A DNA stretch of 31,948 nt from a virus. The stretch covers positions 1 to 31,948 of the IMG/VR virus record IMGVR_UViG_3300050020_000059; one strand, written 5' to 3'. The notes beneath the pieces are model-generated. The model worked only from the letters and a program-made list of their open reading frames with translations, did not search any database and was not told the DNA's origin. A program made the position numbers and the translations under genes. The stretch's first letter is position 1. Each line of letters begins with the position of its first letter. Shown here one piece after another: positions 1 through 31,948 of the stretch.

Positions 1-149
1 GCGTGCAGGGCATCCAGATTGCAAGACAGGTAGCGCGAGAACTCCATGCAGGCGCGCTTGGCCCGCTTGCCGTGGCTGGCATCGAGCCAGGCCTGATACA
101 GCGCATCGGGCGTGAACGCCTGCTCAAACAAAAAACCCAGGCGCTTCAT
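1..149 (-). CDS. DGR reverse transcriptase, N-terminal part (cut by window edge)
   Basis: Seen: an open frame begins with ATG at 149 and runs off the left end, giving about 50 residues, starting MKRLGFLFEQAF and containing the basic patch GKRAKRACMEF. Family knowledge: retroelement reverse transcriptases of the DGR class begin in this way (a short 'K.L..L..A' segment followed by GKR.KR...EF), well before the catalytic YxDD box, which is outside the window. Context is decisive: a TR, an avd gene and a VR-bearing target gene lie directly upstream in the same orientation. A G-rich stretch (GGGGG) 7 bases before the ATG can serve as ribosome binding site. Inferred role: makes mutagenised cDNA from the TR transcript, with Avd as partner. 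It cannot be judged from here whether the enzyme is intact. Confidence 0.85.
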   Translation of the reverse strand, partial: MKRLGFLFEQAFTPDALYQAWLDASHGKRAKRACMEFSRYLSCNLDALH

Positions 150-291
150 CGCATGGCCCCCAGACGGTCGAGCACAACATGGTGCCTACTGGTAAAAGGG
201 CGTGCAGCAGATTTAGCGTAAGGTTTCCCGGCACGCAGGACAGCGCCTCCCTTGATTCCACATTTCACTTGCGTGATACGAGGCTTCGAGT

Positions 292-402
292 CAGAGCGAA
301 AGCCGTAGTTATCGTTCGAGTTGCCACGGACATTGTTGCAATTCAAGGCCCAAACGCTTGCTATCGAGGAGTTGTTCCAGTTCGCGCCGGAGTTCGGGCA
401 CA
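292..402 (-). repeat. DGR1 template repeat (TR)
   Basis: This 111-bp block is a near copy of 867-977 at the 3' end of the variable protein gene. Read on the minus strand it is rich in AAC/AAT codons (if translated: NSGANWNNSS...NCNNVRGNSNDNY). The VR differs from it at 19 positions; 17 are adenines here (15 A-to-G, 2 A-to-C in VR) and two are thymines (positions 330 and 301). It starts 6 bases after the avd stop codon and ends 142 bases before the reverse transcriptase start, the usual avd-TR-RT order. No protein-coding role is likely; it is the RNA template. Confidence 0.95.
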
Positions 403-407
403 ACATA

Positions 408-836
408 TCAAGACGCTTCCCTTGGGGTTCCCGCCACCGGGATACTTTTCGTTTTGTCAGCGGCAATCCAGCCGCCGATCATCCGGCCCAGCTCGTCAAC
501 CATGCGGCTGATCGTCAGGTACCGGTGTGTCGCTGTTTTGGCGTGGTCTTTGTCAATCTTGGCACCGTCCTTAAATGAGAAGTAGCCCAGCTCGAAAGCC
601 AGGCGAAGGAACATGCGCAACTGCTCGTGCGCGATGTCGGCATTGGTCAGAGAGGTTTTCTTTTGGTAGCGCTTTTGCGCTTCCACGATGAAGCCATAGA
701 CCTCATACGCTTTGACGCGGATGGTCTGCGACAGCCCGAACTTCTCGTGCTTGGGGAAGTGGTTCAAGTACAGGTTCATTTGCTTGGCAAAGTCCGTGAA
801 CTTGACATCGAGCTTGGCTTCATCGTGATGGCCCAT
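408..836 (-). CDS. avd: DGR accessory variability determinant (Avd)
   Basis: The 142-residue product matches the Avd family: a small helical protein with the motif FPKHEKFGLSQ around residues 28-38, a long charged helix through residues 50-90, and a C-terminal ELGRMIGGWIA around residue 116-126. Known Avd proteins form barrel-shaped pentamers of four-helix bundles that bind nucleic acid and the DGR reverse transcriptase and are needed for mutagenic retrohoming. The gene starts 16 bases after the variable protein stop and ends 6 bases before the TR, so it is probably co-transcribed with both. The start ATG at 836 has no strong Shine-Dalgarno sequence; translational reinitiation from the upstream gene is plausible. 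Extra charged residues at the N-terminus (MGHHDEAKLD) make it slightly longer than typical. Confidence 0.9.
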   Translation of the reverse strand: MGHHDEAKLDVKFTDFAKQMNLYLNHFPKHEKFGLSQTIRVKAYEVYGFIVEAQKRYQKKTSLTNADIAHEQLRMFLRLAFELGYFSFKDGAKIDKDHAKTATHRYLTISRMVDELGRMIGGWIAADKTKSIPVAGTPREAS

Positions 837-852
837 CGCTAGCGCTCAAGGC

Positions 853-2199
853 TCAGAGATACAAGGCAGAGCGAAGGCCGCAGCTATCGCCCGAGGCGCC
901 ACGGCCACCGTTGCAAGCCAAGGCCCAAACGCCCGCTATCGAGGAGCCGCTCCAGCTCGCGCCGGAGTCCGGGCACATTTCGTTAGGCCGTGCGTCATAC
1001 ATATAGTCGTTGCCAAACTGGTTGGAGCCACCAACACCCCCCACCAGCGGTACGCCGGCGCCTGCCATGGCCCAGGCTGTGCCGCTGGTGGCCTCAGACA
1101 ACACCTGCGCTGCGGAGCCAAAGGTCTTGTTGCTGGCGCTGGCGGTCAAGGCGCCGTAGGTGGCGCCAATGTTGGTGTACATGGCGGCCAGGCCGGTGGC
1201 ACCCCAGCAGTCGGTGGCCAGGGTGTTGCTGGCGGTGATGGCGTTGACATCGACCGCTGTATTGAGCAGATAGAAGTTTGTGCCGTCGCTGGTCAGGCCA
1301 AACGGAGCGATCTCCCACACCAGGCCATTGAGGTCGGCTACGCCGCAGTTCTGGCCGTTGTGCGTTGTTTTGGCAAAGAAATTTGCAGAGCCGGTTTTGC
1401 CGCAACCGGCATAGGTGGCGTTGCCGTCCCACACGTAGGCAATGCTGGCGTCGTTAGTGTCGCCCAAAGCATTGTTGTTATTGCCCTTGGGGAAGTTGGT
1501 AGCGCCGCTTGAATACCAGGCGTTGTAAGTGGTGCCGCTGGACGCACTGCCATGTGCCAGTGAGAGCAAGGCAAGCGCACCGTTCTCAAACAGAGATTTC
1601 GGGTGGAACGCCGCGCCGCGTGTTTTGGCAGCGGCAATGGTGCCATAGAAGGCATCGGCGGCACCAATGGAGCTGAACGGCGTGTTGGCCAGCCCGCCTC
1701 GGATGGCGCTGGTGAGCACTACACCGTTTTTGAGTGAGCTGGCCAGGCTACCGTTCTTGCTGCACAGATATTTGTCCACAAAGAAGCCGGGCCGGATCGA
1801 GTTGCCGTTGTAGAAGGCGCGATGCAAGGCATACCCAGCGGCATTGGCGGTGGCCACATCGGCGTAGTAGCCAAAGGCCTTGATGTCCACCACGTTCAGG
1901 GCAAAGCCATTGGCTCCGGTCCCGTATTTGTAAAAGAACGCCGGGATGTAGCACATGATCGAGCCATCGGTGTACTGGTAATTGCCGTAAGCATCCGAGG
2001 CCGGGTCGTTGGTGCCATAGAGCGCCGCAAAGTTGGCCGGAATGCTGGGCGCAATGCCCACGCCAAAGCCTTGTTGGCCAGGCGTGCCGATGTTGTTGAC
2101 CAGGCCCGCGCCGGTGGCGCTGCCGATGCGGATGCCGCCAGGGAAACTGACGGGCGAGCCATCAGGGGTTTGAATGGTGCGTACAACTGCTGTGCTCAT
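853..2199 (-). CDS. DGR1 variable protein, C-type-lectin/FGE-like receptor-binding protein
   Basis: A 448-residue protein whose C-terminus carries the VR. The C-terminal two thirds read like a formylglycine-generating-enzyme/sulfatase-modifying type of C-type lectin fold: a GLVWEI box near residue 293, a Trp-containing block before the variable segment, and RPNEMCPDSGAS leading into it. This is the fold used by DGR targets such as Mtd of Bordetella phage BPP-1. The N-terminal part (SFPGGIRIGSATGAG) is probably the attachment to the virion. It follows the tail fiber gene by 35 bases and has a good ribosome site (AAGGA, 8 bases before ATG). Inferred role: tip of the tail fiber apparatus, with a ligand-binding surface that is mutated to change host receptor choice. 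Confidence 0.88.
   Translation of the reverse strand: MSTAVVRTIQTPDGSPVSFPGGIRIGSATGAGLVNNIGTPGQQGFGVGIAPSIPANFAALYGTNDPASDAYGNYQYTDGSIMCYIPAFFYKYGTGANGFALNVVDIKAFGYYADVATANAAGYALHRAFYNGNSIRPGFFVDKYLCSKNGSLASSLKNGVVLTSAIRGGLANTPFSSIGAADAFYGTIAAAKTRGAAFHPKSLFENGALALLSLAHGSASSGTTYNAWYSSGATNFPKGNNNNALGDTNDASIAYVWDGNATYAGCGKTGSANFFAKTTHNGQNCGVADLNGLVWEIAPFGLTSDGTNFYLLNTAVDVNAITASNTLATDCWGATGLAAMYTNIGATYGALTASASNKTFGSAAQVLSEATSGTAWAMAGAGVPLVGGVGGSNQFGNDYMYDARPNEMCPDSGASWSGSSIAGVWALACNGGRGASGDSCGLRSALYL
867..977 (-). repeat. DGR1 variable repeat (VR)
   Basis: The 3' end of the variable protein gene (residues about 408-445 of 448) repeats the TR at 292-402. Changes at TR adenines recode Asn to Asp, Ser, Gly or Ala, Ser to Gly and Tyr to Cys; one change (GCA to GCG) is silent. 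Several AAY codons in the TR are thus already diversified, so this is a used acceptor. The 3'-most bases (867-875 on plus) are identical in both copies and the T/C mismatch at 876 lies next to them, as expected at the initiation-of-mutagenic-homing (IMH) end, which must tell VR from TR. Confidence 0.95.
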
Positions 2200-2234
2200 G
2201 GTGTTTGTCCTTGGAAGTTTGGGTGTGCGGCGGG

Positions 2235-3404
2235 TTAATGAATGGACCAGGTGGCGTTGTCACCCACAGTGACGGTTACGCCGTCGGCGATGGTGATAGG
2301 GCCCACGCTGGCGGCGTTGTAGCCTGATGCGATGGCGAAATTAGCCGTGATCTTGCGCGGGTTCAAGCGGATCGGTGAGTCGGCCGATTTAGCGCTGATG
2401 GTGGCCGTGGTTTCGTCACCAGTGTTGGTGTTTGACGTGTTGCCCAAAACCGTACTCTGCGCATCGGTGACGTAGCGTTTGTTGGTCGAATCGGCAATGT
2501 CGGCAGTTGTTGCGTCCGTACCGGATGTGACCAGACCCTTCGCGTCATAAGTGACCTTCGTCTTCGTGGTGCCGGTGATCGCACCATTGCCGGCGACCTT
2601 GGCGTCCAGGCTGTCCTTGACCAGCTTCTCGCTTGCGTAGTGCGTGTCGTCTGGAGTGGCTTGGAAAGATGTTCGCTTGTTCGCGCTGTTCTCTGCCGTG
2701 TAGCCGAGATTGTTCTCAACGACCGCCCAATTTGTCGAGGTTTGGCCGGGTGAGTCGATAAGAGCCCGAAGAACGTCACCGATGTTGACAACGACTCCAC
2801 CGGCCAGAGTTCCGGCAGCGCTGATCGTCCACAGGTCACCCTTGACTGGCAAGCCGCCTACACCACGACCGCCAGTTGCGGGGTAGGTTGTGGCTACCGC
2901 GCTCCAGGTTCCGCGATCGTCCCACGCGCCTACCACCAGGCCGTCAGCGTAAGAGTGAGCCGAAGCAAGTACGGCAGCATCAGCAGCAGCTTGAGCCGTA
3001 GAGACTGGCTTTGCGCTGTCAGCAGTGTTATCCGCTGAGCCTAAGCCGACTTGCGCTTTGGTAACGCTGTGAGGATTGCTCACGCTGTCCATGTGGTCGT
3101 CAACGGCTGTGGTGAACCCAGCAGTCAAGCGCAATTCAAGGCGAATGCCTACACCCCATGAAGCAGCAGTCGTGCCCTCTTGCGCTCGCACCACAGTCAG
3201 CGTGTTGCTGGCCTTGGCGGTGCATTTGACGATCTCCCAGGCATTCTCCTGGCCGTTGCTGTTCAAGCCGATCAGGGCGGCTTTGAAGACTCTTCCGCCC
3301 GCTGGTGTCGGTAAGCTGCTCGCGTCGGCCAGCGTGATGCTGGTGTCGGTGTTGTTGATACCGACGGCAAGAATACTGCCCGCGTTGTTGGTGAAGTCTT
3401 GCAT
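2235..3404 (-). CDS. tail fiber protein
   Basis: A 389-residue protein with features common in phage fibers: a small N-terminal beta domain that likely docks to the adaptor, then VTKAQVGLGSADNTADSAKP, a segment found again and again in fiber shafts, then an Ala-rich helical piece and repeats rich in Thr/Ser/Asp. The C-terminus (SVGPITIADGVTVTVGDNATW) is a short beta tail typical of fibers whose receptor-binding tip is supplied by the next gene. It abuts the preceding adaptor gene directly (stop 3405-3407, ATG 3404; AAGGA 7 bases upstream) and the DGR variable protein follows it. Role by family and position; receptor is unknown. Confidence 0.8.
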   Translation of the reverse strand: MQDFTNNAGSILAVGINNTDTSITLADASSLPTPAGGRVFKAALIGLNSNGQENAWEIVKCTAKASNTLTVVRAQEGTTAASWGVGIRLELRLTAGFTTAVDDHMDSVSNPHSVTKAQVGLGSADNTADSAKPVSTAQAAADAAVLASAHSYADGLVVGAWDDRGTWSAVATTYPATGGRGVGGLPVKGDLWTISAAGTLAGGVVVNIGDVLRALIDSPGQTSTNWAVVENNLGYTAENSANKRTSFQATPDDTHYASEKLVKDSLDAKVAGNGAITGTTKTKVTYDAKGLVTSGTDATTADIADSTNKRYVTDAQSTVLGNTSNTNTGDETTATISAKSADSPIRLNPRKITANFAIASGYNAASVGPITIADGVTVTVGDNATWSIH

Positions 3405-3683
3405 TTAGATTTCCTTTACCTTGAGCGTCACTTCATCCTGAAACACGCGCCCATCGGCGGTGTACGCAGTGACCGTCACCTTGTAGGAAACTCCGTCGGC
3501 GCCGCCCGAGGCCCAGAACTTGACCCGCGGGTCATAGACGCCCACATCTTCAATCGTCAAGCCGGATGGGATGACTGATGCGGTGGCGGTTTCGATGTTG
3601 TCACCCACAGTCAGGACGTCGGCGTAATTGATCGTGTAGCTGAAACGCTCTATCGGCTGCTTGGGGTCGGCCTTGAACTTCAT
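3405..3683 (-). CDS. fiber-tail adaptor-like protein
   Basis: A 92-residue all-beta-looking protein ending in GRVFQDEVTLKVKEI. It resembles the small phage proteins annotated as fiber-tail adaptors, which have an immunoglobulin-like sandwich and sit between the tail and the fiber. The gene lies between the long repeat protein and the fiber gene, and its ATG overlaps the upstream stop codon (ATGA at 3680-3683), so translation is coupled. The assignment rests on pattern memory and position; no catalytic motif is expected. Confidence 0.6.
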   Translation of the reverse strand: MKFKADPKQPIERFSYTINYADVLTVGDNIETATASVIPSGLTIEDVGVYDPRVKFWASGGADGVSYKVTVTAYTADGRVFQDEVTLKVKEI

Positions 3684-5449
3684 GCGACTCTCCTGAATTC
3701 GGTCTCTTGGAATGGGCGCACAAACTCCAACACCACAACCGTGCGCGTGAAAGTGCGCTCAGGTGGGTCGTAGGACTCAGGATTACATACGCTGTCGGCG
3801 TAGATTTCTGCTGTACCGGCGATGAGCGAGGTACTGGTGTGCCAGACAGCTATTTGGGCTGCTATTTCTGCGCTGCAATCAATGTTGGCCACCGGGAAGC
3901 CAAGGAAGTGGGTGGACGCTGGAGCGTTGATTTCTGCGCTGCAATCAATGTTGGCGGTTGGCTTCTTGACCAACAGCGCCTCCGCGCTCATATCGGCGCT
4001 GGAGGCTATTGAACTGGTTGGAAGTACATGGCGCACGCCATCTGCCGTGAAACTGGCGGTGTTTTCCAGCGTGATGCTGGGGAGTACGGTACGCAGTGCT
4101 GTAGCCGTTATGGACCCGGTGCCGATCATGCTGGCCACAGCGATCTTGCCGATGGTCACATTGCGCCAATCGGGGTACAAATTCGCAGAACCGAACGCAG
4201 CCGCATCAGCAACACACACACGCACCGCATCAGCAGCAAGAGTCGCCGCGCAAGCCATGTCTGAGGCTGGGTAGAACAGTTTGTCTGCGCTGGCCGTCAT
4301 CGCTGCTGTACTGGCGAGCGTGATGTTGTCAGGAATCAACCAGCGCACGCCGTCTGCCGTTACCTCGGCGGCACAACTTGGACTGCTGGCGGGTTCTACG
4401 GTGCGCAAGGCCGTCACAACAACTGTGGCCCCGCCGCTTGGGTTTGACACTGGCTTGAGTATGCGCAGGGCAGTCCCCGTAGCTGTTGCATCACCCGTCA
4501 AAACAACACTGGCGTGGCGGGTAGCCAATCCAGAGGCAACAAGTTCTGCACTGTCCAAGATGGAAACTTGCGCCGCGTGCTTTTGCAAGGCCGTGCCAGT
4601 CAGATCGCCCGTACCTGCCAGTGTGATGTTGGCCGGGATCAGTTTCTTGAGAGCCGTTGCACTCAGTGCAGCAGAACACCCCAGTTGAACGAATGGAATG
4701 GCGACGACATTGGGCTCGGCGTTGACGATGGCTGCGCTGCCCACGGCATTGGCGCGCCCTGGTTGCCTGATCGTCCCCACGCCCGATGCGCTTGCGTCAC
4801 AGACCAGCGTGGCTCCGACCTCGCGGATCAGAACCTCGGCGGTGATTACCTCGGCCCCCGCTATGGCTACCGCGTAGGTCTCATGGGTGAAGAAACTCGC
4901 GCCACTGAGCTTAATCGCCGTCTCGGCCCGAACTGAGGCAGTACCCAAAGACGCCGTGCAGCGCGCCATGCGCCACCCTGTGGGCTCGATACTGATCTCA
5001 ACACCACAAATACCCGTAGCGCTGGAGCGTGCAGCTTGTACCCGCGTGGCATCTGCTGTGACGTCTGCGCCGCTATCGACAGCGCCTGTGGCCATTGTGC
5101 TGGCCACCACCGCGATGATTTCCGCACCACACTGAATTGATGCCACACCCTGTACATCACGCAGCACGTAGGCAACAATTTCAGCGCTGCCCCCCGCTTG
5201 CGCCTGGCTGGCGTGCGTATGTGTTGGGATCGGGTAGAACCCACCTACACCATCAAGATTGGCCGCAACGTAGCGTGTAACTGTCGGATCAGCAGTGACA
5301 TACGCTGCCGAAGATACCGGGGCCAGCGCCTCGGCATCGCGAATAGCAACCGCATTGACCGAAGCCGAGCAGTCGATACTGGCCGTAGCCAATACCAGTG
5401 CATAGATCACCCCGTTAAGGGATGACTTATTCAGGCCAAAGCGGTTCAT
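3680..5449 (-). CDS. long tandem-repeat structural protein (about 20-residue repeats)
   Basis: A 589-residue protein made of roughly 25 degenerate repeats of about 20 residues. The loose pattern is hydrophobic-x-x-(S/T)A-x-(V/L/I)-x-A-x-A-(L/V), then a short variable stretch often ending in Pro; clear copies are ANIDCSAEINAPAS and ANIDCSAEIAAQ. The strict alternation of small and hydrophobic residues suggests stacked beta strands, such as a solenoid or fibrous shaft. A non-repetitive C-terminus (RTVVVLEFVRPF) may be the attachment part. It sits between a tail-associated protein and the fiber adaptor, so a virion role is likely. I do not recognise the family. Two of the repeats share a perfect 26-bp DNA direct repeat (3864-3889 and 3930-3955), a sign of recent repeat duplication. 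Confidence 0.7.
   Translation of the reverse strand: MNRFGLNKSSLNGVIYALVLATASIDCSASVNAVAIRDAEALAPVSSAAYVTADPTVTRYVAANLDGVGGFYPIPTHTHASQAQAGGSAEIVAYVLRDVQGVASIQCGAEIIAVVASTMATGAVDSGADVTADATRVQAARSSATGICGVEISIEPTGWRMARCTASLGTASVRAETAIKLSGASFFTHETYAVAIAGAEVITAEVLIREVGATLVCDASASGVGTIRQPGRANAVGSAAIVNAEPNVVAIPFVQLGCSAALSATALKKLIPANITLAGTGDLTGTALQKHAAQVSILDSAELVASGLATRHASVVLTGDATATGTALRILKPVSNPSGGATVVVTALRTVEPASSPSCAAEVTADGVRWLIPDNITLASTAAMTASADKLFYPASDMACAATLAADAVRVCVADAAAFGSANLYPDWRNVTIGKIAVASMIGTGSITATALRTVLPSITLENTASFTADGVRHVLPTSSIASSADMSAEALLVKKPTANIDCSAEINAPASTHFLGFPVANIDCSAEIAAQIAVWHTSTSLIAGTAEIYADSVCNPESYDPPERTFTRTVVVLEFVRPFQETEFRRVA
3864..3889 (-). repeat. 26-bp direct repeat, copy 1
   Basis: Perfectly identical to 3930-3955, 66 bp away, within the 20-residue-repeat protein gene. 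Both encode the ANIDCSAEI core of neighbouring repeats. The spacing of 66 bp is 22 codons, so recombination between the copies would remove or add exactly one protein repeat in frame. Confidence 0.9.
3930..3955 (-). repeat. 26-bp direct repeat, copy 2
   Basis: Second copy of the repeat at 3864-3889, identical over all 26 bases. Confidence 0.9.
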
Positions 5450-5462
5450 GGTCGCCTTTTAG

Positions 5463-5888
5463 TTAGGCGACGGTGACAGTCAGTGCCGAGATCCCGAAAC
5501 TGAGCACGTCGCCCACCAGCAGCGTCTTGGGAGACACAAGTGGCGCGTGGTACAGCAGGTTGCCGCCGGTGGCCGCGTCATAGATGCCGATATGCGTCAC
5601 CGTTACGCTGGCTGCGCCGTTATTGGCCGCGTAGGTCAACACTTTGGCATTGGTCGATACACCATCAGCCGGGGCCGACCAGCCTGTTGAAATCCCAGCG
5701 CCCGCGGCAGCATCTTGACGGGCATAAGCGGGCCAGGCGGCAGCCTGGACCTCATTGGCCGTGATGTTGGCATCGGTGATGTCGGCCGTAGCCAAGGCCA
5801 GATAGATGCCAGCAGGCACCGGAAACGCCGCCCCGCGCAGCGTGGTTTCGATGATGTTGGCTTCGCTGTAGTTACTGAATTTAGACAT
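5463..5888 (-). CDS. tail-fiber-associated virion protein
   Basis: A 141-residue protein beginning MSKFSNYSEANIIETTLRG and containing PAGIYLALATADITDAN, then a beta-rich half with HIGIYDAATGGNLLYHAPL and a C-terminal GDVLSFGISALTVTV. This is the signature of a conserved group of small phage proteins usually named tail fiber proteins or virion proteins; the GIYDA box and final beta strands are typical. It lies between the second adaptor protein and the long repeat protein in the late operon. Function within the virion is not established; position suggests tail or fiber attachment. Confidence 0.6.
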   Translation of the reverse strand: MSKFSNYSEANIIETTLRGAAFPVPAGIYLALATADITDANITANEVQAAAWPAYARQDAAAGAGISTGWSAPADGVSTNAKVLTYAANNGAASVTVTHIGIYDAATGGNLLYHAPLVSPKTLLVGDVLSFGISALTVTVA

Positions 5889-5920
5889 GATGGTCTCCTA
5901 GAAAAGTGAAAGTGAAAGGG

Positions 5921-6625
5921 TTAATCAGCCACCGCCTGCATCCCCGGTTTCATCTGGGGTGCAACGGACACGGTGGACTTGATTTCGATTCCCAGCGTGT
6001 TGGCGAACGCGCTGTAATGCGCTTGGGCGCGTTGCACGTTCCCTGCGAACTCGCTGTCCTTGGAATAGGCGCGGTACAGGATGTAGTCGAGAAGTGCGTT
6101 GCCGTAGATGTCGGGCAGCGTAATGTTTCCGTTGACCGACGTGTACAAGGCACCCTCGGCAGGTTCAGTGATGTCAGTCGGATAGGCCGAATACATCACT
6201 TCAAGTTGTGCGGCTGTGGTGGCCGGCGGATAGACGTAGAAGGTCTTCGGGTCCCTCGGGTCGTACATGTAATGCAGAATGTTGACCGATCCCGTTAGGT
6301 TGTGCCACCCTGGGGTTTGTGAATCCAGAATTTGACGCGGAACCAGGCGAACCGCCTTCTTGTCCGAGCCGGCGGCCATGTTGCGTGTGATCTCGATCAA
6401 CTTGGAAGGCGCCGGGGTCAGATTAGCGTTGTCCAGGTCCTGTCTGGAGCCGTTGGCCAGCGTCATGGTTGTCGTGGTATTGAGTGCGTCAGGTCGGTAC
6501 GCAACCACCTCGCGCTGGGCGTCATTGAGCCAGCGCACCAGTTCATTGGCCGGCCAGCGTATTGATGTGGTGTCTTGCAGCACTCCGACGGCGCGCTGGA
6601 CTATGGATTGGGCGGTAATGGTCAT
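5921..6625 (-). CDS. phage neck/adaptor protein, DUF6682-like
   Basis: A 234-residue protein with the pattern seen in podoviral adaptor (head-completion) proteins of the DUF6682 type: an N-terminal helical segment with LVRWLNDAQREVVAYRPDA, a middle beta region with FYVYPPATTAAQLEVMYSA, and a C-terminal helical pair with LLDYILYRAYSKDSEFAGN. Such proteins form a ring beneath the portal and join head to tail. It follows 6687-7310, another adaptor-like gene, across an intrinsic terminator (6638-6665). Start ATG at 6625 has the stretch CTAGGAG 7 bases upstream. Confidence 0.6.
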   Translation of the reverse strand: MTITAQSIVQRAVGVLQDTTSIRWPANELVRWLNDAQREVVAYRPDALNTTTTMTLANGSRQDLDNANLTPAPSKLIEITRNMAAGSDKKAVRLVPRQILDSQTPGWHNLTGSVNILHYMYDPRDPKTFYVYPPATTAAQLEVMYSAYPTDITEPAEGALYTSVNGNITLPDIYGNALLDYILYRAYSKDSEFAGNVQRAQAHYSAFANTLGIEIKSTVSVAPQMKPGMQAVAD

Positions 6626-6637
6626 GTGAGGCTCCTA

Positions 6638-6665
6638 GAAAAAGAAAACCGCCTCAAAGGGCGGT
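6638..6665 (-). terminator. intrinsic terminator between the two adaptor genes
   Basis: On the minus strand: stem ACCGCC, loop CTTTGA, stem GGCGGT, followed by TTTCTTTTT. It lies inside the late operon, just before the 5921-6625 gene, so it probably tunes expression or is passed by antiterminated polymerase. Confidence 0.75.
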
Positions 6666-6686
6666 CGCAATGCTTAAAGAATGGGG

Positions 6687-7310
6687 TCAGATCGGTAGCA
6701 ATTTGCCCCGGTGCGGTGAGCGCTGCCTGAAGTCTTCGTTTGCGGCCGAGCGCATTGCGGCATCAAATTGGTTTTTGAAAACACCAGCCAATGCTGGGCT
6801 ACTCCAGGCGACTCCGACACTGGCCATGAGCCGGGCCTTAGCTCCTGCTGCAATGGCATCGGCAAATCGATTCACCAGGTCGTCATGGACTGTCGTGGCA
6901 GTCGCGGTTGGCTTGGTGGCGATCTGCAAGGCAATGACGTCGCCCGCCACCGGCGCCGGGAAGACCCGGTACGTTTCTTGATCGAGCTGCACAACCTTGT
7001 TGCCAATGCTCACAGGTGTTGTGGCTTGCCAGTCATTGGGCAAGTCCTTGTAGGAAATCACGTCATATCCATCGACGTCATCATTCACGTTGACTTTGAT
7101 GACTTTGACCAGTTCCTGGCCCGTGGGTAGATCGAAGTCGAACGATGTTTCACCACCGGCGGCTATCACCGGGTCACTCCACTCCCGAATTGCCTTTGTG
7201 GTCTGGCAGAACTCGCGCGCGGCAATGCGCAGGGCGTTGTCCACCACCGGGTTCGGGCACCCGAGCACATCCACAAGGATGTAGGGGTAGAACTGGTCCC
7301 AGGCTTTCAT
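6687..7310 (-). CDS. phage head-tail adaptor-like protein
   Basis: A 207-residue protein opening with FYPYILVDVLGCPNPVVDNALRIA and AAREFCQTTKAIREW, followed by a beta region and a C-terminal helical segment (VNRFADAIAAGAKARLMAS). This order (helical N-terminus selecting 'AAREFC', beta insert, helical C-terminus) resembles small podoviral adaptor proteins next to the portal ring. Start overlaps the end of the upstream gene (ATGA at 7307-7310), so the two are translationally coupled. Family naming is by resemblance; the head-neck position supports it. Confidence 0.55.
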   Translation of the reverse strand: MKAWDQFYPYILVDVLGCPNPVVDNALRIAAREFCQTTKAIREWSDPVIAAGGETSFDFDLPTGQELVKVIKVNVNDDVDGYDVISYKDLPNDWQATTPVSIGNKVVQLDQETYRVFPAPVAGDVIALQIATKPTATATTVHDDLVNRFADAIAAGAKARLMASVGVAWSSPALAGVFKNQFDAAMRSAANEDFRQRSPHRGKLLPI

Positions 7311-7582
7311 TCAGTTTCCGCCTTGGGTTTGGACCCGGGTTTCTTCTTGGCCACGATGTCGCTGATCGCTACCGGAGCGGGAGTATTGACAACCACGTCT
7401 GCCAGCGAAGGTTTTGGCCTGGCGTCTTCAACGCGCTCCCAAATGTCGGGGTGTTTGGCAAGCTTGGCCCAGGTGGTCTCATCGACCTCTTGCACGTCGC
7501 CATTGCCAACCCACACGGTCTTGGTCATGGCCACGTTGTCGGTCTTGACTGGCTTGACGCCTACATATTTCACTTTCGGCAT
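7307..7582 (-). CDS. small uncharacterised head-region protein
   Basis: A 91-residue protein with an N-terminal beta-looking part (MPKVKYVGVKPVKTDNVAM), a short helix containing TTWAKLAKHPDIWERV, and a disordered Pro/Lys-rich tail (KKKPGSKPKAETE). I do not recognise a domain. It has a plausible ribosome site (GGAG, 7 bases before ATG) and overlaps the next gene by the ATGA arrangement. Small proteins of this layout often sit between capsid and adaptor genes, which is all that can be said. Confidence 0.6.
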   Translation of the reverse strand: MPKVKYVGVKPVKTDNVAMTKTVWVGNGDVQEVDETTWAKLAKHPDIWERVEDARPKPSLADVVVNTPAPVAISDIVAKKKPGSKPKAETE

Positions 7583-7609
7583 TGAGTTCTCCTATGAATT
7601 TTCAGTTAC

Positions 7610-8055
7610 TCAGTTCTCGATGGGCGCGACCTGTAGGACCCCGGCGCCACTGACCTGAATCGCGGCGACGTGATCAAAACCAGTGGCATCGAGCGTGACC
7701 GACTCTTGCGGCGTCACATCGGGCTCGAATAGGTACCGCCATCCAGCGTGACAACCTCACCGCTGACGTAACCATCTCCTGCCGACGCAGCGGCGACTGT
7801 CGCTTCAACTGGTACACCCAGCCGTGCGTAGCAATTGGCCGTGGTGGCCAGCCTGACGGCGTTCGGCGCTTCACCCGTCGATGTGTTGGGGATGGCAACA
7901 TAGGCCGACGATGCTCCAGTGGTGATGATTGCGCCACGTACCGCTATCTTTGGCCCTCTACCCAGCAACGCCCCACTGTTCGGGTCCATCAATACCATGG
8001 CTTGCGGGTACAGGGGTTTGGGTAAACTGGGTTTGTTTATGAGTTGGAATTCCAT
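7610..8055 (-). CDS. small virion-region protein with apparent -1 frameshift
   Basis: The frame starting at ATG 8055 (MEFQLINKPSLPKPLYPQAM) runs 113 residues to a TGA at 7714-7716. Just before that stop the sequence VVTLDGGTY breaks off. In the -1 frame, from about 7727 on, the reading continues as YLFEPDVTPQESVTLDATGF and then DHVAAIQVSGAGVLQVAPIEN to a TGA at 7610-7612. The continuation has normal codon use and ends just before the next gene's ribosome site, so the real product is probably about 148 residues. Cause: base loss (natural or assembly) or programmed frameshifting near GGCGGTACC; it cannot be decided here. Function unknown; it lies downstream of the capsid genes. Confidence 0.6.
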
Positions 8056-8073
8056 CTTGCTCTCCGGTTAACT

Positions 8074-8099
8074 AAAAAGCCCCCTGGGTGCAGGAGGCT
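8074..8099 (-). terminator. intrinsic terminator after the capsid-proximal gene
   Basis: On the minus strand: AGCCTCCTG, loop CACC, CAGGGGGCT (nine pairs, one G-T), then TTTTT. It separates the capsid/decoration genes from the next small gene. Confidence 0.8.
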
Positions 8100-8121
8100 T
8101 CATGGTTAAGGCTTGTCAGCC

Positions 8122-8565
8122 CTATTTTTGGCCCACGCCATTACCCGAAACAATCACAGCGATGTCGCCCGCTGCGAACGTCTGCGCATTGGTCGCAATC
8201 GTGATGCGCAGCCAGACATCCTCCTCAAACTTGATGGGTTTGAATGAACACTCCAGGCGTCCGCCGGTTCCTGCTGTGAGTTGGCCAGCAGCCGCGAAGT
8301 ATTCCAGTGATGGAGACAACGAGGATGCTGCATCGACGGGCGTATAACCCGCACCAAACACGATTTCCGGGATGGCATCGGTGTCCAGATCGTCGCACTG
8401 GATTTGCACGCCGACGACTTCCATGCCACCTGGGATGCGGAAGTCAAGGGTGTCGCCGTCCGCCATGTTTGACGCGAACGTGTACTTGTCAGTGATGAAC
8501 ATGCCGCAGCCGTCGACAGGCATGAATGCCGGTCCGGCTGCGCGAAGAGATTTGAAATTTGCCAT
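8122..8565 (-). CDS. capsid-adjacent small protein, possible decoration protein
   Basis: A 147-residue, beta-rich protein starting MANFKSLRAAGPAFMPVDGCG with a strong ribosome site (AAGGAG 8 bases before ATG). The composition (FRIPGGMEVVGVQIQCDDLD, then a C-terminal GDIAVIVSGNGVG) suggests a compact beta sandwich. It directly follows the major capsid gene and is ended by a strong terminator, so it is likely made in large amounts; head decoration or cement is the natural guess. I do not recognise the family, and the role is inference from position only. Confidence 0.6.
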   Translation of the reverse strand: MANFKSLRAAGPAFMPVDGCGMFITDKYTFASNMADGDTLDFRIPGGMEVVGVQIQCDDLDTDAIPEIVFGAGYTPVDAASSLSPSLEYFAAAGQLTAGTGGRLECSFKPIKFEEDVWLRITIATNAQTFAAGDIAVIVSGNGVGQK

Positions 8566-8632
8566 GGTGATGGCTCCTTGAAAAAGATTGAAAAACTGGC
8601 CCGGTTACAGACCAGGATCAAAGGCTTACGCC

Positions 8633-9934
8633 TTAGACAGAGCGGCGTTTGACCACCGAGTCGACGACACACACACCGAAGTCGGTGGGCTCGTTGTCGC
8701 CGTCCGAGTTCGGCAGGCTCCAGCGCAGTTTTTGCTCTGCACCCATCACTTCACCAGCCAATTCGAGATTGCGCCCGAAGTTGGTGTAGTTCTCCAGCAG
8801 CGAGTAGGTTTCCTCACTGGTGCGGTTGGCGCCGGAGACGATCGCCAGGGCTTGGGCGCCCAGGAAGATCGAGCGTGACACTTGATGCGTCGTACTCAGA
8901 CCAGCGGCAATCGTCACGTTGCTTTCCGTTGCCGTCAGCTTGTTGGCCGACGTAATGTGCGGAACCAAGTCGCTGGCGTTGAAGCGGATGGCGAATTGCA
9001 TCTTGCGCACCAGAATGCCGTTCCACAGGATCGGAGACCCCGAGAACAGCGGATGCGCTTTCAGATTGCCGTACTCGGCACGCTTCATGGCGTTGGTCTC
9101 GAACGTGCGGATGTTGTTGCCCGATGTGGTATCGGTAAACAGCGAGTCCCAGCCCAGCTCGTCAACGTACAGAATGCCCTTGATGGGGTCGTCACCAGCA
9201 GCCGGATCGCCTGGGATCTGGATCGGAGCCATCTTGACGGACATTTCACTCCAGAGCGCGGCGAATTCGTCGAGCACCGATAGTTTGAGACCATCAGCCG
9301 AGTCCACCGACGCCAACTGAGCGCCGCCTTGAACCAAAGTACCCGCATCCACCACAAAGTGACGGTTGTAGGTCGGCGCTTTCAGGGCGTTGACCAGCAT
9401 GTCGGCAAAGTCCGGATCGGTGGCCAGGGGCAGAATCCAGTCCGTTCCGTCCTGAGCTCCGCGAGCGCCGGCCAGGAACGTCAGACAACGCTGCCAGCGA
9501 AAAGCCGGCATAGCGCGCACCAGTTGAGCCATGGCGTTCTGGCGCATCGAGTGGGGTGTGCGTTGCTGAGTCATCTTGCCGCCTGCGGAGACCGGCAGTG
9601 TTGCCATGTCCAAATAGACGTCTTGGCTCGAATACTTGAGCGCAGCGCCCCTGCCTTCGGCGTTCTGGTCGCCCATAACCGGGCGCAGTTTGACGACGTG
9701 CGCGCAATCGACTTGCACGATTTCGCCCGGGCCCTTGGAGAGTTCGTCTACACGCACCACGGGCATTTCTGTCGTGGTTTGCTGTTTCAGTTTGCTCATT
9801 GCGTCCTCATGCGTGGGCATGGGGCCGGTAAGCGCCGCCAGAGGGTTCGGACGGCGTACTGCCATTGCGCTAAGCGCATGGGAATAAGCCTTGTTCGCCA
9901 GTGGATTGCCTTTCGGCACGGAGGTATTTGACAT
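8633..9934 (-). CDS. major capsid protein, N4-gp56 family
   Basis: A 433-residue protein fitting the N4-gp56-type major capsid family (HK97 fold). Visible features: an N-terminal helix with SHALSAMAVRRPNPLAALTG, the EMPVVRVDELSKGPGEIVQVD region, GKMTQQRTPHSMRQNAMAQL, the segment HFVVDAGTLVQGGAQLAS, and a C-terminal ENYTNFGRNLELAGEVMGAE followed by DFGVCVVDSVVKR. Length and order match the family. It follows the scaffold gene by 39 bases, the standard scaffold-capsid pairing, and AGGA lies 9 bases before the ATG. Role: several hundred copies form the icosahedral shell around the scaffold. Confidence 0.88.
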   Translation of the reverse strand: MSNTSVPKGNPLANKAYSHALSAMAVRRPNPLAALTGPMPTHEDAMSKLKQQTTTEMPVVRVDELSKGPGEIVQVDCAHVVKLRPVMGDQNAEGRGAALKYSSQDVYLDMATLPVSAGGKMTQQRTPHSMRQNAMAQLVRAMPAFRWQRCLTFLAGARGAQDGTDWILPLATDPDFADMLVNALKAPTYNRHFVVDAGTLVQGGAQLASVDSADGLKLSVLDEFAALWSEMSVKMAPIQIPGDPAAGDDPIKGILYVDELGWDSLFTDTTSGNNIRTFETNAMKRAEYGNLKAHPLFSGSPILWNGILVRKMQFAIRFNASDLVPHITSANKLTATESNVTIAAGLSTTHQVSRSIFLGAQALAIVSGANRTSEETYSLLENYTNFGRNLELAGEVMGAEQKLRWSLPNSDGDNEPTDFGVCVVDSVVKRRSV

Positions 9935-9973
9935 TTTGTTTTGTCCTGTAGGAATATCGCCCTACTACGTGTC

Positions 9974-10807
9974 TCAGGCCGGTAGTGACGCGATGATTTC
10001 CTCATCGGTCATCCGGCTGTAGTCGGGCGTGGATTTGTCGGGTTGCATTCCGCCTTTGAAATCGCTGATGCGTTTGGGACCATCGGTCTTGAGTGCATCA
10101 ATGACTGCTTGCGGGTCGCGTTTTGGTTCGCCAGGAGCAACATCGGCCTTGACGCGACGGGTAACTTCTGCCAGGCGCTCGTTGAGCGGCTTGTTCTGCC
10201 AATCCGGCAGGGTCATCAGGTACTTGTCCATCTCGATCGCGGCATGGAAACGGTCTTGCGTCTTCGGGTCGTACTGCCAATTGACAAGCTCGGGCACCGA
10301 ATCAATAACCTCCTGGATCTCAGGGTCGTATCGAACCGGCTCGAAGTCGTCTTTTGGCACTTCCTTGGGCGCCTGCTGCAACTTGGTATTGAGTTCTTGC
10401 ACTTGACGCGCCAGCTTTGCTGCAACGGGAAAGTTCTCATCCAATTCAGCCAATTCCTCGTCGGTAACTTGCGTCACCGTTAGGGTTTTGCCTGCCTTGA
10501 GATCGGCTATTTCCTGTTCCAGTTGCTGGGTACGTTCATGTGCTCGTTTGGCGTCCCGCCGTGCGGCTCTCAGGGCTGCGCGCGTGTCACCTTGCGGTGC
10601 TGCTGCTGCTGACTCTGGTGCTGCCTGGGCGCCTTCAACGGGTTTGGCTTCATCGGTTGCCGCTGCCTGCCCTGCGGGCTCTGCTGCTACTATGGATGCT
10701 TCGGCCGTAGCTGGGGCTTCTGGTGCGGGAGATTGCTCACCCTTTGCCAGTTCAGCCAGCATGGCTTGCTCTTCCGCGTTGAACTCTGCGTTGCTTTCGT
10801 TTGCCAT
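9974..10807 (-). CDS. scaffolding protein
   Basis: A 277-residue acidic, largely helical protein starting MANESNAEFNAEEQAMLAEL, with an Ala/Glu/Pro-rich disordered region (about residues 25-75), a coiled coil (ALRAARRDAKRAHERTQQLE, about 80-105) and a charged C-terminal half ending MTDEEIIASLPA. This composition and position between portal and capsid genes is that of P22 gp8-like scaffolds. An upstream in-frame ATG would add 78 residues of poor sequence; the start at 10807 is preferred because AGGAGAG lies 6 bases before it. Its transcript has a long structured leader (10808-10959). Confidence 0.78.
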   Translation of the reverse strand: MANESNAEFNAEEQAMLAELAKGEQSPAPEAPATAEASIVAAEPAGQAAATDEAKPVEGAQAAPESAAAAPQGDTRAALRAARRDAKRAHERTQQLEQEIADLKAGKTLTVTQVTDEELAELDENFPVAAKLARQVQELNTKLQQAPKEVPKDDFEPVRYDPEIQEVIDSVPELVNWQYDPKTQDRFHAAIEMDKYLMTLPDWQNKPLNERLAEVTRRVKADVAPGEPKRDPQAVIDALKTDGPKRISDFKGGMQPDKSTPDYSRMTDEEIIASLPA

Positions 10808-10959
10808 CTGTCTCTCTCCTGCGTCGTTTACGGGCGACCCCCGAGGCTTTCGCCACCGTCCAAAATCCACACGCCAGCGCTCGGACGAGTCCGCTGGGTG
10901 GCTGCCCTGGGTACGCACAAACCGGTGGGCGGTCGGTTTGTGGCTAAAAAGAACAGGCG
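10808..10959 (-). other. structured leader between portal and scaffold genes
   Basis: About 150 bases without a gene, read on the minus strand between the portal terminator and the scaffold ATG. It can fold into several hairpins: CACAAACCG/CGGTTTGTG (nine pairs), CCAGCG/CGCTGG with an inner CTC/GAG, and a short GGC-GAAA-GCC stem with a GNRA-type loop. No convincing -35/-10 pair was found. It may be a processed or regulated 5' leader of the scaffold-capsid mRNA; no known RNA family is recognised. Confidence 0.45.
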
Positions 10960-10981
10960 AAAAAAAAGCACCCGAAGGTGC
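10960..10981 (-). terminator. intrinsic terminator after the portal gene
   Basis: On the minus strand: GCACC, loop TTCG, GGTGC, then eight T residues. A textbook terminator with a stable tetraloop, 28 bases after the portal stop codon. Confidence 0.9.
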
Positions 10982-11009
10982 CCAATGGCGACTGTCTGAA
11001 ATTGGTGAT

Positions 11010-13172
11010 CTAAGCCATGGCTTGAGCCAAAGCATCTGCAATCAATGCGTCGTTGCTTGCCTGTATCTGTCCTCTGGCTTGCTCGGCTTTGGCTTCGTTG
11101 AGGTCGACCACACTCAAAACCTGAGCTGTTTCGGCCTTGTCTTTGTCGCTGGCTACACCGTTTTGGATGCGCTGCTCGATCAGCGTGGCATTCGCGTTGG
11201 CCAGGCGCGCGGCGGCGTTGCGGGCCTGCGTATTGGCTTGCTTGTCTGCGATCTCGGCGGTTGCGACTGCTGCCTGGGCCTGCTTATTGGCCTGGGCCTG
11301 CTGCGCTTGATCGGCGTCCGCCTTTTCCTGTCCGGCTTTGTCGCCTGCAATTGGAATGCCCGACATCTTGCGCAGATCGTCGGCAACCTGTTGACGGTTC
11401 GGGATGTTGCTCGACTCAAGAAACACAGGCGCCAGAATGGCCACGGCCTGCGGGTTATTGCCCAGCGCCTGGATGATGGTCGCCACATTGGCCTGCATCT
11501 GCTGCCTGTAAGCCGGGGTGCTTGGCACTTCGGACATTGCCACCTTCACATCGGCATCCTTGACCTGGTTGACGGGCTGCCCGGTTTGTGGGTCCCACGT
11601 ATTGAGCACAATCGCGCGCTTGGTCTTGCCAACGCCCACCATGACATTTAGGTTTTCGTTCAAGTGGTCTTGTACGATCTCTTGCAGTAATGTCTCGAAC
11701 ACCTGGCGGCGGGCAAAGGCGTAGTTGTCGTTCATCTCGCCCATGGCCTGTTCGCCCTGCTCGATCAACAGACTGTTGGCAATGCCTGACGTCACGCCAG
11801 CCGGACGATTACCTAACTGGCTTGAATACCTGCCAGCGGTGTCCTGGATCAACTGTTTGGCATCCTGCATAACCTCGACCTGATCGCGTTGCAGAGTTAA
11901 ATCGTTGCCGATCTTGATGCCGTTGACGTTCTTGCGGTTGGGATTGGTGATGATCTGCAAGTCAGGGCGCATCACCGCATCAGCAATGTCCGCAATCGTG
12001 TTGTACTCGGTCGCCAGGGCGTCGTCGTCGATCTGAATCTGCTTGGCCTTGAGCATCCATTGAATCCGCAGGCGGCGCTCGTTGTACTCATCCTGCGGGC
12101 TAATCATGCCCTCGATCAAGCCGTAAGGGCTCAGGTCCTGGTCATCACGGAAGGCAAAGAACGGGATGTAGGGGAAATTGCGCTTGGTGGTGCCAACATC
12201 AAGCAAGCGGTGAGGACCGGCGTACAGTGCCATTCTGACCTGCATCGTGATCGCTTTGGACACCTTAACCAGACCGCGGGCGACCGCTTCGACGTGTCTC
12301 GGGTCTTTGGGGTCGTACTGAATCCGCTTGGTCGGGCTCATTTGGAGCACCACTACACTGGCCGGTACGCGGTACCAGACCTCGTACATCTTGATCATCT
12401 TGCGTGCTGAGTCCACCCAGTCTCGCCTGGCCACCTGGAATCTACGCTCGGTGTCCAGAGCATTCATCAGCGCCTGGTTGGGCTCACCCAGCAAATAACC
12501 CTCAACCATCAGTGAGTCCCAGCCTGATACCGTGCGCTTGAGCACGTCCTTGTGCTCAGGCATCTTGGCCTCGATCTCATCCAAGTCGATCCAGCGCTTG
12601 CGGCACAGCCAGCGGCAAGCATTAAGCAATGTCACGCCCCTTTGTGCTCTCCAGTCCCACCAGATTTCATTGCGGGGGACATCATCAACCCGGTAGGGAT
12701 AGTCCAGCGGGTCCGAGTTGCGCGACACCTCAACCCACCCGATGCCAGCCTTAACGTCGCTACCGTAGGCGTTGGACACAGCCATGTGGGCCCGGGTCTC
12801 GCGCTCGGCTTCCTTGAGCCTGGGGTTCAGCGCATCGCAAACGTCTTGGTAATCGTCGTCATCGGCCTCGATCTTGATGTCGGTGCGGCTTTTGGCCTCC
12901 TGGCCCAGCACGGAATTGATGACTGGGCGAATCAGATTGGTTGAACGCTCGTCCAAACCCTCGGCCCGGATGGTTTGAAGTTGCAGCGGGCTGAGTTGCT
13001 TGCCATCGTAATATGCGCAGGCCAAGTCAGCACGATCACGCCAGGGCGGCTGATCGGCGCAGTCCGAGATCAAACGCTCCAAGGCATACAAACTGAACGA
13101 ACCACTGCCCGCACTGTCGCGGCCGCCGTTGTAATTCGGCTGATCTTGGTATTGGGGTGTTGGCTTGATCAT
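11010..13172 (-). CDS. portal protein, P22 type
   Basis: A 720-residue protein matching the P22 gp1-type portal in length and order: N-terminal YALERLISDCADQPPWRDRA, the DGKQLSPLQLQTIRAEGL region, ERSTNLIRPVINSVLGQEAK, an acidic DDDDYQD patch, GIGWVEVSRNSDPLDYPYRV, and a long C-terminal Ala/Gln-rich helical tail (about residues 620-720) resembling the P22 barrel. The twelve-subunit ring is the DNA entry and exit channel and docks the terminase. Its start (ATG 13172) overlaps the stop of the HNH gene (ATGA). The first codons MIKPTP are duplicated at the start of that HNH gene, which indicates insertion of the HNH gene between terminase and portal. Confidence 0.88.
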   Translation of the reverse strand: MIKPTPQYQDQPNYNGGRDSAGSGSFSLYALERLISDCADQPPWRDRADLACAYYDGKQLSPLQLQTIRAEGLDERSTNLIRPVINSVLGQEAKSRTDIKIEADDDDYQDVCDALNPRLKEAERETRAHMAVSNAYGSDVKAGIGWVEVSRNSDPLDYPYRVDDVPRNEIWWDWRAQRGVTLLNACRWLCRKRWIDLDEIEAKMPEHKDVLKRTVSGWDSLMVEGYLLGEPNQALMNALDTERRFQVARRDWVDSARKMIKMYEVWYRVPASVVVLQMSPTKRIQYDPKDPRHVEAVARGLVKVSKAITMQVRMALYAGPHRLLDVGTTKRNFPYIPFFAFRDDQDLSPYGLIEGMISPQDEYNERRLRIQWMLKAKQIQIDDDALATEYNTIADIADAVMRPDLQIITNPNRKNVNGIKIGNDLTLQRDQVEVMQDAKQLIQDTAGRYSSQLGNRPAGVTSGIANSLLIEQGEQAMGEMNDNYAFARRQVFETLLQEIVQDHLNENLNVMVGVGKTKRAIVLNTWDPQTGQPVNQVKDADVKVAMSEVPSTPAYRQQMQANVATIIQALGNNPQAVAILAPVFLESSNIPNRQQVADDLRKMSGIPIAGDKAGQEKADADQAQQAQANKQAQAAVATAEIADKQANTQARNAAARLANANATLIEQRIQNGVASDKDKAETAQVLSVVDLNEAKAEQARGQIQASNDALIADALAQAMA

Positions 13173-13174
13173 GT
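13154..13174 (-). repeat. 21-bp direct repeat at portal start (copy 1)
   Basis: Minus-strand ACATGATCAAGCCAACACCCC. It matches 13603-13623 at 20 of 21 bases (mismatch at 13166 versus 13615). It spans the stop of the HNH gene and the first codons of the portal gene. Confidence 0.9.
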
Positions 13175-13621
13175 TTCAAACTTCCAATTAACCCCGTTGA
13201 CTATCCCGTCCATCGTGGATTTGTGCATCCCAAACCTTTTTGCCAGCGATCTTGCCCCGAATTCAGATGATCCTCGAACGTACATGGCTCTAATCTGGCG
13301 CACTTGATCCAGATTCAATTTTGCCCTTCCGTTGCCTTCACATGCCGGGTGTCTTGCACGCCCTCTTAGCTCACAATCTCTAATGTTGTCAGCCTGAGTT
13401 CCAATTTCAAGATGATCAGGATTGACACATGGGGGGTTGTCGCATTTGTGACGAATCACTTTCCCATCAATTTCCGAAAGTTTGATTCCATGCATATCGC
13501 AGTAAGCGGATCGATGTGCAGAAACTGTCTTTCCGTCAACAATAAATCTGCCATACCCTTGTTCATGCCTGGTTCCTGTCCATTCGATACAAGGTGTCTC
13601 AAGGGGTGTTGGCTGGATCAT
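13169..13621 (-). CDS. HNH homing-type endonuclease inserted between terL and portal
   Basis: A 150-residue protein of the HNH_3 type: the core reads HRSAYCDMHGIKLSEIDG, then VIRHKCDNPPCVNPDHLEIG (conserved HxC, CxNPxHL with the last His/Asn), then NIRDCELRGRARH and a C-terminal helix-turn-helix (GARSLAKRFGMHKSTMDGIV, about 123-142) typical of homing endonucleases that bind DNA. It overlaps terL by ATGA at 13618-13621 and the portal by ATGA at 13169-13172. The 21-bp duplication at its two ends suggests it arrived as an insertion of 449 bp that recreated a start context for each neighbour. Base composition is visibly more AT-rich than the flanking genes. Confidence 0.85.
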   Translation of the reverse strand: MIQPTPLETPCIEWTGTRHEQGYGRFIVDGKTVSAHRSAYCDMHGIKLSEIDGKVIRHKCDNPPCVNPDHLEIGTQADNIRDCELRGRARHPACEGNGRAKLNLDQVRQIRAMYVRGSSEFGARSLAKRFGMHKSTMDGIVNGVNWKFET

Positions 13622-13623
13622 GT
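13603..13623 (-). repeat. 21-bp direct repeat at HNH start (copy 2)
   Basis: Partner of 13154-13174, 449 bp away, 20 of 21 bases identical. It spans the terL stop and the first codons of the HNH gene (MIQPTP versus MIKPTP in the portal). Confidence 0.9.
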
Positions 13624-15141
13624 CATGCCTCGTTTGCGTCGGTATGCCGCCGCATCGTCACCAAGCCCAGCGGGCGGGATGGAATCGTCAAATGTCATCG
13701 TCACTGCATCACCCTTGTCCGGCGATCTGCCCAGCATGTCTCGAATCTCGTCCTTTGGCAGTATCTGGATGGCAGCCAATTGGCCCATCGTCACCACCTT
13801 GTACCTGGCTGCGCACAGATCGGCTTCGAGCTCGGCATCTGGCGGTAGAGCGATTGGGTCCGGGTTGGTCGGGTCCAGCGCTTCCCGGCAACGCCAGTAA
13901 GTCTCTGCCCTTTTGTTCCTGAATCTCAGGCTTCCAGTCACATCCATTGAAGTGCTGGCCTCAGAACCAACGAATGAATGAACTCGAAGCCTCAAACCCC
14001 GGATGAAATCCAGCGCGGAAGACCCAATTCCAATTGAGTCCACCACGATTGGCGCACCGTTGCGCACCAGTGGCGCCACAAACCCGGTGGCCTTGGGCCC
14101 GTCATTGGTCATCACGCCCGGGCAAGTCACCAGCTTGTCAAACCACAGCCCATGCCTTGGCGCCGCCGTTGTCTTGTCCACACCGCCGCGCGCCACATCG
14201 AACCCTATGGAGGTCATTGGTCCCTTGGCTTCGCGAGGCTTCCAGCGTTCCATTGCCGCCTTCACCCAGGCTGTCGGGCATACCTGCCACACCGGATCAG
14301 CACTGCCGGCGCTGAAATCACCGCGCAGCATCTGACTGCGAAGCGGCTCGGGCAACGATTGAAGGGTCGCCCTGTATCCAGTGGATGACAAGAACACGTT
14401 GTCATCGACGTTTGACGGGATGAACGTCCTGCTCTTTGGCGTTACCCAGTCTTTGCCGACCAAAACACGATCCGGCCCTGGAACAGCAAGGTCTTCCCCG
14501 TTCTCATCCGACACATACCAGCGCAATTCGCCTGGCTTGGCCGGGTTTGGGTGCTTTGGATCCAGCCATGGAGCCCAGAATCGCTTGACCCACTCTCCTT
14601 CTGCTGATGTCGGCGGGTTGCCGGCAGCCACTACACGCTGCCTGACCTTCGGGTTGTCGGAACGAAGCCAGCCAATCAACGTCCTGAATTGCAATTCGGT
14701 GAAGTGGCAAATTTCATCGAACAATTTACCGTCATGTGGACGACCTTGGTATTTCATCCAGTCTTTGGGATCCTTGACGCTGCCCAGCTCCATGACCTTG
14801 TGGCCTGGAAGTCGCCATACTCCAGTTTGACTGTTGTAGCCCTTGCGCGTGTGCAGAATCGTCGCCATGCGCTCTTCAATGCCGATCAACTGCACCGCTT
14901 CACGCCGGAAAATGATCGAGTGCTCCTGGTTTGTCAGGCACAACCCCAAAAGCAGGTCAGTCTTACCACCGCCCGCGGCGCCACCGTAAAACAGAATGTC
15001 AGCCGGCGAGTCGTAGGCCATCTGCTGCGGGCCTTCCTGCGGCACCCACAATTCCTGCCCGGCCAGCAACAACTGGTCAAGTTCTTCCCGTTCTTCTGGC
15101 GTCAAATAGTCAAGATCAGCAACCACTTTGGCAGTAGTCAC
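13618..15141 (-). CDS. terminase large subunit
   Basis: A 507-residue packaging motor. Seen: Walker A FYGGAAGGGKT at about residues 51-61, Walker B LFDE at 140-143, and the RNase H-fold nuclease domain beginning with GFDVARGGVDKT (about residue 316) in which the first Asp is a metal ligand; a second acidic site follows in IVVDSIGIGSSALD. Family: TerL, Terminase_6/P22 gp2-like. It cuts concatemers and pumps DNA through the portal. The start is GTG at 15141, overlapping the stop of the small subunit (GTGA), so the subunits are coupled. Whether packaging is headful or site-specific cannot be told from the sequence alone. Confidence 0.92.
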   Translation of the reverse strand: MTTAKVVADLDYLTPEEREELDQLLLAGQELWVPQEGPQQMAYDSPADILFYGGAAGGGKTDLLLGLCLTNQEHSIIFRREAVQLIGIEERMATILHTRKGYNSQTGVWRLPGHKVMELGSVKDPKDWMKYQGRPHDGKLFDEICHFTELQFRTLIGWLRSDNPKVRQRVVAAGNPPTSAEGEWVKRFWAPWLDPKHPNPAKPGELRWYVSDENGEDLAVPGPDRVLVGKDWVTPKSRTFIPSNVDDNVFLSSTGYRATLQSLPEPLRSQMLRGDFSAGSADPVWQVCPTAWVKAAMERWKPREAKGPMTSIGFDVARGGVDKTTAAPRHGLWFDKLVTCPGVMTNDGPKATGFVAPLVRNGAPIVVDSIGIGSSALDFIRGLRLRVHSFVGSEASTSMDVTGSLRFRNKRAETYWRCREALDPTNPDPIALPPDAELEADLCAARYKVVTMGQLAAIQILPKDEIRDMLGRSPDKGDAVTMTFDDSIPPAGLGDDAAAYRRKRGMT

Positions 15142-15779
15142 GCCGGTTTCCTATTCTTGGCGGCAGCCAGGAGCGCCGCAATCCTCACAGCGCGCTCGGT
15201 GTTGGACATGGCATTCAAGGCCTTGGCGACACCGCCCATGGCACCTTCGTTATCCTTCTCGAACATGTTGAGGAACTTGCCGCCGCGATCAATGGATGCG
15301 TTCTTGTCGGCAATCTTGTACTTTTTAACGTGGCCGATCAGTTTCTTGCCCTCGCCGCGGCCGTCGTACTCTTCCAGAACTTCCAGACCGACAATGCAAG
15401 CTGCGGTGTCATCATCCAGTTCCAGAATGCTCTTTGGCCTGCCATCGGCATGGAACATCTTGCGCGCATCAAAGAACGCGATCCGAGCGGTTTCCCGCAT
15501 GATCCGCTCTTGTGTGAGCTCCATCTTCTCCAGGCATTCGTCCTGTTTTGCAGCAATGACCGTCTGCTTTTGTGACAAATAACCTGCAATGGCAGGTTTA
15601 AGCAGGTTTTCTTGTCCTATGACTCGGGCTGTTTTCTGGCTGTAACCCGCAGCCAGCGCGGCTTGCGTGGCATTTCCGCAAAGCAGGTATTCCTGCACAA
15701 ACTTCCATTGCTTTGGCAGCAACCCATTGACGCGACTTGCTCCCCCGGCCCTCTTCTTGACTGGGGGTTTCTTCTTCAT
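15138..15779 (-). CDS. terminase small subunit
   Basis: A 213-residue protein with the Terminase_2 pattern: QWKFVQEYLLCGNATQAALA then AGYSQKTARVIGQENL (helix-turn-helix, about residues 24-58), a central coiled coil used for oligomerisation, and a C-terminal part (NASIDRGGKFLNMFEKDN) with AMNTERAVRIAALLA-like helix. It recognises the packaging site and activates TerL. Basic N-terminus KKKPPVKKRAGG may bind DNA. A ribosome site GAGG lies 7 bases before the ATG. Gene order TerS-TerL is standard. Confidence 0.85.
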   Translation of the reverse strand: MKKKPPVKKRAGGASRVNGLLPKQWKFVQEYLLCGNATQAALAAGYSQKTARVIGQENLLKPAIAGYLSQKQTVIAAKQDECLEKMELTQERIMRETARIAFFDARKMFHADGRPKSILELDDDTAACIVGLEVLEEYDGRGEGKKLIGHVKKYKIADKNASIDRGGKFLNMFEKDNEGAMGGVAKALNAMSNTERAVRIAALLAAAKNRKPA

Positions 15780-15788
15780 TCCCGCGCC

Positions 15789-16031
15789 TCAGCAGCCTTT
15801 GACCTTCTTCATGGCGGCCATGGGCATCTTGGCAGGCATGGGCGCTGGCGCGCTGGTAAATGCGGGTTTGGCCATGGGCATCTTGGCAGGCATGGGCGCT
15901 GGCGCGCTGGTAAATGCGGGTTTGGCCATGGGCGCAGCAGCTACAGGGGCAGCCGTTGGCGCTTGGGAGATTGCATTGCCGGCGAAACGGCGCATGTTGT
16001 TGAGGTGAGAGGGGTTTTTGTGGCCTGGCAT
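15789..16031 (-). CDS. small Ala/Pro/Met-rich repeat protein
   Basis: An 80-residue protein, first gene of the late block, with a strong ribosome site (AAGGAG 6 bases before ATG at 16031). It starts MPGHKNPSHLNNMRRFAGN and then has two exact copies of MAKPAFTSAPAPMPAKMP, ending in MAAMKKVKGC. The repeats come from a perfect 54-bp tandem duplication (15817-15924). Low-complexity, lysine- and proline-rich; it could be a small DNA-associated or internal virion protein, but I do not recognise it and no function is proposed. A C-terminal Cys is notable. Confidence 0.65.
   Translation of the reverse strand: MPGHKNPSHLNNMRRFAGNAISQAPTAAPVAAAPMAKPAFTSAPAPMPAKMPMAKPAFTSAPAPMPAKMPMAAMKKVKGC
15817..15933 (-). 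repeat. 54-bp tandem repeat, two full copies plus 9 bp
   Basis: 15817-15870 and 15871-15924 are identical, followed by the first nine bases of a third copy (15925-15933). The unit is 18 codons, so copy-number change keeps the reading frame of the 80-residue protein. Confidence 0.95.
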
Positions 16032-16422
16032 GATGGCTCCTTGGGGTGGTGAATTTGTGCAGCCATTGGGATTTGAGCCTTGCGGCCTGGCTGTTGACCC
16101 TAAGCACTCGCTCCAAGATGCGTGTGGAGTGCGCTGCGCGAAAGGTTTCCAGTCAAATGCCCGTGACCGGCCAGTCCTGGAGCAGGCTGGTTATTTCGGG
16201 TGGTAATGAATCGCCCCGGCGTTGCAGTCACTGTTGCTCAAGAGCTTTGGTTGATTGACTGGCGCGGGGCAAAAACGACAAAGCCAGCACTTGGCTGACT
16301 TGGAAAATTTGAGAGCGAGCTTCTCCGCTGAATCAATCCCGGCGGTGCGCAGGGCGTTCGGCAGAGAGTCAGGTGCGAATCGGGATAGCACCGATTGCGT
16401 TCCTGGGCGCAATGCTACCACG
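16032..16422. other. late-control intergenic region (no gene supported)
   Basis: About 390 bases between the zinc-finger regulator gene and the first late gene. No open frame with a good ribosome site was found on either strand. It contains a weak hairpin followed by T-rich sequence (16271-16296, minus) and a second hairpin near 16393-16412 (ATTGCG/CGCAAT). By analogy with lambda, a late promoter with an antitermination site would belong here, but no convincing -35/-10 pair was recognised. Confidence 0.45.
16271..16296 (-). terminator. weak intrinsic terminator candidate in late leader
   Basis: On the minus strand: AGCCA, loop AGTGC, TGGCT, then TTGTCGTTTTT. The stem is only five pairs. If real, it is a good candidate for a leader terminator passed with the help of a Q-like protein. 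Confidence 0.4.
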
Positions 16423-17064
16423 TCACTTTTTGAGATGCAACCTCTTTTTGATACTTGCCCGGGACTCACGAACACAGTGCTCGATGTGGGCCAGAATCCT
16501 GTGACTTCCGTCCCGGTACGGGAAGAACGCCTCACCGCATCCACGACAGCGCCCGCAAACCTTGCCCGACAGGGATGGCGTGCCCAGCACTACCCGCCAT
16601 TTTCTACCCTGGCACTCCGGGCAGGTTTTATCCAGCCACCAGATCAGCACCGCCACCGCAGTTATCTCCGGGTCATCAATCTCCCATTCAATCGCCTTGA
16701 GCGTGATCTGATGGCGCACGCTCGGCAGGCTTTTGAGCTTTTGAAGCAGGATGCCGACTTCGTGCAGATGCCAGCCCCGGGCGATCTGCTCGGCTCTGGC
16801 AGCCTTTTCTTCGGGTTTGCCTGCCAGTGTCAGGGCAAACCGATTTATCGCGTCCTGCGTGATTTTGCGTGGGCGCTCGCTGCTATCGAACTCGGTGCGC
16901 AGGCGTAGCAGCGCCGACCCAAGGTGTGACGGCGACCATGCGCAGGCCATTATGACGTCCGCGGCGCCGGTGCGCTCTGCTGTCACGCGCAAATTGCTCG
17001 TGTTGATCGCAGTGAGATAGCGCTCCTCGGCGGTTGGTGGCGGATCGTCGCTTGGGTTGGTCAT
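16423..17064 (-). CDS. zinc-finger protein in the position of a Q antiterminator
   Basis: A 213-residue protein. Residues about 145-185 hold two Cys pairs (CPEC near the start, then CGRCRGCGEAFF), a zinc-ribbon-like unit followed by a basic helix rich in Arg (HCVRESRASIKKRLHLKK). Upstream is a helical domain with WSPSHLGSALLRLRTEFDSS. Q-type antiterminators of lambdoid phages and related late regulators combine a helical body and such a zinc unit, and are encoded last before the late genes, exactly as here. This is inference; sequence similarity to Q itself was not confirmed. It is ATGA-coupled to the upstream gene (17061-17064) and is the last gene of the leftward early operon. Confidence 0.5.
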   Translation of the reverse strand: MTNPSDDPPPTAEERYLTAINTSNLRVTAERTGAADVIMACAWSPSHLGSALLRLRTEFDSSERPRKITQDAINRFALTLAGKPEEKAARAEQIARGWHLHEVGILLQKLKSLPSVRHQITLKAIEWEIDDPEITAVAVLIWWLDKTCPECQGRKWRVVLGTPSLSGKVCGRCRGCGEAFFPYRDGSHRILAHIEHCVRESRASIKKRLHLKK

Positions 17065-17324
17065 GCAGTCAGCCTCACGGTTTCGTTAATTGCCTTGAGC
17101 TCGGTCATCTTGCGCAGGCTCCAGCGCAGACGGGTTCCATGCCATCCTTCTGGCCCTTGGTGACAGGCCCAGCAAAGAGGCAAGCTAGCGAACCACAAAC
17201 CCTGCTCCGGCTCATGCACGGCGCTTGGCGGTGGAGCGCCGCACACAACACATGGCAATTGAGCCACTTTGTCGGCGTGCGCCTTCTCAGCCGGAGTTTG
17301 AGCGGTCTTGTTCTTGCTTCTCAC
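17061..17324 (-). CDS. HNH/Ref-like small nuclease-type protein
   Basis: An 87-residue protein starting at GTG 17324 (GAGAGG just upstream). It contains KVAQLPCVVCGAPPPSAVHE and then LPLCWACHQGPEGWHGTRL: a CxxC, an xHE, a CxxCH and a final WHG. This spacing resembles the compact zinc-bound HNH fold of RecA-dependent Ref-type and DUF968-type phage nucleases often found just before the antiterminator gene in lambdoid phages. The usual HxxH arrangement at 'AVHEPE' is shorter than in some relatives, so activity is uncertain. ATGA overlap with the next gene. Confidence 0.6.
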   Translation of the reverse strand: MRSKNKTAQTPAEKAHADKVAQLPCVVCGAPPPSAVHEPEQGLWFASLPLCWACHQGPEGWHGTRLRWSLRKMTELKAINETVRLTA

Positions 17325-17337
17325 GGCCTCTCAACCT

Positions 17338-17481
17338 TCAGCATGTTGAATCCTCAACAAACACCATCTCTCCAAAGTCGTCGACCACGCATCGCGCCTC
17401 TGGCCCAATCTGGCGCCAGCCATGCCGGTTACGCTGGGCATGCCAGTAGATGTAGCCAAATGGAAGGACTCGGCGAATCAC
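17338..17481 (-). CDS. 47-residue small protein
   Basis: A short frame starting at GTG 17481, which overlaps the stop codon of the upstream hydrolase gene (GTGA), and ending at 17338. The product begins MIRRVLPFGYIYWHAQRNRH and goes on GWRQIGPEARCVVDDFGEMV. Its strong codon-position bias, the coupled start and the fact that it exactly fills the gap between two genes of the operon support it as real. Aromatic and basic N-terminal half; no known domain recognised. Confidence 0.6.
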   Translation of the reverse strand: MIRRVLPFGYIYWHAQRNRHGWRQIGPEARCVVDDFGEMVFVEDSTC

Positions 17482-17924
17482 GGCTTCGCGATCTCCAGCG
17501 TCAGGGTATCGATACCGTTGCCCGTGCCGGCGTCCAAAGCCATTGCAACCTCTACCGCCTCGACCGCAGTCTTGCCTAAGTGCATGGCGGCCATGGCAAA
17601 GTCGCGTCCAGAGCCAACGGCAAAAAATGGAGATTCGATCTTGTAGGGGACCGGCCCGCGCTCGTATTTTTCAATCAATCCGTTTGGCCAGATCACCAAT
17701 AGACCGACATAATCGTCATTACTTCTGTGATGGGGCGGCAGCTTGGCGGGATCGGCGCCATCGGCGAACCATGCGATTGACTCCATGATCCGGTCAAAGT
17801 CCCCAGCGGCGCTGACCAGACACCCGCGCACTCTGAAAATCTTAGTCACAGTGAAGATCAACCCGCCATTTGTGGCGCGCTTGTCGGCGGCCAGCGTGGT
17901 GCCATCCCAGCAAATGGTAGTCAT
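17478..17924 (-). CDS. proteasome/HslV-like Ntn hydrolase
   Basis: A 148-residue protein beginning MTTICWDGTTLAADKRATNG. This is the beta-subunit signature of the T1 peptidase (proteasome, HslV, Anbu) superfamily: removal of Met1 would expose Thr as the N-terminal nucleophile, Asp14 lies in the conserved LAADKRA strand, and Lys28 (FTVTKIF) corresponds to catalytic Lys33. Downstream GLLVIWPNGLIEKYERG and FFAVGSGRDFAMAAMHLG match the later strands and the conserved GSG-helix. The protein is shorter than HslV (about 175). Upstream in-frame ATG at 17990 is rejected because it would bury the nucleophile and overlap the upstream gene; ATG 17924 gives an ATGA overlap. No ATPase partner is encoded nearby. 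Confidence 0.78.
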   Translation of the reverse strand: MTTICWDGTTLAADKRATNGGLIFTVTKIFRVRGCLVSAAGDFDRIMESIAWFADGADPAKLPPHHRSNDDYVGLLVIWPNGLIEKYERGPVPYKIESPFFAVGSGRDFAMAAMHLGKTAVEAVEVAMALDAGTGNGIDTLTLEIAKP

Positions 17925-18442
17925 TCTTTGAACCCAAGCAAGATTGACTCGATCATTTCCGTGCGCGCGACGGGCGCCAAGTGCTTCCACAACGCCCGGC
18001 CGGCATGCTCAGTCCGCAGGAAGGCAATCATGTCGATATGCACCTGGCGCATCTCCCCATCCTCCAGTTTGTCGAAGGCGATGGACTTGGGAACAGGGAT
18101 GACGCCGCCTTTGGGTCCGGCAACCCAGTCGCAGAATCCTGATCCGACTTTCAACCAGTTGCGGAACTGCTCGAAGTTATCGAATTTCTCTTGCGCCTCA
18201 AATACGGCGGTCTCGATGACCATGTGGCGCCGATGGAATGGGCCGCTGCGCGCTTTGTGGGTGATGATCTCCACCATCTCCCCCGGCTCCAGGCGCATCA
18301 GGCCGTTTATGAACCGTCTCCAGGACTTGCGGCCAGCGTCGCCCAAGCCGTCCACCAGGCCGAACAGAACCCGGCGCGCGGCATCCTTGTCCGCTTCGGG
18401 GATCTCGGCCGGGTGCTGCTTGACCAACATGATGGCGCTCAT
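17921..18442 (-). CDS. DUF1367 family phage protein
   Basis: A 173-residue protein matching the DUF1367 pattern: an N-terminal MLVKQHPAEIPEAD, a central segment (ARSGPFHRRHMVIETAVFEA) and the conserved VPKSIAFDKLEDGEMRQVHI near residues 118-137. Family members occur widely in lambdoid phages next to replication and recombination genes; function is unknown. It is coupled by ATGA at both ends (18439-18442 to the methyltransferase, 17921-17924 to the hydrolase). Confidence 0.7.
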   Translation of the reverse strand: MSAIMLVKQHPAEIPEADKDAARRVLFGLVDGLGDAGRKSWRRFINGLMRLEPGEMVEIITHKARSGPFHRRHMVIETAVFEAQEKFDNFEQFRNWLKVGSGFCDWVAGPKGGVIPVPKSIAFDKLEDGEMRQVHIDMIAFLRTEHAGRALWKHLAPVARTEMIESILLGFKE

Positions 18443-18960
18443 GCAACCCCCGCCCCAATCGGCATAGGTGCCAGAAATACACCACGATCGCTCATTTTTT
18501 TCAAAGCAAATGCGCAGGACTCACCAAAGGCAAACAGCACTGTGCCGGCGCCGCAGCGGCTATTCTTATGCTGGTTTTCTCGGCCTGGAACAAACTGGAT
18601 GCGACCAGAAACAAAGAGCATCGCGGTGCACAACTCCATGGCCTTCTGGCACCAGAGCGCATCCGTCCGGCTAAAGACCAACATGATCCCGTTCCCATGC
18701 TCAATCATCCGGTCTGCTCACGCCGTCGTCATTGGCCCATAAGGCGGGTTTAACCAAACCCGTCCAGACCATGGCTTTTTCAATCCGTCGTCAAACACCG
18801 TGTACTTCAAGGTTGCCGGAACAAAAGAATCCATGTCGTGCGGACTTGCGGGATCCAGATCGAACTTCATCTCGAGCGCTTCAAAGATCCACGCAGGCGT
18901 GTACCACTCGACACTTTTGTGCTTTGAACCAACCCGGTCTTCGCCAATCATGCCGCTCAT
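18439..18960 (-). pseudogene. dam: Dam-type N6-adenine methyltransferase interrupted by an in-frame TGA
   Basis: Read from ATG 18960 the product begins MSGMIGEDRVGSKHKSVEWY. Motifs: SVEWYTPAWIFEALEMKFDL (typical start of phage Dam, PF05869), DPASPHDMD, then the catalytic NPPY at codons 71-74 (RVWLNPPYGPM). Codon 81 is TGA (18718-18720). In the same frame the sequence resumes as ADRMIEHGNGIMLVFSRTDA and continues with the expected later strands (MLFVSGRIQFVPG) to 18439. Relatives usually carry Trp here, so a single TGG-to-TGA change (natural or sequencing) best explains it. Start chosen because ATG 18960 overlaps the stop of the preceding gene; end overlaps DUF1367 by ATGA. Full length 173 codons equals the family norm. 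Confidence 0.72.
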
Positions 18961-19118
18961 AGAGACAACTCCCGAGCGATCCAATTCCGCACTATTTCCA
19001 TCATTGTCTGTGGCGCCACCGGCTGCGCTACCGGTTTGGGCCAAGGTTCCGTGTGGTCGAGCTCGAACACGGGCTGTCCATCGAGTTTCAGTTCTTGGGG
19101 GTCGGTGAATTGGTTCAT
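18957..19118 (-). CDS. 53-residue small protein
   Basis: A short frame from ATG 19118 to TGA 18957-18959, coupled at both ends by ATGA (with the resolvase upstream and the methyltransferase downstream). Product begins MNQFTDPQELKLDGQPVFEL and continues DHTEPWPKPVAQPVAPQT, ending in a short helix with NWIARELSL. Pro-rich middle, acidic N-terminus. I do not recognise the family; the exact fit between two genes supports it as real. Confidence 0.65.
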   Translation of the reverse strand: MNQFTDPQELKLDGQPVFELDHTEPWPKPVAQPVAPQTMMEIVRNWIARELSL

Positions 19119-19630
19119 GCCAGCTCCCGCATCAACCAGTGCCCGATCAGGATCGATTCAGCTCTGTTGTGATCTTTGGCGCGCGCGATCTCGTTGCACT
19201 GGGGGTACAGGCGGCGAGCACACTCCAGCGACTTCCTTTTGCGCTGCGTGTCGCTCAAGTCGGAGTCGATCAGACCGAAGAACCGTTTCCACGTCTGCGG
19301 GTGTGCATACGCTGGCGGCCAGCCCAGGCACTCCAGCACGGTCTCAATGGCGCCAAGTGAGCGCAGCAGCGAGCCTTGCGTCTGAATGGCGTTGTTCGCG
19401 CCACCCATGACGTTGACACTCTCGATAACGGACTTGACGCTTTCACCGGCCAGGCAGTGTTGACGCAGCAATTTGACAAGCGCGCGACCGTCAATCTTCG
19501 TCTTGACCTTTGCCGTGGGCCCGACGTTCGGAATCTGCATGACTGGCAGGTCAAACACCACACGTAGACCGTTGTGGTCCAGCACGCTGGCGGCGCCAGT
19601 CAAACCAGGATCGAAGCTCACGACAATCAT
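19115..19630 (-). CDS. RuvC-like Holliday-junction resolvase
   Basis: A 171-residue RNase H-fold nuclease. Seen: SFDPGLTGA at residues 5-13 with Asp7 as the first metal ligand; SVIESVN with Glu70 as the second; and C-terminal AKDHNRAESILIGHW with Asp153 as the third acidic site. Between them, GGANNAIQTQGSLLRSLGAI and KRFFGLID match the helices of phage RuvC-like resolvases. Inferred role: cut branched intermediates before packaging, or process recombination junctions made by the RecT system on the other strand. The start ATG 19630 comes three bases after the upstream stop codon. Confidence 0.8.
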   Translation of the reverse strand: MIVVSFDPGLTGAASVLDHNGLRVVFDLPVMQIPNVGPTAKVKTKIDGRALVKLLRQHCLAGESVKSVIESVNVMGGANNAIQTQGSLLRSLGAIETVLECLGWPPAYAHPQTWKRFFGLIDSDLSDTQRKRKSLECARRLYPQCNEIARAKDHNRAESILIGHWLMRELA

Positions 19631-19633
19631 GGC

Positions 19634-20248
19634 TCAGTGCACCTCGGCGCCGGCGGCCGTGCTCAAGAACACATCCGTTGCAGTCAACGGCGCATCAGGC
19701 TTGTAGTCGGGGAATAGAGGCTTTGCAGCATCAGGGGCATCCGCAGCAGTCTCCGGTGCGTGCAATTCAATGCTGACTTCCTGGCCGATCATCAGAGCCA
19801 ATTTACCAATGATACGCTCGGTCAGGCCGGCCACGCACTGGCACTGGAATTTCAATTCAACCGTACCACCTTCTTTGCAGTCGATGGTGAACTTGCCGAC
19901 TTCGACGTTTTCGAGCTCCAGGTTGCTTTTGGCGCCCAGACCGTAGTCCACAACGAGCGTGTAGCCCGAACCTTTCCAGTCCCACTTGATCGGCGCCATC
20001 TTCGGGAAGCGCAAGTTTGGCAGATGCGAGACCGGATCAACGCCGTCTATTTCTTTCTGCGCAGCGGGGTCTTCATGCACCGTGTAAAGCGCATTCAGCA
20101 GCGCGCCGTCGAAGCAGGACAACACGTCGTTGGGCGCATCCAAAATGAAGTTGATGTCCACGGCTGGAACGTCTTCGGCGCCGTGCTTTTCCATTCTCGG
20201 GTTGATGTTGGTAAGTCTCAATTGGGTTGGGGTTTCTATTTCAAACAT
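19634..20248 (-). CDS. conserved phage protein next to helicase
   Basis: A 204-residue protein starting MFEIETPTQLRLTNINPRME at ATG 20248, chosen over an ATG 57 bases upstream because a GA-rich site (AAAGAGAAAG) lies before it. Conserved-looking segments are KHGAEDVPAVDINFILDAPN, HLPNLRFPKMAPIKWDWKG and VVDYGLGAKSNLELENVEVG. I know this pattern from many phages of beta- and gammaproteobacteria, where it sits with replication and recombination genes, but no function is established. The mostly beta pattern would suit a DNA-binding or structural accessory role; that is only a guess. Confidence 0.65.
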   Translation of the reverse strand: MFEIETPTQLRLTNINPRMEKHGAEDVPAVDINFILDAPNDVLSCFDGALLNALYTVHEDPAAQKEIDGVDPVSHLPNLRFPKMAPIKWDWKGSGYTLVVDYGLGAKSNLELENVEVGKFTIDCKEGGTVELKFQCQCVAGLTERIIGKLALMIGQEVSIELHAPETAADAPDAAKPLFPDYKPDAPLTATDVFLSTAAGAEVH

Positions 20249-20308
20249 GTGCTTTCTCTTTGGTTGATAAAAGTTCAGTTGCTGGTTGTGGGTTGAGTAG
20301 TCCATCGC

Positions 20309-21232
20309 TCATAGCAGCCCGTCCAGATCGAGGTAGGTCGGGCGGGCCCACTGCGATTCTTTGAACTGCTGACTCTCCCGGTCGAACCAGAATGCAAAGC
20401 TTCCTTCCCACGGGTGATGACGCTGCTTGGCCACCAGGACAAAGGCGTCTGGGTCCGGGCTTTGCGTCTCTTCGTCGGCCTTTACCGGCTTGCGCAGGTT
20501 CTTGCAGACAATCACCAGGTTGTCGATCAGGTCGGTAATTTCACCGGCTCCCTTTACATCGAACTTGCCCGGCGCAGTGCGCTCGTTCTCGCCCTTGCGC
20601 ATGTGTGCGACAAGGTGGATGCTTAGGCCGGTGTCGCGGGCGATGACGCAAAGACCATCGACAAAATCACGTTGCGCAGAGTAGTCGTCGGTTGCCATGC
20701 CGGCGCTCACTTTCATCAGGCTGTCGATGACGATGTGATCAATGCCGAGCTCCTTGCGCACGTAGGTCGCCACAGCCAGGGCCCGGCTCGGCGCCACGCG
20801 GCCCAGATGGTCGTAAATCCAGAGCTTGTCATCCGTCCATTTGTGGAATTCTCGAATGAATTTCATGCTCGGCTGGCCTGATCCGCTGGCTTGCATCACC
20901 ATCTTTGCCATGGTATCGGCGGGCTTCATTTCGAGCGACATCAGGCAGACTTTCTGCCCGGCCTGCATCAGGTTGAGCATGATGTGCGACAGGTATGTAG
21001 TTTTCCCGTGCCCGTTGATTCCTGCCCAAACCGTCATCTCTCCCGGACGAATATCAAACTTCCCGTCGGTCTTGTTGAAGCCGGTGCGAGTCCAGTTCGC
21101 TGCTGCGCCCTGCCCGTAAAAACGATCAATCACGGCCTCAGCAAAATCGGACGCGGGCTTGATGTGCGCGCCCTCGTCCTGGTTTTCCTTGAAATATTCG
21201 TCGAACTCTTGTCCGCTCGGAATGAGGTTCAC
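20309..21232 (-). CDS. DnaB/RecA-fold replicative helicase-like ATPase
   Basis: A 307-residue protein with Walker A GINGHGKT at about residues 71-78, Walker B HIVIDSL at about 166-172, a later SIHLVAHMRKGENER loop and the VLVAKQRHHPWEG arginine-finger region. This is the C-terminal RecA domain of DnaB-type helicases, without a full N-terminal primase-binding domain. It follows the DUF1376 replication protein. The GTG at 21232 is taken as start since AAAGGA lies 7 bases upstream and GTGA overlaps the previous stop; an ATG at 21271 inside the previous gene is less likely. Inferred role: unwinding at the phage origin. Confidence 0.82.
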   Translation of the reverse strand: MNLIPSGQEFDEYFKENQDEGAHIKPASDFAEAVIDRFYGQGAAANWTRTGFNKTDGKFDIRPGEMTVWAGINGHGKTTYLSHIMLNLMQAGQKVCLMSLEMKPADTMAKMVMQASGSGQPSMKFIREFHKWTDDKLWIYDHLGRVAPSRALAVATYVRKELGIDHIVIDSLMKVSAGMATDDYSAQRDFVDGLCVIARDTGLSIHLVAHMRKGENERTAPGKFDVKGAGEITDLIDNLVIVCKNLRKPVKADEETQSPDPDAFVLVAKQRHHPWEGSFAFWFDRESQQFKESQWARPTYLDLDGLL

Positions 21233-21702
21233 AGGTAAGTCCTTTCGGGGTGCTGGCGGCACAGCGCGCACTGGAGCTGTGATCCGATGTCGGTGCTACA
21301 GGTGCGTTGTGGCCACCACAAAAACTCATGAATCGGCGGAATGAGCCCGATAACGCCGTCGTTATGCCATCCGCTTCCGACGTCAACGTCGTGTATGCTT
21401 TTTTGCGCATCTTCAAATCGAAGAAACAGGGTTTTAGGTCTGGCTTTGGCTACGGCGTGAGTGACGGCAAGCACCGCGGTCAGAGCAACTTTCTTGGTCG
21501 CCCACACCCACACATCCAGGTCAACCAACATCCGCCAGTCCAAGCGATTGAGCGGCATGTCATCGCGCACGAACAACGCGGTTTCAGTGAAGTTCCCTCC
21601 CACCAGGGACACCACCACCGGACCAGCCGGAATCAGGCCGTTCTGGCGGCTTTCCAGCAACTGGCGGGCATTTTGAGCGTAGAAGAACACATTGGTCTTC
21701 AT
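21229..21702 (-). CDS. uncharacterised replication-operon protein
   Basis: A 157-residue protein starting MKTNVFFYAQNARQLLESRQ at ATG 21702, where GGAGG lies 7 bases upstream and TGATG couples it to the DUF1376 gene. The centre has alternating beta-like strands (VVVSLVGGNFTETALFV, LVDLDVWVWATKKVALTAV) and a Trp-rich patch. The C-terminus holds a cluster CSTDIGSQLQCALCRQH with three Cys and a His, which could bind a metal. Not recognised; because it lies between the replication initiator-like protein and the helicase it may assist helicase loading, which is inference only. Confidence 0.55.
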   Translation of the reverse strand: MKTNVFFYAQNARQLLESRQNGLIPAGPVVVSLVGGNFTETALFVRDDMPLNRLDWRMLVDLDVWVWATKKVALTAVLAVTHAVAKARPKTLFLRFEDAQKSIHDVDVGSGWHNDGVIGLIPPIHEFLWWPQRTCSTDIGSQLQCALCRQHPERTYL

Positions 21703-22589
21703 CACACAGCCTCCGCGGTCCAGTCTCGGCTTCCGTCGCGCTTTCGCTCACCAGCCAGGCGCTGACAAGTGGCTTTGAGGTAGGCCCGGGCATCGGCCGG
21801 TTGCTCGGAAACAGCGCCTTGAATGGATTTCAAAACGATGTCTTCGTCAATGGATTTGTAGTCGGAAACCAGTTTTCCGATAAAGGTTCTCGCCTGCGGT
21901 TCTGGCATTCCTTGTCCACCAAGCAAGGAAACAGCGGACTTCCAAAGTTCGACTTTGGATTTATCTTTTGGAGATTTGACTGACGGCTTGCCGTCTGTAG
22001 ATTTATCTACAGAAGATATATTCCCTTCCCTTCCCTTCCCTTCCCTTCCCTTCCCTTCTCTTCTCTTGGATTCAGTTACAGACTCAGTAACAGACAATAA
22101 ATCTTTCTGTGACTGACTCAGTAACACGGTCTGTCGTAACCGATTTATCTCGTCTGTGATGCGTTCTTTGTCGATTGCATCATTCGCTTTTTCAAGGTGC
22201 TTTTCAAGGGCTGCTATGCGAGCCTTGGCGGTCTTGGATCGTTGTGCGGCCTTGCTTTCAAGGGCATGGTTCACATATTCGGCAACGACTGGGTGATAGA
22301 GTCGTTCGTCAGAACATTTGATCCATCCGCGCAAAGAACCTGACTTTATTTTTTTCCAAGTCTTCAAATCCCTTGCAAGCTCTGCAAGTCGGCAAAGTTC
22401 AATGTCGTCGTCAGGAAGACTACCGGCAGGCACCTGATCCCAAGATTTAAGCCAAAGAGTTACCCCGGCACGCCATTCACCATCGGTTGCCCGGGCGTGA
22501 AAAGATGACCCAAATAGCCGAGCCCTGAAAATTGGGGTATGTGGAAAGTCGCGTAGATCGCAGCCGTCCGGCGTCAATGGATCTGTCAC
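21702..22589 (-). CDS. DUF1376 replication initiation-type protein
   Basis: A 295-residue protein. The N-terminal domain (residues 1-100) has the DUF1376 pattern: DCDLRDFP-like DGCDLRDFPHTPIF, EWRAGVTLWLKSWDQVPAGS, LPDDDIELCRLAELARD, then RGWIKCSDERLYHPVVAEYV. A coiled-coil and repetitive linker follow, including REGKGREGKGREGN encoded by a pentanucleotide repeat (22021-22055). The C-terminal helical domain (ELWKSAVSLLGGQGMPEPQA onward) resembles those of phage replication proteins that load a DnaB-type helicase, which is the next-but-one gene. Start: GTG 22589 with GGTGG four bases upstream gives the family's usual N-terminus; ATG 22694, coupled to the previous gene, would add 35 residues and remains possible. 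Confidence 0.72.
   Translation of the reverse strand: MTDPLTPDGCDLRDFPHTPIFRARLFGSSFHARATDGEWRAGVTLWLKSWDQVPAGSLPDDDIELCRLAELARDLKTWKKIKSGSLRGWIKCSDERLYHPVVAEYVNHALESKAAQRSKTAKARIAALEKHLEKANDAIDKERITDEINRLRQTVLLSQSQKDLLSVTESVTESKRREGKGREGKGREGNISSVDKSTDGKPSVKSPKDKSKVELWKSAVSLLGGQGMPEPQARTFIGKLVSDYKSIDEDIVLKSIQGAVSEQPADARAYLKATCQRLAGERKRDGSRDWTAEAV
21982..22013. repeat. two adjacent perfect inverted repeats in the DUF1376 gene
   Basis: GACGGC-TT-GCCGTC (21982-21995) and TCTGTAGA-TTTA-TCTACAGA (21994-22013) lie side by side in an AT-rich stretch next to the pentanucleotide tract. Their place inside an initiator-like gene recalls phage origins of the lambda type. Confidence 0.7.
22021..22055 (-). 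repeat. pentanucleotide repeat tract (TTCCC)7
   Basis: Seven exact TTCCC units on the plus strand (GGGAA on the coding strand), followed by two TTCTC variants to 22065, inside the DUF1376 coding region. Because the unit is five bases, gain or loss of one unit shifts the frame of everything downstream. Confidence 0.95.
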
Positions 22590-22690
22590 GATTCCACCTT
22601 TCTGCACCACAAAAAGGACAGCGGAAGGACGGTGGTGGGTCGTCTCTTCGGGAGCGGGGATCAATCCGCTTCCTATCCGCGCCTCTAAAC

Positions 22691-22801
22691 TCATATCCCA
22701 AGCCGCCGGCAAATTGCCCGGATCGCGGCCTCGTACTGCCCTGGCGTCGCGCCTGGGTGCGTTGCCACCCAGGCGGCTTTCAATGCTTCGTATTGGTTCA
22801 T
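22691..22801 (-). CDS. 36-residue conserved small phage protein
   Basis: A short frame from ATG 22801, with GGAGG 5 bases upstream, to TGA 22691. Product: MNQYEALKAAWVATHPGATP then GQYEAAIRAICRRLGI. This 'YEALKAAW...PGATP.QYEAA.R.I.RRLGI' pattern recurs as a small protein in many betaproteobacterial phages, usually just before the replication genes. Function is unknown; the last bases overlap a possible ATG for the DUF1376 gene. Confidence 0.72.
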   Translation of the reverse strand: MNQYEALKAAWVATHPGATPGQYEAAIRAICRRLGI

Positions 22802-22837
22802 GCGGCCTCCAGTTCATCATCCGGCCGGTGTGGGGGT

Positions 22838-22895
22838 GAGGTTTCCAGTCGGTCTAAACTGCGAGTTCTCACACACGCAACCGAAAGGAAACCTC
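22838..22895. repeat. 9-bp inverted repeat flanking a small start codon
   Basis: GAGGTTTCC (22838-22846) and GGAAACCTC (22887-22895) are perfect inverses 40 bases apart. The right arm contains the putative ribosome site of the plus-strand gene starting at 22896, so a hairpin in that transcript would hide it. Confidence 0.6.
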
Positions 22896-23075
22896 ATGCA
22901 AGAAGTCAATGCCGCCACCTTGGCAACAGACCTGATCAAACTCATCATTCAGTACCACCCGTCGGCAATGGGCACGCACGCACCGTTGTCGAACGAGGAA
23001 AGTGCTCGGAAAGTTGCGCAAGCAATTTCCATACTTCGCTCGGAACTGATAACGAAGCTAACGCCGCAGCAGTAG
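22896..23075 (+). CDS. 59-residue small protein on the plus strand (overlaps a minus-strand gene)
   Basis: ATG 22896 has AAAGGA six bases upstream. Product: MQEVNAATLATDLIKLIIQY then HPSAMGTHAPLSNEESARKV and AQAISILRSELITKLTPQQ; a plausible short helical protein. It overlaps 131 bases of the opposite-strand gene 22945-23220, and the surrounding operon is leftward, so one of the two could be spurious. No strong plus-strand promoter is visible upstream. Confidence 0.45.
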   Translation: MQEVNAATLATDLIKLIIQYHPSAMGTHAPLSNEESARKVAQAISILRSELITKLTPQQ

Positions 23076-23220
23076 CCTCTTTGTCGCCTTGCTTGGCCCA
23101 GGTTTCGAAGCAGGCCAAGTACGCAAGGGCAACGTCATGGCCGAACTTAATTGGGTCGTGTTCGTGGGATGCGTGCACGTGTGCAAATTCGGACGCAGCC
23201 ATCAGGGATAGGGCAGACAT
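22945..23220 (-). CDS. 91-residue early-operon protein
   Basis: ATG 23220 is preceded by a strong AAGGAG six bases away. The product begins MSALSLMAASEFAHVHASHE and has a helical middle (KFGHDVALAYLACFETWAKQ) rich in Ala. It is the second gene after the Cro-like repressor in the leftward operon, which suits a small phage-specific early protein. The C-terminal half (from the point where it overlaps 22896-23075) looks less protein-like than the N-terminal half. Not recognised. Confidence 0.6.
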   Translation of the reverse strand: MSALSLMAASEFAHVHASHEHDPIKFGHDVALAYLACFETWAKQGDKEATAAALASLSVPSEVWKLLAQLSEHFPRSTTVRACPLPTGGTE

Positions 23221-23254
23221 GGGTAGCTCCTTGTTGGGTTTGGGTGAACATTGG

Positions 23255-23497
23255 TTAGGCCACCGTGCTTTCTGTGGGCGCCAGGTTCGCGAGATCGGGC
23301 CAGATGCGCCAGAAGTCGTCGGGGCGAAGCTCGCGGCGAGTGACTTCGCCATTGGTGGCGCGCTCAATTGCAAGCGCTTTTTCTGGGGATGGCGGGGTCT
23401 TACCGCTTGCCCATTGCCAGACAGCCCCTTGACTAACGCCAAGAAGTTCCGCAAAGCTTGTTTGACTGGATTTTTCGAGGTATTTGGTTAATTCCAT
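23255..23497 (-). CDS. cro: Cro-like repressor (YdaS/Cro type)
   Basis: An 80-residue helix-turn-helix protein: SQTSFAELLGVSQGAVWQW at about residues 11-29 is the HTH, followed by PSPEKALAIERATNGEVTRR and DDFWRIWPDL, the typical arrangement of YdaS/Cro-type phage regulators. It is the first gene of the leftward early operon, transcribed from a strong promoter (23504-23532) that fires divergently from the repressor gene. The predicted transcription start falls on the A of its ATG, so the mRNA is probably leaderless. Inferred role: shut off repressor synthesis during lytic growth by binding the shared operators. Confidence 0.85.
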   Translation of the reverse strand: MELTKYLEKSSQTSFAELLGVSQGAVWQWASGKTPPSPEKALAIERATNGEVTRRELRPDDFWRIWPDLANLAPTESTVA

Positions 23498-23503
23498 GCA
23501 TAA

Positions 23504-23532
23504 ATAATAGCCGTCCTATTCATGCGTGTCAA
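23504..23532 (-). promoter_or_regulatory. leftward early promoter (PR-like) for the Cro operon
   Basis: On the minus strand TTGACA (23532-23527), 17-base spacer, TATTAT (23509-23504): five or six of six matches to each sigma70 box. Six bases separate the -10 box from the Cro ATG. Both boxes are overlapped by operator-like repeats. Confidence 0.85.
23506..23520. promoter_or_regulatory. operator, inverted repeat AATAG-N5-CTATT
   Basis: AATAGCCGTCCTATT, a perfect 5-bp inverted repeat covering four bases of the -10 box of the Cro promoter. The same motif is at 25531-25545 in the other early promoter. Confidence 0.75.
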
Positions 23533-23554
23533 TAGCAACCCTCTTTTTTATTTT
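23526..23554 (+). promoter_or_regulatory. rightward repressor promoter candidate (PRM-like)
   Basis: GTGTCA (23526-23531, four of six), 17-base spacer, TATTTT (23549-23554), then six bases to ATG 23561. The weak -35 box suits a promoter that depends on activation by bound repressor. The geometry again predicts a leaderless mRNA, as for lambda cI from PRM. Confidence 0.5.
23531..23545. promoter_or_regulatory. operator, imperfect copy
   Basis: AATAGCAACCCTCTT, a one-mismatch version of the AATAG-N5-CTATT operator. It is 25 bp centre to centre from 23506-23520 and overlaps the first two bases of the -35 box. It also lies in the spacer of the rightward repressor promoter. Confidence 0.6.
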
Positions 23555-23560
23555 ACTAGC

Positions 23561-24007
23561 ATGGCTGGTATGGATAAGGACACCGATTCAGCGAGGTTAA
23601 AACTTCTCTTTGAGGCCGCGAAAGTGCGCGACGGATTCACCCAGGCATCATTTGGGAAAGAGCACGGCATAGGCTCGCAGGGAATGGTCTGGCAATATCT
23701 GTCGGGGGAAACGCCTTTAAATGTGAATGTGGCGAAAAAGTTTGCGACCGCTCTCAAAATTCCCGTGCGTGAGTTCAGCCCGTCGTTGGCCGATTGGATT
23801 GAAGAAACATCAAGGTTTTCTATGGCCAAGTCCGAACCAGGAGATCCGTGGCCATTTCAGACTGTTAGCCCAGAGCAATACGCAAACATCCCAAAAGCTC
23901 AGCGCGACATCCTAGAAGGAACAGCACACGCGTTCGCCAAAGCAAGGGAGTCACCACCAATAAAACAGAAAGTGCCCAAGCGTCCCCGTAAGCCCCGTGC
24001 AGCTTAG
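23561..24007 (+). CDS. CI-like repressor, short form without a peptidase domain
   Basis: A 148-residue protein with an N-terminal helix-turn-helix: LKLLFEAAKVRDGFTQASFG then KEHGIGSQGMVWQYLSGET and LNVNVAKKFATALKIPVREF is the pattern of phage repressors. The C-terminal part is only about 70 residues (WPFQTVSPEQYANIPKAQRD) and lacks the S24 Ser-Lys peptidase motifs, so RecA-stimulated self-cleavage is not expected; induction may need another signal. Start ATG 23561 is chosen from the promoter geometry; an ATG at 23522 would sit in the -35 region. Divergent from cro and adjacent to shared operators. Inferred role: maintain lysogeny by blocking both early promoters. Confidence 0.75.
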   Translation: MAGMDKDTDSARLKLLFEAAKVRDGFTQASFGKEHGIGSQGMVWQYLSGETPLNVNVAKKFATALKIPVREFSPSLADWIEETSRFSMAKSEPGDPWPFQTVSPEQYANIPKAQRDILEGTAHAFAKARESPPIKQKVPKRPRKPRAA

Positions 24008-24162
24008 CTTGTTCGGCGTGAATGTTTATTGCCTGAAAAGTTTTAGAGACAGCCGGGCGAGAGTTGTTGGAATGTGCGGCAGCAGGCCAGTGGGCCACTG
24101 CGGAAAATGATATGGATAAGCGCGAGCCCACAGCGCCACTTGCGGGCAAACAGGAGAAAATA

Positions 24163-24462
24163 ATGAAGTCAATCGTTGCGTTTTTCGCGGTGCTATTTGC
24201 AATGTCAGCATGGGCGCAAGTCTATGTTTCGCCCTACGTCACCAAGGACGGCACTTACGTCGAGGGCCACTACCGAAGCGCTCCAAACAACACCGAGCGC
24301 GACAACTACGGCACCAAGGGCAATGTCAACCCATACACCGGGCAAGAGGGCACCAGAACACCCAAGGAAGATCAGCCTTACTACCAGGCGCCACAACCCA
24401 AACAACCCACCTACGGCCAGCAATGTGGCTACACGTCAGATGGGCGCTACGTTTGCCGGTGA
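24163..24462 (+). CDS. secreted protein with conserved DGTYV-RSAPN-NPYTG domain
   Basis: A 99-residue protein starting MKSIVAFFAVLFAMSAWAQ, a classic cleavable signal peptide (basic start, hydrophobic core, AQ after the predicted AxA-like site). The mature part has DGTYVEGHYRSAPNNTERDN and GNVNPYTGQEGTRTP, a domain seen in small secreted proteins of many proteobacteria, then a Pro/Gln linker and a short CGYTSDGRYVC loop that could form a disulfide. Ribosome site CAGGAG lies eight bases before ATG 24163. As it is next to the repressor and on the same strand it may be expressed in lysogens, altering the cell envelope. Function of the domain is unknown. Confidence 0.75.
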   Translation: MKSIVAFFAVLFAMSAWAQVYVSPYVTKDGTYVEGHYRSAPNNTERDNYGTKGNVNPYTGQEGTRTPKEDQPYYQAPQPKQPTYGQQCGYTSDGRYVCR

Positions 24463-24500
24463 GGCTACTTTTTCCCGTCACCACCAGGAGGAAATACGAC

Positions 24501-24713
24501 ATGCCACCCGCGAAGCGCCTGGACCTGCAGGTCCAATTGACAAAACCGCTCCCCAAGATTCAGGCTCTTGAGAAGGAGAACGCGATTCTCAAGTTGAGAA
24601 TTGCCGAGTTGGAGGTAAAGGTGAAATCTCTGGAGAAGCAACTTCACGATCTCACGGACCCCGCCAAGATTGCTGACGCCAAAGCTTTCCGCAAGCGCCG
24701 CGGCCTCAGTTGA
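24501..24713 (+). CDS. 70-residue coiled-coil protein
   Basis: ATG 24501 with AGGAGG nine bases upstream. Sequence MPPAKRLDLQVQLTKPLPKI followed by QALEKENAILKLRIAELEV and KVKSLEKQLHDL is a clear heptad-repeat coiled coil with Leu/Ile at a and d positions (about residues 21-50), resembling a leucine zipper. Short and charged, it probably oligomerises; partner unknown. An Arg-rich end (AFRKRRGLS) may be functional. An intrinsic terminator follows at 24721-24752. Confidence 0.7.
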   Translation: MPPAKRLDLQVQLTKPLPKIQALEKENAILKLRIAELEVKVKSLEKQLHDLTDPAKIADAKAFRKRRGLS

Positions 24714-24720
24714 CTCTGTA

Positions 24721-24752
24721 GGGCAAGACTCACTTGCCCGCTGCTGTTTTTT
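24721..24752 (+). terminator. terminator after the coiled-coil gene
   Basis: GGGCAAG, loop ACTCA, CTTGCCC (seven pairs), then GCTGCTG and a run of six T residues at 24747-24752. The T-run is seven bases from the stem, so efficiency is uncertain. It probably ends the repressor-side transcript. Confidence 0.6.
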
Positions 24753-24768
24753 GATTTTCATTTGAAAT

Positions 24769-24987
24769 CTAGGCCTTTTTAGATAGAGGTTTGTATGACC
24801 CCAGCACAAGAAGATCAATTGCGTCACGAATCCGTAGCCAAAGCCGCTTCGGTGCTGACAAACTTCGCCGCCGAGCTTCTGCGCGACGCATTACCTCGCG
24901 AATTTGATCTTCGATCTCAGTGTGTGTCGGGATTCGAGCGGAGGCTATCGCTCGCAAGAGACGATTATCTTCTGATGACGTTTCCAT
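24769..24987 (-). CDS. 72-residue charged small protein (minus strand)
   Basis: ATG 24987 has AAGGA five bases before it. The product METSSEDNRLLRAIASARIP then THTEIEDQIREVMRRAEARR has a helical, strongly charged centre. It follows another short minus-strand frame (25007-25165) by 19 bases, which supports a small operon. A plus-strand frame (24795-25010, MTPAQEDQLRHESVAKAASV) with its own AGAGG also fits here; only one is likely real. Not recognised. Confidence 0.45.
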   Translation of the reverse strand: METSSEDNRLLRAIASARIPTHTEIEDQIREVMRRAEARRRSLSAPKRLWLRIRDAIDLLVLGSYKPLSKKA

Positions 24988-25006
24988 CTCGTTCCTTAAT
25001 GGTTCG

Positions 25007-25165
25007 TTAAACGACTAACTGCGTCAAAGCCTTCGCATCCCCTGCCGTCACCGCGTTGCGCAGCGTCATGCGCGAACACTTGCAAGTGGGCGGCAGGGAA
25101 AGCGCCGCGAGAGTCGCGACCTCGCGGTAGGTGGCCAAGTCGGCGTCTGTAGCGTGGAAGCGCAC
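25007..25165 (-). CDS. 52-residue small protein (minus strand)
   Basis: A frame from GTG 25165, with GAAGG six bases upstream, to TAA 25007-25009. Product begins MRFHATDADLATYREVATLA and goes on ALSLPPTCKCSRMTLRNAV; codon-position bias is good and the ribosome site is in the right place. A CKC pair is present. No known family is recognised. It may be read with 24769-24987. Confidence 0.45.
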   Translation of the reverse strand: MRFHATDADLATYREVATLAALSLPPTCKCSRMTLRNAVTAGDAKALTQLVV

Positions 25166-25245
25166 AGGCTACCTTCGTAACCACCAACCAAAGCCCGTTC
25201 ACGCGGGCCTTGGGGCCCCAGGGCTCGCTCGCCACGGAGCAATCC

Positions 25246-25335
25246 ATGATCGAGTTCACTCTGGTGGTGAAGATCACGGCAGCGCAACTGGCCAAACTCG
25301 CAAGAGCATTGGTTTTGTTGTTACTGATCGTGTAG
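25246..25335 (+). CDS. possible 29-residue hydrophobic peptide
   Basis: ATG 25246 (GGAG six bases upstream) to TAG 25333. Product MIEFTLVVKITAAQLAKLAR then ALVLLLLIV: a short amphipathic stretch and a hydrophobic C-terminus. It ends 74 bases before a good plus-strand terminator, but an overlapping minus-strand frame also exists, so this is only a candidate. Confidence 0.3.
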   Translation: MIEFTLVVKITAAQLAKLARALVLLLLIV

Positions 25336-25409
25336 CCCTTCACCTTTCTATGGCGGGTCGGGGCATTGGTCCCGGCCCGTTCATAGTTCTTCAAATCTCA
25401 CTCCTTCCA

Positions 25410-25430
25410 ACCGCCCTTGAGGCGGTTTTT
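25410..25430 (+). terminator. intrinsic terminator
   Basis: ACCGCC, loop CTTGA, GGCGGT, then TTTT (25427-25430) and GTTG. Good rightward terminator at the end of the unresolved region 24760-25400, just before the rightward early promoter. Confidence 0.75.
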
Positions 25431-25453
25431 GTTGCCTGAAATACTAGGGGTTG

Positions 25454-25471
25454 CCTAGGGATAACCCTAGG
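25454..25471. promoter_or_regulatory. CCTAGGG-ATAA-CCCTAGG palindrome upstream of rightward early promoter
   Basis: A perfect 7-bp inverted repeat with a 4-base centre, preceded by a related half-site CTAGGGGTT at 25443-25451. It lies about 50 bp upstream of the -35 box. No T-run follows, so it is more likely a protein-binding site than a terminator. The regulator is unknown. Confidence 0.45.
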
Positions 25472-25505
25472 TTTGCAAAATATTTTACGCTTTTTTGAAA
25501 TAAAT

Positions 25506-25520
25506 ACTAGCTTTGCTATT
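25506..25520. promoter_or_regulatory. operator, imperfect copy at rightward promoter
   Basis: ACTAGCTTTGCTATT, one mismatch from AATAG-N5-CTATT, overlapping the first two bases of the -35 box. It is the counterpart of 23531-23545. Confidence 0.6.
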
Positions 25521-25547
25521 GACACCGCAAAATAGTATTGCTATTAT
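25519..25547 (+). promoter_or_regulatory. rightward early promoter (PL-like)
   Basis: TTGACA (25519-25524), 17-base spacer, TATTAT (25542-25547). The boxes and the spacer are identical in layout to the Cro promoter, and the same operator pair overlaps them at the same places. An AT-rich stretch upstream (25477-25505) could act as an UP element. Confidence 0.88.
25531..25545. promoter_or_regulatory. operator, perfect AATAG-N5-CTATT
   Basis: AATAGTATTGCTATT, a perfect 5-bp inverted repeat that overlaps four bases of the -10 box, as 23506-23520 does on the other side. Confidence 0.75.
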
Positions 25548-25553
25548 TCGCTC

Positions 25554-25577
25554 ATGTCCACAAATCAACTGGAGTGA
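25554..25577 (+). CDS. possible 7-codon leaderless leader peptide
   Basis: ATG 25554 falls six bases after the -10 box, where transcription should start. The frame MSTNQLE ends in TGA two bases before ATG 25580, and its last codons hold the TGGAG ribosome site of that gene. It may couple translation of the first operon gene to a leaderless start, but it may also be accidental. Confidence 0.3.
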   Translation: MSTNQLE

Positions 25578-25579
25578 GC

Positions 25580-25789
25580 ATGGCACACACAACGCACAGG
25601 AAACCACGGGGAATGCACTACACGCCGCACCAAGCGGTTATGAATGCCTTTGCCGCAGCTATTTGTGGCTTTGATCCCCGGCACGACATTGCAGCCAACC
25701 GCAACAAGGCCGAGAAAGCTCAGGCACACGATTTGAAGCTGGCCATGCGCGAGCAGATCAATTGGGAAAGCAAGGCAGGTGCACCATGA
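25580..25789 (+). CDS. first gene of rightward early operon, small basic protein
   Basis: A 69-residue protein, MAHTTHRKPRGMHYTPHQAV then MNAFAAAICGFDPRHDIAAN and RNKAEKAQAHDLKLAMREQI. It starts at ATG 25580, with TGGAG six bases upstream, just behind the early promoter. His-, Lys- and Arg-rich N-terminus and a helical C-terminus. No family recognised. ATGA overlap (25786-25789) couples it to the next gene. Position as first early gene would suit a host-takeover or regulatory protein. Confidence 0.65.
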   Translation: MAHTTHRKPRGMHYTPHQAVMNAFAAAICGFDPRHDIAANRNKAEKAQAHDLKLAMREQINWESKAGAP

Positions 25790-26049
25790 GCACCGCTGGC
25801 CGTTGGACGGGCTACGTGCTGGCAATAGCGGGTTTTGCCGCAACGCTGGCCTATATCGGGCCCGCGCTCGACGATCACTCCCCCGCTGTAGCCGATGCCA
25901 TCGCCCAACAACAAGCGCAGGTGCGATTTGAAAAGGCCGCGCGCGAGATCTGTGGCCCAAACGCAGCGGTACTCGATTTGGGCTACGGCGCCATCCAATG
26001 CCGGACCCGCAAGGGCAAAAAGACAGTGACGGCGAGGGTACCCCAATGA
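25786..26049 (+). CDS. small single-span membrane protein
   Basis: An 87-residue protein whose start ATG 25786 overlaps the previous stop (ATGA). MSTAGRWTGYVLAIAGFAAT then LAYIGPALDDHSPAVADAIA: residues about 7-26 form one hydrophobic segment, then a periplasmic or cytosolic helical part with ICGPNAAVLDLGYGAIQC containing two Cys. Function unknown. ATGA overlap with the HNH gene that follows (26046-26049). Confidence 0.6.
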   Translation: MSTAGRWTGYVLAIAGFAATLAYIGPALDDHSPAVADAIAQQQAQVRFEKAAREICGPNAAVLDLGYGAIQCRTRKGKKTVTARVPQ

Positions 26050-26585
26050 AAACAACTACCTCCAATCTCACACAACAAAGATTGAAAGAACAATTGGCTT
26101 ATGACCCAGAGACAGGACTGTTTTCGTGGCGGGTCAAGCCAAAAAAGCCGTTTGTGACCGATGTTGTTGGGTGCATCGCAAATGGCTATTTGCAAATTTG
26201 CATTGACGGCTGTAGATACAGCGGGCACAGGGTTGCATGGGTTTACGTCTATGGAGCATTTCCGCCCGGCCACTTAGACCATATCAACGGGATCAGGTCG
26301 GACAACAGGATTTCAAATCTGCGCATTGCCGATTTCTCCGTGAATGCGCAAAACAGGCATAACGCCTACAAAAATTCTGTGAGTGGTGTTCTTGGCGCCA
26401 AGTGGCACAAGGGACAGCAGAAATACTTGTCTGCCATCCGGGTAAATGGGAAGTCACTGCACCTTGGCACTTTTGAGCATGTGTCTGACGCCCACGCGGC
26501 CTACATAGCGGCAAAGTCGATCTACCACCCAGGTTATTCGCCTGCCGCGCATCGCACAGCGCGCAAGACACGGAGGGCGCCATGA
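26046..26585 (+). CDS. HNH endonuclease with AP2-type DNA-binding domain
   Basis: A 179-residue homing-type endonuclease. Seen: YSGHRVAWVYVYGAFPPGHL, then DHINGIRSDNRISNLRIAD, the HNH core with conserved DHINxxxxDNRxxNLR; this follows an NUMOD4-like beta unit (SWRVKPKKPF). The C-terminal half, SGVLGAKWHKGQQKYLSAIR and VNGKSLHLGTFEHVSDAHAA, is an AP2/ERF-like DNA-binding domain as in many phage HNH genes. Coupled by ATGA at both ends, though composition is a little different from its neighbours. It likely arrived as a selfish element but keeps the operon intact. Confidence 0.85.
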   Translation: MKTTTSNLTQQRLKEQLAYDPETGLFSWRVKPKKPFVTDVVGCIANGYLQICIDGCRYSGHRVAWVYVYGAFPPGHLDHINGIRSDNRISNLRIADFSVNAQNRHNAYKNSVSGVLGAKWHKGQQKYLSAIRVNGKSLHLGTFEHVSDAHAAYIAAKSIYHPGYSPAAHRTARKTRRAP

Positions 26586-26881
26586 GCGAATGCTGCACGA
26601 CAAACGCCCCACCCGGCGGCCGCCGCCAAGGGCGCGACTGCCCGGTCAACGCGGCCCGTGCCGCCCGCACTTGCGAAGCGCTGGGGATCTGCCAGCACCC
26701 CTCGCGCGAATGCACCGGCGCGTGCGAGCAGACGCCACAAATTCCCGCAATGAAGCCGACAACTGCTGAACTCTGGCAACGCTTTTGCTTTTGGGGCAGG
26801 GTTGTCGTAGTCGGATTGGGCAGCCTGATTGTGCTGTGCGGCTTTGCCGGATACCTCTGGGTGCGCTGGCACCAAATTTAA
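26582..26881 (+). CDS. Cys-rich protein with C-terminal membrane segment
   Basis: A 99-residue protein starting at ATG 26582 (overlapping the HNH stop). The first 50 residues hold eight Cys, for example SECCTTN, DCPVN, TCEALGICQHPSRECTGACE, while the C-terminus has a hydrophobic span WGRVVVVGLGSLIVLCGFAG flanked by positive residues. An internal ATG (26751, MKPTTAELWQRFC) could make a separate short membrane protein. The Cys pattern could bind zinc or form disulfides. No family recognised. Confidence 0.55.
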   Translation: MSECCTTNAPPGGRRQGRDCPVNAARAARTCEALGICQHPSRECTGACEQTPQIPAMKPTTAELWQRFCFWGRVVVVGLGSLIVLCGFAGYLWVRWHQI

Positions 26882-26925
26882 TTTATCAACCGTCCCCGTC
26901 TTTTTAACAACGAAAGTGAATCCTC

Positions 26926-28005
26926 ATGAACAACGAAATTGAAACCACAGAAAAAACCGCCCTCGTCACCATGGGCTTTGGCAACCTACAAAGCTACGAA
27001 TTCATGCAGCGCACCGCGAAGATGTTTTCGTTGTCCAGCATGGTTCCCACCAGCTACCGCGCGGTGATCCAGAAAGGTTTTGGCGAACGCGCCACCTACG
27101 AGGACAACCCGTCCGCCATCCCAAATTGCATGATCGCCCTCAACATGGCTCAGCGTATGAATGCCGACCCGCTGATGATCATGCAGAACCTCTACGTGAT
27201 CGAAGGTCACCCGTCCTGGTCATCGCAGTTCATTATTGCGGCCATCAACTCATGCGGCCGCTACTCGCCGCTACGCTTTGACATCGTGCTAGGCGAAGAG
27301 ATTGACGCCAGCTACACCACGTTTGAGTGGGAAAACAACAAGAAGAAAGCTGTCGTTACCAAGGTGCGCGTGCGCAATGCAAGTTGCATCGCCTGGGCGG
27401 TTGAGCTTGCGACCAATACCCGGCTTGAATCTCCCAAAGTCACAATGGAAATGGCGGTCAATGAAGGCTGGTACGGCAAGAACGGCAGCAAGTGGCAGTC
27501 CATGCCCGACCTGATGCTGCGCTACCGCTCGGCCGCCTTCTTTGGCCGTATCTATGCGCCCGAATTGTTGATGGGCTTGCCAAGCGTCGAAGAAACCGCC
27601 GACATCATCACCGTCACTCGGCAACCAGACGGCAGCTATGCCGCAGACCCGGTGCCATCCGCTCCTGCCGTGAAGTCACCGCAAAGCAAGTCGGAAGCCG
27701 CCGCCAAGGCCGCCTCCGAGGATGCGGTGATCAAGGATCCAGTGGTCAAGGAAGCAGCGCAGTCCCCCACCGGCCCAGTGGACCAGGCCACTGGAGAGAC
27801 TGCAGTACCCAAGGCCAAACCAACGGACGCAACCATCATCAGCGCCAACCAGGTCAAGTACCTCAACACCAAGATCAAGGCGCTTGAGTTGCCCGATACG
27901 GCAGTGGCCGCCATGCTGGCCCGGATCGGCTCGCAATCGCTGGAAGCCCTGAACCTTGAGCAGTTCGACACCATCAAGGTCGAGCTGCTTTCCCTTGGTG
28001 CCTGA
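26926..28005 (+). CDS. recT: RecT-family single-strand annealing protein
   Basis: A 359-residue protein. The core (about residues 20-230) has RecT features: YEFMQRTAKMFSLSSMVPTS, NPSAIPNCMIALNMAQRMNA, DPLMIMQNLYVIEGHPSWSS and QFIIAAINSCGRYSPLRF, then MPDLMLRYRSAAFFGRIYAP. The middle to C-terminal part (240-300) is low-complexity, Ala/Lys/Pro-rich, and the end (about 300-359) is a separate helical region with NQVKYLNTKIKALELPDTAV. Role: promotes annealing of the ssDNA tails made by the partner exonuclease. It is followed two bases later by that exonuclease gene. The ribosome site is weak (GAAAGTGA). Confidence 0.85.
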   Translation: MNNEIETTEKTALVTMGFGNLQSYEFMQRTAKMFSLSSMVPTSYRAVIQKGFGERATYEDNPSAIPNCMIALNMAQRMNADPLMIMQNLYVIEGHPSWSSQFIIAAINSCGRYSPLRFDIVLGEEIDASYTTFEWENNKKKAVVTKVRVRNASCIAWAVELATNTRLESPKVTMEMAVNEGWYGKNGSKWQSMPDLMLRYRSAAFFGRIYAPELLMGLPSVEETADIITVTRQPDGSYAADPVPSAPAVKSPQSKSEAAAKAASEDAVIKDPVVKEAAQSPTGPVDQATGETAVPKAKPTDATIISANQVKYLNTKIKALELPDTAVAAMLARIGSQSLEALNLEQFDTIKVELLSLGA

Positions 28006-28007
28006 TC

Positions 28008-28610
28008 ATGTTGACGTTTGACGGACCGACGCACAGCTACACGCTTGACGGCGTGCGGGTACCCAGTGTCACCCAGGTGCTCAAGCCGCTCTATTCCTTT
28101 GCCGGCATACCGCCCCAGGTGCTGGCGGTCAAGGCGGAGCTCGGTACCGCGATACACCGGGCTTGTGAGTTGCTCGACGACGACGACCTGGACGAAGAAA
28201 GCGAAGACGGCCGCGCCGCGCTGGTCCCGATCTCGGGTTACCTGGTCGGCTACAAGAAGTTCATGGCCGAGAAGCAACCGGTCGTGATTTTCAACGAGCG
28301 GCAACTCTATCACTCGAAACATCGCTACGCCGGAACCATCGACCGGCGCTATGCGCTGCGCGGTGAGCTCTGGGACATCGACCTGAAAAGCACCGTGGCC
28401 ATGAGCCCGATTGTGGGCATCCAGACCGCCGCCTACTCGGAAATGTTCAAGGACCAATCCCTCACTGGGAATACCAACGCCCGGCGCGGCGCCCTGCAAC
28501 TGTTCCCGGACGGCAATTACAAGTTGTGGGAGTTCAAAGACCCGTCCGATTTCTCCGTTTTTTTATCACTGCTGACTGTTCAGCGATTTAAGGAGCGTTA
28601 CTCACTATGA
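28008..28610 (+). CDS. PD-(D/E)XK exonuclease, RecT partner
   Basis: A 200-residue protein with the RecB/Cas4-like nuclease motifs: GTAIHRACE with His50; FNERQLYH with Glu97; GTIDRRYA with Asp112; WDIDLKST with Asp125-x-Lys127; and GIQTAAYSEM with Gln139 and Tyr143. The acidic loop LDDDDLDEESEDGRA is an insertion. Inferred role: resects dsDNA ends to supply ssDNA to RecT, like RecE or lambda Exo in their pairs. It starts three bases after the recT stop, and its own stop overlaps the next start (ATGA at 28607). Confidence 0.85.
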   Translation: MLTFDGPTHSYTLDGVRVPSVTQVLKPLYSFAGIPPQVLAVKAELGTAIHRACELLDDDDLDEESEDGRAALVPISGYLVGYKKFMAEKQPVVIFNERQLYHSKHRYAGTIDRRYALRGELWDIDLKSTVAMSPIVGIQTAAYSEMFKDQSLTGNTNARRGALQLFPDGNYKLWEFKDPSDFSVFLSLLTVQRFKERYSL

Positions 28611-29554
28611 ATACTGCAACCACCCAAGAAGCACCCAGCGTGCTGACTGAAATCAAGGCCCTGGCCGTGCCCGATATGTCGGTCATGAACCGGGGCGCGG
28701 AATCTGCCCTGCGCATGGCCCAGTCGTTTGTCATCACCACCCAGGACGACTACCAACTGGCCGGTGAGGAACTGCAATCGATCAAGGGCCGCATCCTAGT
28801 GCTGGAAGGCAAGCGCACCGGCATCACCGGCCCGATGAACAAAGCGCTTACCGCTATCAACGATCTGTTCCGCGGCCCCATGGCCACCCTCAAGGCGGCC
28901 GAGAACGCGGTCAAGAGTTCGATGCTGACTTACAGCGAAGAACAGGAGCGTCTGGCCGCTGAAGAACGCCGCATTGCCGAGGCCGTTGCCGCCGCCGAGC
29001 GCGCGCGCATTGCCGAGGCCGCGCGCCAAGTGGAGTTAGCCGCCGCCGCCGAGCGCAAGCTCATTGCCGACAAGGCCGCCGCAGTGGCTGCCGCCGCCAA
29101 GGTGGAACAAGACCGGCTTGCCCAGGTAGCCGCCGAGGCTGCCGCCGCCGGCAACAAGGCAGCCCAGGAGGAAGCCAACCGCGCCGCAGACGCCTCACGC
29201 CAGGCCTCCTTGCTGGAAGCCCAGCAAGCGCAGGAGCGCGACATCGAGGCCCAGACCCGCAGCGCCGAAGCGGCCGCCGCCCTGTGCATTGAAACCGCCG
29301 TGATCAGCGCCGCCGTGACCAATATCAGCAGCGCCAAGGCCGCCGGCACCAGCATCAAGGTCGTCGTCGACTACGAAGTGACGAGCCTGATCTCCTTAGT
29401 GCGCCACATCGCAGCCAACCCGGCCCTGATCAACCTGGTCATGGAAGATTCAGTCAAGCTGCGAGCCTATGTGCGCGGGCTCGGGCTCAACACCGAGCTG
29501 CCCGGCGTGCGGGTGTTCCAGAAACGCACCATGTCAGCGCGCGCGGCCGCTTAA
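28607..29554 (+). CDS. long coiled-coil phage protein of recombination operon
   Basis: A 315-residue protein. The N-terminus has the pattern TQDDYQLAGEELQSIKGRIL then VLEGKRTGITGPMNKALTAI and LTYSEEQERLAAEERRIAEA, found in conserved phage proteins near RecT; the middle (about residues 110-220) is a very long Ala/Glu/Arg-rich coiled coil; the C-terminus (IKVVVDYEVTSLISLVRHIA, then LPGVRVFQKRTMS) is a conserved small domain. Function is not known; placement in the recombination operon suggests a scaffold or host-factor interaction. Confidence 0.7.
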   Translation: MNTATTQEAPSVLTEIKALAVPDMSVMNRGAESALRMAQSFVITTQDDYQLAGEELQSIKGRILVLEGKRTGITGPMNKALTAINDLFRGPMATLKAAENAVKSSMLTYSEEQERLAAEERRIAEAVAAAERARIAEAARQVELAAAAERKLIADKAAAVAAAAKVEQDRLAQVAAEAAAAGNKAAQEEANRAADASRQASLLEAQQAQERDIEAQTRSAEAAAALCIETAVISAAVTNISSAKAAGTSIKVVVDYEVTSLISLVRHIAANPALINLVMEDSVKLRAYVRGLGLNTELPGVRVFQKRTMSARAAA

Positions 29555-29581
29555 CCAACTTTCACAATCACCACTTCAACT

Positions 29582-30199
29582 ATGAAAACAGCACTTTTTT
29601 ACGACACGGAGACGACCGGCCTGCCCTTATTCAAGGAGCCCTCCGAACACCCAGGCCAGCCCCACATCGTGCAACTCGCCGCCTGTCTGGTGGACCTTGA
29701 CGCCCGCAAGACCATCGCCAGCATGGATGTGATCGTGAAGCCAAACGAATGGACTATTCCCGACGAAGTAGCAGCGATTCACGGCATCACCACCGCGCAC
29801 GCCCTGGACGTCGGAATTCCCGAGGAAATGGCGCTCGATATGTTCCTTGCATTGTGGAGCCAGCGCCTGCGCGTGGGTCACAACGAATCGTTTGACGCAC
29901 GACTCATCCGCATCGCCCAGTCGCGTTTTGGGAAATCCGAAAGTGAATTGACCGTGTGGAAAGCTGGAAAGGCTGAATGCACCCAGTTGCTGGCCACACC
30001 CATCTGCAAGTTACCGCCCACCGACAAGATGAAGGCGGTCGGTCGCTTTCACTACAAGAGCGCGAATCTGGGTGAAGCCTACCGGTACTTCACCGTCAAG
30101 GACATCGAAAACGCCCACAGCGCCATGGCCGATGTGCAGGCCTGCATGACGGTTTACTTCGCCATCAAGGACCGCGCGGAGCAACTGCTAGCAGCCTGA
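29582..30199 (+). CDS. DnaQ-like 3'-5' exonuclease (DEDDh)
   Basis: A 205-residue protein with all four acidic ligands visible: FYDTETTG gives Asp8 and Glu10 (motif ExoI), HNESFDARL gives Asp105 (ExoII), and NAHSAMADVQA gives His179 and Asp184 (ExoIII, H-x4-D), so it belongs to the DEDDh class. Intact catalytic set predicts activity on 3' ends. Role may be proofreading, trimming of recombination ends or degradation of host nucleic acid. It sits among recombination genes and is followed directly by a 62-residue gene. Confidence 0.87.
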   Translation: MKTALFYDTETTGLPLFKEPSEHPGQPHIVQLAACLVDLDARKTIASMDVIVKPNEWTIPDEVAAIHGITTAHALDVGIPEEMALDMFLALWSQRLRVGHNESFDARLIRIAQSRFGKSESELTVWKAGKAECTQLLATPICKLPPTDKMKAVGRFHYKSANLGEAYRYFTVKDIENAHSAMADVQACMTVYFAIKDRAEQLLAA

Positions 30200-30201
30200 C
30201 T

Positions 30202-30390
30202 ATGGCCTCTCTCAACATCCAAGTGCAGCGCGTCTCAGGACTGCTTGACACCAAAGACTTGTCCGACTGGGAGGGAAAGTTTGTAGCCAGCATCGTCAAG
30301 CAGACCAATGACGGCAAGAACACCACCAGTCTGACCGAAAAGCAGATCGATGTGCTGGAGCGGATCCACAACAAGCATTTCACCGGCTGA
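30202..30390 (+). CDS. 62-residue small protein next to DnaQ-like exonuclease
   Basis: A short protein, MASLNIQVQRVSGLLDTKDL then SDWEGKFVASIVKQTNDGKN and LTEKQIDVLERIHNKHFTG. The 'DWE.KFV.S......LTEKQ..VLE.IH.KHF' pattern is a small conserved motif seen in phage proteins near exonucleases and helicases. Two short helices are expected. It starts three bases after the exonuclease stop codon. Confidence 0.65.
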   Translation: MASLNIQVQRVSGLLDTKDLSDWEGKFVASIVKQTNDGKNTTSLTEKQIDVLERIHNKHFTG

Positions 30391-30423
30391 CCACCAAACC
30401 ATTCTCAACTACGAAAGCAAAAA

Positions 30424-30744
30424 ATGAGCGAGCAATCATCAGATCAATTCGAGGCATGGGGCCTGCTGGAACTTTTCGGGCACCAACGCCTGGCCGGAAA
30501 GTTGACCGAGCAAACCATCGGCGGCGTGCACTTCATCCGCATTGATGTGCCGGCCGTGGAATCCGAGCCCACTTACACCCGTTTCTTCACCCAGGGAGCC
30601 ATTTACGGCATGACGGTGTTGACTGAGGACACCGCTACCAAGTTGGCCGGATACCTGCGCGCCAAGCCGGTGCAGGCCTATGAAGTTCCTTCGGCGCCAC
30701 GTTTGACAAGCCGGATTGATCAGGACGACGACGGTCCATTTTGA
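30424..30744 (+). CDS. conserved phage protein (FEAWGLLELFGHQR type)
   Basis: A 106-residue protein with SDQFEAWGLLELFGHQRLAG then KLTEQTIGGVHFIRIDVPAV and TRFFTQGAIYGMTVLTEDTA. This order is conserved in a group of small phage proteins near recombination genes; it looks like an alpha/beta fold with an acidic tail (DQDDDGPF). Function unknown. A purine-rich stretch (ACGAAAGCAAAAA) precedes the ATG. Confidence 0.65.
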   Translation: MSEQSSDQFEAWGLLELFGHQRLAGKLTEQTIGGVHFIRIDVPAVESEPTYTRFFTQGAIYGMTVLTEDTATKLAGYLRAKPVQAYEVPSAPRLTSRIDQDDDGPF

Positions 30745-30779
30745 GCACCACCACCACTTCCAACCACTGAAAGAAAACC

Positions 30780-31409
30780 ATGAACTCACCTAAAACACCT
30801 GAAATCCAAGTTCCTGAAACCCTCGGCACACCTTTCGAAGGAGGCTTCTACGGCGGCAAAATCCGCATTGGTATCGCCATCTTCGCCATCGTTTGGGCGC
30901 CCAAGGCCGAGGGAGAAATCACCGGCAAGTGGCTCAAAAACTATACCAACGTGCCTGGCGCCACAAGCTGCTTTGACAGCATAGCCAATACCAAGGCCCT
31001 GGCCGAAGCTGGCAGCCCCATTGCTCAGAAGGCCCTGGCTGCAACCATTGGCGGTCATTCCGACTGGTGCGTCCCGGCGCGCGATGTACTGGAAATGGGC
31101 TATCGCTACCTCAAGCCGACTACCCAGGAAAACTATTGCAGCTTCCGTGATGGTGACAACGCCAGCAGCATCCCTGCGGGTTATCCCTACACCGAAGCCA
31201 GCCCCGTGCAGACCACCGCTGAGGCTTTCCAGGAAGGCAATGCCGAGGCCTTTGAGACCGATAGTTACTACTGGTCCAGTACACAGTCGTCTGAGGGCAG
31301 CGCCTTCGATCAGTTCTTCAGCCGCGGCAGCCAGGACGGCAACAGCGAGCATTACGAGCGCCGGTGCCGGTTCGTCCGCTTGATTCCCTTGAATTCTTCA
31401 ATCCTTTAA
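30780..31409 (+). CDS. DGR2 variable protein A (DUF1566 domain)
   Basis: A 209-residue protein with a short N-terminal lead (GTPFEGGFYGGKIRIGIAIF) and the DUF1566/C-type-lectin-like core: TKALAEAGSP, SDWCVPARDVLEMGYRYL, ENYCSFRDGDNASS and, at the end, YYWSSTQSSEGSAFDQFF followed by YERRCRFVRLIPL. DUF1566 proteins are frequent DGR targets. The last 34 codons before CGC at 31379 form a VR that matches the next gene's VR with changes only at first and second codon positions. A purine-rich site lies before ATG 30780. Inferred role: displayed binding protein with a diversifiable surface. Confidence 0.85.
   Translation: MNSPKTPEIQVPETLGTPFEGGFYGGKIRIGIAIFAIVWAPKAEGEITGKWLKNYTNVPGATSCFDSIANTKALAEAGSPIAQKALAATIGGHSDWCVPARDVLEMGYRYLKPTTQENYCSFRDGDNASSIPAGYPYTEASPVQTTAEAFQEGNAEAFETDSYYWSSTQSSEGSAFDQFFSRGSQDGNSEHYERRCRFVRLIPLNSSIL
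31278..31379 (+). repeat. DGR2 variable repeat, copy A
   Basis: 34 codons aligned without gaps to 31748-31849. Over the last 32 codons (31284-31379) 19 bases differ, in 13 codons, all at codon positions 1 and 2, none at position 3. Flanking codons diverge at third positions, which marks the edge. The GC-rich 3' end (TACGAGCGCCGG...) is identical in both copies, as expected at the homing-initiation end. Confidence 0.9.
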
Positions 31410-31420
31410 TCGGAGTCACC

Positions 31421-31864
31421 ATGACCATCACTCTCGAAGCGATCAAAGCCGAGCAAACCAAGCTGGCTCAGATGATCGCCAACTTTGAGGCCACCGCGCC
31501 CACCCTGTTTTTCATCCCGGAGGCCAACATCGAGCTGCAACCAGGCGAACGGTATGCGGGCCTGATCCTTGGCGATGACGGCAAACCTTCGCATCACCTG
31601 GTCCTGCTGCCCGGCGACTTCGAGGCAACGTGGAACGATGCCAAGAAGTTGGCTGAGAAGGCTGGTGGTGAGTTGCCGACCCGTCGCGAACAGTCCCTGC
31701 TCTTTGCCAATCTCAAGGACGAATTCAAGGCTGAGTGGTATTGGTCTGGTGAACAGTCGTCTGAGGACGACGCCTTCCTTCAGAGCTTCGGCAACGGCGG
31801 CCAGGGCATCAGCAACAAGACTTACGAGCGCCGGTGCCGGTTCGTCCGCAGATCAGTCCTTTAA
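31421..31864 (+). CDS. DGR2 variable protein B (DUF1566 domain)
   Basis: A 147-residue protein starting MTITLEAIKAEQTKLAQMIA at ATG 31421 (CGGAG six bases upstream; a farther upstream ATG lies in the previous gene). It has an N-terminal coiled-coil/anchor, then PTLFFIPEANIELQPGERYA and GLILGDDGKPSHHLVLLPGD, a DUF1566-like core with GGELPTRREQSLLFANLKDE and EWYWSGEQSSEDDAFLQSF, and the shared ending YERRCRFVRRSVL. Paralogue of variable protein A by its C-terminal third only. Probably a second displayed binder diversified by the same template. Confidence 0.85.
   Translation: MTITLEAIKAEQTKLAQMIANFEATAPTLFFIPEANIELQPGERYAGLILGDDGKPSHHLVLLPGDFEATWNDAKKLAEKAGGELPTRREQSLLFANLKDEFKAEWYWSGEQSSEDDAFLQSFGNGGQGISNKTYERRCRFVRRSVL
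31748..31849 (+). repeat. DGR2 variable repeat, copy B
   Basis: Partner of 31278-31379. Its own variable codons include GAC, GAC, CTT, AGC, GGC, AAC, GGC, ATC and ACT; combined with copy A they imply a template rich in AAC/AAT/AAG codons. Confidence 0.9.
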
Positions 31865-31881
31865 CTCTTTGACCCTTTGAA

Positions 31882-31948
31882 ATGCTGCACACCGAGCTAC
31901 CGATCTACAAGAAGGGCTGCGAGCTGGTCTCGCTTGCCTTCGAGGTCC
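31882..31948 (+). CDS. second Avd-like accessory protein, N-terminal part (cut by window edge)
   Basis: ATG 31882 begins MLHTELPIYKKGCELVSLAFEV and runs off the right end after 22 codons. 'LPIYK...EL' followed by a hydrophobic helix is how the four-helix-bundle accessory proteins (23S rRNA intervening-sequence/Avd class) of betaproteobacterial DGRs begin. It follows directly after two VR-bearing genes. Its N-terminus differs from the Avd at 408-836. Assignment relies on 22 residues and context. Confidence 0.65.
   Translation, partial: MLHTELPIYKKGCELVSLAFEV

Follow-up and report, generated by a model that had tools for sequence, protein, structure and literature searches.

Evidence for the target end of a second diversity-generating retroelement in a temperate tailed phage

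Judged by published descriptions (PMC8144416 among them), the diversity-generating retroelement (DGR) of Bordetella phage BPP-1 (Mtd, Avd, TR and Brt) resembles the locus reported here in its mechanism and in the order target, Avd, template repeat (TR) and reverse transcriptase (RT), but it has a single target, a tail protein, whereas the targets considered here belong to an early operon. Phage DGRs with two targets have already been published (PMC10743442), and in a large DGR survey most targets could not be annotated (PMC8144416). In the Quimbyviridae gut phages (PMC8008677), a structural protein and an apparently non-structural one are diversified, as is the case here; a single RT is described there for both targets (PMC8008677), whereas phages of the present type have two separate RTs, Avds and TRs. 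The Burkholderia phage Magia (MT701587) and the Shewanella phage vB_Sb_QDWS (OK094664) have DGRs laid out like the one under study, with two lectin-like targets, an Avd, a TR and an RT in the same order. In Magia, whose annotators flagged a possible DGR target, the DGR occupies the early region between recT and the integrase, in the same place as ours, but it has an additional remote target close to the repressor. Each of these two records yields a single bAvd match, so that no second system of the type called DGR1 below was seen in them.

The window (the whole stretch of DNA that was analysed) is an entire viral contig of 31,948 bases. We are close to certain that its right end carries the target end of DGR2, a DGR of a temperate tailed phage. 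Under the proposed mechanism, RNA from a template repeat situated 3' of the Avd gene (Avd2) would be reverse transcribed by the cognate RT (RT2) with Avd2, random bases would be inserted opposite the template A's, and the cDNA would replace the corresponding 3' ends of two genes, A and B. A template made of AAY codons would confine the changes to first and second codon positions, which would explain why third positions are unchanged. In mechanism and anatomy DGR2 corresponds to known DGRs; the point of interest is that it occurs together with another one.

Variable repeats in two lectin-like genes

Target A (30780-31409, plus strand) encodes a 209-residue protein of the Lcl_C or C-type-lectin-like kind with a C-terminal variable repeat (VR), an assignment drawn from Pfam (Lcl_C, E=5.9e-5, under the curated cut-off), PHROG 4245 (E=9.7e-29), a predicted model and an orthologue of 78% nucleotide identity in the related contig L005. 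In VIA-align, the model superimposed on the C-terminal domain of Legionella Lcl (8q4e) with Z 8.6 and rmsd 3.5 over 125 residues at 18% identity; 8q4e is another protein from another organism, and the match in fold is no proof of a common function. Foldseek returned no usable match for the same model. Target B (31421-31864, plus strand, ATG at 31421) encodes a 147-residue lectin-like protein, also with a C-terminal VR; it matches Lcl_C at E=0.006, again under the curated cut-off, and shares 49% identity with gp46 of Magia, the gene product encoded ahead of Avd and RT in that phage. Its model matches C-type-lectin folds with Z up to 7.0. Both models are of moderate confidence and would place a C-type-lectin fold around the VR, as in other DGR targets. 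Used as a query against viral contigs, target B retrieved one relative only.

The two variable repeats, VR2a in target A (31278-31379, core 31284-31379) and VR2b in target B (31748-31849, core 31754-31849), both on the plus strand, were delimited by repeat search, codon comparison and the TRs of relatives; a blind repeat search recovered the pair over 111 nt at 78% identity. Compared codon by codon at an offset of 470, the cores show 19 base differences, spread over 13 of the 32 codons, with nine changes at first positions, ten at second positions and none at third positions, a recount that agrees exactly with the preliminary description. Extending the segment to 31278 adds two codons (AGT/GGT and ACA/GAA) and three changes, and the third positions are again unchanged. 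Directly 5' of the pair, third positions do differ (TAC/TAT, TCC/TCT); the segment is therefore sharply bounded, since third positions vary immediately upstream and never inside. The differences are non-synonymous and situated at the 3' end of the target gene, as is typical of a DGR.

If all 96 positions were equally likely to change, the probability of no third-position hit would be 1.6e-4. The preliminary description had argued that ordinary divergence favours third positions, and this is what is seen when target A is compared with its L005 orthologue outside the VR, where 18, 14 and 63 differences fall on codon positions 1, 2 and 3, respectively. Arithmetic on these counts gives, under the same codon-position bias, a probability of about 0.34^19, near 1e-9. 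A single near-identical contig, L006 (99% identical), agrees with the window base for base from 31284 to 31343, at which point it ends inside VR A, and no population-level variation of the VR was seen over that interval.

Cassette anatomy at the contig ends and in relatives

Downstream of target B, the contig stops 99 bases past VR2b, within the start of Avd2 (31882-31948, plus strand), of which the first 22 codons (MLHTELPIYKKGCELVSLAFEV) are present. This gene was recognised by its match to the Avd of L005, 19 of 21 residues being identical at the start, and it identifies an accessory Avd in the position, following the targets, that Avd holds in both Magia and L005. Over the whole 31,948-nt contig the 3' motif of the VR is present only twice, even when three mismatches are allowed, which leaves no copy for a TR2, and an RVT_1 search of the contig gave no match. 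In L005 the TR begins 569 bases past the end of VR B; with 99 bases left in the window, TR2 is expected beyond the end of the assembly, about 470 bases past it. We infer that TR2 and RT2 follow Avd2 in this phage.

The left end of the contig carries the edge of DGR1, all on the minus strand and, by description, of the general type of BPP-1. The first 49 codons of its RT (1-149, cut by the contig end) match PHROG 1423, reverse transcriptase (E=2e-7). Next come the template repeat TR1 (289-402), for which 18 of 20 TR1/VR1 mismatches are at A, and the gene Avd1 (408-836; bAvd, E=1.7e-16; PHROG 3206, Avd protein of DGR). The target (853-2199, with VR1 at 864-977), detected by repeat search, is a tail-region protein encoded among structural genes and matches PHROG 20912 and 2889, both of unknown function. 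The blind repeat search pairs TR1 with VR1 only, and VR2 has no match to TR1.

Complete DGR2-type cassettes were found in relatives. The invariant 3' motif of the VR, used as a DNA pattern, led to the close relative L005, which has, in this order, target A, target B, Avd, TR and RT. All mismatches between its TR and its two VRs are at template A (10 of 10 and 12 of 12, 22 of 22 together), and of the 361 mismatches in 27 TR/VR pairs from 12 loci, 333 fall on an A. A scan of 80 loci with a related RT counted 1741 of 1750 mismatches at A in 76 of them, a figure inflated through selection because the scan demanded at least 85% at A. The TRs of 11 relatives contain A at 14-19 of the 19 sites where the window's two repeats disagree (at all 19 in Hydrogenophaga L088), as against 9-16 of the 45 remaining first and second codon positions. 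The nearest of them, that of L005, has a base other than A at four of the 19 positions, so that drift of the template must be assumed there. These results support the earlier proposal that an A-rich template was the source of the repeats and that only its A's were mutated; none of the 11 TRs has non-A bases at most of the differing positions, the observation that the preliminary description had named as speaking against it. In L005, L001 and the two contigs with both systems discussed below (G001 and G007), the TR is followed by an RT with YVDD and the DGR-type IGNxxSQ motif. The same layout occurs at genomic loci of Acidovorax, Hydrogenophaga and Janthinobacterium and in the phages Magia and QDWS.

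Cassettes of the DGR2 type are common: an RT2 profile matched at least 561 loci in viral contigs. Among 80 inspected loci, two targets were present in 52, one in 19 and three in five, and none was found in four, so that two targets per template is the usual form. Third targets of one and the same TR, remote from the cassette by several kb on its upstream side, were observed at L088:4424, L090:7839, L091:283 and L002:3878.

The pattern in the VRs might also be explained without a second functional retroelement. That every change alters an amino acid, and does so within a lectin-like domain, would be expected had the domain recently been duplicated and its binding residues then come under strong positive selection; yet selection of this kind hardly comes into consideration, as it would have to keep the third positions in 32 of 32 codons while flanking ones differ, and the A-rich templates of relatives, with their mismatches at A, and the Avd gene start that follows would have no place in it. 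It is also very improbable that the DGR1 RT serves targets A and B in trans, as remote targets of one system. TR1, Avd1 and the RT start are indeed on the same contig, and remote VRs are known in relatives, such as those at L088 4424 and L090 7839; however, TR1 codes for a sequence unlike VR2 and is linked by repeat search to VR1 only, Avd2 starts directly 3' of target B, where relatives have their own TR and RT, and G001 and G007 contain both systems in full.

A DGR2 whose RT2 or TR2 was lost or broken in this phage after the VRs had been made is unlikely, if less so than either of these scenarios. Neither component is visible on the contig, and L006 shares the bases of VR A over 31284-31343, as a remnant would lead one to expect. 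Against this, targets A and B and the start of Avd2 are intact reading frames, and in 40 of 40 long relatives the RT matches lie within open frames of at least 388 residues with no internal stops. We favour the target end of a DGR2 that is probably active in the phage of the window.

Two systems in one phage and the role of the early targets

Two DGRs were found in three phages, namely that of the window, G001 (3300010965_000229) and G007 (3300050139_000115). An Avd1 query gave 80 loci, and 19 records were examined, consisting of 18 long contigs from this set and the L001 contig; among them, G001 and G007 contain both target kinds, two Avd genes each and two RTs that face each other, 8-9 kb apart. 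Like the window, they combine a DGR1-type cassette with a target in the structural region and a DGR2-type cassette with two lectin-like targets, but they are complete through both RTs, whereas the window has the outer ends of both systems only. Were the window a circularly permuted segment of a genome like these, both RTs would lie in the gap between its two facing ends.

Inside G001 and G007, RT1 and RT2 share 33-38% identity across the part that aligns, against 60-68% for the RT2s of different phages, which argues that the two systems were acquired separately. From their sequences, DGR1 and DGR2 are independent and not duplicates of each other. The treatment of DGR2 as a system of its own in the preliminary description is in line with this, as G001 and G007 carry both systems with different RTs and Avds. 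The pairing seems uncommon, since no second RT was found in any of 40 further long contigs that have an RT of the DGR2 type. Another Avd1-type phage contig, G008, has two RVT_1 matches (C1:9119-9763 and 43614-44195) and no match to the DGR2 target profile. No description of a phage with two complete DGRs turned up in the searchable papers, few of which come from subscription journals; this is weak evidence of absence.

The location of DGR2 suggests when it is expressed. From 25.5 kb to the contig end, the main reading frames are on the plus strand, and a predicted early promoter (TTGACA-17-TATTAT, 25519-25547, plus strand, 11 of 12 consensus positions) precedes a gene run that leads through recT, an exonuclease, targets A and B and Avd2; the recT product is a RecT-like protein under the curated cut-off and the exonuclease is of the RNase_T type. 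This promoter and a divergent one at 23532-23504 (minus strand), which faces a P22_Cro-like gene, are both near consensus and have a 13-mer in common (TTGCTATTGACAC). They are probably an early promoter/operator pair under a repressor, and DGR2 would be transcribed from the one at 25.5 kb. A 51-nt inverted repeat (75%; 23503-23553 and 25498-25548) contains both promoters. In the same region, 26004-26733 (about 730 bases, most of the frame 25998-26585) is absent from L006, where the flanks are joined, an insertion or deletion between close strains. Elsewhere in the window, a perfect 54-nt tandem duplication (15816-15923) lies within a short Ala/Pro/Met-rich reading frame.

Inspection by eye revealed no signal peptide in the targets. 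On balance, we lean towards targets that work inside the host cell, either at an early stage of infection or upon induction, and not in the virion. Binding of varied ligands by the two lectin-like proteins may then take place inside the host cell or at its surface and not in the virion. It is tempting to speculate, although we do so tentatively and would not yet bet on it, that this is a group of temperate phages with two unrelated DGRs, of which one acts late on a receptor-binding protein of the virion and the other, under repressor control, acts early on small cytoplasmic lectin-like proteins that bind host factors. Given how common the DGR2 cassette type is, it is the pairing of two DGRs that could matter. 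If the late and early division is true, these phages diversify two arms of infection at different times, and the ligands of the early arm are not the adsorption receptor. The DGR2 targets belong to an early operon and show no visible connection with virion genes, so that such phages would permit a direct test of what else, apart from receptor binding, is diversified by phage DGRs.
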